A stretch of 64,000 nt of DNA, from contig JAIYDW010000100.1 of NCBI GenBank assembly GCA_027487315.1, forward strand, positions 1 to 64,000, in the 5' to 3' direction. The notes below the pieces were generated by a model that did no database searches, was not told the origin of the DNA, and worked only from the letters and a program-made list of their open reading frames with translations. Source of the stretch: Verrucomicrobiaceae bacterium (GTDB lineage: Bacteria; Verrucomicrobiota; Verrucomicrobiia; Verrucomicrobiales; Verrucomicrobiaceae). This document shows, piece after piece, positions 1-64,000 of the stretch. Numbering within the stretch: the first letter of the stretch is position 1; each line of letters opens with the position of its first letter. A program made the translations under genes and the position numbers.

Positions 1-825
1 ACCGAAGTCCGCTACGGCACGCACGAACGCCACATCCTCGACTTCTGGAAAGCTGACTCCACCACCCCCACCCCCCTCGCCTTCGTCATCCACGGCGGCG
101 GCTGGCAAGGCGGCGAAAAGGAACGCGTCGATCGCTTTGTCGATGTCCCCACCCTCCTCCAGGCCGGCATCTCCGTCGTCGCCATCAACTACCGCTTCGT
201 CAAAATGGCCGAAGCCGAAGGCATCCAACCCCCTGTCAAAGCCCCCCTCCACGACGCCGCACGCGCCCTCCAGTTCGTCCGCAGCAAAGCCGCCGAATGG
301 AACCTCGACAAAAACCGCATCGGCGCCGCCGGCGGCTCAGCCGGCGCCTGCTCCAGCCTCTGGCTCGCCTTCCACAACGACCTCGCCGACCCCGCCAACG
401 CCGACCCCGTCGCCCGCGAATCCTCCCGCCTCCAATGCGCCGCCGTCACCGGCGCCCAAACCACGCTCGATCCCCAACAAATGATCGAGTGGACCCCCAA
501 CAGCAAATACGGCGGCCACGCCTTCGGCCTCAAAACCTTCCCCGAATTCCTCGCCGCTCGCGAAAAAATCCTCCCCTGGATCGCCGAATACTCCCCCTAC
601 GCCCTTGTCACCTGCGACGATCCCCCCATCTATCTCACTTACAGCGCCCCGCCCGCCCTCGGCCAACCCCAAAAAGACCCCACCCACACCTCCAATTTCG
701 GCCTCAAACTCCAGCAACACTGCAAAACCCTCGGCGTCCCCTGCGAACTCTTCTACCCCGACGCACCAGACACCAAACACCCCACCCCCACCGCCTTCCT
801 CATCACCACTCTCAAGGCGAATTAG
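1..825 (+). CDS. Alpha/beta hydrolase (esterase/lipase-like), 5'-truncated by window edge
   Basis: The reading frame is open from base 1 and ends at a TAG at 823-825, so the start lies outside the window. The visible part has the two signatures of an esterase-type alpha/beta hydrolase: an HGGGW oxyanion-hole motif about 35 residues in (bases ~103-117), and the nucleophile elbow GGSAG near bases 328-342 with Ser as the likely nucleophile. A BD-FAE or acetyl-esterase-like carbohydrate esterase is the best guess. The substrate cannot be read from the sequence. The gene converges on the Cfa-like methyltransferase gene with only 3 bases between the two stop codons. Confidence 0.8.
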   Translation, partial: TEVRYGTHERHILDFWKADSTTPTPLAFVIHGGGWQGGEKERVDRFVDVPTLLQAGISVVAINYRFVKMAEAEGIQPPVKAPLHDAARALQFVRSKAAEWNLDKNRIGAAGGSAGACSSLWLAFHNDLADPANADPVARESSRLQCAAVTGAQTTLDPQQMIEWTPNSKYGGHAFGLKTFPEFLAAREKILPWIAEYSPYALVTCDDPPIYLTYSAPPALGQPQKDPTHTSNFGLKLQQHCKTLGVPCELFYPDAPDTKHPTPTAFLITTLKAN

Positions 826-828
826 AAA

Positions 829-2106
829 TCAATCCTCCAACAACCCCCGGTTCGGCCGCTGATAAACCGCCTGCACCACCCCGATGTTCCGCGTCGCAAA
901 CGCCGCCTCGCAGTACTTCAAATAAAAATTCCACTTCCGCCGGAACCGATCATCAAACCCCAAGGCCGCCACATCCTCCCAGCGCTCATTGAACTTGTCA
1001 AACCACCGCGCCAGCGTCCGCCCATAGTCGAGCCCGAAATCGTGCAGCCCCGCCATCGACAAATTCCCCGTCTTGTTGATCGCCTCATTCAACCGACCCA
1101 CGCTCAATAGCAGCGACCCCGGGAAAATGTGCTTCTGAATCCAGTCCACCCCCTTCTTCAGCGCCGCATACCGCGAGTCCGGCACCGTGATCGCCTGAAA
1201 CGCCAGCAGCCCATCCGGCTTCAACACCTCATGGCACTTCGCAAAGTACGTCTCCAAAAACGCATCCCCCACCGCCTCCAGCATCTCGATCGACGCAATC
1301 TTGTCGAACTGCCCCGTCACATGCCGGTAATCCTGAAGCCGAATCTCCACCCGGTCACTCAGCCCCTCCCGCGCCACCCGCTCCGTCGCAAACTTGTGCT
1401 GCTCCACCGAAATCGTCACCGCCGTCACCCGGCACCCATGCTCCCGCGCCGCATGCGTGCAAAAGCCACCCCAGCCACAGCCGATCTCCAACACATGATC
1501 CGTCGCCTTCAACTCCAGCTTCTGACAAAGCGCCTCATACTTCGCAAACTGCGCCGCCTCCAACGTCTGCTCCGAGTCCGCAAACAAGGCCGACGAATAC
1601 GTCATCGTCTCATCCAGCCACAGCGAATAAAACGCATTCCCCAAGTCGTAGTGCTCAGAGATGTTCCTCCGGCTCGTCGTCACACTGTTCGGCCGCAAAA
1701 GGTGATGCGCTCGATTCACCAACTTCAGCACATTCGTAAACGCCACCTTGCCCGATGATCCCCCATACTTCGGCGTCCTCGCAATGTTCTTGATGAAGAA
1801 AGCAATCACCGCCGCAATGTCCGGCGTGTCCCAGTCCCCATCCACATAGGACTCCCCAAACCCCACGTTGCCATACATCGCGCACCGCCTGAAAAAGTCC
1901 CGGTCATTGATCCGCATCTCCGCCGTCACCGCAGCCTCAGGATTCCCCAGATGACAAACCGTCCCGTCCGGCATCGTCATCCGAAGCCCCCCATGCCGCA
2001 TCTGCTTCAAACTCAACATCACCAGCCTCTCATAGAACCCCGTGGACTGCGCAGGCACCACGGCTTCAATCACACCAACAGATTCAGAGCATGCGGAAGA
2101 ACTCAT
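829..2106 (-). CDS. Cfa-family SAM-dependent methyltransferase (cyclopropane/methyl fatty-acid synthase-like)
   Basis: A 425-residue protein of the cyclopropane-fatty-acyl-phospholipid synthase family. SEHYDLGNAFY (about residues 150-160) and the SAM-binding stretch LEIGCGWGG (about 207-215) are diagnostic. Family members use S-adenosylmethionine to methylate or cyclopropanate double bonds of membrane lipid acyl chains. It is the last gene of a four-gene minus-strand operon with 4-bp overlaps, behind an acyl desaturase, an FAD oxidoreductase and a DUF1365 protein. That context supports modification of an unsaturated acyl chain made or altered by its neighbours. Whether the product is cyclopropane, methyl-branched or furan fatty acid cannot be told from sequence. 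Confidence 0.9.
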   Translation of the reverse strand: MSSSACSESVGVIEAVVPAQSTGFYERLVMLSLKQMRHGGLRMTMPDGTVCHLGNPEAAVTAEMRINDRDFFRRCAMYGNVGFGESYVDGDWDTPDIAAVIAFFIKNIARTPKYGGSSGKVAFTNVLKLVNRAHHLLRPNSVTTSRRNISEHYDLGNAFYSLWLDETMTYSSALFADSEQTLEAAQFAKYEALCQKLELKATDHVLEIGCGWGGFCTHAAREHGCRVTAVTISVEQHKFATERVAREGLSDRVEIRLQDYRHVTGQFDKIASIEMLEAVGDAFLETYFAKCHEVLKPDGLLAFQAITVPDSRYAALKKGVDWIQKHIFPGSLLLSVGRLNEAINKTGNLSMAGLHDFGLDYGRTLARWFDKFNERWEDVAALGFDDRFRRKWNFYLKYCEAAFATRNIGVVQAVYQRPNRGLLED

Positions 2107-2906
2107 AGTTTTGGGGTCTGGATGGAAAAATGGGGGTTGAGAACGTCAGTTTGCAGATGCGGATTCGCCGCCTTCCGATGCACCGGCAACTTCTTCAACC
2201 ACAGCCGAAAAGCATGCCAATGAATCAAAAAAATCACCTTCAAAGTGAGCAGGGGATACGTCACCGCGCACCTCAGCAGATGCCCGTCGGAAAGCTCCTG
2301 GCGTTTTCCAGTCAATAAACTCACCAGCACCTTCTCCCCTCTCGCATCCAGATCATCCACCCCAATCCGCAACCCCTCATTCGGCTCCCGCAACTGAAAA
2401 TCAAACTTCAAATCCAACTCCGAAAAGGGCGACACATAAAACGCCTTCGGCGTCACCAACCGCCATCCTCCACCAGCCCCCGCCTCCTTCACCACATACA
2501 GCTTCTGTTCACGAAACGTGTTCGTCACCTGCACCATCGCCGCCACCACTTGCCCATCCACCGCATACGCAAAGTAGAAGGTCACCGGATTGAAAATGTA
2601 CCCCAGCACCCTGGGAAACGCCAGCATCCTCACCGCCGCCACCCGCGAAACATCCACCCCCTCCTCCGCCATCTTCCCCATCACTCCCTGCTTCAGATCC
2701 TTCGCGCTCCCCCCCAAATGATCCTCGTCATAAAACGAAAACAAATTGAAGCGGTTCCGACTCAAAAAATGCAGTGACCGATCCCACTGCGGCAGCTCAT
2801 CCAGATCCAGCCAAAGATAAAACACCCCATAGCTAAACCCATGCCGCTTCGGCGACAGCCTCTGGTGCATCACCGTGCATTCGTAAATGGCCGATTGCGC
2901 ATTCAT
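2103..2906 (-). CDS. DUF1365 family protein
   Basis: About 267 residues and matching the DUF1365 family throughout (N-terminal SAIYECTVMHQRLSP, then FNPVTFYFAY in the middle). The biochemical function is unknown, but the family is regularly found beside FAD-dependent oxidoreductases and Cfa-like methyltransferases, as here. An upstream in-frame ATG exists at 2912. The ATG at 2906 is preferred because it makes the same 4-bp overlap (TCAT on the plus strand) with the upstream gene as the operon's other junctions. Its 3' end also overlaps the methyltransferase start by 4 bp. No signal peptide is seen. Confidence 0.85.
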   Translation of the reverse strand: MNAQSAIYECTVMHQRLSPKRHGFSYGVFYLWLDLDELPQWDRSLHFLSRNRFNLFSFYDEDHLGGSAKDLKQGVMGKMAEEGVDVSRVAAVRMLAFPRVLGYIFNPVTFYFAYAVDGQVVAAMVQVTNTFREQKLYVVKEAGAGGGWRLVTPKAFYVSPFSELDLKFDFQLREPNEGLRIGVDDLDARGEKVLVSLLTGKRQELSDGHLLRCAVTYPLLTLKVIFLIHWHAFRLWLKKLPVHRKAANPHLQTDVLNPHFSIQTPKL

Positions 2907-4180
2907 GCCCATGGATCTCGCCCGAGAATCAATTCACTCAGTTGCACCGCCGAACCAAACGCGTCCTCATGAAACCCATACCGGAAGTAACTCCCGCAAA
3001 ACTGCCTCCCCGTCCCCTCCCCCAACGCGTTCAACTCCGGTAACCGCTTCTGCGCCTCAATCGCCGGCAAATCAAACAGCGGATGATCGTAGTGAATCTC
3101 ACGGATCACCTTCGACCGATCCAACGACTTCGGCGCATTGATCGACACAAAGTAATTCACCTTCTCCGAAACCCCCTGCAACCGGTTCATCCAGTAGTGC
3201 GTGCTCGTCACCGGCTCCTCTCCGGTTCCCTTCTCCACCAAATAATTCCACGACGCCCAGCACTTCTTCGTCACCGGCATGAACTGCTCATCCGTGTGCA
3301 ACGTCGCCAGATTCGGCTGATATCGGAAGCAATCCAAAAGCTCGGCCTCCAATTCCGTCGCATCACCCAGCAACGCCCGCGCCTCATCACCATGACACGC
3401 CAAAATCACCCGGTCAAAAGTCTCATCGCCCCCGCCCTTCGTGATCACCCGATGCCCTCCCGCCACGCGCTCCACCCTCACCACCGCATCCTCCCTCCGG
3501 ATCCGATCCGCAAACGGCACGATCAACCGCTTCACATACTCCCGTGATCCCCCATCTACCGTCCACCACGGATGCCGCGTCCGCATCCCCAAAAACCCAT
3601 GGTTGTACCAAAACCGCATCAACGTCGTCGCCGGAAACTGCAGCATCAACGAAGGCGGCGTCGACCACACGGCCGATCCCATCGGCACAATGTAAAGATC
3701 CAAAAAGTCCTGCCCATACCCCCGATAAACCGCATACTCTCCCAGCGTCATCTTCGCAAACTTCGGATCCTCCAGCGCCTCCACCGTCTCCTTGTTGAAG
3801 CGGTTGATCTTCAGCAAGAACTGCCAGTAACGCAAATTCACCACGTTCTTCCGCTGCCCAAAAAGCGTGTCCAGATCATGCCCGTTGTATTCGATCCCGC
3901 TCGCCTCATGCTTCACACTGAATGACATCGACGTCGGCTTCGTCGGCACATCCAGTTCCCTGAACAACCGCGTCAGATGCGGATAAGTCACATGGTTGAA
4001 CACCATGAACCCCGTATCCACCGGCAAATCACGTCCCTCCTCCCTCACGGTTACCGTGTTGGAATGCCCGCCCACATGGGCGTTTTGCTCAAACAAAGTC
4101 AGATCATACTGATGCTGCAAAAAATGCGCGCACCCTAGCCCAGCGACGCCAGTGCCGACGATCGCTAACCTCGGTTTCAT
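2903..4180 (-). CDS. FAD-dependent oxidoreductase (amine-oxidase/desaturase-like), lipid operon
   Basis: About 425 residues starting at MKPRLAIVGTGVAGLG, a classic dinucleotide-binding GxGxxG fold at the extreme N-terminus, followed by FEQNAHVGGHSNTV, typical of flavin amine-oxidase-like proteins. The open frame extends 28 codons further upstream, but the start at 4180 places the Rossmann motif at the N-terminus and gives a 4-bp overlap with the desaturase stop. Homologous proteins sit with DUF1365 and Cfa-like genes in many Gram-negative bacteria. By context it probably oxidises or desaturates an acyl chain. This is inference; the substrate is not visible. Confidence 0.85.
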   Translation of the reverse strand: MKPRLAIVGTGVAGLGCAHFLQHQYDLTLFEQNAHVGGHSNTVTVREEGRDLPVDTGFMVFNHVTYPHLTRLFRELDVPTKPTSMSFSVKHEASGIEYNGHDLDTLFGQRKNVVNLRYWQFLLKINRFNKETVEALEDPKFAKMTLGEYAVYRGYGQDFLDLYIVPMGSAVWSTPPSLMLQFPATTLMRFWYNHGFLGMRTRHPWWTVDGGSREYVKRLIVPFADRIRREDAVVRVERVAGGHRVITKGGGDETFDRVILACHGDEARALLGDATELEAELLDCFRYQPNLATLHTDEQFMPVTKKCWASWNYLVEKGTGEEPVTSTHYWMNRLQGVSEKVNYFVSINAPKSLDRSKVIREIHYDHPLFDLPAIEAQKRLPELNALGEGTGRQFCGSYFRYGFHEDAFGSAVQLSELILGRDPWA

Positions 4181-5184
4181 GCCTTCGTCTCCTCCCTCGC
4201 CGCTCCAATCTCCGCATACACCGCCTTCGGCACCGGCCGCAAATCCCAGATCAACCCCGTCCACGACATCACCTTCAGGGCATAATACGACACATCAATC
4301 TCCCACCACATGAACCCCTGCCGCGCCGAAAACGCATACCGGTGGTGATTGTTGTGCCAACCCTCGCCCAGCGTGATCAGAGCCAGCCAAAAATTGTTCC
4401 GGCTGTCATCATCCGTCTTGAACCGCCGACTCCCCAGCACGTGCGCCATCGAATTGATGCAAAACGTGCCGTGCAGCAAAAACACCGTGCTGATAAAGAA
4501 TCCCCAAACAAACAACTGAAAGCCGTTCGTCCCCAATCCCGGCGCCCATCGCTCCAACGCCGCCCCCACCGCCCAAAGCACAATGCCATAGACGATCGGA
4601 ACCACCTGATCGTGCCGGTTCAAAAACTTCAACTCAGGGAACGCCGCCAAATCCTTGATCCGGCTGTAATCCGTCGGGAAATTCCGCTGGCTCGTGATCC
4701 ATCCAATGTGCGACCACCAAAACCCAAACTGTTTCGGCGAGTGCACGTCCGGCTCCTCATCCGAATGCTGGTGGTGATGCCGGTGCACCGACGCCCACCA
4801 CAGCGCCCCCCGCTGCATCGCCGTATTGCCCCACACCGCGAACAAAAATTGCCCCGCCCGTGATGTCCGAAACGTGCGATGCGAAAAATACCGATGATAA
4901 AACGCCGTGATCGCAAACATCCGGACCAGATAAAGAGCCACCGCCGCAAACACCGCGAACCAACTGAATCCCGCCCAAATCACCAAAAGACAGCCAACAT
5001 GCAAAATGATGAACGGCACCGTGCGCTTGATATCGACCTTGTCAGGTCGCGCCCGCACCACCTCTTCCCCCTCCGGATGATAATCCGAATCCACCCACTG
5101 CTTCAGCATGAGACCAAAGTGACGACCAAAATCCCCAAGTCGGGTTAGAATGGATTTGCCTGCGGGAGAGTCTATTTCGTTCAC
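4177..5184 (-). CDS. Membrane acyl-CoA/acyl-lipid delta-9-type fatty acid desaturase
   Basis: 335 residues with the three histidine boxes of the stearoyl-CoA-desaturase-like family: HRYFSH (residues 97-102), HRHHH (134-138) and HNNHH (277-281). These hold the di-iron centre that introduces a double bond into an acyl chain. Hydrophobic stretches at about 55-95, 190-210 and 222-245 fit an integral membrane enzyme. It is the first gene of the lipid operon and would supply the unsaturated substrate for the methyltransferase. It starts at an ATG at 5184; a 14-bp hairpin lies just upstream. Confidence 0.93.
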   Translation of the reverse strand: MNEIDSPAGKSILTRLGDFGRHFGLMLKQWVDSDYHPEGEEVVRARPDKVDIKRTVPFIILHVGCLLVIWAGFSWFAVFAAVALYLVRMFAITAFYHRYFSHRTFRTSRAGQFLFAVWGNTAMQRGALWWASVHRHHHQHSDEEPDVHSPKQFGFWWSHIGWITSQRNFPTDYSRIKDLAAFPELKFLNRHDQVVPIVYGIVLWAVGAALERWAPGLGTNGFQLFVWGFFISTVFLLHGTFCINSMAHVLGSRRFKTDDDSRNNFWLALITLGEGWHNNHHRYAFSARQGFMWWEIDVSYYALKVMSWTGLIWDLRPVPKAVYAEIGAAREETKA

Positions 5185-5196
5185 TGTAAATAATGC

Positions 5197-5210
5197 GCCG
5201 ACGAATCGGC
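5197..5210. promoter_or_regulatory. Short palindrome upstream of the desaturase operon
   Basis: A perfect 5-bp inverted repeat, GCCGA and TCGGC, separated by CGAA, lies 12 bases upstream of the desaturase start. An AT-rich stretch (TTATTTAC on the minus strand) sits between it and the start codon. It could be an operator or a leader hairpin. The arms are short, so chance is possible. Confidence 0.25.
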
Positions 5211-5378
5211 ATTGGATTCAATTGTTTTTGCGTGCCGTCCGTAGCACCACCGAGGAAGACCCCGTGCCACTTCGCGAGCACAAAAGCACTCTCGACACAG
5301 CCTCTAATACGGTTCTTACCCACCCATGGTTCGAATCAACTGCGCCCCAGCGCAAATGTTTTCCAAGCCCTGCCCGCA

Positions 5379-5780
5379 CTACCCATTCAGGTCCGCCGGC
5401 GCAAATCCAGCCGGCAAAAGCTCGCGCATCCCCATCGACACCAACTCGCCCTGGGATAAAAAAATCACCCTCGAATCCGCCATCGCAAACTCCGCCAACA
5501 CCTGCCGACACGCCCCGCACGGCGGAAACTCCAATCCCAACGCCACCACCGCCGCCCGCGCCCACCGCATTCCCGCCCCCTCCTCCGCCACCGCACGTCC
5601 AACCGCCACCCGCTCCGCACACATCGTCAGCCCATAAGACGCATTCTCCACATTGCACCCCAGATAAACCCGCCCCGCTTCAGTCACCAACGCACACCCC
5701 ACCTTCGCGCTGGAATAAGGGCTGTACGCCAACTCCGCCACCCCACGGGCGCGATCCATCAACTCTGTGTCCGTGATCAT
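5379..5780 (-). CDS. cdd: Cytidine deaminase
   Basis: 133 residues, the usual length of tetrameric bacterial cytidine deaminase, which hydrolyses cytidine and deoxycytidine to the uridine forms in pyrimidine salvage. Zinc ligands and the proton-shuttling Glu are in place: C54-A-E56 in the TMCAERV segment, and C88 and C91 in PCGAC. The substrate-binding NVENASYG precedes the CAE motif. It stands alone, 194 bp from the lipid operon, and starts at the ATG at 5780 that opens MITDTELMD. Confidence 0.95.
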   Translation of the reverse strand: MITDTELMDRARGVAELAYSPYSSAKVGCALVTEAGRVYLGCNVENASYGLTMCAERVAVGRAVAEEGAGMRWARAAVVALGLEFPPCGACRQVLAEFAMADSRVIFLSQGELVSMGMRELLPAGFAPADLNG

Positions 5781-5849
5781 TAGTTAAGTAAAGTTAAACA
5801 ATTTCCCCATTTTAACCGAGTAAAAACCCCAAAAGAATCCACTCAAACC

Positions 5850-5900
5850 TTGACCATCCGCCTTTCGAGCATTAAAACCCCGTAATAACCCGGTTTTAAT
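5850..5900 (+). promoter_or_regulatory. Promoter with overlapping palindromic operator for the small RHH-like gene
   Basis: TTGACC at 5850-5855 is followed, after 17 bases, by TAAAAC at 5873-5878, a plausible sigma-70-type promoter. A 9-bp perfect inverted repeat (ATTAAAACC at 5871-5879, GGTTTTAAT at 5892-5900, 12-bp spacer) covers the -10 box and the expected start site and ends 7 bases before the next start codon. This is the geometry of an autorepressor operator. The interpretation is inference. Confidence 0.45.
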
Positions 5901-5907
5901 CTCCCGA

Positions 5908-6138
5908 ATGGCCCGCCCGAGCAACAATTTCGAATCCCTCACCATGACGATCGCGGTCACCCCGCAGATCCGCATGTACCTCGAGGATCTCACGCTCAAA
6001 GGCACATACGGATGCAGCGCTGCCGAAGCAGCTCGAATGGTACTAAGCAAAGCCATTGATGATTTGGTCGACCGCGGGTCCCTCCAACGTCGTCAATTTG
6101 CGCTCAAAGACAACCAAGTCGTCGCCGTCGACGCCTGA
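5908..6138 (+). CDS. Small hypothetical protein, possible ribbon-helix-helix-like DNA-binding protein
   Basis: 76 residues. Residues 13-50 (MTIAVTPQIRMYLEDLT... AAEAARMVLSKAI) look like a beta-strand followed by two helices, the layout of ribbon-helix-helix antitoxins and repressors, though this is a weak structural reading and no family is firmly recognised. A palindrome overlapping its presumed promoter fits self-regulation. It may also start at Met13 (5944). A second small ORF follows 63 bp downstream. No toxin-like partner is evident. Confidence 0.55.
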   Translation: MARPSNNFESLTMTIAVTPQIRMYLEDLTLKGTYGCSAAEAARMVLSKAIDDLVDRGSLQRRQFALKDNQVVAVDA

Positions 6139-6201
6139 TTTCCGTCTTTTTTATGATTTCCCACACACACACACCCCACAACACACCCCAAGCTCCCGCC
6201 T

Positions 6202-6399
6202 ATGACTGCCACAGTCGAAGAAGAATCCTATGAAGCCGATGTCTTCGGCACCCTCGCTCAAGTAGAACTCACCGACCTGGACGATTCCTGGCAAAGCGAT
6301 ACCCGACTGGGACTGCTCGCCTGGGAAATCTCCCGCTACGAACCCGCCCTCGCCCGCCAACTCGTCGAAGCAGGCAAAAGAAAACTCGCTCTGGCCTAG
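6202..6399 (+). CDS. Small acidic hypothetical protein
   Basis: 65 residues, strongly acidic at the N-terminus (VEEESYEADVF) and basic at the C-terminus (EAGKRKLALA). No recognised family. It follows the RHH-like gene in the same direction and could be co-transcribed. There is no clear ribosome-binding site (upstream is an ACACAC-rich tract), so the call rests on the open frame, codon use and position in an otherwise empty stretch before ndk. Confidence 0.4.
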   Translation: MTATVEEESYEADVFGTLAQVELTDLDDSWQSDTRLGLLAWEISRYEPALARQLVEAGKRKLALA

Positions 6400-6524
6400 C
6401 CTGGTCCTCGAAAAAGGGCCGCTCGACATGGCAGTGGCAAAACCATCTCCCGCCTGGAATTTGGGGAATCCCTTGACTCTACGGGTTCAGCCCGCATTGT
6501 TCTGCCCCCTTTTCCCAAAAAACC

Positions 6525-6950
6525 ATGGCTCAAGAAACCACCCTCATCCTCCTCAAGCCCGATTGCGTCGCCAAAGGCCTCAATGGCGAAGTCCTCAAAC
6601 GCTTTGAAGCCGAAGGCTTCCGCGTCCGCGGCTGCAAAATGATGCAACTCACCGACGAGCTGCTCAAAGAGCACTACTCCCACATCGCCGACAAACCCTT
6701 CTTCCCCGACGTCGCCGCCTTCATGAAGAGCGCACCCGTCATCGCCGTCGCCCTCAGCGGAGAAAACATCATCTCCCATGTCCGCGACCTCCTCGGCCCC
6801 ACCGACTCCAAAACCGCCCCCAAAGGCACCATCCGCGGTGACTTCGGCGACGACAAAATGACCAACGTCGTCCACGCCTCCGACTCCCCCGAAGCCGCCG
6901 CCGTCGAACTCAAGCGCTTCTTCAAAGACGGCGAAATCTTCACCTACTAA
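6525..6950 (+). CDS. ndk: Nucleoside diphosphate kinase
   Basis: 141 residues, full length for bacterial Ndk, which transfers the gamma-phosphate of ATP to nucleoside diphosphates through a phospho-histidine. The active-site segment NVVHASD puts the catalytic histidine at residue 117. The N-terminal TLILLKPDCV is also typical. A strong intrinsic terminator follows 27 bases after the stop. The last 65 codons and the terminator are duplicated 1.6 kb downstream at 98% identity (see 8321-8566). Confidence 0.97.
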   Translation: MAQETTLILLKPDCVAKGLNGEVLKRFEAEGFRVRGCKMMQLTDELLKEHYSHIADKPFFPDVAAFMKSAPVIAVALSGENIISHVRDLLGPTDSKTAPKGTIRGDFGDDKMTNVVHASDSPEAAAVELKRFFKDGEIFTY

Positions 6951-6999
6951 GCTCCGCCATCCAGTTTCTTCCTTGAAGGGCGTCCCACCGGACGCCCTT
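6754..6999 (+). repeat. Direct repeat, left copy (3' part of ndk plus terminator)
   Basis: This 246-bp segment recurs at 8321-8566 with four mismatches. It contains codons 77-141 of the intact ndk gene, the stop and the terminator hairpin. The two copies bracket 1.3 kb of accessory DNA. This copy is the functional one because it is continuous with the ndk 5' part. Confidence 0.95.
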
Positions 7000-7003
7000 T
7001 TTT
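6978..7003 (+). terminator. Intrinsic terminator of ndk
   Basis: A perfect 8-bp GC-rich stem, GGGCGTCC (6978-6985) and GGACGCCC (6990-6997), with loop CACC and followed by six T. Flanking AA/TT can extend the stem. Confidence 0.93.
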
Positions 7004-7051
7004 CGCCCAATCTCGAGAGTCGGTCTAACTCACCGTTTAAACCAAAGAACA

Positions 7052-7298
7052 CTAGCCCGCATTTCTCACACTTTTAGTCGCGAGGCGCAGCGCGAGCCAT
7101 GCAGTGGCAGCCGAAGCGCAGCGGAGACAGACAGCGACGAAGGAGCTGCCCGACAGGGTGCCGCAGGCATCAACGAAGGCGCAGATTTTAGTGGTGGGCT
7201 GTGTGAGTGCACACTGCCCGCCACCAAAATCAAGCCTGACGCCGCCAATGCGTGGCTCCCGCAAGCCGCAGCAGACAAGTGTGAGAAATGCGGGCTAG
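7052..7298. mobile_element. MITE-like element with 22-bp perfect terminal inverted repeats
   Basis: The 22 bases at 7052-7073 (beginning CTAGCCCGCATTTCTC) are the exact reverse complement of 7277-7298. The 247-bp element they enclose has no convincing ORF, is GC-rich inside, and contains a long hairpin at 7186-7229. Terminal CTAG tetranucleotides are part of the repeat; no longer target duplication is seen. This is the architecture of a non-autonomous miniature transposable element. No transposase with matching ends is in the window, so the mobilising family is unknown. Confidence 0.7.
7186..7229. repeat. 44-bp hairpin inside the MITE-like element
   Basis: Bases 7186-7205 can pair with 7210-7229 around the loop AGTG: 17 Watson-Crick pairs, one G-T wobble and two mismatches. 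It could fold in single-stranded DNA or in read-through RNA. T-runs and A-runs form the base of the stem. Confidence 0.8.
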
Positions 7299-7310
7299 AG
7301 GCTCTGCCCA

Positions 7311-7763
7311 TCATAAAGGCACAACAAGCCCCTCAGCCTCGGCTAACTCCTTCTGCTTGCCATCGAAGGTCAGGAACTCGGACGCACCAAGATGAAGCGC
7401 CGTGGCTACGTGAATCACATCAAATCCCCGGTAGCCTTCAGTCCATGTGTATTGAGCCGACAATCGTTCCGCGATACTAACCAAATCTGCCCAATCAACA
7501 GGGACGACTACCACAGCTCCGCTCGCAATTTCAAGCTGTAGCTTTGAGAGAGCCGCCAAGGCTGTTGCCTTGGCATACCCTTTGCTTGGATCTTTTTGAT
7601 GAAGGAACGTTTGCCACCGGACAGATTGCCTGAACTCAAACAGAAGCGGTGAGGCCACATGCAGAGCCTCCGGCATCTGCGCAAAATGAGCCGCAGCTTG
7701 AGGGGAGTTGACCTGCTTGCGGTAAAAGGCACACAAAAACGATGTATCCGGATAAGCGATCAA
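7311..7763 (-). CDS. VapC-type PIN-domain ribonuclease toxin
   Basis: 150 residues with the acidic constellation of a PIN domain: Asp6 in YPDTSFL, Glu43 in LLFEFR, an Asp in GFDVIHVATAL and a final Asp in FLTFDGKQ. VapC toxins are Mg-dependent RNases that commonly cleave tRNA or rRNA. The start codon overlaps the upstream antitoxin stop by 4 bp (7760-7763), the usual arrangement of a toxin-antitoxin operon. It lies in the accessory segment between the two ndk 3' repeats. Confidence 0.88.
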   Translation of the reverse strand: MIAYPDTSFLCAFYRKQVNSPQAAAHFAQMPEALHVASPLLFEFRQSVRWQTFLHQKDPSKGYAKATALAALSKLQLEIASGAVVVVPVDWADLVSIAERLSAQYTWTEGYRGFDVIHVATALHLGASEFLTFDGKQKELAEAEGLVVPL

Positions 7764-8020
7764 CCCTCCTCACCCTCCAATTCGGCTTCTTTCATCGCTG
7801 CTACCTCTTCCATGGAAAAGACACGGTCACCCCAGACCTCGTTCAGGCGAGCCATAATGTCAGGCTTCGGAGCCATGCGGGGAGTGGCAACCTCAGCCAA
7901 AGAAGTGAGCTGGGCAAAGGCACGGCCTCGCTTGATGATCTGCACGGTTTCTCCGTGCTCGATCCACGAGGACACTCGCCGGAAGTTGTTTCGAAGGTCA
8001 GCGACAGTTGCAGTTTTCAT
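7760..8020 (-). CDS. Phd/YefM-family antitoxin, partner of the adjacent VapC
   Basis: 86 residues. The N-terminal half (MKTATVADLRNNFRRVSSWIE... VQIIKRGRAFAQL) is the Phd/YefM DNA-binding fold. The variable, acidic C-terminus (MEEVAAMKEAELEGEEG) would wrap the toxin. Promoter-proximal DNA at 8020-8038 carries TGATA/TATCA half-sites that may be the operator for autorepression by the complex. Translation of the toxin is coupled by a 4-bp overlap. Confidence 0.85.
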   Translation of the reverse strand: MKTATVADLRNNFRRVSSWIEHGETVQIIKRGRAFAQLTSLAEVATPRMAPKPDIMARLNEVWGDRVFSMEEVAAMKEAELEGEEG

Positions 8021-8320
8021 GATACAACATATCTATCACTGATTCGCATCTCGTCAAGAATCCTCAAAAACCAAGACTGCGATCACCGGCCACTTCAAAA
8101 TGCACCACGAGTGCCAAAAAAGATGCCGGGTTTGAACCTAGAAACGGGAATGGAAAGGGATGAAGATGGCGTCGTGCTTGGTTTCACAAGGCTTTCCGAT
8201 TCGCAGCGGTTGCATCGACAAGGTGATGCCACCCGAGAAGCGGGAAGCCTTGTGGGACCAATGACGGCGGCAGATTCGCCCTCAGCCATTTCCGTTTTTA
8301 GGTTGAATGGCATCTTTTCT
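8021..8320. other. Intergenic segment with no recognised gene
   Basis: Apart from the likely antitoxin promoter at its left end, this stretch contains no recognisable coding sequence, RNA or repeat with a second copy in the window. ORFs crossing it in both directions show no family features. It ends abruptly at the start of the duplicated ndk segment. Confidence 0.5.
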
Positions 8321-8517
8321 TCAGCGGAGAAAACATCATCTCCCATGTCCGCGACCTCCTCGACCCCACCGACTCCAAAACCGCCCCCAAAGGCACCATC
8401 CGCGGTGATTTCGGCGACGACAAAATGACCAACGTCGTCCACGCCTCCGACTCCCCCGAAGCCGCCGCCGTCGACCTCAAGCGCTTCTTCAAAGACGGCG
8501 AAATCTTCACCTACTAA
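8321..8517 (+). pseudogene. Truncated duplicate of the 3' end of ndk
   Basis: A near-identical copy of codons 77-141 of ndk, including the active-site NVVHASD and the TAA stop, with two amino-acid changes (Gly91 to Asp, Glu131 to Asp) and one silent change. Upstream, the frame runs into TAG at 8299-8301 with no start codon between, so no product is expected. Together with the terminator copy it forms the right-hand direct repeat (8321-8566). Confidence 0.92.
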
Positions 8518-8566
8518 GCTCCGCCATCCAGTTCCTTCCTTGAAGGGCGTCCCACCGGACGCCCTT
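8321..8566 (+). repeat. Direct repeat, right copy (ndk 3' end plus terminator)
   Basis: Matches 6754-6999 at 242 of 246 positions. Similarity stops abruptly on both sides. The segment between the repeats (7000-8320) holds the MITE-like element and the Phd/VapC pair, so the repeats look like the footprint of an insertion or of a tandem duplication that was later reshaped. Confidence 0.95.
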
Positions 8567-8573
8567 CTTTTTT
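8545..8573 (+). terminator. Duplicated intrinsic terminator
   Basis: Second copy of the ndk terminator: stem 8545-8552 / 8557-8564, loop CACC, followed by a T-rich run interrupted by one C. It now insulates the downstream BlaI-type regulator gene from upstream transcription. Confidence 0.85.
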
Positions 8574-8580
8574 GCCTCTT

Positions 8581-8634
8581 TGCCGACAAATGTCGTATTT
8601 TAATCTTGTCAAATCTGACATTTGTCGGCATAAC
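8581..8634 (+). promoter_or_regulatory. Twin BlaI-type operator flanking a promoter
   Basis: A 14-bp perfect inverted repeat, TGCCGACAAATGTC (8581-8594) and GACATTTGTCGGCA (8617-8630), sits directly before the BlaI-family gene. Each arm is itself a dyad of the form GACA-NN-TGTC, close to the TACA-NN-TGTA core of known BlaI/MecI operators. Between and across them, TTGTCA (8606-8611), 17 bp and CATAAC (8629-8634) form a likely promoter, with transcription expected to begin close to the ATG at 8641. Repressor bound to either dyad would block it. Confidence 0.7.
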
Positions 8635-8640
8635 AGCGCC

Positions 8641-9039
8641 ATGGCGCCCAAAAAACCGTCTCCTCTCTCCGCCGCAGAACAGGCCATCATGGACCATGTC
8701 TGGAAAAAACAGCCCGTTGGCCTCAATGATTTGCTGACCGATATCAACGAGGCGCGCCTCCAGCCCCTCTCACGCGCCTCCCTGCAAACCCAGCTCACCC
8801 GGCTGGAATCCAAAGGCTGGTTACGTCGCGACGACTCCTCCCGGGCCCACCTCTACTCCGCCGCCATCGCTGAATCGCGCGGCCGCAAAAGTGTTCTCGG
8901 GGAACTCAAACAACGCCTCTTCGGCGGCAGCAGCCTCGCCCTCGTCCGCTGCCTCGTCGAAGACGGTGAGATCAGCGACTCCGAGCTCGCCGAGCTGAAG
9001 AAACTCGTCAACCAAGCCCATGCCAAACCCAAGCCATGA
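8641..9039 (+). CDS. BlaI/MecI-family winged-helix repressor
   Basis: 132 residues. Residues about 8-75 (LSAAEQAIMDHVWKK... LTRLESKGWLRRDD... HLYSA) match the penicillinase-repressor winged helix, and the C-terminal half would be the dimerisation domain. An upstream in-frame codon exists at 8572 but would place the operator inside the gene, so the ATG at 8641 is used. It overlaps by 4 bp the M56 peptidase gene. In the BlaI/BlaR1 paradigm the membrane peptidase is needed to inactivate the repressor. Self-regulation through the twin operator is inferred. Confidence 0.9.
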   Translation: MAPKKPSPLSAAEQAIMDHVWKKQPVGLNDLLTDINEARLQPLSRASLQTQLTRLESKGWLRRDDSSRAHLYSAAIAESRGRKSVLGELKQRLFGGSSLALVRCLVEDGEISDSELAELKKLVNQAHAKPKP

Positions 9040-11417
9040 ACGAAATCACTCTTCTCAACCTCGGATTTCAAGCGTTGGCGCTCTCCGCCCTCGGCTGGAT
9101 CACCCTTCGCTCAGGGATCAAAGACGCCCGACACCGCGCATGGACCGCCCTGCTGGTGCTCTTCACGACCGCAATTCTGCCTCTCGCATTACTCGCCTTC
9201 CCCATTCCCTCCACCCCTCCCCTTCAGTTCGAATCCTCCGCAAAGTCATCGCCTTCCTCCCTCAACTGGAAAATCCACCTGGATCCCACCCCGGTTCAAA
9301 CAAATCCCAGCGTCTCGGGTGCCCCGTCTTCGACCCTCATCTTCACCGACTTTTCCTGGGCACGCCTCCTCGCGGGTTCGTGGCTGACCATCTCTCTCGT
9401 GCTCGCGTCTCAACGCATCTTCCGCCTTTGGAAAACCTATCGCTGGCGGCAAACCCTCCGGCGACTCACAGACGAAGAATCTTTGACTCTATCCGCCCTG
9501 ACCTCGCCAGAAAAACTCCGTGTCTCTGAAACCAGTCAAGGCCCCTGCCTCAGCGGCTGCTTTCATCCGCTCATCGTCGTTCCTGCCGAAGCCTTCCAAT
9601 CATGGACTCCGGAACGCTGGCGCTGGATGCTCGCCCACGAAGGCGAACACCGCCGCAGCGGCGACACCTGGATGAGCGAATGGCTCGGCCTTCTCACCGT
9701 CTGGCAATGGTGGAACCCGTTTGTTCATGCGCTCGTCTCGAAATGGGAACAAGCACGCGAAGAAATCTGTGACGCCACCGCCCTGTCCGGCCAAGCCCAT
9801 CACGCCACCGCCTATTCCAGCTTCCTGCTCGATTTGGTCGCAAACCACCGACAACCTCACCTCCAAACCCTCTCCATGGCAACCTCCCGCCCCGCCCGCC
9901 GCATGAGACGCCGCCTCGAAGCTCTGCTTGAGCAGCGTCCCGTCGCCCCTCGCCTCCACCCTGCCTTCATCGCTGCCGCTCTGCTTCTCACCTCCCTCGC
10001 TGGCCTCACCGTCCGCACCTTGGGCGTGGAGCCGACCTCCCCGACGACCCCAAAAACAACCGGAGAACTCGAAACCCGGGCTTTTAAACTGCCTCCCAAT
10101 TTCGACGGAGCCAACAACGCCAAAGACTGGCTAAGCAAACTCGGTGTCGTTTTTCCCGAAGGCTCCTCTGCTGCTTTCAATCCCACCACAAGCCAGCTCA
10201 TCACCCGCAACATTCCGAACGCATTGAACCAAACCGCAGAGTTGCTCAAAAAATGGCAGGCAGGAGTCGAGTTCGACGAAGTTCAAGTTTACCTCACCAC
10301 GAAATGGGTCGAAATGCCGGCCAATCCATCGCCAGATGACCCTCTGGCGCGTGAATTGACCCGCCTGGGTCCACTCCTGACCGACTCTCAGCTTCAAGCC
10401 GTGATCCGCGCGTTGTCTCAAACGAAGGACGTCGATTTGCTCACCGCTCCCAGCGTCACCACCCGAGACGGCCAGCAAGCCACGGTCGAGGTCCTGCGCG
10501 AAGTTTATGTCTCACCTTCAGGACGGGAGGACTTCGCCGGCATTCGCTGTGATTTAACCGCCACCATCCAAAAAACCGCCAACATCCAAAACGGCCAAAT
10601 CGAAGTGATGGTCTCCGCCGACCTGGGCGTGGCCTTTCAGGATGGCAAACGCCTGAAAGACTGGAAAGCCATGACATCGTCACCGCTGAAGATTCTTCAT
10701 CTCTACGCCACCAAAACAGCTACTCTTAACGATGGCGAAACCTTGCTAATCCCGATCGGAAATGCCGAACCAGATCGCCAGGTCATGCTCTTTGTCACCG
10801 CCGCCCTCATTCGACCCACCGGCCAAAAACTCGCTCCAGGTCAGCTTCATCAATTGGCCACCGCCGCCACCAATGCCCCACCCCACCAACCCGTGGCGGC
10901 ACCCCCCAAGAAACCCATTCGAATCCTCGCCAAACTCCTGGAGGCAAACGGAGCCGAAGCCCTCAAGGCCATTCTGCCAATGCCCCTAACGGACGCTTCA
11001 CCCAACGCGGGTGCCCCGTCAGCCATCGCTCCAACCAACACCCTTCCACCTCCAGGCGCCCTCGCAATGGGTGGCGTGATGTCGTCAGATCAATTCACCG
11101 CCTTGGTCAAAGACCTGAAACAAGATTCCCGTGTGCAAATCACCGATGTTCCTGTCGAGCGCGTCATCACTGGAGAAGCCACCCTGGCCCGAATCAACGC
11201 CGAGCAAGTCCTCCAAGTCACCCCCACTATCGGCGCAGACGGCCAAACCATCGACCTCAACCTTCACCTCTTGAAGCAAGGAGAAAAACCCGGCATGTCC
11301 ACCACCGTCACCGTCTGGCCAGGACAAACGGTATTCCTCTCAGGCGTCACCGCCGTAGACGAATCCGGAAAACCCACTCACTCCCGCGCCATCAGCATCA
11401 CCGCCGAAATCGAATAA
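9036..11417 (+). CDS. BlaR1-like M56 membrane metallopeptidase fused to secretin-like domains
   Basis: 793 residues. The N-terminal half is a BlaR1/M56 peptidase with membrane segments near residues 5-25, 36-55 and 108-125, the zinc motif HEGEH at 201-205 with downstream EEICDA, and a further membrane span at about 308-327. Instead of the penicillin-sensing domain of BlaR1, residues about 400-620 resemble the beta domain of type II/III secretins (LLTAPSVTTRDGQQATVEV... LNDGETLLIPIG). Residues about 680-793 hold a second shorter copy (VLQVTPTIGADGQTIDLNL... VWPGQTVFLSG). It overlaps the BlaI gene by 4 bp. The ligand sensed by the C-terminal part is unknown. Confidence 0.85.
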   Translation: MNEITLLNLGFQALALSALGWITLRSGIKDARHRAWTALLVLFTTAILPLALLAFPIPSTPPLQFESSAKSSPSSLNWKIHLDPTPVQTNPSVSGAPSSTLIFTDFSWARLLAGSWLTISLVLASQRIFRLWKTYRWRQTLRRLTDEESLTLSALTSPEKLRVSETSQGPCLSGCFHPLIVVPAEAFQSWTPERWRWMLAHEGEHRRSGDTWMSEWLGLLTVWQWWNPFVHALVSKWEQAREEICDATALSGQAHHATAYSSFLLDLVANHRQPHLQTLSMATSRPARRMRRRLEALLEQRPVAPRLHPAFIAAALLLTSLAGLTVRTLGVEPTSPTTPKTTGELETRAFKLPPNFDGANNAKDWLSKLGVVFPEGSSAAFNPTTSQLITRNIPNALNQTAELLKKWQAGVEFDEVQVYLTTKWVEMPANPSPDDPLARELTRLGPLLTDSQLQAVIRALSQTKDVDLLTAPSVTTRDGQQATVEVLREVYVSPSGREDFAGIRCDLTATIQKTANIQNGQIEVMVSADLGVAFQDGKRLKDWKAMTSSPLKILHLYATKTATLNDGETLLIPIGNAEPDRQVMLFVTAALIRPTGQKLAPGQLHQLATAATNAPPHQPVAAPPKKPIRILAKLLEANGAEALKAILPMPLTDASPNAGAPSAIAPTNTLPPPGALAMGGVMSSDQFTALVKDLKQDSRVQITDVPVERVITGEATLARINAEQVLQVTPTIGADGQTIDLNLHLLKQGEKPGMSTTVTVWPGQTVFLSGVTAVDESGKPTHSRAISITAEIE

Positions 11418-11465
11418 GTCACCAAAACCGAATCGCCACCGACCCATCGATTACACCACCTTAGC

Positions 11466-12491
11466 TCACTCCAAAACAAACTCCCCCTGCCCCTTCATCA
11501 CCGCATCCAACGCCCGCCGATACGGACTCGGCATCGGCGTCTGAAAAAGATCCTCATACCGGATTAAACGCATCCCCTCCACCTCAGGCACCACCTCCGG
11601 CGCGGCATGCACCCACAAAGTCACCCGATACCGCGTGATCCCATACTTGCTCTTCAACAGCACCGGCGGCAACTCGCCACCCTCCGGCAACGCCGGCAAC
11701 TTCCATAGCCCCGTCCGCCTGTTCCCCGTCTCCTGCTGCAGCATCACCCCCTCAATCGTGCTCCGGAAAAAAACCCGCTCCGTCACATCCGTCAACACCG
11801 TCCGGTTCGTCTTCACCGGCAAACTCGCCGGATCCACCGCCTGACAAAACCGCCGCACCGGACAGCTTTCACAATCAGGCTGCCCCGTCCGGCAAATCGT
11901 CTGCCCCAACTCCATCAGCGCCGAATTGAACGCCGCCGGATCACTCGCCGCCGCCACCAACTCCCGCGCGCGACTCCACTGCGTGGCAATCCCCTCCCGA
12001 CTATCAATCGGCGTCGCATCATGAAACAACCGCGCCAAAACTCGGCTCACATTCCCATCCACAATCGGCTCCGGCAGCCCGAACGCAAAACTCGAAAGCG
12101 CTCCAGCCGTGTAGGGCCCAATCCCTGGCAACTCCAAAATCAAAGCCGGGTCCGCAGGCAAAACACCCCCATGCTTCTCCACCACCGCCTTCGCCAACTT
12201 TTGCAAATTGCGCGCCCTCCGGTAATAACCCAAACCCTCCCACGCCTGCAAAACCACCTCCTCTGACGCCTCCGCCAGCGATTGAAAATCAGGAAACCGC
12301 TCCAGCCATCGCTGGTAATACCCTCGATCCAACACCGTGCTGATCTGCGTCTGCTGCAGCATCACCTCCGAAACCAAAATCGCATACGGATCCCGTGTCC
12401 GACGCCACGGATAATCCTTCCCGCACTCAGCAAACCAAGCCTCCAAGGCAGCGGCTAAAGCGGCGGAATTGAGCAACGTCGAATGGGGCAT
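11466..12491 (-). CDS. mutY: A/G-specific adenine DNA glycosylase MutY
   Basis: 341 residues, typical MutY length. It excises adenine opposite 8-oxoguanine in base-excision repair. Catalytic Glu42 lies in SEVMLQQTQ, the helix-hairpin-helix is LPGIGPYTAG (121-130) and the essential Asp is 145 in IVDGNVSR. The iron-sulphur cluster cysteines C200-x6-C207-x2-C210-x5-C216 are complete. The C-terminal third (FRSTIEGVMLQQETGNRRTGLWKLPALPEGG) is the NUDIX-like domain that recognises 8-oxoG. It is divergent from the RNase HIII gene, with about 50 bp between starts. Confidence 0.96.
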   Translation of the reverse strand: MPHSTLLNSAALAAALEAWFAECGKDYPWRRTRDPYAILVSEVMLQQTQISTVLDRGYYQRWLERFPDFQSLAEASEEVVLQAWEGLGYYRRARNLQKLAKAVVEKHGGVLPADPALILELPGIGPYTAGALSSFAFGLPEPIVDGNVSRVLARLFHDATPIDSREGIATQWSRARELVAAASDPAAFNSALMELGQTICRTGQPDCESCPVRRFCQAVDPASLPVKTNRTVLTDVTERVFFRSTIEGVMLQQETGNRRTGLWKLPALPEGGELPPVLLKSKYGITRYRVTLWVHAAPEVVPEVEGMRLIRYEDLFQTPMPSPYRRALDAVMKGQGEFVLE

Positions 12492-12543
12492 GAGTCAAAA
12501 GCAGATTGCAGCAGCACCCTTCCGGTGGCTTCTCTGCAACCGA

Positions 12544-13452
12544 ATGTCAAACCCTACCACCTACACCAAACCGCTTACGTCCGCGCAAGCCTCCAATCTG
12601 CGCGATCTATTGCAGGCGCGCGGCTGGCACTTCGAAACCAAACCCTACTGCCTCTACGCCGCCACCAAACCCGGCGTCAACATCGCCGTCTACGAAAAAG
12701 GACCCAAAATCGTCGTCCAAGGCAAAGAGACGGGCGACTTCGTCTCTTTCCTTCTCGAACCCGAAATCCTAGGCGCCGCCGAACTCGGCTACGAGGAAGT
12801 CCTCGCACCCGAAATGTTCGAACCCCACATAGGCGTCGATGAAAGCGGCAAAGGCGACTTCTTCGGCCCCCTCGTCATCGCCGGCGCCTATGTCGATGCC
12901 GATTCCGCCCGCGCCCTCCGCTCCGCTGGCGTCATGGACAGCAAACGCATCGGCAGCGACGCCCGCATCGAATCCCTCGCCAAAACCATCCGCGAAACCC
13001 CCGGCATCAAACACGAGGTCATCATCATCGCCCCAAAACGCTACAACGAACTTTACGCCAAGTTCGGCAACCTCAACCGCCTCCTGGCCTGGGGCCACGC
13101 CAAAGTCATCGAAACCCTCCTCGAACGCGTCCCCTCCTGCCCCCGCGCCCTCTCCGACCAATTCGCCAACCCCGCCGTCCTCCAAAAAGCCCTCCAAGAA
13201 CGCGGCCGCCAAATCGAACTCGTCCAACGCACCAAAGCCGAAAGCGACCCCGCCGTCGCCGCCGCCTCCATCCTCGCTCGCGAAGCCTTTGTCCGCTGGC
13301 TCAAATCCGCCGGTGACCGCTGGGGCCTCGACCTCGGCAAAGGCGTCTCCGCTCAGGTCAAAGCCACCGCCACCCAATTCGTCGCCCGCAATGGCCGCGA
13401 TCCATTGGCGGAAATCGCCAAACTCCATTTCAAAACCACCACCGAGATATAA
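12544..13452 (+). CDS. rnhC: Ribonuclease HIII
   Basis: 302 residues, the usual RNase HIII size. This enzyme degrades the RNA strand of RNA-DNA hybrids. Residues 1-85 are the TBP-like N-terminal substrate-binding domain (RGWHFETKPYCLYAATKPG... IVVQGK). The catalytic domain begins GVDESGKGDFFGPLV with D99 and E100. The later MDSKRI and AESDPAVAAASILAR segments are characteristic. The open frame reaches back to 12469, but that start would overlap divergent mutY and add sequence not seen in the family, so ATG 12544 is preferred. Confidence 0.94.
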   Translation: MSNPTTYTKPLTSAQASNLRDLLQARGWHFETKPYCLYAATKPGVNIAVYEKGPKIVVQGKETGDFVSFLLEPEILGAAELGYEEVLAPEMFEPHIGVDESGKGDFFGPLVIAGAYVDADSARALRSAGVMDSKRIGSDARIESLAKTIRETPGIKHEVIIIAPKRYNELYAKFGNLNRLLAWGHAKVIETLLERVPSCPRALSDQFANPAVLQKALQERGRQIELVQRTKAESDPAVAAASILAREAFVRWLKSAGDRWGLDLGKGVSAQVKATATQFVARNGRDPLAEIAKLHFKTTTEI

Positions 13453-13555
13453 CCGGACCTTACGTATCTGCGCCCAACCACTCTTCTTAATAAAAAGAGA
13501 CCCTTCATGTAAGAATGCGTTTGCAGAACCAGGGATGTGCGGTAACTCGAACACC

Positions 13556-13870
13556 ATGGCAACCGTCACCAAAAAAGACATCGTAAACCGTCTGAGTGAC
13601 AAACTCGGAATCACCCAGGCCCAATCAACGGCGGCCCTCGAGAACCTCATCGAGATCATCAGCTCCTCCCTCATGGAAGGCCACGACATCGCCCTCCGCA
13701 CCTTCGGCACCTTCGAATTGAAACTCACCAAAGGTAAGCTTGGCCGCAACCCAACCCGCCCCGAAATCGAAATGGAAATCCCCCCTCGCCACGTCATCCG
13801 CTTCAAGCCCGGTCGCGAGATGAAAGAACGCGTCGCCGCCCTGCCCCTCGACCTCAAGACCAAAGAGTAA
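13556..13870 (+). CDS. HU/IHF family DNA-bending protein
   Basis: 104 residues, standard for the histone-like HU/IHF family: a helical N-terminus (TKKDIVNRLSDKLGITQAQSTAALENLIE) and the beta-arm signature GRNPTRPEIEMEIPPRHVIRFKPGREMKE. The proline-containing arm intercalates and bends DNA. The start is the ATG at 13556 that opens MATVTKKD. It has no operon partner; it follows RNase HIII by about 100 bp and is probably separately transcribed. Whether it is an HU homodimer or an IHF subunit cannot be decided. Confidence 0.93.
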   Translation: MATVTKKDIVNRLSDKLGITQAQSTAALENLIEIISSSLMEGHDIALRTFGTFELKLTKGKLGRNPTRPEIEMEIPPRHVIRFKPGREMKERVAALPLDLKTKE

Positions 13871-13969
13871 CTTCCGCCCAAAACTCACCCAAGCGCGTAC
13901 CTTCTTTGCAGGTCAAGCCCCCGCCCACGGCAGTTGATCAATGGCACCCCCTGCTCTAATGTCGCCCTC

Positions 13970-14305
13970 ATGAAAGCCCTTCTCACGCCCAAACAATTGC
14001 TCCAGGCGCTTCTTTTCGTGATCGGCATCATCGGCATCACCATCGCTGTCCGCCAGAACCCCACCGCGCGTGAAGTCGTCAGAGACGCCTTCGCCGGCCT
14101 CTTCGGCTTCTTCACCACTCCGTTCATCCTCGAAGCCAGTATCGCCATCGGCGGCCTCATCGCCGTGGTCACCTACAACCAATGGCGCATCCATCGCGAA
14201 GGCGACGGCTGGGTCACCCTGTCAGATCCCGAACCGCCTCTCCCCACCCCTCCCAATACGGCTCCCACCTCGCCCTCGCCCGACACCAACCACTCCCTCC
14301 AGTGA
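13970..14305 (+). CDS. Small membrane protein, function unknown
   Basis: About 111 residues with two clear membrane helices (LLQALLFVIGIIGITIAV and FILEASIAIGGLIAVVTY), a short loop between them, and a proline/threonine-rich hydrophilic tail after a TYNQWRIHREGDGWVTL segment. No family is recognised. An alternative ATG at 13934 would add 12 polar residues before the first helix. The gene sits between the HU-like gene and clpX in the same direction. Confidence 0.6.
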   Translation: MKALLTPKQLLQALLFVIGIIGITIAVRQNPTAREVVRDAFAGLFGFFTTPFILEASIAIGGLIAVVTYNQWRIHREGDGWVTLSDPEPPLPTPPNTAPTSPSPDTNHSLQ

Positions 14306-14361
14306 CTCCTGTTCCACCTTGACGGCGCAGGGAGAATCGTGCGACACTCTGAATATCCCTC

Positions 14362-15639
14362 ATGGCACGCGCCTCTAACGTCACCCTCTGTTCTTTCTGT
14401 GGTAAAAGCCATGCGGAGGTCCGCAAACTCATCGCCGGCCCCGGCGTCTACATCTGCGACAGCTGCATCAACGTCTGCAAAACCATCCTCGACAAAGAAG
14501 CCGCCACTGAGAGCGATATCTCCCCCGCCCTGTCAGTCCCAAAACCGGCCGATATCTCCGCCCTTCTCGACCAGCACGTGATCGGCCAAACCCACGCCAA
14601 AAAAGTCCTCAGCGTCGCCGTTCACAATCACTACAAGCGCATCGTCCACAGCCAGCAAATGCAGCAGCGCTCCGGCTCCGGAAAACGCGGCACCTTGACC
14701 ATGCCCACCCCTGAGGACGTCGAAATCGAAAAGAGCAACGTCCTCCTCATCGGCCCCACCGGTTGCGGCAAAACCCTGCTCGCCAAAACCCTCGCCCGCA
14801 TTCTCAACGTCCCCTTCAGCATCGCCGACGCCACCACCCTCACCGAAGCCGGTTACGTCGGTGAAGACGTCGAAAACATCATCCTCCGCCTCCTCCAGGC
14901 CGCCGACTACGATGTCGCTCGCGCCGAAATCGGCATCATCTATATCGACGAAATCGACAAGATCGGCCGCAAAACCGAGAACGTCAGCATCACCCGCGAC
15001 GTCTCCGGCGAAGGCGTCCAGCAAGCCCTCCTCAAAATCATCGAAGGCACCGTCTGCAACGTCCCTCCCCAAGGCGGTCGCAAGCACCCCCAGCAAGAGT
15101 ACATCCAGGTCAATACTGAGAACATCCTCTTCATCTGCGGCGGCGCTTATGTCGGTCTCGACAAAATCATGGAACGCCGCCGAGGCAAAACCGTCATGGG
15201 TTTCCTCGGCCACGATACCCCCGTCGATTCGCCCAGCAAAGGCATCGAACCCGAAGACCTCCTCTCCTTCGGCATGATCCCCGAATTCATTGGCCGCCTG
15301 CCCGTCATCTGCGCCCTCGAGGAACTCACCGAACCCGAACTCGTTCGCGTCCTGACCGAACCCAAAAACGCCTTGGTCAAACAATTCTCACGCCTCCTCG
15401 GAATGGAAGGCGTCGAACTCAACATCACCCGCGACGGCATGCTCGCCATGGCCAAGGAAGCCCGCACTCGCGGCACCGGCGCCCGGGGCCTCCGCAGCAT
15501 TTTCGAACGCCTCATGCTCGATGTCATGTACGACGTCCCCAGCCGCAATGACGTTCGCGCCGTCAGCATCAACGAAGCCGTCGTCCGTGGCGACCGCCCA
15601 CCCCTCATTCGCAAAAAACCCGACCGCAACGCCGCCTAA
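14362..15639 (+). CDS. clpX: ATP-dependent Clp protease ATP-binding subunit ClpX
   Basis: 425 residues. The N-terminal zinc-binding domain has C10, C13, C32 and C35. The AAA+ core has Walker A GPTGCGKT (131-138) and Walker B IYIDEID (about 193-199), followed by the [23 protein letters not shown] region typical of ClpX. It unfolds substrates and feeds them to ClpP in the cytoplasm; no clpP is in the window. A TTGACG hexamer about 40 bp upstream may be its -35 box. Confidence 0.97.
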
Positions 15640-15667
15640 CCCGCCTCCATCCTCCCAACCAACCACC

Positions 15668-16648
15668 ATGACCTCCTCTTCCACCGCTCGCCGTGGCTTC
15701 CTCAAGCTCGCCCTCGGCACCGCCGCCGCCTCCCTCACCGCTCCCCGCGCCATCGCGCAAGCCGCTTCCAAAGACCCCCTCTTCAAAATCTCCCTCGCCG
15801 AGTGGTCCCTCAACAAGCGCATCCTCAAGCGCAAAGGCGCCGAACCTCTCGACCACCTCGACTTCTGCAAAACCGCCCGCTCCTTCGGTATCGACGGCGT
15901 CGAATACGTCAACCAAATGTTCTTCGACAAAGCTGAGGACAAAGCCTACCTCGCCGAAATGAAAAAGCGCCAGGATGACGAGGGCGTCAAAGGCCTCCTC
16001 ATCATGGTCGACCGCGAAGGCAACCTCGGCGAACCCGACGAAGCCAAACGCGCCACCGCCGTCTCCAATCACCTCAAATGGCTCGACGCCGCCGCCTCGC
16101 TCGGCTGCCACAGCCTCCGCGTCAACGCCGCCAGCAACGCCAAACTCACCTACGACGAGCAAATGAAACTCGCCGCCGACGGCCTCCACCGCCTCTGCCT
16201 CGAAGCCGACAAACGCAACCTCTTCGTCGTCGTCGAAAACCACGGCGGTCTCTCCTCCAACGGCCAATGGCTTACCAGCGTCATGAAAATGGCCGACCAC
16301 CCCCGCGTCGGCATCCTCCCCGACTTCGGTAACTTCTACACCAACCGCGAAACGGGCGAACTCTACAACCCCTACAAAGGTCTCCGCGAATTCATGCCCT
16401 GGGTCAAACAAGGCATGAGCGCCAAAGCCTACGACTGGGACACCGGCGCGGGCCCCTTCTTCACCGAAGACCGCCGCGAAGGACGCGAAATGACCCTCGA
16501 CTTCGAACGCCTCCTCAAAATCGTCGTCGCCGCCGGCTACCGCGGCTACATCGGCATCGAATACGAAGGCGACGCCCACACCGAAATGGACGGCATCGCC
16601 CGCACAAAGCGCGCCCTCGAAGAAGTCCGCGCCAAGTTGTCTGCCTGA
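15668..16648 (+). CDS. Tat-exported TIM-barrel protein (xylose isomerase-like / hydroxypyruvate isomerase-like)
   Basis: 326 residues beginning with a twin-arginine signal (ARRGFLKLALGTAAA, cleavage expected after about residue 30). The body fits the sugar phosphate isomerase/epimerase (AP endonuclease 2-like) TIM barrel: NHGGLSSNGQWL and GYIGIEYEGD near the C-terminus are the metal-binding strands of this superfamily. Such exported family members are abundant in Planctomycetota and Verrucomicrobiota. The substrate is unknown. The start at 15668 is chosen because it gives the Tat signal; it follows clpX by 28 bp and may be read with it. Confidence 0.83.
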   Translation: MTSSSTARRGFLKLALGTAAASLTAPRAIAQAASKDPLFKISLAEWSLNKRILKRKGAEPLDHLDFCKTARSFGIDGVEYVNQMFFDKAEDKAYLAEMKKRQDDEGVKGLLIMVDREGNLGEPDEAKRATAVSNHLKWLDAAASLGCHSLRVNAASNAKLTYDEQMKLAADGLHRLCLEADKRNLFVVVENHGGLSSNGQWLTSVMKMADHPRVGILPDFGNFYTNRETGELYNPYKGLREFMPWVKQGMSAKAYDWDTGAGPFFTEDRREGREMTLDFERLLKIVVAAGYRGYIGIEYEGDAHTEMDGIARTKRALEEVRAKLSA

Positions 16649-16669
16649 GTTCCTTCCCCGGATTCGCCA

Positions 16670-17602
16670 ATGACCGTCAAAGGCATTCGCTACCTGCTCG
16701 CCGCATCGGCCCTCATGGGCCTCATGGCCTGCGCAGTCAGTCCGGCTTCCAATCCCGCTGTCGCTCAGGCCAAGGTCGTGGGCATCGCCAGCAACATGCC
16801 CGCAGGACGCGCCAACAAAATCATCGTTGGCACCACCGTCTTCACCAATGAGTCCTCGGTCGTCTCCGTCCCAGGACTCAACCTAGTCGACGGAATCGCA
16901 AGCCAACTCCGCCCCGGCCTCTCGCTTCGCCAGATCCCCTTCCCTCCACAGAAAAAAGGCTTCGCTGGTGCCATGGCCGCCGCCTACTCCCCCATTCCAG
17001 CAAAAGTGCCCCCTCGCACCGACTGCGACCTCATTCTGCTCCTCGATGGAAGCACCCTTAACGCCAGCGGAGGCTACTACAACGCAGCCGCAGGTGCCTA
17101 CATCCCGAGTTACTCCAATCGCCGTGGACTCTTCATGCAGGAAGGCTTCCTCCTCGGCGCAAAAGTCGATCGCTCCGCAGGCTGTGAGTTCACGGTGATC
17201 ATCTTTGATGCGAAGACCGGATCGCGAATCGACTACGCTCTCATTTCAGAATTCGAAAAGGTCCCGAAAGATCAATCCCTCCCGGCAGCCCTCCTCCGCA
17301 CCGCCGCCAAAGCAGCAACACGCGCCGCCAATGCTGCAGGCATCAGCTCTCGCTCAGCCGCCGGATCGAAAGCCAAGAAGGAACCCTCTTTGGCCGACGC
17401 AAATGCCCAATTCAAAGCCGACATCAAGACTGCCAACAAGGAGTTTGCCGATGGCATGGCCCAAATCAAAACCGATCTTAAGGAGGACCTCAAGGCCTCC
17501 AGCAAGATGCTCGAATACAGCAAAAAAAACCTCCGCAAATCCTTCGGCATCAAAGACCCGACACCCGCTCCAGCAGCATCACCCGAAACGACCGCCCCAT
17601 GA
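16670..17602 (+). CDS. Putative lipoprotein, function unknown
   Basis: 310 residues. A short hydrophobic N-terminus ends in LMAC, a lipobox with Cys21, so outer-membrane or periplasmic anchoring is likely. The central part (ANKIIVGTTVFTNESSVVSVPGLNLVDGIASQLR) is globular and unfamiliar. The last 90 residues are charged and helical (ADIKTANKEFADGMAQIKTD), probably a coiled coil, ending in a proline/alanine tail. The last 53 bp overlap the convergent methyltransferase gene. No family recognised. Confidence 0.65.
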   Translation: MTVKGIRYLLAASALMGLMACAVSPASNPAVAQAKVVGIASNMPAGRANKIIVGTTVFTNESSVVSVPGLNLVDGIASQLRPGLSLRQIPFPPQKKGFAGAMAAAYSPIPAKVPPRTDCDLILLLDGSTLNASGGYYNAAAGAYIPSYSNRRGLFMQEGFLLGAKVDRSAGCEFTVIIFDAKTGSRIDYALISEFEKVPKDQSLPAALLRTAAKAATRAANAAGISSRSAAGSKAKKEPSLADANAQFKADIKTANKEFADGMAQIKTDLKEDLKASSKMLEYSKKNLRKSFGIKDPTPAPAASPETTAP

Positions 17603-18695
17603 TCCCCGGGTGCGTCAGACTCTGAAACTGCCGCAGCAGCGCCCCCACCTCCCCCATCGGCACCTGCCCCTCCAGCGAACTCAACCACGGCACCGCCAAC
17701 CGCGTCAAAAACCGCCCCTGGTCCTCATACGCCGTCACCCGAAACCCCGCAGCCGTCGCGGCTTCATGAACCACCGTGAAATTCACGTGGCACGTCAAAT
17801 CTGCATTCCCCAGATCCTCCAAAACCCGGTCATCCATCCGGTGCTCCCAATATCGCCTCAGCGTTCCCTCAGACCGCTCCAGACTCCAATATTCCTCCGC
17901 ATCCAACCCATAGTCCGCTATCCAAACAGCCCCCTGAAACACACTCCGCCCCAACTGATCCACCCAGTCCTTCACCGCCCCTTGCACCTCCGTCACAAAC
18001 CCCTCCGGCAAATCCCCCGGCAATCGCTCCACCTCAGCCCTCAGTTCCTCATCTCGAATCGCCCGGTCCTCCCAAAAAATCGACGCTCCATCCCCCTCAA
18101 GCGCGACTCCGCATTCCATCCATTGCCCCCCCTTCTTCACAACCCGCCGCACCGCAAAAGCATCCAACAACTCATTGCAAACCAGCAAGCCATCCGTCCC
18201 CTCCAATTCCCCCACCCTATCGATCCACTTCACCTCCCCCCGCCAAACATCCCGCAGCGTGTCACCTTGCACCTCTCGATAGCCCACCTGCGGCTCAATC
18301 AAAACCACCTCCAGCAGAGCCGCCAACTCCCCGCACTCCGCCTGAATCCCAGCCAGCATGTCAGCCATCAATTGCCCGTCATGCGCCGCCTGCTCCGCCA
18401 AAACCCATCGCCCCGGCTTGCCCGCCGCCTCCCACAACCGCACCGCCTGCTGCCCAATCAACTTCCCATACAAAGGCCCAACGCTCACTGCCGTGTAAAA
18501 GTCACCCGTCCTTCCAATCCGCCGAGGCTTCCCCGAATAATAGCCATGACTTTGATCATAGAGCGCCTTCTCCATCACTTCTGACCATGGCAACCAGCCG
18601 CCAGCCGCTCTCAACCGCTCCCCAAGCCACGCCGGACATCCCTTCCCTCGCTTTTGTAGCGCGTTTGAGTCAAAGAATGTGGAATCCGGTGGCAA
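17550..18695 (-). CDS. SAM-dependent methyltransferase, MidA/NDUFAF7 (DUF185) family
   Basis: 381 residues. SHGYYSGKPRRIGRTGDFYTAVSVGPLYGKLIG near residues 57-90 and the later WIADYG (about 265-270) are the conserved blocks of the MidA/NDUFAF7 methyltransferases. In mitochondria NDUFAF7 methylates an arginine of a complex I subunit; the bacterial target is unproven. The protein lies alone on the minus strand and its 3' end runs 53 bp into the convergent lipoprotein gene. Confidence 0.85.
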   Translation of the reverse strand: MPPDSTFFDSNALQKRGKGCPAWLGERLRAAGGWLPWSEVMEKALYDQSHGYYSGKPRRIGRTGDFYTAVSVGPLYGKLIGQQAVRLWEAAGKPGRWVLAEQAAHDGQLMADMLAGIQAECGELAALLEVVLIEPQVGYREVQGDTLRDVWRGEVKWIDRVGELEGTDGLLVCNELLDAFAVRRVVKKGGQWMECGVALEGDGASIFWEDRAIRDEELRAEVERLPGDLPEGFVTEVQGAVKDWVDQLGRSVFQGAVWIADYGLDAEEYWSLERSEGTLRRYWEHRMDDRVLEDLGNADLTCHVNFTVVHEAATAAGFRVTAYEDQGRFLTRLAVPWLSSLEGQVPMGEVGALLRQFQSLTHPGIMGRSFRVMLLERVSGL

Positions 18696-18768
18696 AAGAA
18701 TCAGATCGGGCTAGGATGTCTGCCGCTCCAGTCGTACGCGGCATTCGGACGGCGGCAAACATCGCGTT

Positions 18769-21369
18769 ATGTTCCCGGACCATATCGAACTTGAAACCAA
18801 GAGCAACTGGCGTGGCAACCAGCGCTTCAAACCTCCCTTTTACAAGCGCGGCTGGTTCGGCGCTCTCATCGCCCTCTTCATCGTCGGTGGCATCGCCGCC
18901 TTCATCGTCGCAAGCCTCACCCTAGCTCCGCTCAAAGCCAAAGCCGAAGCCTTCGACCTCAACGAACTTCGCAAACTCGAAGCCGCTAGCGTCATCTTCG
19001 ATCGCAACGGCGAAGAGTTAGCCAAGCTCTACATGCTGAACCGCACCCCCGTGCAGTTCAAAGAAGTCCCCCAGCACCTCGTCGACGCCCTCGTCTCCCA
19101 GGAAGACTCCCGCTACTTCGGCCACAACGGCGTCGACTACCAGGGCATCGCACGCGCCATCTGGCTCAACTTCCAAGCCGGTCGCGATACCCAGGGCGCC
19201 AGCACCATCACCCAGCAGCTCGCCCGCAACACCTTCCAACTCACCGAGAAATCCTACAAACGGAAACTCCTCGAAGCCATGACCGCCATGCGGATCGAGG
19301 AAAACTTCTCCAAATCCCAAATCCTCGAACTCTACCTCAACCGCATCTACTTCGGCGGCGGTTTCTACGGCATCCAGGCCGCCTGCAAAGGCTACTTCGG
19401 CAAAGACGTCAAAGACATCACCATCCCCGAGGCCGCCACTCTTTGCGGCCTCATCAAAAGCCCCAACAACATCCAACCCATCCGCCACCCCGAACGCGCC
19501 CTCAAAGAGCGCAACCAAGTGCTCGATCGCATGGTCACCGAAGGCTACCTCGGCTCCCAAAAGGCCGCCGAATTGAAGCGCCTGCCCATGATCACCGCGC
19601 CCCAAAATCCCAACGCCCACCTCAGCTACATCTTCGACGAGGTCCGCAAATTCATCGTCGACCAGGTCGGCGAAGACCGCGCCGCCGTCGGCGGTTTCCA
19701 AATCTTCACCAGCATCAACAAAAGCCTCCAGAAAAACGCCGAAGAAGCCGTCCACAAACGCCTCCTCCAGGTCGAAGAACGCGCCAACTACCCCCATCAA
19801 ACCTTCACCCAGTATCGCGCTCTCACCGCCGACCACGCTCAAAAAATCAAAGCCGGTATCATCAAACCCACCGAACCTAAACCCACCGCCGAATACCTCC
19901 AAGGCGCCGCTCTCGTCATCGACAATGAAACCGGCGCCATCCTCGCCATGGTCGGCGGTCGCGACTTCCTCGACGGCCAGTTCAACCGCGCCCTCCATAG
20001 CCGCCGTCCAGCCGGCACCGCCTTCCTGCCCTTCGTCTACGCCTCCGCCTTCTCCACACCCGATATCTTCCCCGGCACTCTCGTCGAAGACGCCCCCATC
20101 GACAACCGCCGCGTCATGGTCGGCGCCACCACCGGCATCCTCGGCGAGTGGGGCATCGAAGACTCCAAAACCTACAGCATGTCCACAATCAGCCTGCGCG
20201 AATCCCTCGTGCAATCGTGGAACGCTGCCACCGTTCGCCTCGGTGACTTGATCGGCAACAACCTCATCAAACTCCTCCCTGAAGCCCAACGCCAAAAAGC
20301 CATCCCCTGGACCACCGCCCTCGCGTCCATCCAGCAACTCTCCAAAAATGCCGGGATCAATTCCCCCCTCAAAGAATATCCATCCACCTTCCTCGGTGCC
20401 AGCGAAGTCAAACTCGACGAACTCTGCCTCGCCTACTCCACCTTCCCCAACGGCGGTGTCCGCCCCCCCAAACTCCATCTCGTCGAACGCATCACCGAGG
20501 GCGAAGACAAAGTCATCTTCCAAGTCGATCTCGAAAAACAGGGCCGCTCCACCGCCATGGACCCCATCGCCGCCTACCAAACCCACTCCTGCCTTGTCGA
20601 TGCCCTCGAACGCGGCACCGGCAAAGCCGCCCGCGCCGAATTCGGCCTCGGCGACTTCCCCGTCGCCGGCAAAACCGGCACCTACGACGGCTTCAAAGAC
20701 CTCTGGTTCATGGGCTACACCTCCGCCATCACCTGCGGCGTCTGGGTCGGCTTCGACAAACAAAAACCCATCTACGACGGCGCCTTCTCCAGCCGCATCG
20801 CCCTCCCCATCTGGTCTGACATCGTCAACACCACCATCGATTCCTACCCCCCAGCCGACATCCCCGTCCCCCCAGGCGTCGAACGCGTCGAACTCTGCAA
20901 AAAGAGCGGCATGAAAGCCACCGACTTCTGCTTCGATCGCGTCGCCCGCGACGATGGCCGCGAACAAAACGTTCGCTCCACCTACATCGAATACACCCGC
21001 CCAGGCACCCGCTTCGACCTCTACTGCACCGCCCACACCGGTGAAGGCGTCAACATGGACATCCTCGCCTTCAGCCGCATCGGTCTGGGCGGACGTCGTC
21101 AAGAAGCCGGTGGCGGTGGCCTCTTCAAAAACGTCGAACCTGTTCGCCTCCAAGGCCTCACCATCCTCGGCCAAGACCCCTACAACTCCGTCCAACCCCT
21201 CCCCCGCGCCACGCTCGTCGACGAAGATGGCGGCGAAATCAAACGCGCCGAACCCGTCGAATCCCTCGAAGACGGCCCCCAGGAACTGCCCATTCGCCTG
21301 TCCCCACCCCCTCGCATCTTCATCGAGGACGACAAACCCGGCATCACCACCGCGGCAGGCGCCCAATAA
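18769..21369 (+). CDS. Class A penicillin-binding protein with degenerate transpeptidase SxxK motif
   Basis: 866 residues. One membrane helix (about 31-52) is followed by a glycosyltransferase family 51 domain with catalytic Glu112 in SQEDSRYFGHNGVD and GASTITQQLARN (about 144-154), which polymerises lipid II outside the membrane. The transpeptidase domain (about 380-690) keeps SWN (483-485) and KTG (635-637). Where SxxK is expected it reads GTAFLPF: Thr417 replaces the nucleophilic Ser and Leu420 the Lys (codons ACC 20017-20019, CTG 20026-20028). The domain is otherwise intact, so it is probably a transglycosylase with an inactive or altered cross-linking site. A disordered C-terminus follows. 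Confidence 0.9.
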   Translation: MFPDHIELETKSNWRGNQRFKPPFYKRGWFGALIALFIVGGIAAFIVASLTLAPLKAKAEAFDLNELRKLEAASVIFDRNGEELAKLYMLNRTPVQFKEVPQHLVDALVSQEDSRYFGHNGVDYQGIARAIWLNFQAGRDTQGASTITQQLARNTFQLTEKSYKRKLLEAMTAMRIEENFSKSQILELYLNRIYFGGGFYGIQAACKGYFGKDVKDITIPEAATLCGLIKSPNNIQPIRHPERALKERNQVLDRMVTEGYLGSQKAAELKRLPMITAPQNPNAHLSYIFDEVRKFIVDQVGEDRAAVGGFQIFTSINKSLQKNAEEAVHKRLLQVEERANYPHQTFTQYRALTADHAQKIKAGIIKPTEPKPTAEYLQGAALVIDNETGAILAMVGGRDFLDGQFNRALHSRRPAGTAFLPFVYASAFSTPDIFPGTLVEDAPIDNRRVMVGATTGILGEWGIEDSKTYSMSTISLRESLVQSWNAATVRLGDLIGNNLIKLLPEAQRQKAIPWTTALASIQQLSKNAGINSPLKEYPSTFLGASEVKLDELCLAYSTFPNGGVRPPKLHLVERITEGEDKVIFQVDLEKQGRSTAMDPIAAYQTHSCLVDALERGTGKAARAEFGLGDFPVAGKTGTYDGFKDLWFMGYTSAITCGVWVGFDKQKPIYDGAFSSRIALPIWSDIVNTTIDSYPPADIPVPPGVERVELCKKSGMKATDFCFDRVARDDGREQNVRSTYIEYTRPGTRFDLYCTAHTGEGVNMDILAFSRIGLGGRRQEAGGGGLFKNVEPVRLQGLTILGQDPYNSVQPLPRATLVDEDGGEIKRAEPVESLEDGPQELPIRLSPPPRIFIEDDKPGITTAAGAQ

Positions 21370-21380
21370 CATCCCTCACC

Positions 21381-21983
21381 ATGGAACTGGATCTCACAGG
21401 CCCTCTCCGGGAGGACGCCTATCGCATCCTCTCCGGTCTCGTCACCCCCCGCCCCATCGCCCTAACCACCACCGTGGACGAGCATGGCCGCGTCAATGCC
21501 GCCCCCTTCAGCTTCTTCAACCTCCTTGGCGATAGCCCTCCCATCCTCGGCATCTGCCCCGGCGATCGCTCTCCCGGCGTCCCCAAAGACACCGCCCGCA
21601 ACATCCGCCTCACCCAGGAGTTTGTCGTCAACCTCGTCGACGAACCGCTCGCCGAAGCCATGAACCTCTGCGCCAGCTCCCTCCCGCCCGGCGAGGACGA
21701 AACCCGCATCGCCGGCCTCACCACCCTGCCCTCAACCCTCGTCAAACCGCCCCGCATCGCCGAGTCCCCCGTCAGCCTCGAATGCAAAAACGTCGGCATC
21801 TTCGAGATCGGCGAAAACCGCCTCATCATCGGCGAAATCCTCCGCGTCCATGTCCGCGACGGCATCCTCAATCCCGAAACCTGGCTCGTTAACCCCGCCC
21901 ACTACCGCCCCATCGGTCGCATGCAGGGCCCCAATTGGTATTGCCGAACCAACGACCAATTCGAACTCAAACGCCCCAAGTAA
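21381..21983 (+). CDS. Flavin reductase-like FMN-binding split-barrel protein
   Basis: 200 residues of the flavoredoxin/HpaC-like family. LVTPRPIALTTTVDEHGRVNAAPFSFFN (residues about 20-47) is the FMN-contacting beta-strand block, and a later IAESPVSLECKNV is typical too. These proteins bind FMN and reduce it, or use it, in two-component systems; no monooxygenase partner is nearby. It begins 11 bp after the PBP gene and is followed 6 bp later by a DUF3253 gene, so the three may be co-transcribed. Confidence 0.87.
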   Translation: MELDLTGPLREDAYRILSGLVTPRPIALTTTVDEHGRVNAAPFSFFNLLGDSPPILGICPGDRSPGVPKDTARNIRLTQEFVVNLVDEPLAEAMNLCASSLPPGEDETRIAGLTTLPSTLVKPPRIAESPVSLECKNVGIFEIGENRLIIGEILRVHVRDGILNPETWLVNPAHYRPIGRMQGPNWYCRTNDQFELKRPK

Positions 21984-21989
21984 TCCTCC

Positions 21990-22268
21990 ATGGTTCCCGA
22001 TGACGCCATCGCCGAACGCATCCTCAGCCTCGTCAAACAACGCGGCCCCGACAAGACCCTCTGCCCCTCCGAAATCGCCCGCTCCCTCGCCCCCACCGAC
22101 TGGCGCCCCCTCATGCCCGAAATCCGCCGCATCGCCCAGCAACTCAGCCAAAAGCAGCGTCTCAAAATCCTCCAGCGCGGGCAACCCATCTCACTTCCCG
22201 CCACCCTCGTCAGAGGCCCCATCCGGCTCGCCAGCCCTGACCAAGATGTGGATCAACCATCCCGCTAG
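21990..22268 (+). CDS. DUF3253-like small protein
   Basis: 92 residues resembling DUF3253 proteins, small helical proteins of unknown role (AIAERILSLVKQRGPDKTLCPSEIARSLAP, then WRPLMPEIRRIAQQLSQKQRLKILQRGQPI). A winged-helix-like fold is plausible. The last 78 bp overlap the convergent permease gene, so part of the C-terminus may be dispensable or the overlap may have regulatory meaning. Confidence 0.72.
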   Translation: MVPDDAIAERILSLVKQRGPDKTLCPSEIARSLAPTDWRPLMPEIRRIAQQLSQKQRLKILQRGQPISLPATLVRGPIRLASPDQDVDQPSR

Positions 22269-23525
22269 CAACGTCACCGCTCCCCACATCAGCTCCTGCG
22301 GACGGCGCTGCACCAGAAAAATCAGCATGTAACTCGTCGCCGCCGCAAACAACAGCGGCGGCACTGGATACAGCGGCACCTTGAACGGCCTCACCACCTC
22401 CGGCCGCCGCCACCTCAACCAAATCACCGCCACCACCGCCAGCAGCGAAGACACCAGCAGCAGCGCCCCCACGTAGTTCAAAACCGCATCGAAGGTGCCA
22501 TAATAAAGCAGCAGCAAAGCCAATCCCCCTTGCAACAAAACCGCTCCCACCGGTGCCCCATGCCGGTTCACCTTCGCCAGAAATCCCAGCCTCATCAAAT
22601 CCTGTCCCAACCGCTGATGCACTCTCGATCCCGCCCAAGTCAAACCCGTCAGCATCGACAGCAACCCAAACGCAATCAACCCGCCCATCCACGCTCCCCC
22701 ACGCTCCCCAAAAATCGCCTTCGCCGCCGCCAGCGCCACCTCCGGTTCACTCCGCAACATCTCCCAGGGCGCCCTCACCAAAAACGCCGCATTCAACCCC
22801 ACATACAGCACCATCACCAAGGCCGTCCCCCCCAGCAAAGCCAGCGGCACCGTCCTCTGCGGATCCCGCAACTCCCCCGCCACATACGCCGCCCCATTCC
22901 ACCCCGTGTAAGCATACATCACATACACCAGCGACGTCGCAAACCCTCCACTCAGGATCAAATCCCAATCCCCCGCCTTCGGCATCAACGAAACACTCGC
23001 CACCACCTCACCTCCTCCCGCAGGCACCATCGCCCCCACCATGAACGCCACAATCAACGTCACCTTCAAAAGCGTCAGCCCTCCCAAAAAGCGCCCCACC
23101 GCCGATGTCGATCCCAGCATGATCAACGTCACCAACACCACCGCTCCACCCGCCAGCCAGATCGGCTCCACCGGCACTCCCAGCTTCGCCAAATAGCGCC
23201 CAAACGCCATCGCCGCCAACGCAATCGGCGCCGCAAATCCCGCCACCAGCGACACCCAACCCGCCAAAAAACCCGCCAGCGGATGATACGCCTCCCGCAG
23301 CAAATGATACTCCCCACCCGACCGCGGCCACATCGAAACCAGCTCCGCATAACACAGCGCCCCGCAAAACGAAAGCACCCCGCCCACCGCCCACAGCACC
23401 AAAATCGGAAACGCCGAAGGCAGCGCCTCCAACTGATACCCCAGCGAAGTAAAAACCCCCGTCCCAATCATGTTCGCCACCACCAGCGCCACCGCCGGCC
23501 CGTGCCCAATGTCACCCTTCTTCAT
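22191..23525 (-). CDS. APC-superfamily amino acid permease
   Basis: 444 residues, almost entirely hydrophobic, with about 12 membrane helices. VVANMIGTGVFTSLG in the first helix is the substrate-backbone-binding motif of amino acid-polyamine-organocation transporters. It probably imports or exchanges amino acids across the cytoplasmic membrane; the substrate cannot be specified. The C-terminal codons overlap the convergent DUF3253 gene. Confidence 0.9.
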   Translation of the reverse strand: MKKGDIGHGPAVALVVANMIGTGVFTSLGYQLEALPSAFPILVLWAVGGVLSFCGALCYAELVSMWPRSGGEYHLLREAYHPLAGFLAGWVSLVAGFAAPIALAAMAFGRYLAKLGVPVEPIWLAGGAVVLVTLIMLGSTSAVGRFLGGLTLLKVTLIVAFMVGAMVPAGGGEVVASVSLMPKAGDWDLILSGGFATSLVYVMYAYTGWNGAAYVAGELRDPQRTVPLALLGGTALVMVLYVGLNAAFLVRAPWEMLRSEPEVALAAAKAIFGERGGAWMGGLIAFGLLSMLTGLTWAGSRVHQRLGQDLMRLGFLAKVNRHGAPVGAVLLQGGLALLLLYYGTFDAVLNYVGALLLVSSLLAVVAVIWLRWRRPEVVRPFKVPLYPVPPLLFAAATSYMLIFLVQRRPQELMWGAVTLLAGWLIHILVRAGEPDGASDEGGGK

Positions 23526-23576
23526 CCCACAGCCTGCCGCACATCTCTCTTCCCTTCAAATCCCAATCTCCCCCTT

Positions 23577-23951
23577 TCAATCCTCAGCCTCACTCCACCG
23601 AATCTCCCTCCGTACACCCACCGAGTGAAAATGCGCCTCATCATCCAAAATGAAGCCCTTCTCATTCACCTTCATCCCCTCCTTCTCCAGCCGCTCCCTC
23701 TGCACCCGCGCCAGTTCCGCATCCATCTTCGGACTGATTCGCGCATCCGCTCCCACCACCCGATGCCACGGCAGCCTCTCCGATTCCTCCTCCGTCAATC
23801 GACTCATCACAAACGCCACATGCCGCGCCATCACATTCATGTGTACCGCGATCGACCCATACGTCGTGAACTTCCCCTCCGGCACCAACCCCACCAACCG
23901 GATCACTTCGGCTCGGATCCGCTTGAACGCGATGGAAGGCGGTTTCGGCAT
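23577..23951 (-). CDS. Alkyltransferase-like protein (ATL), Cys-less MGMT homologue
   Basis: 124 residues, the length of the isolated DNA-binding domain of O6-alkylguanine transferases. The active-site PCHRV is replaced by PWHRV (P61-W62-H63), the hallmark of ATL proteins. These flip out O6-alkylguanine and recruit nucleotide excision repair rather than remove the alkyl group. The open frame extends 34 codons upstream into the GNAT gene; ATG 23951 is preferred as it opens the conserved region (FKRIRAEVIRLVGLVPEGKFTTYG). It is third in an operon with a GNAT gene and a true MGMT. Confidence 0.9.
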   Translation of the reverse strand: MPKPPSIAFKRIRAEVIRLVGLVPEGKFTTYGSIAVHMNVMARHVAFVMSRLTEEESERLPWHRVVGADARISPKMDAELARVQRERLEKEGMKVNEKGFILDDEAHFHSVGVRREIRWSEAED

Positions 23952-23955
23952 CGAC

Positions 23956-24453
23956 TCACAGCTTCTTTTCCCAAAACAACGCTTTCCCCATTCGGGGGTC
24001 AAGCTCATAGCCGCCGAATCCCATCCCCCTGTACGCCTTTTGGGCGATCTCATTGTGCTCTAAGACCTCAAGTGTCAGTTTGCAACAATCCAACTTTCTC
24101 GCCAACTCCTCAACGGCCAAAAAGAGCCGTTTTGAAATCCCTTTCCCACGGAAATCCCTGCTCACAATGACATCGTGAATGTTCAACAACGGTCGGCATT
24201 GAAAGGTCGAGAACCCCTCAAAGGCAATGAGTAACCCGATTGGTCGCCCCTCCATCCAAGCGATCAGCGCATGGGCATGGGGCCGCCGCGCGATCTCGGC
24301 AGGAAGATTCAGCCTCACATGCTCAACCAATCCCTTGCCTCCACCCTCCAGTGAACCCGCATACTCGTCCAGCAACGCCACCAACCCCTCAGCATGACTT
24401 GGCTTCGATAAGTCTGCTTCGACGATTTGAAGATCACTCTCAGACATACTCAA
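23956..24453 (-). CDS. GNAT-family N-acetyltransferase
   Basis: 165 residues. RDFRGKGISKRL (about residues 99-110) is the acetyl-CoA pyrophosphate-binding loop, and HNEIAQKAYRGMGFGGYEL is the conserved C-terminal motif B region. The acceptor is unknown. It is the middle gene between the MGMT and ATL genes, overlapping the MGMT stop by 4 bp and lying 4 bp before the ATL start, so all three are likely one transcript. Confidence 0.9.
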   Translation of the reverse strand: MSMSESDLQIVEADLSKPSHAEGLVALLDEYAGSLEGGGKGLVEHVRLNLPAEIARRPHAHALIAWMEGRPIGLLIAFEGFSTFQCRPLLNIHDVIVSRDFRGKGISKRLFLAVEELARKLDCCKLTLEVLEHNEIAQKAYRGMGFGGYELDPRMGKALFWEKKL

Positions 24454-25010
24454 ACCAAGGTTAACAAACTTCCTCCCGCAGTCCGATCCGGTCGGCCTAG
24501 TTCACCCCGCTCAATCTCAAGCAACCACTGCTTGATCTCCACCCCAAACGCAAACCCCGTCAAATCCCCATTCGCCCCGATCACCCGATGACACGGCACA
24601 ATCACACAAATCGGATTCGTCGCATTCGCACGCCCCACCGCCCGCGCGGAACTGCCCAACCCCTTCGCCAGCTCACCATAACTCCGCGTCTCCCCGATCG
24701 GAATCGCCCGCAGCGCCTGCCACACTCGAAGCTGAAAGGCAGAGCCTTTCGGCGCCATCGCCACCTCAAAGTCACGCCGCCGTCCGCTAAAAAACGCATC
24801 CAACTGCGCCACCACCGGCGCCAAAACCCGGTCAGCCTCCGAACCCTCGATCAATGTCACCCCCGGCTCCAACCGCCTCGATAACGCCGCCACATCCCCA
24901 AACGCCGTCGCCGCCACCGCGCCCGTCGCATCACACGCCACCGCAAACGGCCCTGCAGATGTCGCCAGCTTGCTGACCAGAAGCGAACGCGGAGAAGGAG
25001 AGAGTTTCAT
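24450..25010 (-). CDS. ogt: Methylated-DNA--protein-cysteine S-methyltransferase
   Basis: 186 residues with an N-terminal Ada-like ribonuclease-fold domain and the catalytic domain. IPIGETRSYGELAKGLGSSARAVGRANATNP leads into PCHRVIG, where Cys140 accepts the alkyl group from O6-methylguanine in a suicide reaction. Length and layout fit an Ogt-type enzyme; it lacks the Ada N-terminal zinc finger, so it is not itself the adaptive-response regulator. It heads the MGMT-GNAT-ATL operon. Confidence 0.93.
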   Translation of the reverse strand: MKLSPSPRSLLVSKLATSAGPFAVACDATGAVAATAFGDVAALSRRLEPGVTLIEGSEADRVLAPVVAQLDAFFSGRRRDFEVAMAPKGSAFQLRVWQALRAIPIGETRSYGELAKGLGSSARAVGRANATNPICVIVPCHRVIGANGDLTGFAFGVEIKQWLLEIERGELGRPDRTAGGSLLTLV

Positions 25011-25105
25011 CGCGCCATCCTAATCGCCCCAAGGCTCCGCGTCGATCCCACTTTGTCCTCCCAGCCCACTTCCCGTCCTTTTCACTGTCGCACGCCCGCC
25101 TCATC

Positions 25106-26566
25106 GTGCATGTTCCCACCATGTGGAAACAGCTCCTCGCCCTTTGGATCGCGGCCCAGCTCGCGCTGATCTCCTCCGCCCCTGCCCAATCCAGCCGCCC
25201 TAGCGATCCCTTCACTCCCGCCCAGGATGATCCCTTCGCCCAAATGGAAGTCCTCACCCGGGCCATGGAAATCATCCGCCAAAACTACGTCGAAGCCGAC
25301 AAAGTCACCTATGGCGACCTCATCGAAGGCGCCCTCGAAGGCATGCTCCGCAAGCTCGATCCCCACTGCGAATTCATGGGCCGCTCGCTCTTCGAAGACA
25401 TGCAAAAAGAGCAAACCGACACCTCCGAAGGCGTCGGCATCACCGTCGCCCTGCGCTCCGGCGTGCTCACCATCATCACCGTCCGCTCCGAAGGCCCCGC
25501 CGCCCGCGCAGGCGTCCTCGGCGGCGATCAAATCGTCCGCATCGATGACGTGTTGACCGACACCGTCGGAGTCGTCGAATGCGTCCAACTCCTCAAAGGC
25601 AATGCCGGTGACCCCCTCCGCCTCACCGTCCGCCGCCCCGGCACCCAGCAGTTCCTCGAATTCAAAATGATTCGTGAAACCTTCATCGAATCCTCCGTGC
25701 ACGATCCCATGCTCCTGCACCCCAAACTCGCCGCCGGCCATCGCATCGGCTACGTCCGCATCTCCCAATTCACCCAGCCCACCGTTAGAGACCTCAGTCA
25801 GGCCCTCGACAGCCTCGAAAAGCAAGGCATGACCGCCCTCGTCCTCGACCTCCGCAACAACCCCGGCGGTCTGCTCGACGGCGCCGTCGGCGTCTGCGGC
25901 GAATTCCTCCCCGAATCCACCCTCGTCGTCACCACCGAAGGCCGCATCGCCTCCGACAATCCTCCCCCCTATCGCACCCCCAAACGCCCCGGCAAATCCC
26001 CCCGCCGCTACCCCATGGCCGTCCTCATCAACCACGGCAGTGCCAGCGCCGCCGAAATCGTCGCCGGCGCCCTGCAAGACCTCAAACGCGCCCTCGTCGT
26101 CGGCACCACCAGCTTCGGCAAAGGCTCCGTGCAAACCATCATGCCCCTCAACACCGGCGCCGCCATGCGCCTCACCACCGCCAAATACTACACCCCCAGC
26201 CACCGCACCATCCACGAGCACGGCGTCGAACCCAACATCGTCTCCACCCTCTCCACCAAAGACGAACTCGAAATCAGCAAATGGCGCGCCTCCCACAGCA
26301 CCGGCGAAGCCGCCGCCCTCGAACTCGCCTCCCTCGGCGACCGCCAACTCGAACGCGCCGTCGACGCCCTCAAAGGCGTCCTCGTCTACGCCGACTTCGC
26401 CAAAAACACCACCCCCGCCCCGTCCCCACCCCCATCAAAGCCCACCCCAAAGCCGTCTCCCACCACAAAACCCGCAGGCAACCCACCCGCCTCACCCAAA
26501 AAGACCGCCCCCACACCTTCTAAAGCCGCCAAGCCAACCGCTCCCAGCACCAAAAAGCCCGAGTAA
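25106..26566 (+). CDS. CtpA/Tsp-like C-terminal processing peptidase (S41 family), secreted
   Basis: 486 residues. A signal peptide (WKQLLALWIAAQLALISSAPAQ) precedes a PDZ domain (about 105-180) and an S41 protease domain. Catalytic Ser312 is in NHGSASAAEI and Lys339 in SFGKGSVQ, the Ser-Lys dyad of carboxy-terminal processing proteases. The segment VLDLRNNPGGLL is the oxyanion-hole region. It probably trims periplasmic proteins. The last 60 residues are a Pro/Lys/Thr-rich, likely disordered tail. A second start at Met6 (25121) is equally plausible. Confidence 0.93.
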   Translation: MHVPTMWKQLLALWIAAQLALISSAPAQSSRPSDPFTPAQDDPFAQMEVLTRAMEIIRQNYVEADKVTYGDLIEGALEGMLRKLDPHCEFMGRSLFEDMQKEQTDTSEGVGITVALRSGVLTIITVRSEGPAARAGVLGGDQIVRIDDVLTDTVGVVECVQLLKGNAGDPLRLTVRRPGTQQFLEFKMIRETFIESSVHDPMLLHPKLAAGHRIGYVRISQFTQPTVRDLSQALDSLEKQGMTALVLDLRNNPGGLLDGAVGVCGEFLPESTLVVTTEGRIASDNPPPYRTPKRPGKSPRRYPMAVLINHGSASAAEIVAGALQDLKRALVVGTTSFGKGSVQTIMPLNTGAAMRLTTAKYYTPSHRTIHEHGVEPNIVSTLSTKDELEISKWRASHSTGEAAALELASLGDRQLERAVDALKGVLVYADFAKNTTPAPSPPPSKPTPKPSPTTKPAGNPPASPKKTAPTPSKAAKPTAPSTKKPE

Positions 26567-26658
26567 CTCCGGCCATCAGTGCATACGTCACACGCCGACA
26601 GAGGCACAGATCCGCCTCCGCCACCGGGCAAGGTGGCAAACATTTCGAGATCCACCCA

Positions 26659-27257
26659 CTAGTTCCCCGCTCCACCAGCAACAATGTTCCCAGCTCCACC
26701 AGCAACAATGTTCCCTGCCCCGCCAGCAACGATCCCCGACGGAACCTGATTGGCCAATCGCTGAGCACTTCCCCCAACAAAATTCCCACCCGGAGTCGCC
26801 ACCACCACGCTCGCACTTGAGCCTGGATTCGCCACGTTCCCAGCTCCAGCCGCAACAATATTCCCCGCACCCGCCGCCACAATATTCCCAGCCCCGGCAG
26901 CAACGATGTTCCCTCCCCCAGACGCCACAATATTCCCACCGCCCGCCGCAACAACCCCACTCGTGGCCGCCAACCTCGACCCCAGCAAACTCCCTCCATC
27001 ATTCGCAATCAATTGATTGGTCCCCTTCAGAAACAGATTCCCTGCACCAAGGTTAACCACGTTCGCTGACGAACTTCCGACCAGGGAAGCAAGATTAGAA
27101 GACGTCAATGAAGATCCATCATTCGCAATCAAATTCCCTGCACCGGCCGCCACGATGTTGCCTGCTCCCCCTGCAACGATGTTTCCAGCGCCTCCAGCCA
27201 CAATATTCCCAGCGCCAGCCGCAACAATATTCCCGGCACCCGCCGCAACCACCCGGT
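26659..27257 (-). repeat. 24-bp coding tandem repeats (octapeptide GNIVAxGA)
   Basis: Within the 3' end of the giant gene, units of 24 bp encode GNIVAAGA or GNIVAGGA. There are five near-perfect tandem units in the block at about 27129-27250, five at about 26824-26967 and three at 26659-26745. The units differ mainly at third codon positions, which suggests amplification followed by selection on the peptide. Unit number could change by slipped pairing. Confidence 0.85.
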
Positions 27258-30200
27258 TTCCACCAAGAGGCAGGATAATTGTATCCCCAATCGTCATGTA
27301 AGTCACCCCCGCGATCGTCGTCGCCAGATTCCCCCTTGATATCTGCGCTGCCGCCGCCTCAATGGCTTGAATCTTCGCATCATTCCGCCCAGTCAGTAAT
27401 GCTCCGAGACCATTGAAAAAACCACCGATTGCGTCCGCCACAGTCTGCAGACCGGACACGACGAAGTTTCCGTTCACGACCCGCGTCACCGTCATCGCTG
27501 GGGCCACTGCACTGGCGTTCGCACACTGAAACGTGCAGGACGCTTCCACAATCGTCCCCCCAATTCGTTTCACACCCAACTTCGGCCGCACCACCAGTTG
27601 CCTCACTTGCACCTCCCCCGGAGCTAAACTCTGAATCGACCATGAAACCTTCTCCCCCGCCTTAATCACCCTGTCCGGTAAAAACCCACCCGTCGTAAAT
27701 TGCGGTCCCGTCTCCACCACATCACAATCCTTCGGCACGATGATCGCCAAAGTCCCACCTGTCGCCGCAGTCTGTCCATGATTCCCAAACGTGATCGTAT
27801 AAGGCAAAAGCTCCCCCTCCCTCACCGAGAGCAGTGTCGTCTTCATCACAAACGTTCTTGGACCATTCGGATCGGGATCCAGGTTGGAAACTCCCTCCAT
27901 CGTCTGAGTCCCCGTCGCCCCAGCAATCAGTCCCGCCCCCCCATCCGGCACCGTCTTCGCCGCCCTCGAAGCTGACGCCACCGCCGTCTGCGTCACCGCC
28001 ACTTTCAAGGCTATCTTTTCATCCGGCTGCCGATCCGCCGCCTTAATCTGAGCTTGATCTTTGATCCTCAGCACCACCTGCACGATACGCGCCCGCCCTC
28101 CCTGAATCGTAGGCACAATCACCGAGATCTCAGACGCCTGTCCCGCTACTCGCTTCGTCGTCATCGCCGTCGCAGCACTCAAGGAACCTGTATCAACATC
28201 CACAAAATTGGTCTCCACATACACCGCCTGCGTCAGCGGTATCGTCGCTTTGAAAGTCACCGACCCACTCGCCCCACCTCCATTGTTCCGAATCACCGTG
28301 TTGTATGCCTGCAACTCTCCGAATGTACTGCTCGATTTGACAGGATAAACGTAGCTCGAGAGCGACGAATTAGACACCACTATCCCTTGCGGATCCGTCA
28401 TCCGACATGGAATCGCCTCCGTGAAGCTATTGCTATACAAACTCGGAGCCGGAATCGGGAATATGCTTCCCACTTTCAGAGCCACCGCGTCTTTGATCGG
28501 CTTTGTAATGTCCCGCACCGCCATCTTCTTCGGCCTCATCTTGTAATCAATCGTCACAGTCGCCCCCGGCGCAATATTCCCCACTTCAAACATCACCACC
28601 TCCGCCTGAAACACCCGTCTCGAGTCCGCCGCTATCACCGAACTCGTGATCTCCCTATACTCCTTGTCAAAAAGCTTCACAGACCCAGAAACCGCCGGAA
28701 GCCCATTCACCAAAACCCCACCATCAAAAATCAAATCCGGACTGATCGCATCCACAACTCGGCACAATCTGGCCGCCGCGCCACCACGATTCGAAATTCC
28801 AATCACCGACCGCACTTGATGCACCTCATTTACCTTGTCATCCACAATCACTGAAGCCATCTCCACTCCATTGTCATTCACATATCCATCGTTCTCACCA
28901 ATCAACTCTTTGCTCATCCCCAAAATCGGCAGCCCCGCAGGTCCGGGCACAGTCACCAAAGACCTCACCGCCGGCTGTTCCAGCACACTCGCAGCCAACG
29001 CTGTCTTATCTGTGATGTTCGGACGGGGATACGCATAGAACGGCAACGAAACGCCCCGCGTGCGGAAGTTGTACTCCACCAATCGAATCTCATTGGGACT
29101 CGTACTGCCATCCGCATTCACCACCGTGTCAGCCAGCTCCGCCCCCACTCGAACCGTGAACACCAGCGTGCGATTCTCCCTCGCCGCCATGTTCCCCAGG
29201 TTCCACGTCAGCACGCCCGTGTCAGCAAACGACGACCGCGTTAATGACGGATTCGTCCCTGTGGTGATCAGAGTGCTGTCAGCACCATTGAAGTTCAATC
29301 CGCTCGCCTGTCCATAGCTGGCAAATTGCGTCCCCACAGGCATTCGCACCCAAACCACCGCTTCCTGCCTCGCCGTGTTGTAAAGATTCTGCACCGAAAG
29401 CGTGTAAGTGATCGTCCCCCCGACTTCGGCAATAGCGGTGCCCCCGGCACTCGCCTTAATATACAGCCCGGCGTTCACTCTCGCCACAGGCAGCACAACC
29501 GGACGTGCCCCCGAACTGCTTCGGATTCTGGTCATCGCCGCCGTGAAGGTTTTTGAGTTCGTAATCGGCGTCACACCTTCCGCCGCTCCCACCCCCGTGG
29601 GTTGCAACAGCGTTCCAATCTTCACCGAGTCCAGCACGATGCAGGAGTAATTCATCACCGCTGAAGCACCCGCAGGCAGACTGGAGATCGACCACGTCAA
29701 CCCCAGATCCCGCTCCGCACTGTCTCGCTGCCGCACATTCGGAATCAGCGGCCCCGTGGAAAGTTGGGCACCGCTGCCCACCGGATCTTTCATCCCGGCT
29801 GGCACAGGCCCAAACACCACCACATTCTCAGCCGCCGTCGAACCCACGTTCCTCACCTTGATGTCATAGCGCACAATATCCCCCGGGCGCGTCCGATTAC
29901 TCTCCGGGTCCGCGTCACTCCCCCTCGTCACCTCCACCTCCAACCTGGACTTTCCAACCACCAGGAAAATCCCGGGTGCCTGAAAACTGCGCGCCGAATA
30001 ACCCTGCCGCGTCGTCAGCGCCCGGAAAAAATACGAACCTCCAGGCAACGGCATCGACGTTGATAGCGTCCACGCTACCGGCGTCCTGCCACGCCGAAGC
30101 GCCCCCGGCAAATCAGTCCAGACCGATCCATTCTCTCCACTCCGGTATTGCAGCCGGGGCGGCGTCACCACGATATCCGGCTGCAGCGGCTGCGTGATGT

Positions 30201-31926
30201 CAAACGTCCAAGTCGCCCACTGATCCCCCACCGAGATCCCCTTTTTACCGTTGGGTGCAATCGCCAGAGCCGTCGCTCCCACCACCGGAGGCAAAGCTGC
30301 CCCGATCACCGTCGCCGGAAAATCCGTGGTCGCTAAGTTCCCCACTCCCGTCTTCTTCAAATAGGCCCGCGCCGCAAACGCAGCAGGCACCAGTGTCTGC
30401 GCCGCCGCCGAACGCACCGTCAGCGTGAAGTTCTCCCCTTCACCCGACGCCAAACTCGGAATCGTCCAAGTCACACCCTCGTCATCGCCCCCAAACAACG
30501 TGCTGCTCCCCGGAGCCGACACTTTGGTGGTTCCACTCGGCAGCCAAGCCTCCACCACCAAGCCCGCCTGCGTCACCACTCCGGGATTCGTCACCGCGAT
30601 CTGATAAACCAACTCTTCCTCCGCATTCCCCACCAAAGGACCCGTCACCGCAATCGCAGGTCCCGGCGGCGTCGTATCCCGAACCTGGAATGCATTCAAA
30701 ATAGGCGATCCACCGTCCAACCCCGAAAAATCAAACGTGATGCCCGGCTCCTCCGCCGTGAACGTGGCCGTCACCCATTGCCCCACTCCCCCATCAGCAT
30801 TGAGCGAATTGGGATCCAACTGCACACTGTTCGTTCCATCCACTGCAATCACCGTTTTGAATTCATCCACCCCAAACCCATTCACTCCCGCACCCGCTGC
30901 ATTCACCCAAAACTGCGCCGCATACTCCCGCCCCACCACCAGCCCGTTGAAACAAACCTGGAAGCGCTTCTGGGACGCATTCCCCAAACGCGTCACCCCC
31001 GTCCCCAGCAACCCTCGGTAACTTTCGTCCAGATTAGCGTAGGGCGCGCTCGCAGATCCCAGATCACCCATCCAAGTCGTGCCACCTGTCAGCGTCACCG
31101 TCGCCGTACCTGCCCCAACCAGATTCCCATCCTTGAATTCCGTAAACACGACCCCGTTAACCGTCCTGTCCCCTGAACCTGACAAACCATCTCGCACCAA
31201 GTTTCTCGCCGCCACCAGCGTGCCCGATGTGGCCACCTCGTCCGGCCCACTCACCGTCTCCGGCGTCCCCCAAGTCAGCTGATTGGTGAATGAACCCGAT
31301 GTGACCGTCCGCACATTCACAGTGAAAGATCCCGAATTATTGAACCAGCCGCTTCCATCCATCGTCCCGAGAAAAAGTCTCGTCGCCCCCACCGGCACCG
31401 CCACCGTCTGCCGCACACCTCCCGTCGCCACCCCATTCCCAATGAAAAACGGCACATTCAAGGTCGGCACCCGAAAAGTCGAATCGCGCCGCCCGGAAGA
31501 CGCCGAAAAGTCCTCACCCGCTGGCTCCCCTCCTGCCACCGGAGTGTCGTCAGAAAGAAAAACCCCAATCAACGCATTCGCTGGCGCCCAAGTGATGCCC
31601 GCAATCCCATTCTCTGCCGCCTTGTTCATTTCAAAAAAACCGCCCCCACCCACACCTTCCGGACCCGTTTCTGAACCCGGTGCGAAACCCGCCCAACCCG
31701 TCACATAAAACTGCAGTTCATCCCCCTCAGCGACCTCCAACTCCACTGGCGAGTGCGTAGGCGCCACATCCCCTCCCGAAGCCGTCGTTCCATCCACCGC
31801 CCCTGCCAACCAAGGATTCGCCGTGCCCGGCACCGTTACGACTATCGGCTGCGCTATCGCAGCGATTGACAGCAGAACCTTAATCAAACACACCCGTAAA
31901 ATGCCAACTGATCGCGCGCTTTTCAT
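26659..31926 (-). CDS. Giant secreted DUF11-repeat surface protein with C-terminal Gly-Ala-Asn octapeptide repeats
   Basis: 1755 residues. A signal peptide (VCLIKVLLSIAAIAQ) is followed by a LecA-like domain (about 30-225, with ALIGVFL and NNSGSFTVNV). Several DUF11-type Ig-like modules occupy about 425-1560 (for example PGDIVRYDIKVRNVGSTAAENVVVFGPVP). The last 200 residues are built from an 8-residue unit, GNIVAxGA, in three blocks encoded at 27129-27250, 26824-26967 and 26659-26745, separated by segments sharing LIANDG. The gene ends with the repeat itself. Cell-surface adhesion or envelope structure is inferred. No C-terminal sorting signal is seen. Confidence 0.85.
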   Translation of the reverse strand: MKSARSVGILRVCLIKVLLSIAAIAQPIVVTVPGTANPWLAGAVDGTTASGGDVAPTHSPVELEVAEGDELQFYVTGWAGFAPGSETGPEGVGGGGFFEMNKAAENGIAGITWAPANALIGVFLSDDTPVAGGEPAGEDFSASSGRRDSTFRVPTLNVPFFIGNGVATGGVRQTVAVPVGATRLFLGTMDGSGWFNNSGSFTVNVRTVTSGSFTNQLTWGTPETVSGPDEVATSGTLVAARNLVRDGLSGSGDRTVNGVVFTEFKDGNLVGAGTATVTLTGGTTWMGDLGSASAPYANLDESYRGLLGTGVTRLGNASQKRFQVCFNGLVVGREYAAQFWVNAAGAGVNGFGVDEFKTVIAVDGTNSVQLDPNSLNADGGVGQWVTATFTAEEPGITFDFSGLDGGSPILNAFQVRDTTPPGPAIAVTGPLVGNAEEELVYQIAVTNPGVVTQAGLVVEAWLPSGTTKVSAPGSSTLFGGDDEGVTWTIPSLASGEGENFTLTVRSAAAQTLVPAAFAARAYLKKTGVGNLATTDFPATVIGAALPPVVGATALAIAPNGKKGISVGDQWATWTFDITQPLQPDIVVTPPRLQYRSGENGSVWTDLPGALRRGRTPVAWTLSTSMPLPGGSYFFRALTTRQGYSARSFQAPGIFLVVGKSRLEVEVTRGSDADPESNRTRPGDIVRYDIKVRNVGSTAAENVVVFGPVPAGMKDPVGSGAQLSTGPLIPNVRQRDSAERDLGLTWSISSLPAGASAVMNYSCIVLDSVKIGTLLQPTGVGAAEGVTPITNSKTFTAAMTRIRSSSGARPVVLPVARVNAGLYIKASAGGTAIAEVGGTITYTLSVQNLYNTARQEAVVWVRMPVGTQFASYGQASGLNFNGADSTLITTGTNPSLTRSSFADTGVLTWNLGNMAARENRTLVFTVRVGAELADTVVNADGSTSPNEIRLVEYNFRTRGVSLPFYAYPRPNITDKTALAASVLEQPAVRSLVTVPGPAGLPILGMSKELIGENDGYVNDNGVEMASVIVDDKVNEVHQVRSVIGISNRGGAAARLCRVVDAISPDLIFDGGVLVNGLPAVSGSVKLFDKEYREITSSVIAADSRRVFQAEVVMFEVGNIAPGATVTIDYKMRPKKMAVRDITKPIKDAVALKVGSIFPIPAPSLYSNSFTEAIPCRMTDPQGIVVSNSSLSSYVYPVKSSSTFGELQAYNTVIRNNGGGASGSVTFKATIPLTQAVYVETNFVDVDTGSLSAATAMTTKRVAGQASEISVIVPTIQGGRARIVQVVLRIKDQAQIKAADRQPDEKIALKVAVTQTAVASASRAAKTVPDGGAGLIAGATGTQTMEGVSNLDPDPNGPRTFVMKTTLLSVREGELLPYTITFGNHGQTAATGGTLAIIVPKDCDVVETGPQFTTGGFLPDRVIKAGEKVSWSIQSLAPGEVQVRQLVVRPKLGVKRIGGTIVEASCTFQCANASAVAPAMTVTRVVNGNFVVSGLQTVADAIGGFFNGLGALLTGRNDAKIQAIEAAAAQISRGNLATTIAGVTYMTIGDTIILPLGGNRVVAAGAGNIVAAGAGNIVAGGAGNIVAGGAGNIVAAGAGNLIANDGSSLTSSNLASLVGSSSANVVNLGAGNLFLKGTNQLIANDGGSLLGSRLAATSGVVAAGGGNIVASGGGNIVAAGAGNIVAAGAGNIVAAGAGNVANPGSSASVVVATPGGNFVGGSAQRLANQVPSGIVAGGAGNIVAGGAGNIVAGGAGN

Positions 31927-31997
31927 GCAGCGCGGAGCATGGAGCCTAGGGTTGTAATGTCGAAAACTTTCTTTGCCGTTTCCTTGAATACTTGGCC

Positions 31998-33119
31998 CTA
32001 CCAGCTCGCCCCCAAATCCCAGCGCCCCGCCAGCGCCAGCAACTCAGGCCGCATCGGCCACTCATCCGGCCGCGCCTCCTGACCCTCGTGCCGCGCACTC
32101 GCGCCCTTCAGCGCCATGCAGCCCGTATTGTCGCCAATCGCCCGAATCGCCTCCACATCCTCCGCCGTCAGCGGATTCACCGCCGGCAACGCCGCGATCT
32201 CCGCCAGCTTCGCATCAATCGACTTCGCCCCCTCACCCGCTTCCTGAATCAACGTCGGCACCACACTCTTCACCGGCTCATTCGCCAGCGTCCACAGACA
32301 CGCCAACTGAATCATCGTCAGCCCATGCTTCTCCGCGATCGGCCGGATCTTTTCCAGCTTCTCATTCGCATGCTCGACCCAACCCGCCGGACGATACGCC
32401 CGATGATCACCATCACGGAACTTGTGGTTCGGCTTCACGTCATCATGGAAAATCCCGCCGTAATCCACCACCCGCGCCAAAATATCGACCCCATGCTTCT
32501 TCGCCGCTGGCAGCACATGCTGACCCGGCCAAGGCTCGAACGGATTCAAAATGATCATCGCCCAGTCCATCAAAGACTCAAACCGCTCAAAACAATCGAT
32601 CATGTCCAGCGTGAACCCGTTCGCCGGCCCTGGCGCGATCCCCAACCGATCCGCCAACCCACTCGTCTTCAACGCCGCCATCCCCTCCCACACCGCCTCA
32701 CTCGTGTATCCAATCGTGTCCGGATTGTGCAGCAGCAGGCAATCAAACTTCGCCACCCCGCACCGCTCCAGCGACTTCTCCGTCGCCATCTTCAAATACT
32801 CCGCATACCCCTCAGGCCCGCGCAATTCGGGATCCGTAAACCGCGGATACCCCTTCGACCCAGCCCGCTGCCCCGTGTAAAAATCATGCCCCACAATGCC
32901 CACCAGCGAGTACTCATCGCGCGGCAATCCCTTCAGCGCCTCCCCCAGCATCGCATCCGCCCGCCCGGACCCATAAACATCCGCTGTCACAAACGTCCGC
33001 ACCCCCGCATCGAATGACTTCCCAATCATCGCCTGATAAGCCGCATCATCCAGCATCTCGCCAAAGTGCATGAATTTGCCACCGCTCCAGGTGCCGTAAG
33101 CCAATCGTGTCAGGTCCAT
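31998..33119 (-). CDS. Aldo/keto reductase family oxidoreductase
   Basis: About 373 residues starting MDLTRLAYGTWSGG. The (beta/alpha)8 aldo/keto reductase pattern is clear: FDAGVRTFVTADVYGSGRADAMLGEAL carries the catalytic Asp and Tyr, and LLLHNPD the histidine of the strand-4 motif. NADPH-dependent carbonyl reduction is expected; the substrate is unknown. The frame extends 30 codons upstream, but the ATG at 33119 matches the family N-terminus and leaves a divergent intergenic region shared with glycyl-tRNA synthetase. Confidence 0.88.
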   Translation of the reverse strand: MDLTRLAYGTWSGGKFMHFGEMLDDAAYQAMIGKSFDAGVRTFVTADVYGSGRADAMLGEALKGLPRDEYSLVGIVGHDFYTGQRAGSKGYPRFTDPELRGPEGYAEYLKMATEKSLERCGVAKFDCLLLHNPDTIGYTSEAVWEGMAALKTSGLADRLGIAPGPANGFTLDMIDCFERFESLMDWAMIILNPFEPWPGQHVLPAAKKHGVDILARVVDYGGIFHDDVKPNHKFRDGDHRAYRPAGWVEHANEKLEKIRPIAEKHGLTMIQLACLWTLANEPVKSVVPTLIQEAGEGAKSIDAKLAEIAALPAVNPLTAEDVEAIRAIGDNTGCMALKGASARHEGQEARPDEWPMRPELLALAGRWDLGASW

Positions 33120-33301
33120 GTTCAAAAATAGGTTGGTTAGTGAGCAAAGCATTACGCGCCTCAAGCCCCCTTGCAATCGCAGAAACCCTTCCAGCACACA
33201 CCTGCGCAAAATCCGCAGTCTCAGCGCCCGCCGTTTTCCCCTTGCACCCGCCCCGCCATGGCGCTCTTTACCCGCCCCTTCATAACAGTCCCCGCCACGC
33301 C

Positions 33302-35083
33302 ATGTCCACCGAATCCAAGAACAACACCGCCCTCATGGAGAAAATCGTCTCCCTCTGCAAACGCCGCGGCTTCATCTACCAAAGCAGCGAAATCTACGGC
33401 GGCTGCGGCGGCATCTGGGATTACGGCCCGCTCGGCGCCGAACTGAAGCGCAACCTGCGCGAAGCCTGGTGGAAAGCCATGACCCGCGAACGCGAGGACA
33501 TCCTTGGCCTCGACGCCGGCATCCTCATGAACCCCGCCATCTGGAAAGCCAGCGGCCACGTCGAAACCTTCGCCGACCTCATGCGCGAATGTTCCCTCAC
33601 CAACAAACGCGTCCGCGCCGACCACGTCGACCCCCAATCCGGCACGGTCCTCAAATACAGCGGCGCCCAATCCCCCACCGGTTGGCGCTGGGACCGCACC
33701 ATCACCGCCCTCACGAAAAGCGGCGAACACATCGAAAGCTTCCGCAAACGCATCCGCGCTCTCATCGCCCAAAACGCCGGTGAATCCGCCGGCAAACCCG
33801 AAGAGATCGAACTGCTCAACGAAGAGAAAATCGACGTCGTCACCGACAGCGTCGATTTCCACCCCGAAACCGGCGGCATGCTCGGCGAGGCCCGCCCCTT
33901 CAACCTCATGTTGAAGACCTACCTCGGCCCCACCGCCACCGAGGCCGACGTCACCTACCTCCGCCCCGAAACCGCTCAGGCCATCTTCGCCCAATTCAAG
34001 AACGTCTTCGACTCCTCCCGCGTGAAGGTCCCCTTCGGCATCTGCCAGATCGGCAAAGCCTTCCGCAACGAAGTCACACCCAAGAACTTCACCTTCCGCT
34101 CCCGCGAGTTCGAGCAAATGGAACTCGAATTCTTCACCAAACCCGACGAAGCCGTCCAGATCATCTCTGGCGAAGTCGCCACCTGGCATGAAGGCGCCGA
34201 CCTCACCGAACCCAAACCCAACTGGGGCTGGGACATGTGGCACCGCTACTGGGTCCAGGAGCGCACCCGCTTCTACGAAGGCATCGGCCTCGGCAACGTC
34301 CTCGAATACTACTGGCAAACCAACGACGACCTCGCCCACTACGCCCGCGCCTGCGTCGATATCCTCTGCGAGTTCCCCTTCGGCACCGAAGAACTCGAAG
34401 GCATCGCCGCCCGCAGCGACTTCGACCTCTCCCAGCACCAAAAGCACAGCACCAAGTCCCAGGAAGTCTTCGACGAGGAACTCAAAACCGCCGCCGCCCA
34501 GCTCAGCGACGACCAAAAAGAAGCCCTCATCCAAAAACGCCTCGCCGCCGAAGCAGCCAAGACCAAAGGCAGCCCCATGCCCGAAGCCGACGTCCGCGCC
34601 TGGTTCGAGCGCCTCTTCAAAGGCAACTACGTCCCCCACGTCATCGAACCCTCCGCCGGCCTCGACCGCATGGCCCTCGCCGTCATCGCCAAGGCCTTCG
34701 ACGAATCGGAAAAGACCGATGACAAAGGCAAAAAGGAGACCATCACCGTCCTCCGCTTCCACCCCCGCATCGCGCCCATCAAAGTCGGCGTTTTCCCTCT
34801 CTTGAAAAACAAACCCGAGCTCGTCGCCAAAGCCCGCGAAGTCTACGCTCTCCTCAAAAAGCACATGAACTGCTTCTACGACGAGACCGCCTCCATCGGC
34901 CGCCGCTACGCCCGCCAGGACGAAGCCGGCACCCCCTTCGGCATCACCATCGACTTCGAAACCCTCGGCGAAAAAGGCCCCGAGTTGCTCGACACCGTCA
35001 CCCTCCGCCACCGCGACGGCGGCGAACAAGAGCGCATCAAAATCACCGACCTCCTCGGCAAACTGTTGCCGCTAGTGTCATGA
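33302..35083 (+). CDS. glyS: Glycine--tRNA ligase, homodimeric class II type
   Basis: 593 residues of the alpha2-type glycyl-tRNA synthetase, which charges tRNA-Gly. SSEIYGGCGGIWDYGPLG near the N-terminus, TYLRPETAQAIFAQFKNV, and FRNEVTPKNFTFRSREFEQMELEFF (motif 2) are diagnostic. The C-terminus has the anticodon-binding domain (IAPIKVGVFPLL). At nearly 600 residues it is longer than many bacterial homologues because of an inserted charged segment around residues 375-435. The long upstream open frame is rejected in favour of the ATG at 33302, where the conserved region begins. Confidence 0.95.
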   Translation: MSTESKNNTALMEKIVSLCKRRGFIYQSSEIYGGCGGIWDYGPLGAELKRNLREAWWKAMTREREDILGLDAGILMNPAIWKASGHVETFADLMRECSLTNKRVRADHVDPQSGTVLKYSGAQSPTGWRWDRTITALTKSGEHIESFRKRIRALIAQNAGESAGKPEEIELLNEEKIDVVTDSVDFHPETGGMLGEARPFNLMLKTYLGPTATEADVTYLRPETAQAIFAQFKNVFDSSRVKVPFGICQIGKAFRNEVTPKNFTFRSREFEQMELEFFTKPDEAVQIISGEVATWHEGADLTEPKPNWGWDMWHRYWVQERTRFYEGIGLGNVLEYYWQTNDDLAHYARACVDILCEFPFGTEELEGIAARSDFDLSQHQKHSTKSQEVFDEELKTAAAQLSDDQKEALIQKRLAAEAAKTKGSPMPEADVRAWFERLFKGNYVPHVIEPSAGLDRMALAVIAKAFDESEKTDDKGKKETITVLRFHPRIAPIKVGVFPLLKNKPELVAKAREVYALLKKHMNCFYDETASIGRRYARQDEAGTPFGITIDFETLGEKGPELLDTVTLRHRDGGEQERIKITDLLGKLLPLVS

Positions 35084-35125
35084 TCCACGCTTGAAGCTCA
35101 GCGGGCGTGAGATTAAAATCCGCCC

Positions 35126-35272
35126 ATGAGCACCGCCCTCGAAATCGAAAAAGCCATCGAGACGCTCCCACCCGAGGAGCTCAGCAAACTGCGCGAGTGG
35201 TTCGCCGAGCGCGAGTCCACCCTCGCCGCCTCGTCCCGCATGTTTGAGCTGTACGATACAGCGGAAAGTTAG
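35126..35272 (+). CDS. Very small antitoxin-like protein (48 residues)
   Basis: An ATG at 35126 opens a 48-codon frame ending TAG at 35270-35272. The start (MSTALEIEKAIETLPPEELSKLREWFAERE) closely resembles a common group of short antitoxin-like proteins that pair with RelE/ParE or HigB-like toxins. No toxin gene follows on the same strand, so this looks like an orphan or remnant. It lies 42 bp after glycyl-tRNA synthetase. Confidence 0.6.
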   Translation: MSTALEIEKAIETLPPEELSKLREWFAERESTLAASSRMFELYDTAES

Positions 35273-35308
35273 ACGCCAGACATCTGCCATCCAGAACGTG
35301 ATCCCGTG

Positions 35309-35752
35309 TCAATGCTCTTTGATTGCCGCATAAAATTTTGCTCGCGCCAGTCTTGTTGTAGATCCGTGAGAAACGAAACCTGATTCAATCGCGTCAGCCC
35401 TTAGCACGAGAAAGTCGATGCACGCTGCAATCATCGCCCTTTCTGCATCTGTAAACGAACTGGTGTTAGGTTTCCCAAGATAGAATAGAGGCGACTTGTC
35501 TCCCGTCTCGTAGTAGGCGGCATGGAGGCTAAGTTTGGAGGCGTTGTCGCTTTGGGGTGCCAAGTCCAAAACAAATCCTTCGACGTCGGAGTGTTCGCGG
35601 TCTTGAAAGCCTTTGGAGTGAAGAAAAGCCTTCATCTCCTTTTTGAAGATCAAACTGGAATCAGGCTTCACCTCCACGTGCATACCGACCCGCATACTGC
35701 ACCCTGACAGGAGCAACGCGCAAATAACGAGAGGTGCCAGAGATGGATTCAT
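35309..35752 (-). CDS. Putative lipoprotein, function unknown
   Basis: 147 residues with a signal peptide ending in LLSGC (lipobox Cys18). The mature part shows no known domain (IFKKEMKAFLHSKGFQDREHSDVEGFVLDL). The reading frame and its neighbour are visibly less GC-rich and use A/T-ending codons far more than the surroundings, which suggests recent acquisition. It overlaps the preceding membrane-protein gene by 4 bp. Confidence 0.65.
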   Translation of the reverse strand: MNPSLAPLVICALLLSGCSMRVGMHVEVKPDSSLIFKKEMKAFLHSKGFQDREHSDVEGFVLDLAPQSDNASKLSLHAAYYETGDKSPLFYLGKPNTSSFTDAERAMIAACIDFLVLRADAIESGFVSHGSTTRLARAKFYAAIKEH

Positions 35753-36069
35753 ATCTTTACATGGGTTTCGATTGTCCCCACCAATGCTCCGGGCAGATTC
35801 AGGACGACCAGAACCAGCCAGACAATGCGCGCCCAGTTCTTGCCCGAAGAAATGTTTTGGAACAACCAGATCGGGATAAAGACCAGACAGATCACCATTG
35901 GAATCACCAAGATCATACCCATCAATGCAATCATCTCGGGATCAGTCTCAGATTTTTCTGAAGGCGATCCCATCAGCATAAGGGGCACACTGAGAATCCA
36001 GCCAATAAAGAACGCACGCACCGCCAAAGTCACCGTCTTGGGTTTTGGAACTTGGAATCGGTTGATCAT
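35749..36069 (-). CDS. Small three-helix membrane protein, function unknown
   Basis: About 106 residues from the ATG at 36069 (MINRFQVPKPK). A further ATG at 36081 is possible. Three hydrophobic spans are visible: LAVRAFFIGWILSVPLMLMG, MIALMGMILVIPMVICLVFIPIWLF and WARIVWLVLVVLNLPGALVG. The layout resembles small inner-membrane proteins of unknown role. It precedes and overlaps the lipoprotein gene by 4 bp and shares its lower GC content, so the pair probably arrived together. Confidence 0.6.
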   Translation of the reverse strand: MINRFQVPKPKTVTLAVRAFFIGWILSVPLMLMGSPSEKSETDPEMIALMGMILVIPMVICLVFIPIWLFQNISSGKNWARIVWLVLVVLNLPGALVGTIETHVKI

Positions 36070-36213
36070 GATCTCAAACAACGTCTTAACAACCTACCAC
36101 ACAATATCCGGAAGCAATCTCCCAAGCCAGGAAACCAAACTTCCCTCGACTCCCCATCGCAGACCATTTCCCCCTTTCCCCCGTCACCTGGACAACGCTA
36201 GACTGCCCCGCCC

Positions 36214-36621
36214 ATGACCCTCTCCGCCAAACAAGACGCCCTCATCGAAGACCTCAACTTCCTCCCCGACCCCCAAGAACGCCTCGCCGAAATCGTCCGC
36301 CGCGGCACCCGCCACGCCCTCCCTGAATCCCTCAAAACCCCCGACCGCCGCATCCCCGGCTGCGTCTCCGGCGTCTGGGTCGAAAAATCCATCAACCCCA
36401 TCTCCAGCCTCCCCGTATTCCTCTGCGATGCCGATAGCCCTATGGTCAAAGGCCTCGCCGCCCTCCTCTGCGATCTCTACAGCCACGCCGACCCCACCGA
36501 AATCGCCACCGAAGAACCCCGCGTCTGGGAAGCCTGCCAACTGCACAAAATGCTCTCCCCCACCCGCCTCAACGGCCTGCGCGCCCTCAGAGAGCGCATC
36601 GTGCAACTCGCTCAAAGCTGA
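36214..36621 (+). CDS. sufE: SufE-family sulphur acceptor protein
   Basis: 135 residues matching SufE/CsdE. The persulfide-carrying Cys50 lies in IPGCVSGVWV, and the C-terminal LHKMLSPTRLNGLRALRERI is the conserved helix. SufE accepts sulphur from the cysteine desulfurase SufS for iron-sulphur cluster assembly. No other suf gene is adjacent in this window. It converges on the heparinase-like gene, with adjacent stops and no gap. Confidence 0.92.
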   Translation: MTLSAKQDALIEDLNFLPDPQERLAEIVRRGTRHALPESLKTPDRRIPGCVSGVWVEKSINPISSLPVFLCDADSPMVKGLAALLCDLYSHADPTEIATEEPRVWEACQLHKMLSPTRLNGLRALRERIVQLAQS

Positions 36622-38829
36622 TCACTTCTTCGGAATCCACTCGCTCAACGGCAGCACCGGTGCTGCTGGAACCTCCGCCCCCAGCGCAAACGCCACCGTG
36701 ACCCGCTGATCCCCTGACGCCTCATTCAGCTTCACCTTCAGCACATTCACTCCCTTCAAAGAAGTCAATGGCGTCACCTGCTCCGGCGCTTCCTCACTCG
36801 TAAACGTCGCTCCTTCCGGCGAAAGAACCACCGCCGCCAGCGTCTGCTTGCCTTGCGTCAACAAAGCCTTCTTTCCATCCACCGCCACCGTCGCCCGGGT
36901 GTGCATCGACCACGTCAACGCCTGCGTCCCCTTGACCGAAAAATCATCCTGAATCACCGCATAAGTCTGCGCCCCACGCACCACCATCGCCCCGCGCTTA
37001 TACTCCTTCGCTTCCTTCGAATACGCCTCCTTCAAGTCCACAATCGCCACGCCACGCTCAGGAGTCGAAACGAATCCCGCAATCGCCGCCTTCGCATCCA
37101 ATGGCTGGTTTTCTCCCGCACTCGTAATCACATTCTGCCCGCCCGACCCTTCCCGATAGTTGCCGTAGCGCTTGACCCGGTCACTCGGCTTCTTCATGCC
37201 CGGTCCTCGATCCCCCTCCGCTCCTAGTTCGATCCCCCAGCGCGCCCCGCCCGCATCCAAGATAAAAGTCCCCAAATCCAGTTGGCTCAGAAGCTGGTTC
37301 GTATCCCCTCCCTTGATCCCCACATACATCGCGCTCTTGTCATTCCAAGCCGAACGCAAAGTCGCCACCTCAGCCCCGGTAAAAGCCGCATCAAGCGCCG
37401 CCGCAGTGCCGTTTCCCGCCGCATGCGGATTGTGATAAAGCAAGGATCCAGCAAGTCCAAAATAAGCCGATTCCGTCCCCTGCGCCGGTCCCGCCACCAC
37501 CGCGGGCAATCCAGGATTCCCGTGCACCCCGCTCAACCAGCTCCCCACCCACGGCGCTGAAAGCGTCACCCCGCCCGCATCCCCATAGTTAAAAAGTTGC
37601 CCTGCTGGGTTCGTCAGAAAAACTCGGGCATCCCCCGCTTTCACAAACCCCTCCAGCAACGTGAACCCCAAGTCCCCGCCACTGCACGACTTCAAACTCT
37701 GAATCACCATGATCGCATAATCCAGCACCCGGTCACCATCATCCGGTCCATCCGGCCACACCCCGGACGGCGCAAACCGCAGCATCCCCTTGCCAAAAAT
37801 CTTCGCCCCAGCCCCCGCCGCCTTCTTCGCCGTCGCCGCATCATCATCAGCCAAACATAGCGCCGCGATCAACAAAGCGCTCGCCGCCCCAAACTCTTCT
37901 TTTCCAGGAGGCAGATCCGCCATCGTCTTGTCAGCCTCAATCTTCTCCAAAAACGCCACCAACGGCCCCACCCCCTGATTCACAATGCACTCACGCGCCC
38001 GATCAATCTGCTGCTTGTTCAATCCCGCATGCAACCAGTCATACCCCAGGCAGGTCGCGATCAGGAAATCCGTCGTCACATGCGGTTGATCGGGATACCA
38101 ATCCGCAAAACTCGACGCATCACAAAGCGCCGCCAACTCCCGCACCCCCCGATCCAACCACCGCGGGTCCTGCTGCGTGAAATGCAACGTCCCTAACTGC
38201 GCAATCCGAAACAACGCCTGCGACCCTGGCGTCGTTCGTCCCGTCTGCTCGCCAAAGATCCGCGTCAACTCTGGTGCCTCAAGCAGCTTCGTTCCAGATT
38301 CCTGAATCCTTCCCAGCAAAGCCGTCGCCGTCGGCTCCGTCTTGGCCAGATTCGCCACATAATCCCAGCCCGCCTTCGCATGAATCAACCTCGGCCGAAC
38401 CCTCGGCACCGTCCTCAGATACTCGGTCGCCGCAGGCATCTTGAACTTCGCCGCCGGAGTAACCGTTAAGGCCGGTCTCGCTGGAGCAGGCGCCCCGGTC
38501 GGAGCCGCTGCCACCGGCGCCGGAGCAGGCGCCCCACCTGGGGCCGGCATCGGTGCCGTCCCCGCAGGTGCCGCCTGCATCTCCTGCCATTTCGCCTTCG
38601 CATACGTCACATCCTCAGGACTCAAAAGCGCAATAGGCACACTCACCTCCGTGCCATCCTTCCGCCGCATCTTCACCGCCCCAGCCGCCGTATCCACCCC
38701 CACCATCTCAGCCTCAAGCGCCCGACCCGACTTGTCCTTCCACATCCGAAATTCCTGCCCCGGCAGATCATCTGCCGAACAAACAAAAACACCGAGCACA
38801 CCGGCCAAAATCAACGAAGAGCGCTGCAT
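36622..38829 (-). CDS. Secreted SHD1-domain and heparinase II/III-like protein
   Basis: About 735 residues from ATG 38829, giving a signal peptide (SSLILAGVLGVFVCSADDLPG). Residues about 28-75 (RMWKDKSGRALEAEMVGVDTAAGAVKMRRKDG) form an SLA1 homology domain 1, common in Planctomycetota/Verrucomicrobiota secreted proteins. A proline/alanine-rich linker follows, then a large alpha-toroid region (PRLIHAKAGWDYVANL...), and QLDLGTFILDAGGARWGIELG matches the heparinase II/III beta-sandwich. A polysaccharide lyase acting on uronic-acid polymers is plausible, but catalytic residues could not be assigned. Confidence 0.72.
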   Translation of the reverse strand: MQRSSLILAGVLGVFVCSADDLPGQEFRMWKDKSGRALEAEMVGVDTAAGAVKMRRKDGTEVSVPIALLSPEDVTYAKAKWQEMQAAPAGTAPMPAPGGAPAPAPVAAAPTGAPAPARPALTVTPAAKFKMPAATEYLRTVPRVRPRLIHAKAGWDYVANLAKTEPTATALLGRIQESGTKLLEAPELTRIFGEQTGRTTPGSQALFRIAQLGTLHFTQQDPRWLDRGVRELAALCDASSFADWYPDQPHVTTDFLIATCLGYDWLHAGLNKQQIDRARECIVNQGVGPLVAFLEKIEADKTMADLPPGKEEFGAASALLIAALCLADDDAATAKKAAGAGAKIFGKGMLRFAPSGVWPDGPDDGDRVLDYAIMVIQSLKSCSGGDLGFTLLEGFVKAGDARVFLTNPAGQLFNYGDAGGVTLSAPWVGSWLSGVHGNPGLPAVVAGPAQGTESAYFGLAGSLLYHNPHAAGNGTAAALDAAFTGAEVATLRSAWNDKSAMYVGIKGGDTNQLLSQLDLGTFILDAGGARWGIELGAEGDRGPGMKKPSDRVKRYGNYREGSGGQNVITSAGENQPLDAKAAIAGFVSTPERGVAIVDLKEAYSKEAKEYKRGAMVVRGAQTYAVIQDDFSVKGTQALTWSMHTRATVAVDGKKALLTQGKQTLAAVVLSPEGATFTSEEAPEQVTPLTSLKGVNVLKVKLNEASGDQRVTVAFALGAEVPAAPVLPLSEWIPKK

Positions 38830-38915
38830 AGAAAATTCAGGGTTGGAATTACCCTCCAAAACAACGGCTTTCACCCCCTAGGTCAAGCCTGGAAGCATGC
38901 CTCCGGCTTCAAATA

Positions 38916-39869
38916 TCATAACGCCGGCGCGTCCTCAATCCCCTCCAGCCGTGTCGTCACACTCTGCCGAATCGGCAAATTCTTGCCCTCATGCACAATC
39001 ACAAGGCTCCCCAGGAACATCGAAAGCGAAACCGCATGCCTCTCCAGATCGAAAAAGATGTGCCCCGTAATCATCGAGTCTCCCCCCAGCTTGATCGCCC
39101 GCTTGTCCGCCTCTCCCGCTCCCTTGGCCGCCTGGGCCAAACGCCCCTGAAAGGACACCTTGGCATGCTTCCTCGAATCGCGATCCAGGTTCTCCACATA
39201 ATGGCAATTCATTTTCACATCCATTTCCCCAGACTGCGGAAACGTCATCTGCTCAATTGAAGTCCACTTGTCCCCCACCATCACCTCCGGCCTCGGCAGC
39301 ACCATCTCCAACGACCTTCGGTAAAGCTCCGCCACTTGCCGGGCATCCACCACCGCCAGCAGACTCGGTTCACTGTCGGGAGTCGCCGCCGGTTGGTCCA
39401 CCGTCCCAAGTTCGACAAACCGATCCTCCGCTGAGTAAATCAAATTGAACCCCCGCCCCGAACTATCCGCCAGCATCTGCCTCAACGCCGGATCCGACTC
39501 ACTGGGCTCCTCGGAATCATAAAGAAACGTCTTCCCCTCCGCCTGCATCCGCGCTCGCAACGTCACAAACCGTACGCTCAATTCCTTCGTTCCTGCCACC
39601 TTGCCAGGCCGCACCGTCACATCAGTCGTCTGAATCACCTGAAGCACCTGGTCCCCTTCCTTGTCCAAGGCCTTCAACGACAGAATGGTCTCCGTCTCCG
39701 TTTGAAACAAATAGCGCTTCCCCAGCTCCCAACGCCATGCCAAACGCCTCGTGTTCTCTTCCACCTTCCCCGCTTCCTGCGCCTTCAATGCCCCGATCCC
39801 GCCCACATTGAGGAGCAAAAAACACAGCATCTGAGACCATCGCAAACATTGAAATTCGGGCATCTCCAT
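38916..39869 (-). CDS. Secreted protein, DUF6263-like, function unknown
   Basis: About 317 residues with an N-terminal hydrophobic stretch (MLCFLLLNVGGIGALKAQ) that reads as a signal peptide. Starts at 39869, 39863 or 39830 are possible. The body (WRWELGKRYLFQTETETILSLKA... VMVGDKWTSIEQMTFPQSGEMDVKMNCHYVENL) resembles DUF6263-type beta-rich exported proteins. No catalytic motif is visible. It stands alone between the heparinase-like gene and the divergent glnB promoter region. Confidence 0.65.
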   Translation of the reverse strand: MEMPEFQCLRWSQMLCFLLLNVGGIGALKAQEAGKVEENTRRLAWRWELGKRYLFQTETETILSLKALDKEGDQVLQVIQTTDVTVRPGKVAGTKELSVRFVTLRARMQAEGKTFLYDSEEPSESDPALRQMLADSSGRGFNLIYSAEDRFVELGTVDQPAATPDSEPSLLAVVDARQVAELYRRSLEMVLPRPEVMVGDKWTSIEQMTFPQSGEMDVKMNCHYVENLDRDSRKHAKVSFQGRLAQAAKGAGEADKRAIKLGGDSMITGHIFFDLERHAVSLSMFLGSLVIVHEGKNLPIRQSVTTRLEGIEDAPAL

Positions 39870-39953
39870 TGCTAAAAGACCCACCAGAAAATGCAACCCC
39901 AGGGAAACTTGATCCTCCCCCAATCAAAACTATCCAAAATAAATTTTGAAACT

Positions 39954-39969
39954 TGGCACGGTTGCCGCT
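39954..39969 (+). promoter_or_regulatory. Candidate sigma-54 promoter upstream of glnB
   Basis: TGGCACG at 39954-39960 matches the -24 element exactly. A GC at 39967-39968 stands exactly 10 bases after the GG, the invariant sigma-54 spacing, and is followed by T. The rest of the -12 box (CCGCT instead of TTGCW) is poor. It lies about 97 bp upstream of glnB, a gene often under sigma-54/NtrC control. Confidence 0.4.
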
Positions 39970-40053
39970 TATTGAAGCAACACGCACTGCGTCCAGGGGT
40001 TATTTAGCAACCGCACTCCCTTGGTCGTTGCATTTTGCGGAAACACATCATAA

Positions 40054-40413
<360 letters not shown>

Positions 40414-40446
40414 TTGATTTCCCCCACTACCTGAAGTCTTAACCCG

Positions 40447-40485
40447 ACACCTGTCCACGGCCAGCCCGTAGACAGGTGTTTTTTT
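40447..40485 (+). terminator. Intrinsic terminator of glnB
   Basis: A 9-bp perfect stem, ACACCTGTC (40447-40455) and GACAGGTGT (40471-40479), with a 15-base loop, followed by a run of seven T. Confidence 0.9.
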
Positions 40486-40641
40486 GTGCCCGGTCGCCTC
40501 CACCCACCCCTCTAATGGATTCCACTATAGCCCTGTTGCGGCCCTCCCGCATGCTAAGAACCGTATCCAACCCCAATATTCAAAACCCTCGCCTCACCCT
40601 AATGTCGCCCTGTGTCCAACAACCTCAAACCACAGCGCGCC

Positions 40642-41478
40642 ATGAATATCGAACTCAATCCCGTCACCACCCCTGCCACCGACAACACCCGTGCCCAAGC
40701 CGCTGGTCGCCGTCGATTCGTCCAAAATCTCGCAGATAGCGAGCTCTTCCAGCACTATCACCACGCCTTCCACACCTTGACCGGCCTGCCCCTCGGCCTC
40801 GAAGTCATTGCCGAAGGCGCCGAGTTCTCTGAACCTCAAACCTCCACAGGCGTCGCCGGAGTCGTCGAAACCCTCGTCCCGGTTAAGATTGGCAAATCTC
40901 ATCTCGCCGCCCTTCGCACCGGCGGCGTTCGCCTCCAACCCGCCACCGCCGACCATTTCGCCCCTGTCGCCAAAGCCCTCCTCGACGGCGACCACTCCGC
41001 CGCCGAGATCCGCGGTGCCAAAGTCCACTTCGAGCACGTCCCCATCATGGACCCCGTCCGCTATGAGGCCGCCATCGCCATCCTCACCTCCTTCTCGCTC
41101 CAACTCGGCGAGTCCGCCCACCGCCTCCTCTTCGCCCACGCCACCCACGAACCCGAACCCGTTCGCAACGCCAAAAACTTCATCCATCGTCACCTCGGCG
41201 AACAAATGAGCCTCGAAGCTGTCGCGGCCGCCGTGAACGTCAGTCCCTTCCACTTCTGCAAGCTCTTCAAGCGCTCCACCGGCCTCACCTTCACCGACTT
41301 CGTCAACCGCGCCCGGGTCGAAAAAGCCAAACGCATGCTCCTTCGCCCCGCCGCGCGCATCACCGAAATCGCCTACGACGTCGGCTTCCAAAGCCTCTCC
41401 CACTTCAACCGCAGCTTCCGCCGGATCGCTGACGAATCCCCAAGCGAGTTCCGTTCCCGCGCCAAGGCAGCCGCCTAA
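40642..41478 (+). CDS. AraC-family transcriptional regulator with PocR-like sensor domain
   Basis: About 278 residues. The N-terminal part (LTGLPLGLEV... PVKIGKSHLAALRTGGVRLQP) resembles the PocR ligand-binding domain. Residues about 175-275 are an AraC-type double helix-turn-helix (LEAVAAAVNVSPFHFCKLFKRSTGLTFTDFVNRARVEKAKRMLL... ITEIAYDVGFQSLSHFNRSFRRIADESPSEFR). A GTG at 40612 could add ten residues. The target genes are unknown; a terminator separates it from the next gene. PocR-type sensors often bind small organic molecules. Confidence 0.9.
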   Translation: MNIELNPVTTPATDNTRAQAAGRRRFVQNLADSELFQHYHHAFHTLTGLPLGLEVIAEGAEFSEPQTSTGVAGVVETLVPVKIGKSHLAALRTGGVRLQPATADHFAPVAKALLDGDHSAAEIRGAKVHFEHVPIMDPVRYEAAIAILTSFSLQLGESAHRLLFAHATHEPEPVRNAKNFIHRHLGEQMSLEAVAAAVNVSPFHFCKLFKRSTGLTFTDFVNRARVEKAKRMLLRPAARITEIAYDVGFQSLSHFNRSFRRIADESPSEFRSRAKAAA

Positions 41479-41539
41479 CCTGATTCATTCGCAGTCTTAA
41501 CTGCCCTCCCTTTACCTGCCCTGTTTGGTTGGTAAACAG

Positions 41540-41591
41540 CCCTGGAGATCGACACCTTGCGCGTTGTGTGTCGGCTCCAGGGTTCTTTTTT
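41540..41591 (+). terminator. Intrinsic terminator after the AraC-type regulator
   Basis: CCCTGGAG (41540-41547) pairs with CTCCAGGG (41575-41582), with a second inner pairing of GACAC with GTGTC, followed by the T-rich run 41583-41590. It ends about 18 bp before the stop codon of the convergent gene. Confidence 0.88.
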
Positions 41592-41608
41592 GTCCATCGT
41601 ACCAACCA

Positions 41609-43030
41609 TCAATCCCCACGGTGCAGGGCCGTCACCATCTCCATCAGCTGCTCCGTCAAAATCACCGACGCATCCTCCTGCACCTGATTGGTTCCAATCC
41701 ACGTCTCATACCCCCCCAATCGATGCTGCTCCGGCGTCGGCAGATAACCATGCCGCGCATTCGCCAGTCCCACCACCATCGTCCGGGCAAACGGACTGCG
41801 CTTTTTCAGCTCCAAGCCAATCTCCACAAACACCTCAAACGGAATGCAGCAAATCACCAATTCCCCCACTCGAATCGCCTGCACCTTCACGGCCAAGCTC
41901 TTCTCAACCCGCTCGGCCGCACTCACCGTGCCCCGCGCATAGTTCTGAGCCAATCGCGGCATCTTCTCGATCGCCGCCTTGTCCTTCACCGCCAGCACCG
42001 CCTTCGCCTCCGCCACCTCCTGCTCCGATGGCTTCCGATAGGCCAAAGTCACCTCCCGCTGCTCCATCCCCAGCTTCACTCCCCCCTCATGCTTGCCAAT
42101 CTTCCGATAGGCCAGCCACGCCGTATCCGCCGCCTTCTGCGCCACGATCCGAATCTGCTCAAACGGCTCCCTCGGCGGTCTCGTCACCTTGAAGGGAATG
42201 TTGTTGATGTCCCCCGACGTCCCGTTCGACATCATCGCCACAAAACCCTCATCCCCTCGGATTCGTGACGGCATCAATCGCGCAAACTCCCCAAAGTAAT
42301 CCGCCGATATCTGCCCCCCCGGTGCGCCTCCCACATAATGCAGCGAATAATTGGCCCACAGCGCCAAAGGCTGCCGCTTCGCATCTTGAACCGAAAGAAT
42401 CGTAATGTCCGGATCCGTCGGACCTGCGGGTCGCTCCAGCACCTCCGGATTCGTCCCCGGATTCATCTTCACCCGATCCAACCGACCAAATGGATTCAAC
42501 GGCATCTTCCCCTCCTTCAGATACCAGCGCCGATTGAACACCTCATCCGGCAGCGCCTCCACCGCAGCCCCCGCCAGCGCCGGCCTCAACGTCCCATGCG
42601 CCTTGATGATCGAGTCCGCCAAACCCTGCACCAGCACCTTCCTGTAAGCCACCGCCGCCGCCGCAGCCCCCTCCCTCGCATTGCTCGGCGGCCCACTGTG
42701 CGTGTGCGTCGAACAAATCATCATCTTCTCCACCGCCATCCCCGTCGCCTCCGCCGCGATCCCCTTCGCCTCATCCACCACCTCCGGCCCCGCTCCCAAA
42801 CTGTCGACCAGCACCATCGCGACCTTCACCTTCCCATCATCCATCACCAACGCCCGCGCAAACAACGGATCATGCGCCTTCTCCGCCACATTCGCACTGA
42901 ATCCCCCCGGCATGTTCAAAGGAAATTCCCTCGGTGTCACATCCACCGCCGCCACCCCTGCCCGAAACTCCCCCGCCCCGGCCAGCGTCACCAACCCGCC
43001 CATTCCCATCAAAAACAAGATCCGTCTCAT
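41609..43030 (-). CDS. Neutral/alkaline ceramidase-like secreted protein
   Basis: About 473 residues beginning MRRILFLMGMGGLVTLAGAGEF, a signal peptide. The frame extends 12 codons upstream. The family signature is in the N-terminal ceramidase domain: DVTPREFPLNMPGG, the zinc-ligand segment ICSTHTHSGP (about residue 107) and MMSNGTSGDINN (about 267), where neutral ceramidases have NxGDVSPN. It lacks the C-terminal immunoglobulin-like domain. Homologues in this phylum are usually of unknown substrate, and ceramide hydrolysis is not assured. It is divergent from the PSD1/DUF1501 pair. Confidence 0.8.
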   Translation of the reverse strand: MRRILFLMGMGGLVTLAGAGEFRAGVAAVDVTPREFPLNMPGGFSANVAEKAHDPLFARALVMDDGKVKVAMVLVDSLGAGPEVVDEAKGIAAEATGMAVEKMMICSTHTHSGPPSNAREGAAAAAVAYRKVLVQGLADSIIKAHGTLRPALAGAAVEALPDEVFNRRWYLKEGKMPLNPFGRLDRVKMNPGTNPEVLERPAGPTDPDITILSVQDAKRQPLALWANYSLHYVGGAPGGQISADYFGEFARLMPSRIRGDEGFVAMMSNGTSGDINNIPFKVTRPPREPFEQIRIVAQKAADTAWLAYRKIGKHEGGVKLGMEQREVTLAYRKPSEQEVAEAKAVLAVKDKAAIEKMPRLAQNYARGTVSAAERVEKSLAVKVQAIRVGELVICCIPFEVFVEIGLELKKRSPFARTMVVGLANARHGYLPTPEQHRLGGYETWIGTNQVQEDASVILTEQLMEMVTALHRGD

Positions 43031-43087
43031 GCCAAACCAACGCCACCACCAGCCTGCATGATTCACCGATTCTCACATCCCGCATGC

Positions 43088-43116
43088 CAGACATAGCCCC
43101 TAACATTCGTTATAAT
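43088..43116 (+). promoter_or_regulatory. Sigma-70-type promoter for the PSD1/DUF1501 pair
   Basis: A perfect TATAAT at 43111-43116 with CAGACA at 43088-43093 (four of six matches to TTGACA) at 17-bp spacing. Transcription would start about 14 bp before the ATG at 43137. It lies in the 106-bp region shared with the divergent ceramidase-like gene. Confidence 0.55.
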
Positions 43117-43136
43117 AATCGGTCCGGCCCACTCGC

Positions 43137-45437
43137 ATGAAACGCCTTCTCCTCTTCTTATCCACCCTCGCTGGAGCAACCCTCCACGCCGCCCAACCGC
43201 AGCCCCAAATCAGTTTCAACCGCGACGTCCGCCCCATTCTCTCCGAAAACTGCTTCGCCTGTCACGGCTTCGACCCCAAACACCGCCAGGCCGACCTCCG
43301 CCTCGACACCTTCGCCGGAGCCACCGAAGACCACGACGGCAGTCGCGGCATCGTCCCTGGAGACCTTACCCAATCCGCCGCTTGGCAACGCATCATCAGC
43401 ACCGACCCCGACGAGGTCATGCCTCCACCCAAATCCCACAAACCACCGCTCTCCCCCGCCCAACGCACCATCCTCAAAACCTGGATCGAGCAAGGCGCCA
43501 AATACGAACGCCATTGGTCGTTCGAACCCCCAAAACCCTCCCCGGGCAGCAGCATCGACTCCTTCATTCAAGACCGCCTCGCCCAGGAAAAACTCTCCCC
43601 CTCCCCCGCTGCCTCACCCGCTACCCTCATCCGCCGCGTCTCCCTCGACCTCACCGGCCTCCCCCCGACCCCGGAAGAAGTCGCCGCCTTCCTCGCCGAC
43701 CCCTCCGACCAAGCCTACTCCAAACTCGTCGACCGCCTACTCCAAAGCCCCCATTACGGCGAGCGCTGGGGCCGCTGGTGGCTGGACCAGGCCCGCTACG
43801 CCGACAGCAACGGCTACTCCATCGACGCCCCCCGCCAAATCTGGAAATTCCGCGACTGGGTCATCGACGCCCTCAACGCCGACATGCCCTTCGACCAATT
43901 CACCATCGAACAACTCGCCGGCGACCTCCTCCCCAACGCCTCCGAAAGCCAAAAAATCGCCACCGGCTTCCATCGCAACACCCAGATCAACCAGGAAGGC
44001 GGCATCGACAAAGAACAGTTCCGCATCGACAGCGTCTTCGATCGCGTCGCCACCACCGGCACCGTCTGGCTCGGCCTCTCCATCGGCTGCGCCCAATGTC
44101 ACGACCACAAATTCGATCCCATCGAGCAAAAGGAATACTACCAGCTCTTCGCCTTCTTCAATAATCAGGACGAACCCACCCTCAAGATCTTCGATCAAAA
44201 TCTGGATGTCCGCGAACTCACTCAGGAATTCAAACAGCTCGAAACCCGAATCAAAACCTTCATCCAAGACCACGCCTCCGAACTCGACGCCTGGGAGGCC
44301 GGTCTCACCCCCGCCATCAAAAAAAGCCTCTCATCCTTCCTCACCAAAATCCTCGCCGTCCCCAAAAACAAACGCTCCTTCGCACAAACCCAAAGCCTGT
44401 TCGCTGCCAGCGTCGGTGGTGTCGGCACCTTCCGCGAACTCAACGACCGCTACAAAGAAATCGATACCCTCTTGAATCAAGGCGTCACCACCCTGGTCAT
44501 GAAGGAACTCCCCAAACCCCGCAAAACCACCGTCTTCATCAAAGGCGACTTCACCCGCCCCGCCGACGAAGTCACGCCCGGCACCCCCGGCGTCCTCCAC
44601 CCCTTCAAGTCCGCGCCCCTTCAACCCAACCGCCTCGATCTCGCCAAATGGATCGTCAGCCCTGAAAACCCCCTCACCGCACGCGTCATCGTCAATCGCA
44701 TCTGGCAGCAATACTTCGGACGAGGCCTCGTCGAAACCGAAAACGACTTCGGCATGCAAGGCACCACCCCCTCCCACCCCGAACTCCTCGACTGGCTCGC
44801 CACCGAACTCCTCGCCAAAAAGTGGAGCCTCAAAGACATCCACCGCCTCATCGTCACCTCCCATACCTACCGCCAAAGCTCCTCCAACCGCCCCGACCTC
44901 CGCGAAAAAGACCCCGGCAACTACCTCCTCGCCCGCCAGTCCCGCCTCCGCCTCGACGCCGAAGTCGTGCGCGACGTCGCCCTCTCCGCCAGCGGCCTGC
45001 TCGCCCCTCAAATCGGCGGCCCCCCAGTCTACCCTCCCATCCCCGATGGCGTCATGGGCCAGGGCCAGGTCAAACGCACCTGGACCGTCAGCAAAGGCGC
45101 CGACAGATACCGCCGCGGCCTCTACACCTTCATCTACCGCGCCTCCCCACCCCCCACCCTCACCGTCTTCGACGCCCCGGAAGGCTTCACCACCTGCACA
45201 CGCCGCATCCGCAGCAATACCCCCCTCCAGGCCCTCACCCTCATGAACGACTCCGGCTTCTTCGAGTTCGCCACCGCTCTCGAAAAAATCATCCAATCAG
45301 AAAGCCTCGACGCCGCCTTCCGCCGCTGCACCTCACGCCCCCCTCACCCGGACGAACTCGCCATCCTCCAAAAACTCGATCCCCTCACCGCCGCTCGCAC
45401 CCTCCTCAACCTCGACGAAACCGTCACCCGCGAATGA
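43137..45437 (+). CDS. PSD1 cytochrome c plus DUF1549/DUF1553 protein
   Basis: 766 residues. A signal peptide (KRLLLFLSTLAGATLHA) is followed by a PSD1-type cytochrome c domain with haem motif CFACHG (about residues 39-44) and a distal methionine in EVMPPP. Then come DUF1549 (FIQDRLAQEKLSPSPAASPATLIRRVSLDLTGLPPTPEEV...) and the C-terminal DUF1553 (NPLTARVIVNRIWQQYFGRGLVETENDFG). This architecture is found mostly in Planctomycetota and Verrucomicrobiota and is always followed by a DUF1501 gene, here overlapping by 4 bp. Periplasmic; the function is unknown, with roles in polysaccharide or sulphated sugar use suspected. Confidence 0.92.
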   Translation: MKRLLLFLSTLAGATLHAAQPQPQISFNRDVRPILSENCFACHGFDPKHRQADLRLDTFAGATEDHDGSRGIVPGDLTQSAAWQRIISTDPDEVMPPPKSHKPPLSPAQRTILKTWIEQGAKYERHWSFEPPKPSPGSSIDSFIQDRLAQEKLSPSPAASPATLIRRVSLDLTGLPPTPEEVAAFLADPSDQAYSKLVDRLLQSPHYGERWGRWWLDQARYADSNGYSIDAPRQIWKFRDWVIDALNADMPFDQFTIEQLAGDLLPNASESQKIATGFHRNTQINQEGGIDKEQFRIDSVFDRVATTGTVWLGLSIGCAQCHDHKFDPIEQKEYYQLFAFFNNQDEPTLKIFDQNLDVRELTQEFKQLETRIKTFIQDHASELDAWEAGLTPAIKKSLSSFLTKILAVPKNKRSFAQTQSLFAASVGGVGTFRELNDRYKEIDTLLNQGVTTLVMKELPKPRKTTVFIKGDFTRPADEVTPGTPGVLHPFKSAPLQPNRLDLAKWIVSPENPLTARVIVNRIWQQYFGRGLVETENDFGMQGTTPSHPELLDWLATELLAKKWSLKDIHRLIVTSHTYRQSSSNRPDLREKDPGNYLLARQSRLRLDAEVVRDVALSASGLLAPQIGGPPVYPPIPDGVMGQGQVKRTWTVSKGADRYRRGLYTFIYRASPPPTLTVFDAPEGFTTCTRRIRSNTPLQALTLMNDSGFFEFATALEKIIQSESLDAAFRRCTSRPPHPDELAILQKLDPLTAARTLLNLDETVTRE

Positions 45438-46867
45438 CCTCCATGCACCCGCTCCAGCATCAAACCCGCCGCCACTTCTTCAGCCGTTGCTCCGTCGGCC
45501 TCGGCTCCATCGCTCTGTCATCCCTCATGGCAGCGCCCGCACCCAAAATGCGCAACCCCCTGGAGCCCAAAAAGACCCACTTCCCCGCCAAGGCCAAAAA
45601 CGTCATCTTCCTCTTCATGGCCGGTGGCCCCTCCCAACTCGATCTCTTCGAACACAAACCCCAACTCACCAAACTCAACGGCAAACCCATCCCTGAAAGC
45701 TACACCGCCGGCAAGCGCTTCGCCTTCATGGACAGCAGCCATCGCAGCGACCTCCTCGCCTCCCGCCGCTCCTTCAAACAATACGGACAATCCGGCGCCT
45801 GGGTCAGCGATCTCCTTCCCCACACCGCCTCCATCGTCGACGACATCAGCATCGTCACCACCTGCAAAACCGACCTCTTCAATCACGCCCCCGCCAAACT
45901 CTACATGAACACCGGCAGCGGCCTCTTCGGTCGCCCCAGCATGGGCTCATGGGTCACCTACGGCCTCGGCAGCGAGTGCGAAGACCTCCCCGGCTTTGTC
46001 GTACTCCAAAGCGGCCCACGCGGCCCTCGCGGCGGCTCCGTCCTCTGGGGCAGCGGCGTCCTGCCCACCACCTACCAGGGCGTCCCCCTCCGCAACCAGG
46101 GCGACCCCATCGTCAACCTCTCCACCCCCTCCCAAATCACCCCCACCCAACAACGCCAGGTCGTCGACTCCGTTCGCGAACTGAACCTGAAACACCTCGT
46201 CGAAACCGGCGACGACGAAATCGCCACCCGCATCAACGCCTATGAAATGGCCTACCGCATGCAAACCAGTGCCCCCGAACTGATGGACACCAGTGACGAA
46301 TCCCAGGCCACCCTCGACCTTTACGGCATCAAAGACCCCAAAGAAACCAGCTTCGCCCGCAACTGCCTCCTCGCCCGCCGACTCGTCGAACGCGGTGTCC
46401 GCTTCGTCCAGCTCTACGACACCAACTGGGACCACCACGGCGGCCCCACCGAAAACCTCGAGAAACACCTCCCCCCCAAATGCCTCGACATCGACCAAGC
46501 CTCCGCCGCCCTCGTCAAAGACCTCAAACAACGCGGCCTCCTCGATGACACCATCGTCATCTGGGGCGGCGAATTCGGCCGCACCCCCATGGGCGAAGTC
46601 CGCGAGTCCACCGGCCGCAACCACCACATCGACGCCTTCACCATGTGGTTCGCCGGCGGCGGCTTCAAACGCGGCACCGTCTACGGTCAAACCGACGAAT
46701 TCGGCTTCGGCCCCGTCGAAAACCCCGTCCACGTCCACGACATCCACGCCACCCTACTCCACCAGCTCGGCCTCGACCACGAACGCCTCTCCGTCCGCTC
46801 CCAAGGCCTCGACTTCCGCCTCACCGGCGTCGATCCCGCCCATGTCGTGAAAGGCATCCTCGCGTAA
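45434..46867 (+). CDS. DUF1501 (sulfatase-like fold) Tat-exported protein
   Basis: About 477 residues starting at the ATG that overlaps the upstream stop (ATGA, 45434-45437); Met at 45443 is an alternative. The N-terminal TRRHFFSRCSVGLGSIALSS is a Tat signal. NVIFLFMAGGPSQLDLFEHKP and VIWGGEFGRTPMGE... GRNHHIDAFTMWFAGGGFKRG are DUF1501 signatures. The fold is related to alkaline phosphatase/sulfatase enzymes, with His and Asp metal ligands near the C-terminus. It is the partner of the PSD1 protein. Confidence 0.92.
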   Translation: MTSMHPLQHQTRRHFFSRCSVGLGSIALSSLMAAPAPKMRNPLEPKKTHFPAKAKNVIFLFMAGGPSQLDLFEHKPQLTKLNGKPIPESYTAGKRFAFMDSSHRSDLLASRRSFKQYGQSGAWVSDLLPHTASIVDDISIVTTCKTDLFNHAPAKLYMNTGSGLFGRPSMGSWVTYGLGSECEDLPGFVVLQSGPRGPRGGSVLWGSGVLPTTYQGVPLRNQGDPIVNLSTPSQITPTQQRQVVDSVRELNLKHLVETGDDEIATRINAYEMAYRMQTSAPELMDTSDESQATLDLYGIKDPKETSFARNCLLARRLVERGVRFVQLYDTNWDHHGGPTENLEKHLPPKCLDIDQASAALVKDLKQRGLLDDTIVIWGGEFGRTPMGEVRESTGRNHHIDAFTMWFAGGGFKRGTVYGQTDEFGFGPVENPVHVHDIHATLLHQLGLDHERLSVRSQGLDFRLTGVDPAHVVKGILA

Positions 46868-46873
46868 ACGCCA

Positions 46874-46903
46874 CAAAAAAAGCGGGTTCCGAAGAACCCG
46901 CTT
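46874..46903 (-). terminator. Intrinsic terminator of rpmB
   Basis: AAGCGGGTTC (46880-46889) and GAACCCGCTT (46894-46903) form a perfect 10-bp stem with loop CGAA. On the minus strand it is followed by a run of seven T (46874-46880), so it terminates rpmB. The plus-strand DUF1501 gene, which ends at 46867, may share the hairpin. Confidence 0.9.
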
Positions 46904-46932
46904 CTCTCAAAATTCAGTTAGCAGCTTCGATC

Positions 46933-47196
46933 TCAGATCAAACCCGCGTCCTTCAGCGTCGCAAAAGCCCCATTCTTGTCCAGGGTCTTCAACGCCCGAG
47001 CCGAAAGGCGAACATTCACAAACTTGCCCAACTCGGACACCCAAATGCGCTTGTCACGCAGGTTCGGGTGAATCTTCCGCTTCACACGCTTCGTGATGTG
47101 CTTACCGATACCACCTTCCTTCTTAGCTTTACCACTGCGATGGATCTTGTGGCCGACGGTGACTCCGACTCCGGTGATTTGACAAACTTTGGCCAT
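46933..47196 (-). CDS. rpmB: Large ribosomal subunit protein bL28
   Basis: 87 residues: AKVCQITGVGVTVGHKIHRSGKAKK, then KRVKRKIHPNLRDKRIWV. These are the conserved blocks of bL28. It lacks the zinc-binding cysteine set seen in some L28 proteins. The frame stays open far upstream, but the ATG at 47196 begins the conserved protein. It is monocistronic, with a strong terminator. Confidence 0.96.
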   Translation of the reverse strand: MAKVCQITGVGVTVGHKIHRSGKAKKEGGIGKHITKRVKRKIHPNLRDKRIWVSELGKFVNVRLSARALKTLDKNGAFATLKDAGLI

Positions 47197-47255
47197 AATG
47201 TTGAAAAGGTTGGGGGTGAAAAAGGGCCGGAAGAGTAACCACGCAGACCCCAACG

Positions 47256-48044
47256 TCAACAGGAAATGGCGTTTCCGCCCAGTTCGGCCTCCGAAAACCC
47301 AAACTCCACCGGCAAAGGCGCCTCCCAAACCAACCCCTTCGCCCCCTCCCCTCCCGCCACCTCCAGCGTCTTCGAATGCAGCAACTGCCTCGGAAAATGC
47401 AGCCTCCCCGCCAACTCCGGCGTCCACCCACTCTCAATAAAATCCAAATACCCGCTCCCATCCCCATTGTAAATCTTGTCCCCCACCACCGGATGCCCCA
47501 AATGCGCCAAATGCACCCGAATCTGATGCATCCGCCCCGTCTTGGGCCGCGCCTCCACCAGCGCCACCCGCCCAAACGCCCGCTCCCCCCGCGCCAGCAC
47601 CCGAAACCCCGTCTCACATGGCGTCCCGCCTTCATGCACCCGCTGCCGCACCCAAATCGCCGACTCCTCCACCTCCCCCGCCCGCAAAATCGGCGCCACC
47701 ACCTCCATCGACTCCCACTCCGGCCACCCGTGCACCAGCGCCACATACCCCTTGCTCACCTGCCGCCGTTGCATCGCCAGCCCAAACCGCCGCGCCGCCT
47801 TCGCATGCTTCGCCACCAGCACCACCCCGCTCGTCTCCCGATCCAGCCGATTGATGATCGAGATCTGCCCCCCGTTCGCCATTTCGTAGGACAGCAAATC
47901 CTTCAACCCATCCCACAGCGTCGGCACCCCGTCCGGCGTGCTTGGATGAATCTTCAACGGCGCCGGCTTGTTCACCACAATGTAGTCTTCCGTCTCATCC
48001 AGCACCGTGAAACGCGTGTTGTTGGCAATCCCGGACATACCCAA
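47256..48044 (-). CDS. RluA-family RNA pseudouridine synthase
   Basis: 262 residues without an N-terminal S4 domain. The catalytic motif INRLDRETSG carries the nucleophilic Asp, and the strand before it (DYIVVNKPAPLKIHPS) is the family start. RMHQIRVHLAHLGHPVVGDKIYNGDG is the conserved C-terminal block. The RNA target (rRNA or tRNA) is undetermined. It is the last of three coupled minus-strand genes, starting right after the DUF456 stop. Confidence 0.92.
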   Translation of the reverse strand: MGMSGIANNTRFTVLDETEDYIVVNKPAPLKIHPSTPDGVPTLWDGLKDLLSYEMANGGQISIINRLDRETSGVVLVAKHAKAARRFGLAMQRRQVSKGYVALVHGWPEWESMEVVAPILRAGEVEESAIWVRQRVHEGGTPCETGFRVLARGERAFGRVALVEARPKTGRMHQIRVHLAHLGHPVVGDKIYNGDGSGYLDFIESGWTPELAGRLHFPRQLLHSKTLEVAGGEGAKGLVWEAPLPVEFGFSEAELGGNAISC

Positions 48045-48593
48045 TCACCAAAACAAGGCGTCCACCACGAACACCCCGATCATCATCACACTCACCCCGA
48101 TCCGCGCCACCAAACCCACACCCGTCCCCAGCAAAGTCCCCCACGTCGACTTCGCCGCCGGCTTCAACTCCATCTTCGCAAACAGCATCTCAAACGCAAA
48201 GCCACCCACCAGCGGCCCCAGAATCAACCCCGGCAATCCCAAAAACAACCCCACCAGCCCTCCCACAAACACTCCCGCCACCCCCCATCGACTCGCCCCA
48301 AACCACCGCGCCCCCAGCATCCCGCTGAAAAAATCAATCGCATACGCCACCGCCAGCAAAACCCCCATCACAGCGATCCCCGTCCAGCTCATCGCCGACT
48401 CTGGCCGCAGCACCGTGTGCAAAATCCCCGCCACAAAAATCAAAAATGGCCCCGGCAAAAACGGCAGCACCGCCCCCAAAAAACCCAACACCAAAAGACT
48501 CACCGTCAACGACCACACCCCCCAAAACGACCAGTCAATCGCCACAAAAAAACCCACCACCCCCTCCCACACATCCTGGAGCCACTCCATCAT
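48045..48593 (-). CDS. DUF456 family integral membrane protein
   Basis: 182 residues with about four to five hydrophobic segments (VWSLTVSLLVLGFLGAVLPFLPGPFLIFVAGI, GIAVMGVLLAVAYAIDFFSGMLG, GVAGVFVGGLVGLFLGLPGLILGPLVGGF). This is the glycine-rich pattern of DUF456, proteins of unknown function. The start overlaps the nitroreductase gene's stop by 4 bp. Confidence 0.88.
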   Translation of the reverse strand: MMEWLQDVWEGVVGFFVAIDWSFWGVWSLTVSLLVLGFLGAVLPFLPGPFLIFVAGILHTVLRPESAMSWTGIAVMGVLLAVAYAIDFFSGMLGARWFGASRWGVAGVFVGGLVGLFLGLPGLILGPLVGGFAFEMLFAKMELKPAAKSTWGTLLGTGVGLVARIGVSVMMIGVFVVDALFW

Positions 48594-49183
48594 GGCGTGT
48601 CAGGGTGCCAGACCACCTTCTCCGCCACCGGCCGCCGCGGCACCTCCGCCATCACCCGCCCCTCCTTCACCCACCCCAAATACAACAAACCCACGCACAA
48701 ATCCCCCTCACCCAGCCCCAGCCAACTCCCAAACGCCGCCGAACCCAGCACCGGCGGCGACGACCAAAAGCTCCCCAACCCCGCCGCTGTCGCACTCAGC
48801 ATCACATTCTGCATCGCACACGCCACCGCCTCCACCTCCTCCAAAAACGGAATCTTCTCCCCCCCCCGCTTCTCCACACAGCACGCAATCACCACCGGCG
48901 CCAGCAGCGGATTCTGCCCCAGCTTCACCAGCTTGTCCTCCCGCACCTCCGCCACCGGCGTCACCTCCTTGTAAATCATCGGCAACGCCTCCGCCAACCG
49001 CACCCGCGCCTCCCCCGCAAACACATGAAACTTCCACGGCTCCGTCAAACCATGCGTCGGCGCCCACGTACCATTCTCCAGCAACTGCCACACCAACGCC
49101 TCCGGCACAGACCTCCCCAAATCCATATCCGCCGGCTTCACCGACCGGCGATTTCGAATCAAAGTAGAAACAGCTTCAAGCAT
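48590..49183 (-). CDS. Nitroreductase-family flavoprotein
   Basis: About 197 residues from ATG 49183 (MLEAVSTLIRNRRSVKPAD). The RNRRSVK start, the ENGTWAPTHGLTEPWKFHV segment, and GLGSFWSSPPVLGS near the end match the FMN-dependent nitroreductase fold, in the smaller YdjA-like branch. NAD(P)H-driven reduction of nitro compounds or quinones is expected. The further-upstream start is rejected because it adds a nonconserved leader. First gene of the three-gene operon. Confidence 0.88.
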   Translation of the reverse strand: MLEAVSTLIRNRRSVKPADMDLGRSVPEALVWQLLENGTWAPTHGLTEPWKFHVFAGEARVRLAEALPMIYKEVTPVAEVREDKLVKLGQNPLLAPVVIACCVEKRGGEKIPFLEEVEAVACAMQNVMLSATAAGLGSFWSSPPVLGSAAFGSWLGLGEGDLCVGLLYLGWVKEGRVMAEVPRRPVAEKVVWHPDTP

Positions 49184-49235
49184 CACATTCAAGACTACAA
49201 CCCCACCGCCCGACCGTCCAGCGCCGGTCACCAAC

Positions 49236-50765
49236 TCACTCAATCCGCTTCAACGACCCCACCCGATAGCCCCCCGTGATGATCGCCATGTTGTCCCGCT
49301 CCATCGCCAGCGCATCAATGTGAATCAAATGCGGAAACTCCCCCAGCCGAATCGTGTGCACCCCGTTCACCGGCTTCTTCAGCGCCTCATCCAGCGTCGT
49401 CAAATCCGTGATCGCCACCCCGTTCACCTCCTCCACAATCTGCCCTCCCATCCGCTCATAACCCTGCGCACTCGGTGTCGGCAAAACCGCACTCAAAAAG
49501 ATGATCTTCTTGCAGCCCTTCTTCTCAAATTCTTCCGGACTCTTCGCCAACCGCGCCAACCGCAAAATCGGCCCCGTCTGCCGGTCCCGGCCAAATCCCT
49601 CCAAATACGCCTTCGACAACTCCTGAAATAGCAAGCCCCCCGCCAGCAGGTAGTTCGGCCCGCGATCAAACCGATACGGTGACACAATCATCTCCGCCGG
49701 ATTCTTCCTCGCCAGCTTCCCTTCCAAAACCACCTCCTTGCCCTCCCGCATCACCGTCACCTTCAGCGCATCCCCCACAAACGCCCGACCCCGCACCACG
49801 TGACTCACACTCAGCGTCCCATACTGCGGATCCCGATAGTTCCCCCTCGAATCAATGTCGAACCCATTCACCGACGTGATGATATCCCCCTCCTTCAACC
49901 CCAGTTTCTCACCCGTCATCCCCTTCATCACCTGGCTCACATACATCCCCGTATCACCCTCCTTCATCTTCAGGTAATCCCGAAACTGACCATCCAGCGT
50001 CAACTGAAACTCCACCCCCAAATTCGGAAACCCTTCATAAGTCCCATCCGCCGTGTCTTTCAAAAAGTGATCAATGATCGGCGCTGGCAACACCGTCGTC
50101 ACCTGGTTCTTCGAGTCATACCGCAGCAGCAAACCCGCCAGCTTCCCGCCCTTCACCACCGGCAAAGTAAAACTGTTTCCCTCCGTGCGAATGATCCCGT
50201 TCCCCTCGTAAACCAGGAACACCGACCCATCCACAAAGTAATCCGCCGTCTCCACCTTCGACACCCGCAGCGGCGTCACAATCAAATCCCCCGCCGGCCC
50301 GATCTGCCAAACTGACAGCCCGTCCCCGATCCGCGCCCCCGTATCGATCTCCATCGGCTTCACCTCGGCAAAGAACCCCTTCGCCCGCTCCGCATTCTCA
50401 GCCACCAGCACCGCCACATTCGCCTCGTAATCCACCGCCTTCACCTTCGCCGTCAGCTTCTGCCCGCTCTCCGGCTGCTCCAGCTCGATGTAGGTCGAAT
50501 CCGCCACCATCTGCGCCGTCACCAGAATCTCATTCCCCTTCAGCACCACTCCCAATCCACGACGCGACCCCGGCGACTCCTTCTGCCACGGAATGTGCGG
50601 ACTGAACGACTGATACGTCACATTCACCTTCAACAGCGAACTCGACTTGATGATCGCCTCACGCGGCGTCCCAACACCCCCCGAATCAACGGCCACCTCA
50701 GGACCCTGAGCACACAATGACATCGCCAGAACCAGCGAGCTAAGAGAAAAAAGAAAAGTCTTCAT
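49236..50765 (-). CDS. HtrA/Deg-like pseudoprotease with PDZ domains
   Basis: 509 residues, signal peptide included (MKTFLFSLSSLVLAMSLCAQ). It is a full-length paralogue of the upstream HtrA protein: trypsin-like domain, PDZ domain (about 245-365), and a C-terminal second PDZ-like region (QGYERMGGQIVEEVNGVAITDLTTLDEALKK). Alignment of the triad shows His replaced by Gln85 (VTAQMVAD for TNAHVVSN), Asp by Asn116 (EANVAVL for DCDLAIL), and Ser198 kept but in GNSFTLPV rather than GNSGGPV. It should be proteolytically dead. It probably acts as a chaperone, a regulator or a subunit of the active protein. Confidence 0.85.
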   Translation of the reverse strand: MKTFLFSLSSLVLAMSLCAQGPEVAVDSGGVGTPREAIIKSSSLLKVNVTYQSFSPHIPWQKESPGSRRGLGVVLKGNEILVTAQMVADSTYIELEQPESGQKLTAKVKAVDYEANVAVLVAENAERAKGFFAEVKPMEIDTGARIGDGLSVWQIGPAGDLIVTPLRVSKVETADYFVDGSVFLVYEGNGIIRTEGNSFTLPVVKGGKLAGLLLRYDSKNQVTTVLPAPIIDHFLKDTADGTYEGFPNLGVEFQLTLDGQFRDYLKMKEGDTGMYVSQVMKGMTGEKLGLKEGDIITSVNGFDIDSRGNYRDPQYGTLSVSHVVRGRAFVGDALKVTVMREGKEVVLEGKLARKNPAEMIVSPYRFDRGPNYLLAGGLLFQELSKAYLEGFGRDRQTGPILRLARLAKSPEEFEKKGCKKIIFLSAVLPTPSAQGYERMGGQIVEEVNGVAITDLTTLDEALKKPVNGVHTIRLGEFPHLIHIDALAMERDNMAIITGGYRVGSLKRIE

Positions 50766-50805
50766 GAATCAAAAAAGCTAAATCAATCAGGGCAAAAACC
50801 AGGGC

Positions 50806-52284
50806 TCACTCACCCAAAAACGCATCCTGCGGAATGTTATAAGTTTTCATGATCCGTGGATGAGCCTCCTCCGCCAAATCCCGCCGTAGTACCAAAGGCC
50901 GATTCACCTCCATCAGCTTCACCACCACAAAAGGCTCATCCCCATTCTTCTTAGCCAGCGCCGCCTTCACATCCGCCAGTCGCGTGATCTTCACCCCATT
51001 GATCTCCTCCACCACCCCGTGCGCATACGGCGTCAAAAACGTGTTCACCTCATCCGGCAGCACCTGAGTCAAAATCACCGGCTCCGGCTTCTCCACATAC
51101 AGCTTGTCCCCCAAAAAGTTATCGAACAGATAATTCACCAGCGGATCCTGAATGCTGTGCGCATCCATCAAATTGCGCTCCAACGGCTGAAACACCAACC
51201 CCGCATACACCAGATAGCGCGGCCGCTCATCATAGAGATTCCCCAACCTCACATACGGCTCAAACCGCGCCAGCTTCACCGTCTCCTTCATCTTCTTCCC
51301 GTCCCGCAAAAACTCGATCTCAATCGAGTCCCCCGCAAACTTCCGCTCCACCACCTCATTCATGTTCACCAGCTCGTCATCCAGCTTGATCAAGCCATTG
51401 TTAAACACCGGACTCCCGTCCATCGCCACAATCACATCCCCCGTCTTGAGCACCTTGCCACCGCTCCCAGCCGGCTCCGCACTCCCCACCATCACCCCAA
51501 TCCCGTCTTCACCCAACCCCAGCGCCTTCCGCTGCGCCGGATTCTCAATCGGAAAATCACTGATCGCCAAATCCACGTAGTGATCATATTTCCCGTCCTC
51601 CACATCCTTCAAAAACCGCTGAATCACCGGCACCGGAATCATGTACCCCACATTCTGCGCCACATTCCCGCTGTAACCCTGGAACGCCACCCCCACCACC
51701 TTGCCGTCCTGAATCACCGGCCCGCCCGAGTTCCCCGGATTGATCGCCGCATCCACCTGGATCGACAAATGACTGTCCACCCCGCTGTGACTGTATTGGC
51801 GAAAATCAATCCGGCTCACCACCCCACGCGTCACCGAAATCCGATCCCCGCCAATCGGATACCCCACCGCAATCACCTCCGTATTCAGCTTCGGAATCCC
51901 CCCCAGCTGCATCGGCTTCAAATGCTCGAAATGCTTCCCATCCACCGCCTCCAGGATCGCCAAATCACAATCATGCGCAATGAACACAATCCGCGCCGGA
52001 TGCGGCTCCGGATCATTCGATGACCGAATCACCAGCTTCGTCGCATTGCTCACCACATGCGCATTCGTCAAAAACCGATTCTTCCCAATCAAAAACCCCG
52101 TCCCCGATCCCCCCGTCGGCCGCCCCCCATTCCACGGCTCCCGATAATCCGGCACCTGCATCGAAGCATCAATATTCACCACCCCATCCCAAACCGAGGA
52201 GGAAAGATCAATCGGTTGCGCCATCCCCGCCCAAGGCAAAGAGACAGCCATCAACACCGCAGCAGAAACAGAGGCAAATTTCAT
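50806..52284 (-). CDS. HtrA/DegP-like periplasmic serine protease with PDZ domains
   Basis: About 492 residues from ATG 52284, which starts the signal peptide MKFASVSAAVLMAVSLPWAGMAQ. The frame extends 20 codons upstream. The catalytic triad is intact: His76 in LTNAHVVS, Asp107 in HDCDLAIL and Ser186 in NPGNSGGPVI. A PDZ domain follows (about 215-340), then a conserved region shared with the downstream paralogue (YAHGVVEEINGVKITRLADVKAALAKK). Expected role: periplasmic protein quality control. It lies 40 bp upstream of the pseudoprotease and is probably co-transcribed with it. Confidence 0.9.
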   Translation of the reverse strand: MKFASVSAAVLMAVSLPWAGMAQPIDLSSSVWDGVVNIDASMQVPDYREPWNGGRPTGGSGTGFLIGKNRFLTNAHVVSNATKLVIRSSNDPEPHPARIVFIAHDCDLAILEAVDGKHFEHLKPMQLGGIPKLNTEVIAVGYPIGGDRISVTRGVVSRIDFRQYSHSGVDSHLSIQVDAAINPGNSGGPVIQDGKVVGVAFQGYSGNVAQNVGYMIPVPVIQRFLKDVEDGKYDHYVDLAISDFPIENPAQRKALGLGEDGIGVMVGSAEPAGSGGKVLKTGDVIVAMDGSPVFNNGLIKLDDELVNMNEVVERKFAGDSIEIEFLRDGKKMKETVKLARFEPYVRLGNLYDERPRYLVYAGLVFQPLERNLMDAHSIQDPLVNYLFDNFLGDKLYVEKPEPVILTQVLPDEVNTFLTPYAHGVVEEINGVKITRLADVKAALAKKNGDEPFVVVKLMEVNRPLVLRRDLAEEAHPRIMKTYNIPQDAFLGE

Positions 52285-52464
52285 AATCAGGAATAAAACG
52301 CGCAAAAGCAGACAAAAGATCAAGGTTCCACCCTCGCAGGTCAATCCCCAACATCACCCACCCCCACAACCCAACGCCACAGCTCGCTCATTTGGTGCCC
52401 TCATCAGACAATGCCCCCACCCACCCTTGCAAACGCCCCCAAATCGCGCACCCTTCCCCCCCGC

Positions 52465-53250
52465 ATGCCCTCCCCCATCCCCAGCGAAGTCATCCTCGAA
52501 GCCCGCGACCTCACCCGCGAGTTCGACGGCGTCAAAGCCTTGGACAAATTCAGCCTCAAGCTCCACCGCGGCCAGGTCCTCGGCCTGCTCGGTGCCAACG
52601 GCGCCGGCAAGACCACCGCCATGAACTGCATGCTCGGCCTCACCCTCCCCACCTCCGGCGGGCTCTACGCCTTCGGCAAAGAACTGCAATCCCACCGCAT
52701 CGAAATCCTCCGCCGCGCCAACTTCTCCTCCGCCTACACCGCCCTCCCCGCCAACCTCCTCGTCTGGCAGAACCTCCTCGTCTTCGCCAAAATCTACCGC
52801 GTCCCCAAACCCAAGGAACGCATCGCCGAACTCCTCGAAATGATGGAGATCACCCACCTCCACAAGCGCGTCACCGGCCAGCTCTCCGCTGGCGAATCCA
52901 CCCGCGTCAACCTCTGCAAGGCCCTCCTCAACAAACCCGAACTCCTCCTGCTTGACGAACCCACCGCCAGTCTCGATCCCGACATCGCCGACAAAGTCCG
53001 CAAAATCGTCCTCCGCATCCGTTCCGAACTCAACTGCGGCATCCTCTACACCTCTCACAACATGAAAGACATCGAGGAAGTCTGCGACCACCTCATGTTC
53101 CTCCACAAAGGCAAAGTCGTCATGGAAGGCACCCCCAAAGACATCGTCGAACGCTCCTCCAGCTCCACCCTCGAAGACGTCTTCATCAAAATCGCCCGCG
53201 ACGGCGAAATCGTCGACGAAACTGCCAAAAAAGAGGAGGTCGCACCATGA
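52465..53250 (+). CDS. ABC transporter ATP-binding protein
   Basis: About 261 residues from Met at 52465; an upstream start at 52411 adds an unconserved leader. Walker A GANGAGKTT, a signature LSAGES (an unusual variant of LSGGQ), Walker B LLLLDEPTASLDPD and the switch histidine in TSHNM are present. Together with the overlapping ABC-2 permease it forms an exporter of the lipo-oligosaccharide/drug type (NodI/NodJ-like layout). Substrate unknown. Confidence 0.9.
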   Translation: MPSPIPSEVILEARDLTREFDGVKALDKFSLKLHRGQVLGLLGANGAGKTTAMNCMLGLTLPTSGGLYAFGKELQSHRIEILRRANFSSAYTALPANLLVWQNLLVFAKIYRVPKPKERIAELLEMMEITHLHKRVTGQLSAGESTRVNLCKALLNKPELLLLDEPTASLDPDIADKVRKIVLRIRSELNCGILYTSHNMKDIEEVCDHLMFLHKGKVVMEGTPKDIVERSSSSTLEDVFIKIARDGEIVDETAKKEEVAP

Positions 53251-54047
53251 GCCTTCACGTCATCCAAGCCCTCGTCCTCCGCTACCTCTTCCTCTACACC
53301 CGCTCCCCCATGCGGCTCATCGAGCTCATCTTCTGGCCTGTCGTCGAACTCGTCATCTGGGGCTATTTGACCCTCTTCATCCAGGAAAACACCACTGGCG
53401 ACTTCCCCCGCATCATCGTCTTCCTCCTCGGCGCCATGATCCTCTGGGACGTCATCTTCCGCGCCCAGCAAGGCGTCGCCATCTCCTTCCTGGAAGACGT
53501 CTGGACCCGCAACCTCCTCAACGTCTTCGTCGCCCCGGTCCGCACCGTCGAATACCTCGCCGCCACCTTCTGCGTCGGCTTCCTCCGCATCCTCGTCACC
53601 GTCACCGTGCTCGGCCTCGTCGCCGGCCTCATGTATGCCTTCAACATCTTCACCCTTGGCTGGGCCCTCCTCCCGTTCTTCATGAACCTCATGGTCAGCG
53701 GCTGGGCCCTCGGCATGATCTCCACCGCCCTCATCCTCCGTTGGGGCCAGGCCGCCGAAAGCCTCGCCTGGGCTGTCCCCTTCTTCATCCAGCCCTTCAT
53801 CGCCGTCTTCTACCCCGTCAGCGCCATCAAACCCGAATGGGTCCAAACCATCTCCTGGGCCCTCCCTCCCACCCACGTCTTCGAAGGCATGCGCGAAGTC
53901 CTGAAAACCGGCGTCTTCGCCTGGGACAAGTTCTTCTGGGCCGCCGGCCTCAACATCATCTTTCTCACGGCCGCTGGCATGGTCTTCTTCTACATGCTCA
54001 CCCTCACCCGCCGCCGCGGCCTCCTCACCAAATTTGCCACCCAGTAG
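53247..54047 (+). CDS. ABC-2 type transporter permease
   Basis: 266 residues with six hydrophobic segments (such as WPVVELVIWGYLTLFI, IIVFLLGAMILWDVIF, FLRILVTVTVLGLVAGLMYAF). These fit the ABC-2 permease family that works with the preceding ATPase. It overlaps it by 4 bp (53247-53250). Export of a polysaccharide, lipid or drug is likely; the direction is inferred from the family. A palindrome overlaps its stop codon. Confidence 0.88.
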   Translation: MSLHVIQALVLRYLFLYTRSPMRLIELIFWPVVELVIWGYLTLFIQENTTGDFPRIIVFLLGAMILWDVIFRAQQGVAISFLEDVWTRNLLNVFVAPVRTVEYLAATFCVGFLRILVTVTVLGLVAGLMYAFNIFTLGWALLPFFMNLMVSGWALGMISTALILRWGQAAESLAWAVPFFIQPFIAVFYPVSAIKPEWVQTISWALPPTHVFEGMREVLKTGVFAWDKFFWAAGLNIIFLTAAGMVFFYMLTLTRRRGLLTKFATQ

Positions 54048-54066
54048 AGCATTTTAAACTGCTCTA
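54045..54066. promoter_or_regulatory. 22-bp palindrome at the end of the ABC permease gene
   Basis: TAGAGCA (54045-54051) and TGCTCTA (54060-54066) flank TTTTAAAC; only one pair in the 11-bp arms mismatches. It starts at the permease stop codon and lies about 18 bp before the TTGACA hexamer (54084-54089) that is the likely -35 of the next toxin-antitoxin operon. It may be a terminator without a T-run or an operator for the antitoxin. Confidence 0.5.
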
Positions 54067-54118
54067 GCCCGCCGCAGCCTCGGTTGACAGAGTCCGACCG
54101 CTAAAGCACCTTGGCCAA

Positions 54119-54346
54119 ATGAGCACCGCCACGGTTGACGATCTCCACACCCACTTCGACGAGCTGTCCGCCAAGCTCGCCGCTGGAGAGATCATCCACC
54201 TCTGGCAAAACGGTAAACCCTGGGCCAAACTCGTCCCCGAAACCGCCCCAACCAGCCCGACTCTCCTCGGTGCCGCCCAGGGATTGGCCCAATTTGAGGA
54301 AGATTTTGACGAACCCTTGGACCTCGCTTGGGACGCCTGCAAGTGA
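54119..54346 (+). CDS. Phd-like antitoxin, second toxin-antitoxin module
   Basis: 75 residues. MSTATVDDLHTHFDELSAKLAAGEIIHLWQNGKPWAKLVP is a Phd/YefM-type N-terminal DNA-binding fold, and the acidic end (FEEDFDEPLDLAWDACK) would bind the toxin. Its stop overlaps the GTG start of the PIN-domain gene. It differs in sequence from the antitoxin at 7760-8020, so the two modules are unrelated copies of the same type. Confidence 0.82.
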   Translation: MSTATVDDLHTHFDELSAKLAAGEIIHLWQNGKPWAKLVPETAPTSPTLLGAAQGLAQFEEDFDEPLDLAWDACK

Positions 54347-54753
54347 GCCTCCTCCTCGACACCAACGCTTGGCTCTACTCAGTGGATCGCCCCAGTGCTC
54401 TCCCTGACGCCATTCGCGACGCCATCTCGACTCACAACGTCGTCTACCTCAGCTCCATCAGCCTCTGGGAGATCGCCAAAAAACATCAGCTGGGCAAACT
54501 GCGCCTCTCCGTGCCCATTGCCGATTGGATCCAACACGCCCTGCCATCCTCGATCGAGATCCTCCCCCTCTCTCCCGAAATCATCCTAGAGGCCACTTCC
54601 TTGCCTGACTTCCCGAATCGTGATCCCGCGGATGAACTCATCGTCGCGACAGCACGAATCCAAGGTTTGACATTGCTTACCTGTGACAAACTGCTACGCG
54701 ATTACCCGCACGCTCCCATCACCTACTTCAGGCCAAAAGACCGCCTCGCGTGA
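54343..54753 (+). CDS. VapC-type PIN-domain toxin, second module
   Basis: 136 residues starting at GTG 54343, which overlaps the antitoxin stop (GTGA). LLLDTNAWLYSV gives the first Asp, ISLWEIAKKHQLGKL a Glu, and NRDPADELIVATARIQGLTLLTCDKLL the remaining acidic residues of the PIN domain. It belongs to the subgroup with the conserved SLWEIAIKxxLGKL segment. Its stop overlaps a possible GTG start of the downstream Sua5/TsaC gene. The expected target is structured RNA. Confidence 0.88.
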   Translation: MSLLLDTNAWLYSVDRPSALPDAIRDAISTHNVVYLSSISLWEIAKKHQLGKLRLSVPIADWIQHALPSSIEILPLSPEIILEATSLPDFPNRDPADELIVATARIQGLTLLTCDKLLRDYPHAPITYFRPKDRLA

Positions 54754-54767
54754 ACCCCTCATTACCC

Positions 54768-55805
54768 ATGGAAACCCGCGTCATCACCCCCGAATTCGTC
54801 CCCCACCCGGACACCAAAGAAGCCGTCTCCGAATCCATCCGGCTCCTCCAGGCAGGTGAAGTCGTCGCCCTGCCCACCGAAACCGTCTACGGCCTCGCCG
54901 CCGACGCCCTCAACCCAACCGCCGTCGCCAAAATCTTCGAAGCCAAAGAACGCCCCACCTTCGATCCCCTCATCGTCCATCTCCCGCACAAAAAAGACCT
55001 CGCCATGGTCGCTGACGTCCCCGCTGACATCAACGCCGTCCTCCAAAAAATCACGGACCGCTTCTGGCCCGGTCCCCTCACCATCATCCTCCCCAAAAAA
55101 GACATCGTCCCCGACCTCGTCACCGCCGGCCTCCCCACCGTCGCCGTCCGCGTCAGCGCCAATTCCCTCTTCAAAAAAGTCGCCCAAGGCCTCGGACGCC
55201 CCATCGCCGCCCCCAGCGCCAACCGCTTCGGCAGCATCAGCCCCACCTCCGCCGCCGCCGTCCAGGCCGAACTCGACGGCCGCATCCCCCTCATCATCGA
55301 CGCCGGTGCCACCATGCACGGCCTCGAATCCACCATCATCAAAATCGAACCCGGCTCCCCCAAAGCCACCATCACCATCCTCCGCCCCGGACCCGTCACC
55401 GCCGAAGACCTCAAACTCTACGGCAAGGTGAAGACCCTCACCCGCAGTGTCGTCGACGAAGCCACCGAAGCCCCCGGCCAACTCGCCTCCCACTACGCCC
55501 CCAAGACCCCCCTCCGCCTCTTCGAATCTCCCTCCGACTTCATCCCGGATCCCAACAAACGCTACGCCCTCATGAGCTACCGTGGCGAAGCCAAAGACGG
55601 CTACATCAACCTCACCGACTGGGTCGAAGTCATGATGCTCAGCCCCGGCAAAGGCAAACTCCCCGAAGCCGCCGTCCGCTTCTTCTACATCCTCCGCGCC
55701 CTCGATAGCCTCGGCGTCGACGAAATCATCGCCGAACCCCTCGCCGAACACGGCGTCGGCGTCGCCATGATGGACCGCCTCCGCCGCGCCGCCGTGAAGT
55801 TTTAA
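54768..55805 (+). CDS. sua5: L-threonylcarbamoyladenylate synthase, Sua5 (two-domain) type
   Basis: About 345 residues: the YrdC/TsaC domain (VVALPTETVYGLAADALNPTAVAKIFEAKERP... WPGPLTIIL) plus the C-terminal Sua5 domain (PGQLASHYAPKTPLRLF). It makes threonylcarbamoyl-AMP from threonine, bicarbonate and ATP, the first step of t6A37 tRNA modification. The ATG at 54768 opens METRVITPEF; GTG at 54750 would overlap the vapC stop. It is thus placed in the same transcription unit as the toxin-antitoxin pair. Confidence 0.92.
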   Translation: METRVITPEFVPHPDTKEAVSESIRLLQAGEVVALPTETVYGLAADALNPTAVAKIFEAKERPTFDPLIVHLPHKKDLAMVADVPADINAVLQKITDRFWPGPLTIILPKKDIVPDLVTAGLPTVAVRVSANSLFKKVAQGLGRPIAAPSANRFGSISPTSAAAVQAELDGRIPLIIDAGATMHGLESTIIKIEPGSPKATITILRPGPVTAEDLKLYGKVKTLTRSVVDEATEAPGQLASHYAPKTPLRLFESPSDFIPDPNKRYALMSYRGEAKDGYINLTDWVEVMMLSPGKGKLPEAAVRFFYILRALDSLGVDEIIAEPLAEHGVGVAMMDRLRRAAVKF

Positions 55806-55812
55806 ACTCACA

Positions 55813-56565
55813 GTGATTGCCGAACTCCCCCTTGAGTCGATGCCTAAACACTCCAGGAACGCTCACCAAACCAACCCGAAGGTGGGGCAAGCATCTTGCT
55901 TGCCCTCCCAAACCGCCTCCACCAGCATCACGTCACCCTCGTTCTACGACAACCTCCACTACTTCGACCCGCGCGCCAATTTCGAGAATGAAATCCGGAA
56001 TCTCCCCCATTGGCGACAGCCCGGCGTGACTTACTTTGTCACCTTCCGTCTCGCCGACGCTTTGCCTCAGGCAAAACTCCACCAATGGCGCGAGGAACGC
56101 CGAGCCTTCCTCGAAGAGAACCCCGAACCCTGGTCAGAAATGACACGAGCCGAATGGTTTTCCCTCTTTCCAGATCGTTTACAGACGTGGCTAGACAAGG
56201 GTTATGGCGAGTGCTGGTTGCAACAACCCGAGCTCGGTAAAGTCGTGGACCAAGCTTTGCGCTACTTTGATGGGGATCGCTACGACCTGCTCGCGCATGT
56301 CGTCATGCCCAACCACGTTCATGCGCTTCTCACCCCCAGAGCAGACCATCGCCTGGATAGGATCCTGCACTCCTGGAAATCCTTCACCGCCAAAGCCATC
56401 AATCAAACGCTGGATCGAACGGGTGAAGTCTGGCAACACGAAAGCTACGACCACATTCTCCGCACTCCAGATGCCGCCTGGGCGGTAGCACGCTACATCA
56501 AAGAGAATCCCGCCAAAGCCGGAATTCAAACACCCTTCATCTCAAGCCGTGTCCCCAAAACCTGA
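55813..56565 (+). CDS. REP-associated tyrosine transposase (RAYT, Y1/IS200-like)
   Basis: 250 residues in the longest frame. The HUH nuclease motif is HVH in MPNHVHALL (about 168-170) and the catalytic tyrosine is Tyr212 in ESYDHILR, with NLPHWRQPGVTYFVTFRLADALPQ as the family N-terminus. RAYTs are single-copy domesticated IS200-like enzymes that act on REP palindromes. A REP-like palindrome lies inside the first 30 codons and a second just downstream, so the true start is uncertain. No intact terminal ends of an insertion sequence are seen. Confidence 0.88.
   Translation: MIAELPLESMPKHSRNAHQTNPKVGQASCLPSQTASTSITSPSFYDNLHYFDPRANFENEIRNLPHWRQPGVTYFVTFRLADALPQAKLHQWREERRAFLEENPEPWSEMTRAEWFSLFPDRLQTWLDKGYGECWLQQPELGKVVDQALRYFDGDRYDLLAHVVMPNHVHALLTPRADHRLDRILHSWKSFTAKAINQTLDRTGEVWQHESYDHILRTPDAAWAVARYIKENPAKAGIQTPFISSRVPKT
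55879..55904 (+). repeat. REP-like palindrome, copy 1
   Basis: A 26-bp sequence containing GGCAAGCA-TCT-TGCTTGCC, an 8-bp hairpin preceded at its foot by GTGG, the tetranucleotide type recognised by RAYT enzymes. It is repeated without change at 56573-56598. It lies in the 5' part of the RAYT gene, where its translation is KVGQASCLP. Confidence 0.9.
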
Positions 56566-58303
56566 TCCCGACAAGGTGGGGCAAGCATCTTGCTTGCCAC
56601 CCGAAGAACCCTCCCAAAGTGCAACTCCAACGGTTGCACCACTTCCCCACACCCCCGAATCCGGACCCCGCGCCAAAACCACCGGCCTCGTCTCCATCGC
56701 CATCCTCTGCAGCCGCATCCTCGGCCTCATCCGCGACCAGGTCCTCACCGGCATGTTCGGCACCTTCTTCAACGGCCTCTTCACCGCCGCCTTCCGCACC
56801 CCCAACATGCTGCGCGACCTCTTCGCCGAGGGCGCCCTCTCCACCGCCTTCGTCACCACCTTCTCCAAAAAGATGAAGACCGAGAGCGACGAAGCCGCCT
56901 GGATCCTCGCGCGCAAGATGCTCACCCTCTCCCTCTGCTTCATGACCATCGTCGCCGCCGCCGGCGTCGCCCTCGCCCCCTACATCGTCCGCCTCCTCAA
57001 CGTCGGCTGGGTCATGAAACAGGCCGAAGGCAATCTCCTCCCCGAAGGCTGGACCCTCGAACGCGCCACCGAACTCACCATCCACCTCTCCCAGGTGATG
57101 TATCCCTTCATCGCCATCGTCTCCATCACTGCCCTCGTCATGGGCATGCTCAACTCCAAAAAAGTCTTCTTCATCCCCGCCGTCGCCTCCGCCTTCTTCA
57201 ACCTCGGCTGCATCTTCGGCGGCCTGCTCGCCGCCTGGATCATCGACCCCATCTTTCGCGAAACCGGAAAAGTCACCGAAACCAGCCTCACCGGATTCGC
57301 CATCGGCACCCTCATCGGCGGCATATTGCAGCTCGCCGTACAAATCCCTTCCCTCCGCAAAGTCGGCTTCACATTCGGCCTCGACTTCAAATGGAAAGAC
57401 CAGGGCGTCCGCGATGTCCTCCACCTCATGTGGCCCTCCGTCATCGCCGCCAGCGGTACCCAGGTCGCCGTCTTCCTCAACTCCATCTTTGCCTCCTTCA
57501 CCCCAGGCCAAGGCAGCAACCTCAGTTGGCTCGGCATCGCCCAGAGATTGCAGCAACTCCCCCTAGGCCTCTTCGGCGTCGCCGTCGCCACCGTCACCCT
57601 CCCCATGCTGTCTCGCCTCGCCACCGATGGCATGAGCCCCGCCTTCCGCACCGCCCTCTCGAAAGGCCTCCGCCTCGTCCTCTTCCTCACCGTCCCCTCC
57701 GCCGTCGGCATGGCCGTGCTCGGCCACGAGATTGTGAGCCTCATCTTCGAACGCGGCAAATTCACCGCCCACGATGTCACTCAAACCGTCGGCCCCCTTC
57801 AAGCCGCCGCCTTCGGCCTCGTCTTCTACGCCTGCATCAAAGTCGTCCAACCCGCCTTCTACACCATTGGCCGCCGCTTCATCCCAATGACCGTCAGCCT
57901 CGGCGTCATCGTCTTCACCGCCACCATGAACTCCATCACGGTCTTTGTCCTCGAATGGGGTCACACCGCCCTCGCCTGGGCCACCGCCCTCGGCCTCATG
58001 CTGAACTTCACGGCGCTCTACCTCTGCATGCGAAAATTCGCCAACGGCATGGAAACCCGCTCCCTCGCCCGCGCCCTCATCAAACTCGCCCTCGCCGTCA
58101 CCACCATGGCCGCCATCTGCCTCGCCGCCAAAGCCACCCTCCTCGCCCCCTGGTCCACCTACAGCCTCTCATCGAAGCTCCTCACCCTCGGCACCACCAT
58201 CACCGCCGCCGCCATCGCCTACTTCACCGCCACCCACCTCCTCAAAGTCGAAGAAGCCCGCGAATTCCTCAGCATCCTCACCCGCCGCTTGGGTAAAAAA
58301 TAA
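56549..58303 (+). CDS. murJ: Lipid II flippase MurJ
   Basis: About 584 residues from GTG 56549, with an extended unconserved N-terminus. The recognisable protein begins near TTGLVSIAILCSRILGLIRDQVLTGMFG (residue about 48), the first of about 14 membrane helices of the MVF/MurJ family. FRTPNMLRDLFAEGALSTAFV and the later AWATALGLMLNFTALYL are typical. It moves lipid II across the membrane for peptidoglycan synthesis. The first codons overlap the RAYT stop, and a REP palindrome translates in-frame as KVGQASCLP, so translation may really start later (GTG 56576 or TTG 56594). Confidence 0.93.
   Translation: MSPKPDPDKVGQASCLPPEEPSQSATPTVAPLPHTPESGPRAKTTGLVSIAILCSRILGLIRDQVLTGMFGTFFNGLFTAAFRTPNMLRDLFAEGALSTAFVTTFSKKMKTESDEAAWILARKMLTLSLCFMTIVAAAGVALAPYIVRLLNVGWVMKQAEGNLLPEGWTLERATELTIHLSQVMYPFIAIVSITALVMGMLNSKKVFFIPAVASAFFNLGCIFGGLLAAWIIDPIFRETGKVTETSLTGFAIGTLIGGILQLAVQIPSLRKVGFTFGLDFKWKDQGVRDVLHLMWPSVIAASGTQVAVFLNSIFASFTPGQGSNLSWLGIAQRLQQLPLGLFGVAVATVTLPMLSRLATDGMSPAFRTALSKGLRLVLFLTVPSAVGMAVLGHEIVSLIFERGKFTAHDVTQTVGPLQAAAFGLVFYACIKVVQPAFYTIGRRFIPMTVSLGVIVFTATMNSITVFVLEWGHTALAWATALGLMLNFTALYLCMRKFANGMETRSLARALIKLALAVTTMAAICLAAKATLLAPWSTYSLSSKLLTLGTTITAAAIAYFTATHLLKVEEAREFLSILTRRLGKK
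56573..56602 (+). repeat. REP-like palindrome, copy 2
   Basis: Identical for 26 bases to copy 1 and extended to CCACCC, so GGT at the foot can pair with ACC on the far side of the hairpin. It lies directly after the RAYT stop and inside the 5' end of the murJ frame. Together the two copies bracket the transposase gene. Confidence 0.9.
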
Positions 58304-58304
58304 A

Positions 58305-59417
58305 TCACCGGTCTCTCAACCGCCACGCCTCCCTCAAAAACCACCCCGCCCAAACCCCGCTCCCCAGCCCCACCAATCCGTAAACCCCGAGAGCCGCCCA
58401 AAACGAAACCGGCTCCTCCCCCCGCGTCAACACCCGTCGATGCGAAGCATGCTTGGAAGGCATCTTGGTTTCACCCTGGCTGATCCCCTGGGCCACCATC
58501 CAGCCCATCCCACCCGACACACCAATCAAAATCAAAATCACAGCTGCCATCGCCGCCCATTGCTTCCAAGTCACCTTCTCCCTCCCCACATGCGCCTCGA
58601 CAACAGACGGTCCAGTCACCACCGGCCCGCTCGCGCTACCCCACGTCTGATACTCATAATCCGGCTCCCGAAACACACTCTTCACACGCGCCACGATCTC
58701 ATCCCGCCGCTCCCGCGCCCATTCCGGATACCCCCGCCACACCTCCTCCGAGGCAAAATAAATCACATGATGCGCCCGACCCATCAGCATCTCACCATCC
58801 ATCTCCAAGCGCTGCCACACGCCCCCGATCTTCTCCTCGTAATACATCTGATCACGCCCCCGATGCCCCACCCGCCAACCTCGCGCCTCCTCTCCTGAAG
58901 TCGCCTCACTCAAAGGAGCCATCGTCGGCAAAGCCGGCGGCCGCGTCACTTCAAACTCCGCCCTCACACGTCCCGAAACAAGCCAACCCACCAGCCCCGC
59001 ACAAACCAACCCCATCGGAACCGCATACGGACTGACCTCCGATCCCATCTCCGTCACCTTCACCCCGCTCTCCGTAGTATAGACCTTCGTCTCGCGCGGC
59101 CCTTTCATCACCGCCCACCCTCGATCCATCCCCGCCATCACGAGCAAACCGATCGTCACAATCAGCGCCCACCGCCAGCGCTTAAACAAACCCCATCCAG
59201 TCACCATCACCAACGCCGGCCCCAAAACCACCACGCACGATTCCCAAAAGTCCGCGTTCGCCGTGCCATAACTTTTCGCCAGAAACATCAGCGCCGTAAT
59301 GACACTGATCGGCATCCCAACCATCCCAATCAACATCATCCCCCACGCAAGCAACGTCACAAGGATCGAACGCCTTCGCGTCTTATGTTGAGGTGGGGGA
59401 ACCGTTTCCATCCCCAC
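58305..59417 (-). CDS. Membrane protein of unknown function
   Basis: 370 residues (a start at Met3, 59411, is equally likely). At least four helices are visible: SILVTLLAWGMMLIGMVGMPISVITALMFL, SCVVVLGPALVMVTGWGLF, MAAVILILIGVSGGMGWMVA and FWAALGVYGLVGLGSGVWAGWFL. A soluble middle part (about 165-290) includes YYEEKIGGVWQRLEMDGEMLMGRAHHVIYF. No family is recognised. Immediately convergent with murJ (adjacent stops). Confidence 0.6.
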   Translation of the reverse strand: MGMETVPPPQHKTRRRSILVTLLAWGMMLIGMVGMPISVITALMFLAKSYGTANADFWESCVVVLGPALVMVTGWGLFKRWRWALIVTIGLLVMAGMDRGWAVMKGPRETKVYTTESGVKVTEMGSEVSPYAVPMGLVCAGLVGWLVSGRVRAEFEVTRPPALPTMAPLSEATSGEEARGWRVGHRGRDQMYYEEKIGGVWQRLEMDGEMLMGRAHHVIYFASEEVWRGYPEWARERRDEIVARVKSVFREPDYEYQTWGSASGPVVTGPSVVEAHVGREKVTWKQWAAMAAVILILIGVSGGMGWMVAQGISQGETKMPSKHASHRRVLTRGEEPVSFWAALGVYGLVGLGSGVWAGWFLREAWRLRDR

Positions 59418-59474
59418 CCCTAACGCAATCCACCTCCACTGCCAATCCGACCAAAGTCCTACCCGATCACCTCC

Positions 59475-60956
59475 TCAAGCCAGAATCTCCTTCACCACAT
59501 TCCCAAACACATCCGTCAAACGGAAGTCCCGGCCCGCATAACGATAGGTGAGCGTCTCATGATTGAAGCCCAGCAAATGCAGAATCGTCGCATGCAAGTC
59601 GTGAACGTGAACCTTCCCCTCCGCAATGCTCAACCCAATATCATCCGTCGTCCCGTGAACATGCCCCCCTTTCACACCCCCACCCGCCATCCAAACCGTA
59701 AACCCATCCGTGTGATGATCCCGCCCCACCTTCGGCGTCAGCGGCAGTTGCGCCGTCGGTGTCCGTCCCATTTCACCACCCCAAATGACCAGCGTGTCCT
59801 TCAGCATGTCCCGATCCTTCAAATCCTGCAATAACGCCCCGATCGCCTGGTCGCTCTCCCCCGCCAAACGACGGTGCGCCTCTTCAATGCTCGCGTGACT
59901 GTCCCAGGGCTGACCCGCCCCGTGATACACCTGCACATACCTCACCCCCCGCTCCGCCAATCGCCGCGCCATCAACATCTGCCGCCCCTGCAGCGTGTCC
60001 CCATACATCGCCCGCGTCTTCTCGGATTCCTGCGTCACATCAAAAGCATCCGTCGCCTCCGTCTGCATCCGAAACGCAAGCTCAAGCGACTGAATCCGCG
60101 CCTCAAGTTGCGGATCACCAGCCCGCTCCTGACGGTGAATCTCATTGAGCTCTTGAATCAACCCCAACTGCTTGCGCTGCTGCCCCGGCAAAATGAAATC
60201 GTTGCGCAGATTGGCGATCAATTGATCCGGATTCGTCTCCTTCGTGTCCACATGCGTCCCCTGGTAAATCCCGGGCAAGAAAGCACTCCGCCAGTTCGCA
60301 CTCTGCGCCGTCGGCAACCCGCTCGGACACATCACCACATACCCCGGAAGACTCTGATTCTCCGTGCCCAATCCATACAGCGCCCACGATCCCACACTCG
60401 GACGTGGCAGCGTGAAATTGCCCGTGTTCATCATCATGAGCCCCGGCTCATGATTGGGCACATCACTGAACATCGACCGAATCACACAAAGGTCATCCGC
60501 ATGCTTCGCCACATGCGGAAACAACTCACTGATCTCCATCCCACTCTGGCCATGCTGCTTGAACTCAAACGGAGAACCCAGCGCCGCCCCGCCAAGTCGC
60601 TTGTCTTTGCCAAGCTCCTCCTTCCCCGGCAGCGACTTGCCATGAAACTTTTTCAACAAGGGCTTCGGATCAAACGTGTCAATCTGGGAAGGCCCCCCAT
60701 TCATGAACAAATGAATCACCCGCTTCGCCTTGCCCGGAAATTGCGGCGCTCGCGGAGCCAACGGTGAGAGATTCGCCGCCGCTTCAGCCACCGCCGCGCT
60801 CGTCAAACCCATGTCGCTCAACAATCCCCCCAACGCCAGACTGCCCATGCCAAACCCAGCCTGCATCAACGTTTGGCGGCGTGACAACGGCAGGGAACTC
60901 CCCATCAGGGCTCGAGAAAAGGCATCAGTCATAGAACAGGAAAGTGGGGTTCGCAT
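59475..60956 (-). CDS. DUF1501 Tat-exported protein, second copy
   Basis: 493 residues. LSRRQTLMQAGFGMGSLALGGLL is a Tat-type signal; RVIHLFMNGGPSQIDTFDPKPLL and VIWGGEMGRTPTAQLPLT... GRDHHTDGFTVWMAGGGVKGG are DUF1501 signatures. It is a diverged paralogue of the protein at 45434-46867. It follows the second PSD1 gene by 6 bp on the same strand and presumably acts with it in the periplasm. Confidence 0.9.
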   Translation of the reverse strand: MRTPLSCSMTDAFSRALMGSSLPLSRRQTLMQAGFGMGSLALGGLLSDMGLTSAAVAEAAANLSPLAPRAPQFPGKAKRVIHLFMNGGPSQIDTFDPKPLLKKFHGKSLPGKEELGKDKRLGGAALGSPFEFKQHGQSGMEISELFPHVAKHADDLCVIRSMFSDVPNHEPGLMMMNTGNFTLPRPSVGSWALYGLGTENQSLPGYVVMCPSGLPTAQSANWRSAFLPGIYQGTHVDTKETNPDQLIANLRNDFILPGQQRKQLGLIQELNEIHRQERAGDPQLEARIQSLELAFRMQTEATDAFDVTQESEKTRAMYGDTLQGRQMLMARRLAERGVRYVQVYHGAGQPWDSHASIEEAHRRLAGESDQAIGALLQDLKDRDMLKDTLVIWGGEMGRTPTAQLPLTPKVGRDHHTDGFTVWMAGGGVKGGHVHGTTDDIGLSIAEGKVHVHDLHATILHLLGFNHETLTYRYAGRDFRLTDVFGNVVKEILA

Positions 60957-60962
60957 AACAGC

Positions 60963-63900
60963 TCAATCGACAAATAGAAACTCGTTGGTCATCAAAAGCG
61001 CATGGGCCATTTGCTCCAACGGTTGCAGCTTAGGCGGAGGCGGGCCTTTGAAATCCGCCTGCGCATCCCACACCGTCTGCATGTCCGTCGGCGCCTCCTC
61101 CGCCTTGACCAGCAATTGAATCACCGGCGACCACCGATAACCATCCGACGTCGTTGCTTCCCGGCAGTCGACCGTAAAGTCCAGCACCTCACCCCGCATC
61201 AGCTTCACCTTGGCCACTTCGGTCTTCGCCGCCGCCCCATCCGCAATCCATTCCCCAACCAGCCCCGTCCGCGATGACAAGACCCTCGCCCGCACCCCAT
61301 CACCCTTGTTTTGCCGATTCACACTCACCTCTCCATCAATCGAAAACTCCCCATCATACGGCGCCACCCAGCGCCGGATCGTGGCATGATTCAAATCACT
61401 CCCCGGATGTCCTCCAGCCGCTGACACACTCACAAAACCCAGCTGAGAATGGGGATACTCACGCCCCCCCTGATATCGCTTCGACTGCGGATCAAAGTGC
61501 GCCAGTCGCGTAAAACTCTCCATCCGCGGAGCAGCCGGATCGGCACTCCCAAACCCGTAACTCCACGAACCTTGCAACCCCTCATTGCGCAGTCCCGAAG
61601 TCTCCTTCATGAACATCCGCGCCAACACCGACTCAGCCTGCTTCGGCGCCCGCAAAAACACTCTCTGATACAGCCACTCCACCGCCGCCCCAGCTGGATT
61701 CCCTCGATTCGCACTAGCGACCGCTTGCGCGCCCTTCGCCAACACTCTCGCCTGCCCAATGATGAATGCGTCATTGAGCGCAAACAAAGCCTGCTGCGGC
61801 ACCAACGTCTCGGACCGCTCCGTCGTTGCAATGTCCGGCGACGGAAAATCAAACGTCGTGAACAGCGGATCAAGATTCACCCGGTCCACATACCCATAAA
61901 CCGTCCGCCGACTGCTGAACGGCTCCGTCGAAAGATTCACCGAACGCCCCCCCATCTCCAAATCAATCTGCCCACCCGTCGCCAGCATCGCATCACGCAT
62001 CGCTTCAAAATCCATTCGCCGACGATTCGCCCGCCAAAGCAGCGTGTTGTCCACATCCACAGCCGAAGCCTCCGGCCGATCCCCGCTGGCTTGCTGATAG
62101 GTCGCAGAAAGCATGATGTCCCGCACCAGTTGCTTCGTGGACCAGTTCCGCTGCATCAATGCCGACGCCAGCCAGTCAAGCAACTCCGGATGGCTCGGTG
62201 GATCCGATTGCAAACCAAAATCACCCGGCGTCTTCACCAGCGGCCTCCCCAATAGGTGCCTCCAAACATGGTTCGCCCAAACCCGCGCAGTGAGCGGATT
62301 CGTCTCGCTCGCGATCCGATCCGCCAACTCCCGCCGCCCGCTCTTCTCCGCCGGGAACGGCGTCTTGGCAGGATCAAGCACCTCCAAAAAGCGCCGCTCG
62401 ACCGCGTCACCCTTCCGGGCAGCGTCCCCGCGAATGTAAATCACCGGAGTCACCGGCTTGGCCTTGTCTTTAACCGCCATCGCCCGCGCCGGCGCCCCCG
62501 GATGCGTCGCCTCAACCTCTGCGATCGCCGTCTCAAGGTCATTCAAGTCCTTCCTCCCCGCTCCAAGCAGGCGATGAGCACTCTCCACATCTTGCGCCGA
62601 AAAATCCAGCCAGCCCCCGGGCTTCGACAAAGCACTCACCACCTGCTTCAATGCTTCATCGGGCGACTCCTTAGCCTGTGCCAGCAACTTCCCATACGCC
62701 CGCACCAACGCCTCTTCATTCTTGGGTGGCTCCGCTCGAAGAACCGCCATCACCACCGCATTCACCGCGTCTTTGCTACCCGGCACACGCCCCAACTTGA
62801 GCACCGTTTCAATGATACCTGCTTTCCGTTCAGGCGATGCCCCCGCCACCCTCGCCAACGGACCGATCACCGGATCTTGCCACCATCGCTCTGCCCGCTT
62901 CATCTCGGCCCACTGCCGACTCAGCGGCGTCAAAGCCGTCTGCAGCATCTTCTTCCCTGTGATCAACTTGCGCACATCCGCGGTCTTCGTCACCTCCATC
63001 TGCACCAGCGCATCAAAATAGACCTCCGGCTTCGCCAAAACATCAGCCACCGCCTTCGCCTTCAAATCCTCAACAAAATCCGTCCTCGCCCTCTCCGCCT
63101 TGGCCTTGGCACTCTCATACTCCGCCCGCAGCTTCGGATTCACCTCACGGTTCTTCAGTGCGATCTCCGGCATCACCTCCAGATCATCCGTGCTCGCAAA
63201 GACTCCGGACAAGGCGTAAAAATCGGCCGTCGGAATCGGATCATACTTATGATCATGGCATCGCGCACAGGCCACCGTCATGCCCATCAGCCCGCGTGTC
63301 ACCACATCGATTCGATCATTGATCACCTCATCCGTTCGCCTCCGAAAACGCGGCCCGACCGTCATGAAACCCAACGCCGCAAGTTTCGGATCATCAGCCT
63401 TCAACCCCATCTGATCCGCCGCCAACTGCTCACGAATGAATTGATCGTACGGCTTGTCGATGTTGAACGCATCAATCACGTAGTCACGGTAGGTCCACGC
63501 AAAAGGATAGCGCAGATCCGCTTGCGCCAAAAAATCCTGCGTGTCGGCATAGCGTGCCATGTCCAGCCAGTAACGCCCCCAACGTTCGCCAAAATGCGGC
63601 GAAGCCAGCAACTTATCCACCTTCGCCGCCATCGCTTGATCCGCATCCTGAGCGAACGCCAATGCAAAGACTTCCATCTCCTTCGGATCGGGTGGCAATC
63701 CGGTCAGATCAAAATGCACCCGCTTCAACAATGTCCGCGCATCCGCCCGATCAGACCGCCCCAAGCCCTTCTCCTTCAATCGGCTCTCGATCAGTCCATC
63801 AATCGTCGCCGAACCCTCTTTCATCGATGCCGCTTCCGCCTTCACCACCGGCCGAAACGCCCAATGCGTGGCCGCCTTCTGGAAAAACAACGCCTGATTC

Positions 63901-64000
63901 CCAAGCGTGCTCTCGCCTCCCGTATCAGCTCCCCCAGCCTTGACCGGCCACTTCGCCCCCTGATCAATCCAGGCCCGTAGCACCGCGATCGTCTGATCGG
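60963..64000 (-). CDS. PSD1/DUF1549/DUF1553 protein, 5' part beyond the window
   Basis: Over 1000 residues visible. The frame continues to the window edge (DQTIAVLRAWIDQGAKWP is the end of the PSD1 cytochrome domain), so the haem motif and signal peptide lie outside. DUF1549 starts at about IDGLIESRLKEKGLGRSDRADARTLLKRVHFDLTGLPPDP and contains CARCHDHKYDPIPTADFY, a C-x-x-C-H motif found in this domain. DUF1553 (ANHVWRHLLGRPLVKTPGDFG) is near the C-terminus, and about 150 further residues after RMFMKETSGLR form a likely beta-rich carbohydrate-binding-like tail. It is the partner of the DUF1501 gene 6 bp downstream. Confidence 0.92.
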   Translation of the reverse strand, partial: DQTIAVLRAWIDQGAKWPVKAGGADTGGESTLGNQALFFQKAATHWAFRPVVKAEAASMKEGSATIDGLIESRLKEKGLGRSDRADARTLLKRVHFDLTGLPPDPKEMEVFALAFAQDADQAMAAKVDKLLASPHFGERWGRYWLDMARYADTQDFLAQADLRYPFAWTYRDYVIDAFNIDKPYDQFIREQLAADQMGLKADDPKLAALGFMTVGPRFRRRTDEVINDRIDVVTRGLMGMTVACARCHDHKYDPIPTADFYALSGVFASTDDLEVMPEIALKNREVNPKLRAEYESAKAKAERARTDFVEDLKAKAVADVLAKPEVYFDALVQMEVTKTADVRKLITGKKMLQTALTPLSRQWAEMKRAERWWQDPVIGPLARVAGASPERKAGIIETVLKLGRVPGSKDAVNAVVMAVLRAEPPKNEEALVRAYGKLLAQAKESPDEALKQVVSALSKPGGWLDFSAQDVESAHRLLGAGRKDLNDLETAIAEVEATHPGAPARAMAVKDKAKPVTPVIYIRGDAARKGDAVERRFLEVLDPAKTPFPAEKSGRRELADRIASETNPLTARVWANHVWRHLLGRPLVKTPGDFGLQSDPPSHPELLDWLASALMQRNWSTKQLVRDIMLSATYQQASGDRPEASAVDVDNTLLWRANRRRMDFEAMRDAMLATGGQIDLEMGGRSVNLSTEPFSSRRTVYGYVDRVNLDPLFTTFDFPSPDIATTERSETLVPQQALFALNDAFIIGQARVLAKGAQAVASANRGNPAGAAVEWLYQRVFLRAPKQAESVLARMFMKETSGLRNEGLQGSWSYGFGSADPAAPRMESFTRLAHFDPQSKRYQGGREYPHSQLGFVSVSAAGGHPGSDLNHATIRRWVAPYDGEFSIDGEVSVNRQNKGDGVRARVLSSRTGLVGEWIADGAAAKTEVAKVKLMRGEVLDFTVDCREATTSDGYRWSPVIQLLVKAEEAPTDMQTVWDAQADFKGPPPPKLQPLEQMAHALLMTNEFLFVD

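Follow-up and report, generated by a model that had tools for sequence, protein, structure and literature searches.

The 64,000-nucleotide window analysed here, positions 1 to 64,000 of contig JAIYDW010000100.1 from a Verrucomicrobiaceae bacterium, carries an operon in which a gene for a BlaI-family repressor is followed by an ORF for a membrane protease of 793 aa (9036-11417, + strand) with a secretin-derived periplasmic half. The features of the locus are as follows.

8542-8567, + strand: terminator-like hairpin with an 11-pair stem and then a T run, between an ndk fragment and the operon
8585-8594, no strand assigned: palindrome GACAAATGTC, predicted operator site 1
8617-8626, no strand assigned: palindrome GACATTTGTC, predicted operator site 2, its first base 24 bp upstream of the start codon of blaI
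8641-9039, + strand: BlaI-family repressor, 132 aa (Penicillinase_R, PF03965, E 2e-21)
9036-10025, + strand: M56 metalloprotease half, residues 1-330 (PF05569 and BlaR1 structures), with helices at residues 2-26, 31-54, 107-139 and 309-329 in the AlphaFold model
9198-9353, + strand: EL1-like periplasmic loop, residues 55-106, with the conserved motif W78-[KRTS]-[IV]-x-[VLIM]
10062-10280, + strand: KH-like secretin N-domain, residues 343-415 (true-secretin profile, XcpQ N-domain)
10281-10835, + strand: secretin-like unit 1, residues 416-600 (PF00263, profile, structure matches, dN/dS 0.11)
10911-11414, + strand: secretin-like unit 2, residues 626-793 (profile pieces, dN/dS 0.17)

The likely start of blaI is the ATG at 8641, and the closest solved relative of its product is BlaI 1sd4 (E 9e-11). 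The original prediction had placed this gene 4 bp upstream of the protease gene; instead the two overlap by 4 bp, the blaI stop codon ending at 9039 and the M56 ATG lying at 9036. That a BlaI-type partner shares the operon was borne out by the PF03965 match, by the overlap and by the relatives of the locus, since the adjacent BlaI/MecI-type repressor gene lies directly upstream in nearly all M56-secretin fusions, nearly always with the 4-bp overlap. Ahead of the operon, the 3' end of the nucleoside diphosphate kinase gene ndk (6525-6950) is duplicated as two 250-bp copies of 98% identity (6754-7003 and 8321-8570), the second just upstream of blaI. Between the copies lie, as if inserted, a PIN-type toxin-like ORF (7311-7763, - strand) and an antitoxin-like ORF (7760-8020, - strand).

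The N-terminal half of the 793-aa protein has the profile, the HEXXH...EXXXD gluzincin motifs and the transmembrane (TM) arrangement of peptidase family M56. Pfam matches Peptidase_M56 (PF05569) at residues 46-297 above the curated cut-off (E 1.1e-24), and NCBIfam matches parts of its BlaR1 family. The HEGEH motif occupies residues 201-205, and in an alignment of 16 proteins H201, E202, H205, D210, E242, D246 and Y260 are invariant. In BlaR1 the catalytic set is made up of H201EXXH and E242XXXD, and its D210 and Y261 are almost invariant (PMC9834060); the M56 protein matches this set and has all of the catalytic residues. A whole-protein AlphaFold model, built from 16 relatives (mean pLDDT 69.5, pTM 0.40), matches BlaR1 structures solved by cryo-EM (Z 16-17 across residues 2-284), and its four helices agree with four TM segments, which by homology would give an N-out, C-out topology. 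The protease half is thus of the BlaR1 type, as the original prediction had proposed. No transpeptidase or beta-lactamase profile was matched by the protein in Pfam up to E 1. Beta-lactam sensing was considered and rejected, the penicillin-binding domain being absent and residues 343-600 having a secretin fold. The protein is a member of family M56 and not a beta-lactam sensor.

Between the second and third helices, the EL1-like loop retains W78 in all 20 relatives that have such a loop. The tryptophan is followed by a basic or polar residue, I or V, any residue, and V, L or I, a strand-like pattern, and the remainder of the loop is variable and of low confidence in the AlphaFold model. In BlaR1, EL1 plugs the sensor. 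When this sensor receives a signal, EL1 is displaced and the TM region shifts, so that the protease cuts BlaI (PMC9834060). We infer that the EL1-like strand docks on the secretin-like part.

For the periplasmic half, profiles, models and structure searches agree on a secretin origin. Pfam matches Secretin (PF00263) at residues 459-572 above the curated cut-off (E 9.6e-8), the same family being matched at E 0.01 by 13 of 16 relatives, and in NCBIfam the Amuc_1098 pilus secretin family matches over three stretches at E 3e-27, a score far below the equivalog cut-off. A profile for this half, built from true secretins of Verrucomicrobiota, identified a KH-like N-domain at 360-427 (iE 1.6e-11), which the original prediction had overlooked and which is repeated in some relatives; it superimposes on the XcpQ N-domain with Z 7.5 and an rmsd of 2.4 over 60 residues. 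The same profile matches unit 1 at 442-491 (iE 5e-19), and the KH-like domain together with unit 1 matches GspD, PilQ and pIV with Z 10-13, so that both profile and fold of a secretin C-domain are present. In a Foldseek search with the whole model, BlaR1 headed the list and secretins followed, as far as E 3e-4. A second model, of residues 338-793, was built from 24 relatives with true secretins left out (pLDDT 74.8, pTM 0.65); its first 28 structure matches were all secretins (Z 7.8-12.7), with unrelated structures at Z 6.0 or less. Model confidence is moderate, with mean pLDDT of 70-75 and pTM of 0.40 for the whole protein and 0.65 for the C-terminal half. The unrelated C-terminal fold that would have spoken against a secretin origin did not appear in either the models or the structure searches for the KH-like domain and unit 1.

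Two secretin-like repeats had been predicted. The first stands on PF00263, profile and fold. The second gives weak profile pieces in this protein (iE 0.002-0.1) and is clear in relatives, at residues 851-907 of L076 (iE 1e-16) and 712-766 of L073 (iE 2e-12). Its probable identity thus comes from sequence matches in relatives, the structure matches covering the KH-like domain and unit 1; the list of structure matches for residues 338-793 is filled by those to unit 1 and has no bearing on unit 2 either way.

The nearest relatives of this half are the Amuc_1098-type secretins, kin of PilQ and GspD. The KH-like N-domain and the C-domain are collinear with theirs, and the motifs ALSQ..GVDLL.APSVTT..GQ.A, DG.T and FVTA.LI.P.G are shared. 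The M56 protein differs in lacking the TPR-STN front, in its shortened C-domain, in its inner-membrane anchor, which the protease provides, and in the absence of P-x-L-G-D-I-P-x-L-G. We equate this last motif with the amphipathic helical loop that lies at the outer-membrane rim. Such a loop is conserved in all solved secretins and may be what first contacts the outer membrane (PMC6532946). The motif was found in 29 of 33 non-M56 relatives, with a variant just outside the pattern in one more, and in none of the M56 proteins; an outer-membrane pore is therefore unlikely, and that reading was rejected. The secretin ancestry holds, but placement of the units in the outer membrane is unlikely, the missing motif being present in almost every true secretin of Verrucomicrobiota. 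Secretin parts have another use outside pores in four proteins of 430-610 aa without M56 (L147 3383-4732, L148 2833-4140, L149 2473-4314 and L150 844-2142), which combine an anchor-like segment with STN, KH or secretin-like parts.

The M56-secretin fusion is real and conserved. A close relative (E <1e-40) is present in 17 of 36 sampled genomes of Verrucomicrobiaceae, one of them a single-contig genome, and a scan of species genomes at the same threshold gave 21 loci, all in Verrucomicrobiota and including Prosthecobacter, Verrucomicrobium and Brevifollis; a shorter relative (L152) occurs in a sister family of the same order. None of eight M56 proteins examined from other phyla carried secretin parts. 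Against a relative of 95% identity, dN/dS is 0.19 overall, 0.11 in unit 1 and 0.17 in unit 2, and by this measure the whole C-terminal half is under purifying selection. A chance fusion, a misassembly or a decaying gene might be suspected from the same-genus copy in G001 (L067/L103, 5988-8368), which has a one-base frameshift just after HEGEH through either an assembly error or a broken gene, and from one interrupted copy in Brevifollis. This explanation is contradicted by the spread over 17 genomes, the single-contig occurrence, the dN/dS of 0.19 and the retention of operator and operon, and we regard it as virtually excluded. The selection data also bear on a rival reading, in which the secretin-like part serves as a scaffold for dimers or oligomers of the protease and the signal itself is cytoplasmic or in the membrane. 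Secretin domains do oligomerise and BlaR1 is a domain-swapped dimer (PMC9834060), but a scaffold would need neither two units and a KH-like domain under purifying selection nor a conserved EL1 motif facing the periplasmic part, and we consider this reading improbable.

M56 proteases of Verrucomicrobiota probably acquired secretin parts on more than one occasion. Two further M56 groups of the phylum carry them, in some cases followed by STN-like repeats, and mapping the secretin label onto an M56-domain tree takes three changes, of which well-supported branches force two or more; one gain followed by losses is not fully separable from several gains. In L082 (4971-7368) and L101 (3147-6020), an M56 protease and a secretin-like domain precede STN-like repeats, the reverse of the true-secretin order. 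Other M56 proteins of the phylum have periplasmic parts of PBP transpeptidase, CarboxypepD_reg/Ig-like or PDZ plus TonB_C type, and the periplasmic part is therefore exchangeable. One such protein, L093 (5342-8239), joins the M56 protease to PBP_dimer and transpeptidase domains and is BlaR1-like with a class B PBP-like sensor.

Operon neighbours differ between lineages, a methyltransferase-like gene lying downstream in the Prosthecobacter group, and conserved neighbours were rejected as a guide, those found being lineage-specific. No pilus or secretin gene was linked to the blaI-M56 operon in neighbourhoods across lineages. True secretins are widespread in the phylum, including genomes that lack the fusion, and co-occurrence is therefore uninformative.

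The palindrome GACANNTGTC occurs twice, 32 bp apart, ahead of the blaI operon, and we infer that BlaI binds both predicted sites. All 26 anchored loci have at least one exact site, the spacing is 32-34 bp where both are exact, and in most of the relatives aligned, site 2 lies 24-30 bp ahead of the start codon. A simple scan found no sigma-70 promoter at the operator. We then searched 18 genomes with a degenerate tandem pattern (KACANNTGTM, 20-26 bp, KACANNTGTM), which was present in all 18. It occurred 20 times, once per genome before the blaI-M56 operon, with the extra occurrences before a paralogous blaI-M56 operon (C53) of the own genome and at a second place in the Brevifollis genome G024; read backwards, the pattern occurred once. 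The tandem operator was found only before blaI/M56 genes in these genomes, and no full tandem was found at secretin or envelope genes. In the own genome as in G003, single copies of CGACANNTGTC away from the blaI operons fall inside ORFs or between converging gene ends, and one further CCGACANNTGTCGG in G013 is inside a gene; a pilus or stress regulon was rejected on these grounds. The original prediction had envisaged a sensor of envelope damage, misassembled secretins or a polymer; the operator search revealed no regulon for envelope stress. Because the tandem operator is confined to blaI/M56 genes and the single sites lie in ORFs or between converging gene ends, the protease-repressor system appears to control only its own operon, with weaker single-site targets possible.

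The paralogous operon of the own genome (G000:C53, L097 2460-6372) encodes CarboxypepD_reg repeats behind the same tandem GACA-TGTC operator, and with the operator common to both operons the two repressors could cross-act. The Brevifollis genome (loci L072 and L083/L121) has an intact M56-secretin fusion with no adjacent blaI detected and an operator 82 bp upstream, and in its second copy blaI is present and the M56 gene is interrupted by a stop.

With the tandem operator only before blaI/M56 operons, the sole clear product of induction is the M56-secretin protein itself, which invites the view that the system makes this protein for its own sake, perhaps to hold or plug secretin subunits in the periplasm, and that proteolysis serves self-regulation only. 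Coverage of single or degenerate sites elsewhere was partial, however, and the catalytic site is fully conserved; we judge this view improbable.

From what was observed of its domains, catalytic residues and predicted fold, of its operon and operator, and of its conservation and selection, we consider it very likely that the locus encodes a BlaR1-like, autoregulated periplasmic sensor with a BlaI-type repressor, and the protein probably works like BlaR1. In the basal state, BlaI would occupy the two operator sites before blaI and keep the operon low, while the periplasmic part would hold the protease inactive, probably, as in BlaR1, by way of TM4 and the EL1 loop. Binding or loss of a partner by the secretin-like part would shift TM4 and EL1 and activate the cytoplasmic zinc site, and the protease would then cut BlaI near C104-L105 and induce the operon. 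The position of this putative cut follows from alignment with the BlaI cleavage site N101-F102. The surrounding LVRCLVE stretch is invariant among the BlaI partners of the M56-secretin clade and differs in other BlaI paralogues, a pattern that fits co-adaptation of the repressor and protease pair.

The replacement of the penicillin sensor by secretin-derived parts and the apparent restriction of control to its own operon suggest that the sensor watches the cell envelope rather than antibiotics. The partner we favour, through like-with-like pairing, would be subunits or the periplasmic ring of an Amuc_1098-type (type IV pilus) outer-membrane secretin. Secretin-type STN domains of TonB-dependent transducers pair with those of anti-sigma factors and thereby govern the proteolysis of the latter (PMC11637429), and it is because of this FecR-type precedent that a secretin is favoured as the signal, an identification that stays speculative. 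In the same switch the secretin-like part could instead have stopped binding secretins and been reused as a general beta-rich binder of some other component of the envelope, for instance a pilin, a glycan or a cell-wall polymer, a plausible though still minority reading: the diverse periplasmic parts of Verrucomicrobiota M56 proteins mark the module as exchangeable, gate and insertion elements are lost, and the C-terminal halves fall to 25-38% identity between genera. Separate M56 clades nevertheless share the N-domain, the C-domain and STN-like repeats, which is easier to understand if secretin-like contacts matter. Taken whole, a BlaR1-type switch with a secretin-derived sensor whose most likely partner is an outer-membrane secretin is a tentative statement, which we hold at somewhat below even chances.

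What is known of BlaR1 concerns almost exclusively its sensing of antibiotics, and the staphylococcal operator core is TACA-TGTA. The present system resembles BlaR1/MecR1 with BlaI/MecI in its four TM helices, HEXXH/EXXXD zinc site, equivalents of D210 and the tyrosine, EL1 loop, BlaI-family repressor in the operon and palindromic operator. It differs in having KH-like and secretin-like units in place of the penicillin-binding (class D beta-lactamase-like) sensor, in its GACA-TGTC operator core and in that no resistance gene or other target was found. The FecR/PupR/FoxR anti-sigma factors are likewise inner-membrane regulators with a secretin-type periplasmic domain, and in FecR-type regulators contact of that domain with an outer-membrane partner controls proteolysis (PMC11637429). 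This is a comparison of workings only, the systems as such not being homologous: here there are KH-like and C-domains rather than STN, the protease is the protein's own and the regulator acts on a repressor rather than a sigma factor. A literature search, with most subscription journals outside its scope, returned no paper joining BlaR1, M56 and secretin, and within that scope we found no earlier description of the fusion.

In Verrucomicrobiota, a phylum with a poorly understood envelope and pilus secretins, the BlaR1-type pairing of protease and repressor has been rebuilt with secretin parts, probably several times. It becomes a testable question whether bacteria use a homologous sensor in the inner membrane to follow secretin assembly, and the highly specific, self-only operator offers a simple reporter for finding the signal. 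More broadly, the phylum may hold a class of M56 one-component envelope sensors, their secretin parts recruited more than once, that read outer-membrane secretin assembly through a secretin-mimicking periplasmic domain, a generalisation that we regard as rather unlikely at present; if true, it would couple pore biogenesis to gene control with neither a sigma factor nor a kinase.

Follow-up and report, generated by a model that had tools for sequence, protein, structure and literature searches.

Background

The closest described systems are REPtrons, in which a RAYT transposase (TnpA-REP) stands beside its own REP hairpins. In the accessible parts of the published accounts, TnpA-REP acts on the single-stranded REP and not on its complement, and the foot of the hairpin picks the cut site; changing the foot of a Marinomonas REP to GTGG moved the cut to CC (PMC8266576). 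RAYTs of gammaproteobacteria were described in the available text of Nunvar 2010 as always flanked by inverted REPs. REPs lying in frame inside tnpA-REP genes have been published for one subclass, and the TAG of the foot is reported to serve as a stop codon (PMC3733652), again as far as the accessible text goes. The literature available to us treats as open both the way in which REPs are spread by RAYTs and the acquisition of a new REP class at a RAYT locus.

The RAYT gene and its flanking hairpins

The locus lies in a window of 64,000 nucleotides from a Verrucomicrobiaceae genome (G000, a MAG of 5.87 Mb in 256 contigs), where a RAYT frame separates sua5 from murJ (Table 1). An earlier note had proposed that this frame is bracketed by two identical 26-bp REPs in direct orientation, one in its 5′ part and one after its stop, each with GTGG at the foot of an 8-bp hairpin. 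A scan of the window confirmed the arrangement, coordinates included: the 26-mer (AAGGTGGGGCAAGCATCTTGCTTGCC) was found on the + strand at both places, with the GTGG foot directly 5′ of a perfect 8-bp stem (GGCAAGCA / TGCTTGCC) and a 3-nt loop, TCT. A search of the window with a 17-base core (up to 3 mismatches) returned 4 matches, which were both elements read on either strand; 0.25 were expected, and 0 of 100 shuffled windows reached 4. The second copy also falls within the murJ open frame, as an in-frame part of the MurJ N-terminal extension, and the murJ start is a GTG overlapping the final RAYT codons.

Table 1. Coordinates of features at the RAYT locus (positions within the window)
Feature	Position	Strand	Remarks
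sua5 (L-threonylcarbamoyladenylate synthase), left flank	54750..55805	+	Pfam Sua5_yciO_yrdC 1.8e-50, Sua5_C 6.7e-23; TIGR00057 over cut-off
Block replaced in G001 (REP-RAYT-REP cassette)	55806..56648	.	sua5 stop to murJ N-terminus
RAYT (TnpA-REP) open frame, 250 aa	55813..56565	+	Y1_Tnp, NF047646 and PDB 4er8 matches
REP copy 1	55879..55904	+	within RAYT frame; reads KVGQASCLP if the frame starts upstream
HUH motif codons (His-Val-His)	56314..56322	+	invariant in five-row alignment; aligns to 4er8
Putative catalytic Tyr, with Asn four residues on (YIKEN)	56494..56508	+	invariant Y219, N223
murJ (lipid II flippase)	56549..58303	+	MurJ 3.6e-100; TIGR01695 over cut-off
REP copy 2	56573..56598	+	7 nt past RAYT stop codon

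The frame matched Pfam Y1_Tnp (PF01797) at 27.6 bits (cut-off 23), so a Y1 HUH domain is present. Against the curated NCBIfam model NF047646 (REP_Tyr_transpos) it scored 75.3 bits, under the cut-off of 80, and its identity as a RAYT therefore rests on other evidence. TnpA-REP (4er8_A) was the sole PDB match of a five-row RAYT alignment (E 3.6e-4), HVH and Y219/N223 (Tyr, then Asn at +4) were invariant across all 5 rows, and on both sides of the gene stand GT(A/G)G hairpins of a kind that recurs across the genome. A catalytic role for the Tyr and Asn is putative and was assigned by comparison with the published account, in its accessible parts, of the E. coli enzyme. The host codon model failed to call the frame as coding, so RAYT codon use is unlike that of its neighbours. 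Downstream of the nearest REP, neither G000 nor G001 has an in-frame ATG, GTG or TTG ahead of the conserved FY(D/E)xLxYF motif, and RAYT translation should thus begin at or before that REP.

Two observations were made on the surroundings. Ahead of sua5 (window 54119-54753) lie a DUF2281-like gene (below cut-off) and a PIN domain gene, likely a toxin-antitoxin pair. G000 and its relative G003 are ~98% identical through murJ and unrelated directly past it (window 58300 onward against L098).

The direct orientation of both REPs departs from the inverted rule. In a survey of 111 RAYT loci, mostly from Verrucomicrobiota and Planctomycetota, flanking repeats were direct at 32, inverted at 17, ambiguous at 5 and absent at 48, with too little flank at 9; the window itself scored "none" because its first REP lies within the frame. 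With 32 direct against 17 inverted, the inverted rule is not general and does not exclude a RAYT, and direct bracketing is frequent among these phyla. In G000 itself, each of two additional RAYT-like genes lies between direct repeats of its own that differ from the window REP. The earlier note's "textbook enzyme-substrate pair" accordingly stood in part. As judged from sequence, the pairing of the window RAYT with its cognate REP is well supported, by the Y1_Tnp and 4er8 matches, by further REP copies and by a REP type that tracks the RAYT allele (below); the textbook arrangement did not hold, as the REPs are direct rather than inverted.

REP copies across the genome

The genome-wide count that the earlier note had suggested as a check turned up further copies, the lack of which the note had named as refuting its reading. 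In G000 the 24-mer core has 8 exact copies; allowing up to 3 mismatches brings the count to 39, and the reversed control gives 0. All 8 exact copies were preceded by AAG in the stretches examined, which gives a count of 8 for the 26-mer. A looser REP pattern was matched 67 times in G000, 58 in G001, 43 in G003 and once in G002, and by 0 copies in 40 of 57 genomes (reversed control 0 in each genome). An inverted partner with at most 2 mismatches was looked for within 200 bp of each of 61 REPs, and the inverted two-REP unit of a REPIN was found for 0/61, whereas 25/61 had a direct neighbour within that distance; two imperfect inverted neighbours were noted in G000. The scattered REPs are singles or direct clusters, without the usual inverted pairs.

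Many REPs lie within open frames of conserved genes, among them those for IleRS, PolA, U32 peptidase, UvrA, ArgRS and a FAD-dependent protein. The IleRS gene has two in-frame REP sites (L185:1500 and 2874; L186:1500): the first is occupied in G000 and G003 and REP-free in G001, and at the second G003 and G001 hold different REP types at the same place. A single frame is used by 48 of 77 elements called intragenic by a codon model that sees one strand only. These intragenic, in-frame REPs are of the kind already published for O. terrae and Rickettsia.

Other repeats were seen in passing. Further palindromic units (encoding, for example, ADTPVRP or GAAALPK) occur in frame beside REPs in the same proteins (L020, L024, L180, L220, L223). 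A 134-bp REP-bearing unit is tandemly duplicated in G003 and single copy in G000 (L188:1500-1657 against L011). The complete genome of a relative, G014, has one-orientation REP arrays with ~142-bp spacing, a different organisation (C1, e.g. 1666071-1668302).

That these hairpins are terminators or other common regulatory structures, with no connection to a RAYT, is scarcely credible. In favour of it, many extragenic ones sit at most 60 nt past gene-call ends, as placed by the one-strand gene model. They lack T runs after them, however, their type tracks the RAYT allele, and every other RAYT of G000 has a hairpin of its own.

The sua5-murJ junction in relatives

The earlier note had also recommended comparing the sua5-murJ junction among relatives; the comparison revealed that the cassette had been replaced in G001 and that other relatives have no RAYT at this place. 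From 57 genomes having sua5, 30 sua5 loci were taken, 29 of them besides that of G000. A full RAYT stands between sua5 and murJ in 4/29 relative loci (G001, G003, G029 and G035) and RAYT remnants, by our reading, in 2/29 (G025 and G026). In 13/29 loci, including that of the same-genus G002, murJ adjoins sua5 without a RAYT; another ORF intervenes in 1/29, and no murJ is present in the stretch in 9/29.

Among 80 RAYT loci from named genomes, 9 sit between sua5 and murJ, and the window makes ten. These ten form one clade (SH-aLRT 96), with G001 joined to G000 plus G003 (SH-aLRT 93) and the members from another genus grouped at SH-aLRT 99, in a 106-row tree that was built by a quick method, has nine long end branches and some poorly framed rows, and leaves out row L094. 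In that other genus (the g8 side) RAYT identity (75-92%) parallels Sua5 identity (84-99%). One clade at one site, a RAYT tracking Sua5, and empty sites indicate a RAYT that is old at this junction and has been lost repeatedly, and that was not seen jumping.

The earlier note had pictured the REP-enclosed gene "as if it were itself a mobile unit". An autonomous IS200-like element, bounded by the REPs and transposing whole, could account for identical direct REPs at both edges and for the patchy occupancy of the junction, but it is improbable. All ten occupants belong to one clade at one site, RAYT divergence follows that of Sua5 in the g8-side genomes, and none of the three G000 RAYTs is a recent copy of another. 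The several near-identical copies elsewhere that would mark an IS200/IS605 element were not found among 7 Y1_Tnp matches in G000, where the two other RAYT-like genes are at most ~48% identical to the junction family. Transposition of the gene is unsupported, and we read the RAYT as a long-settled resident of this junction.

Replacement of the cassette in a sister genome

The junction of G001 holds a markedly different allele. Sua5 of G001 and G000 is 99% identical and RAYT 56% identical, and the syntenic G001 RAYT is flanked by a different REP (GTGGGGCAAGCCGCTGGCTTGCC), with the loop GCT in place of TCT, which is what a REP orthoswitch would present; G001 is a MAG, and its cassette is known from one 7.3-kb contig. 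Between G000 and G001, dS was 0.13 for sua5, 0.16 for murJ and 1.58 (saturated) for RAYT, with a RAYT dN/dS of 0.24, whereas between G000 and G003 the values were 0.09, 0.09 and 0.01. In an alignment of G000, G001 and G003, with edges judged by eye, the diverged block spans the sua5 stop to the murJ N-terminus. Because saturated RAYT dS is confined to the cassette, replacement by a long-separated allele is indicated, rather than fast mutation or selection.

An idea taken from Nunvar 2010 is that the G001 gene is the same RAYT under very fast mutation or positive selection, with no replacement; the accessible text reports RAYT amino-acid identity in gammaproteobacteria as lower than that of neighbouring genes. 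This is very improbable here: selection at the protein level would leave dS unraised, yet synonymous sites are saturated (against 0.13 and 0.16 in the neighbours) with dN/dS just 0.24, the change ends at the cassette edges, and local hypermutation would need to have spared the G000-G003 pair.

Alternatively, an ancient tandem pair of RAYTs may have been pared down in both lineages, G001 keeping one member and G000 the other, with no recombination. The placement of both alleles in the same site clade, with G001 sister to G000 plus G003, suits such a history, which we rate as unlikely while granting it more weight than the mutational account. The occupied junctions examined held no double-RAYT locus and no remnant of the other allele, and differential loss needs two precise losses plus loss of both members in G002. 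Judged from these comparisons, a swap by homologous recombination in the flanks is favoured over differential loss of an ancient pair.

Whether G003 had recently received the G000 allele by horizontal transfer was considered and set aside, as the mismatch profile lacked sharp edges and other stretches were equally low; the G000-G003 RAYT pS of 0.014 against 0.084 in the neighbours (Poisson about 3e-4) is a hint only.

REP type and the resident RAYT allele

The REPs scattered in each genome differ in the same sense as the alleles. GTGGGG REPs with ATCTT and CCGCTGG centres were counted at 8:1 in G000, 8:2 in G003 and 1:10 in G001; copies at the RAYT site make up 2/8, 2/8 and 4/10 of the prevailing type, and without them the counts were 6:1, 6:2 and 1:6. 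The first loop base was T or G at 34:13 in G000 and 12:28 in G001 (Fisher p 1e-4), counting GTGG REPs with a stem starting G or T, with 3 other bases set aside and RAYT-site copies dropped so far as the exclusion strings matched them. Both loop types are present in both genomes, and GTGGA REPs are mostly GCT in each (9/12 in G000, 19/23 in G001), so the link between allele and REP is statistical. At the level of sequence comparison, scattered REPs were shown in this sense to follow the resident RAYT allele. The T-to-G change at the first loop base between alleles fits a change in specificity, by analogy with characterised enzymes.

Strand distribution of REPs

REPs were found on the C-rich strand in 59/62 cases in G000 (40 stretches), 68/71 in G001 and 27/27 in G003. 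Of the three G000 exceptions, one was an element that had been read twice, and the other two were the imperfect inverted neighbours. Skew is extreme in this genome, and the + strand of the window has a GC skew of -0.24 to -0.44. Absolute skew was 0.27 to 0.44 in the 40 stretches chosen for their REPs (L305-L344) and 0 to 0.47 in 20 further contigs, mostly picked by number; third-codon G/C skew of C-rich-strand genes was near -0.8, and the rpoB and L2 regions were almost without skew.

On leading strands G and T usually prevail. Here the C-rich strand has an excess of A as well, and rpoB and the L2 gene are carried by the other, not C-rich, strand of their contigs; the C-rich strand is therefore probably the lagging strand, as is suggested by rpoB and L2 gene orientation rather than by a mapped origin. 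Two other guides were tried and dropped. tRNA genes split about evenly between the strands, and G014 did not serve as a replication-strand control, since its ~142-bp tandem REP arrays are not strand-locked as a set and its dnaA is not at a skew switch.

An apparent sense-strand bias of 82:3 at the locus level was also discarded, because the codon model trained on sua5 and murJ saw only C-rich-strand genes; its gene positions and frame counts hold for those genes only, and it was superseded by a two-class model calling genes on both strands. The solid bias is toward the C-rich strand of the chromosome. Of REPs on that strand, 19 lie in C-strand genes and 3 in G-strand genes (p 0.004 against coding length), and the others are intergenic with any gene orientation.

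This gene-level excess, and the position of most other REPs just 3′ of a C-strand gene, would be expected if transcription set the pattern, with REPs entering the exposed sense strand or surviving only there and replication uninvolved. We regard that account as rather doubtful, although it carries more weight than any other alternative raised here. REPs keep to the C-rich strand even between two other-strand genes (4 cases) and antisense within such genes (3 cases).

Proposed mechanism

The locus is probably a resident REPtron, a RAYT long settled between sua5 and murJ with its own REPs around it, subject to allele swap and accompanied by one-strand REPs. From what can be read directly in the DNA (gene, hairpins, synteny, swap, loop shift and strand), we infer the steps of binding, cutting, insertion and recombination. 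By analogy with characterised enzymes, the RAYT would bind single-stranded REP via the GTGG foot and the 3-nt loop, would cut beside it, and would copy or insert single REPs at other chromosomal sites, its own gene remaining in place. A cassette with a foreign allele would be brought in through homologous recombination between flanking sequences, and insertion of new REPs would be confined to one replication strand.

A more specific reading is offered tentatively, as a real possibility short of an expectation: in this genus the dispersing unit may be a single REP rather than an inverted REPIN, placed in one replication strand, and a recombining REP-RAYT-REP cassette may re-type the REP population. 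On the same reading, insertion is probably into the nascent lagging strand or the leading-strand template, the reverse of IS608, which favours the lagging-strand template.

Sister genomes differing by one cassette make cassette exchange a testable answer to the orthoswitch question. The RAYTs of the window and of G001 form a ready allele pair for comparing TCT against GCT loops, and one-strand single REPs in a strongly skewed genome constitute a natural record of which replication strand takes insertions.

Comparison with known systems

The following comparisons draw on the accessible parts of the sources cited. The nearest match is the group 3 REPtron TnpA-Sm of Stenotrophomonas maltophilia (PMC8266576), which like the window has a 23-nt REP with a GT(A/G)G foot, an 8-bp perfect stem and a 3-nt loop. 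Its loop, GCT, is identical to that of G001; its foot is GTAG where the window has GTGG, and TnpA-Sm needs G at loop position 1, whereas the window loop is TCT. E. coli TnpA-REP (PDB 4er8) has the HUH motif and Y-x3-N in common with the window RAYT, the similarity being weak and extending over ~85 positions. In E. coli the REP stem is bulged and the elements come in inverted pairs; those of the window have a perfect stem and are direct.

REPINs (PMC3116915) resemble the present case in that palindromic REPs are scattered over a genome that also encodes a RAYT. They are inverted REP doublets, singlets being called defunct remnants, while here identical singlets and direct clusters dominate. In Opitutus terrae (GTAG REPs) and Rickettsia (RPEs), in-frame palindromes likewise lie within conserved genes, including uvrA, polA and tRNA synthetases (PMC3733652); beyond those cases, the window REPs are also found in the RAYT and MurJ N-termini.

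In the REP orthoswitch (PMC3686654), too, syntenic RAYTs have different REP classes and the old class is left in the genome. Mutation of the flanking REPs was inferred there, with the mechanism unexplained; here dS points to the replacement of gene and REPs together, and cassette exchange offers a concrete mechanism for the published switch. A literature search with little subscription coverage turned up neither a description of one-strand REPs nor dS data in support of an orthoswitch. The REPtron type is known; what appears new, as far as the sequences indicate, is the joint swap of gene and hairpins in a sister species and the near one-strand scatter of the hairpins.
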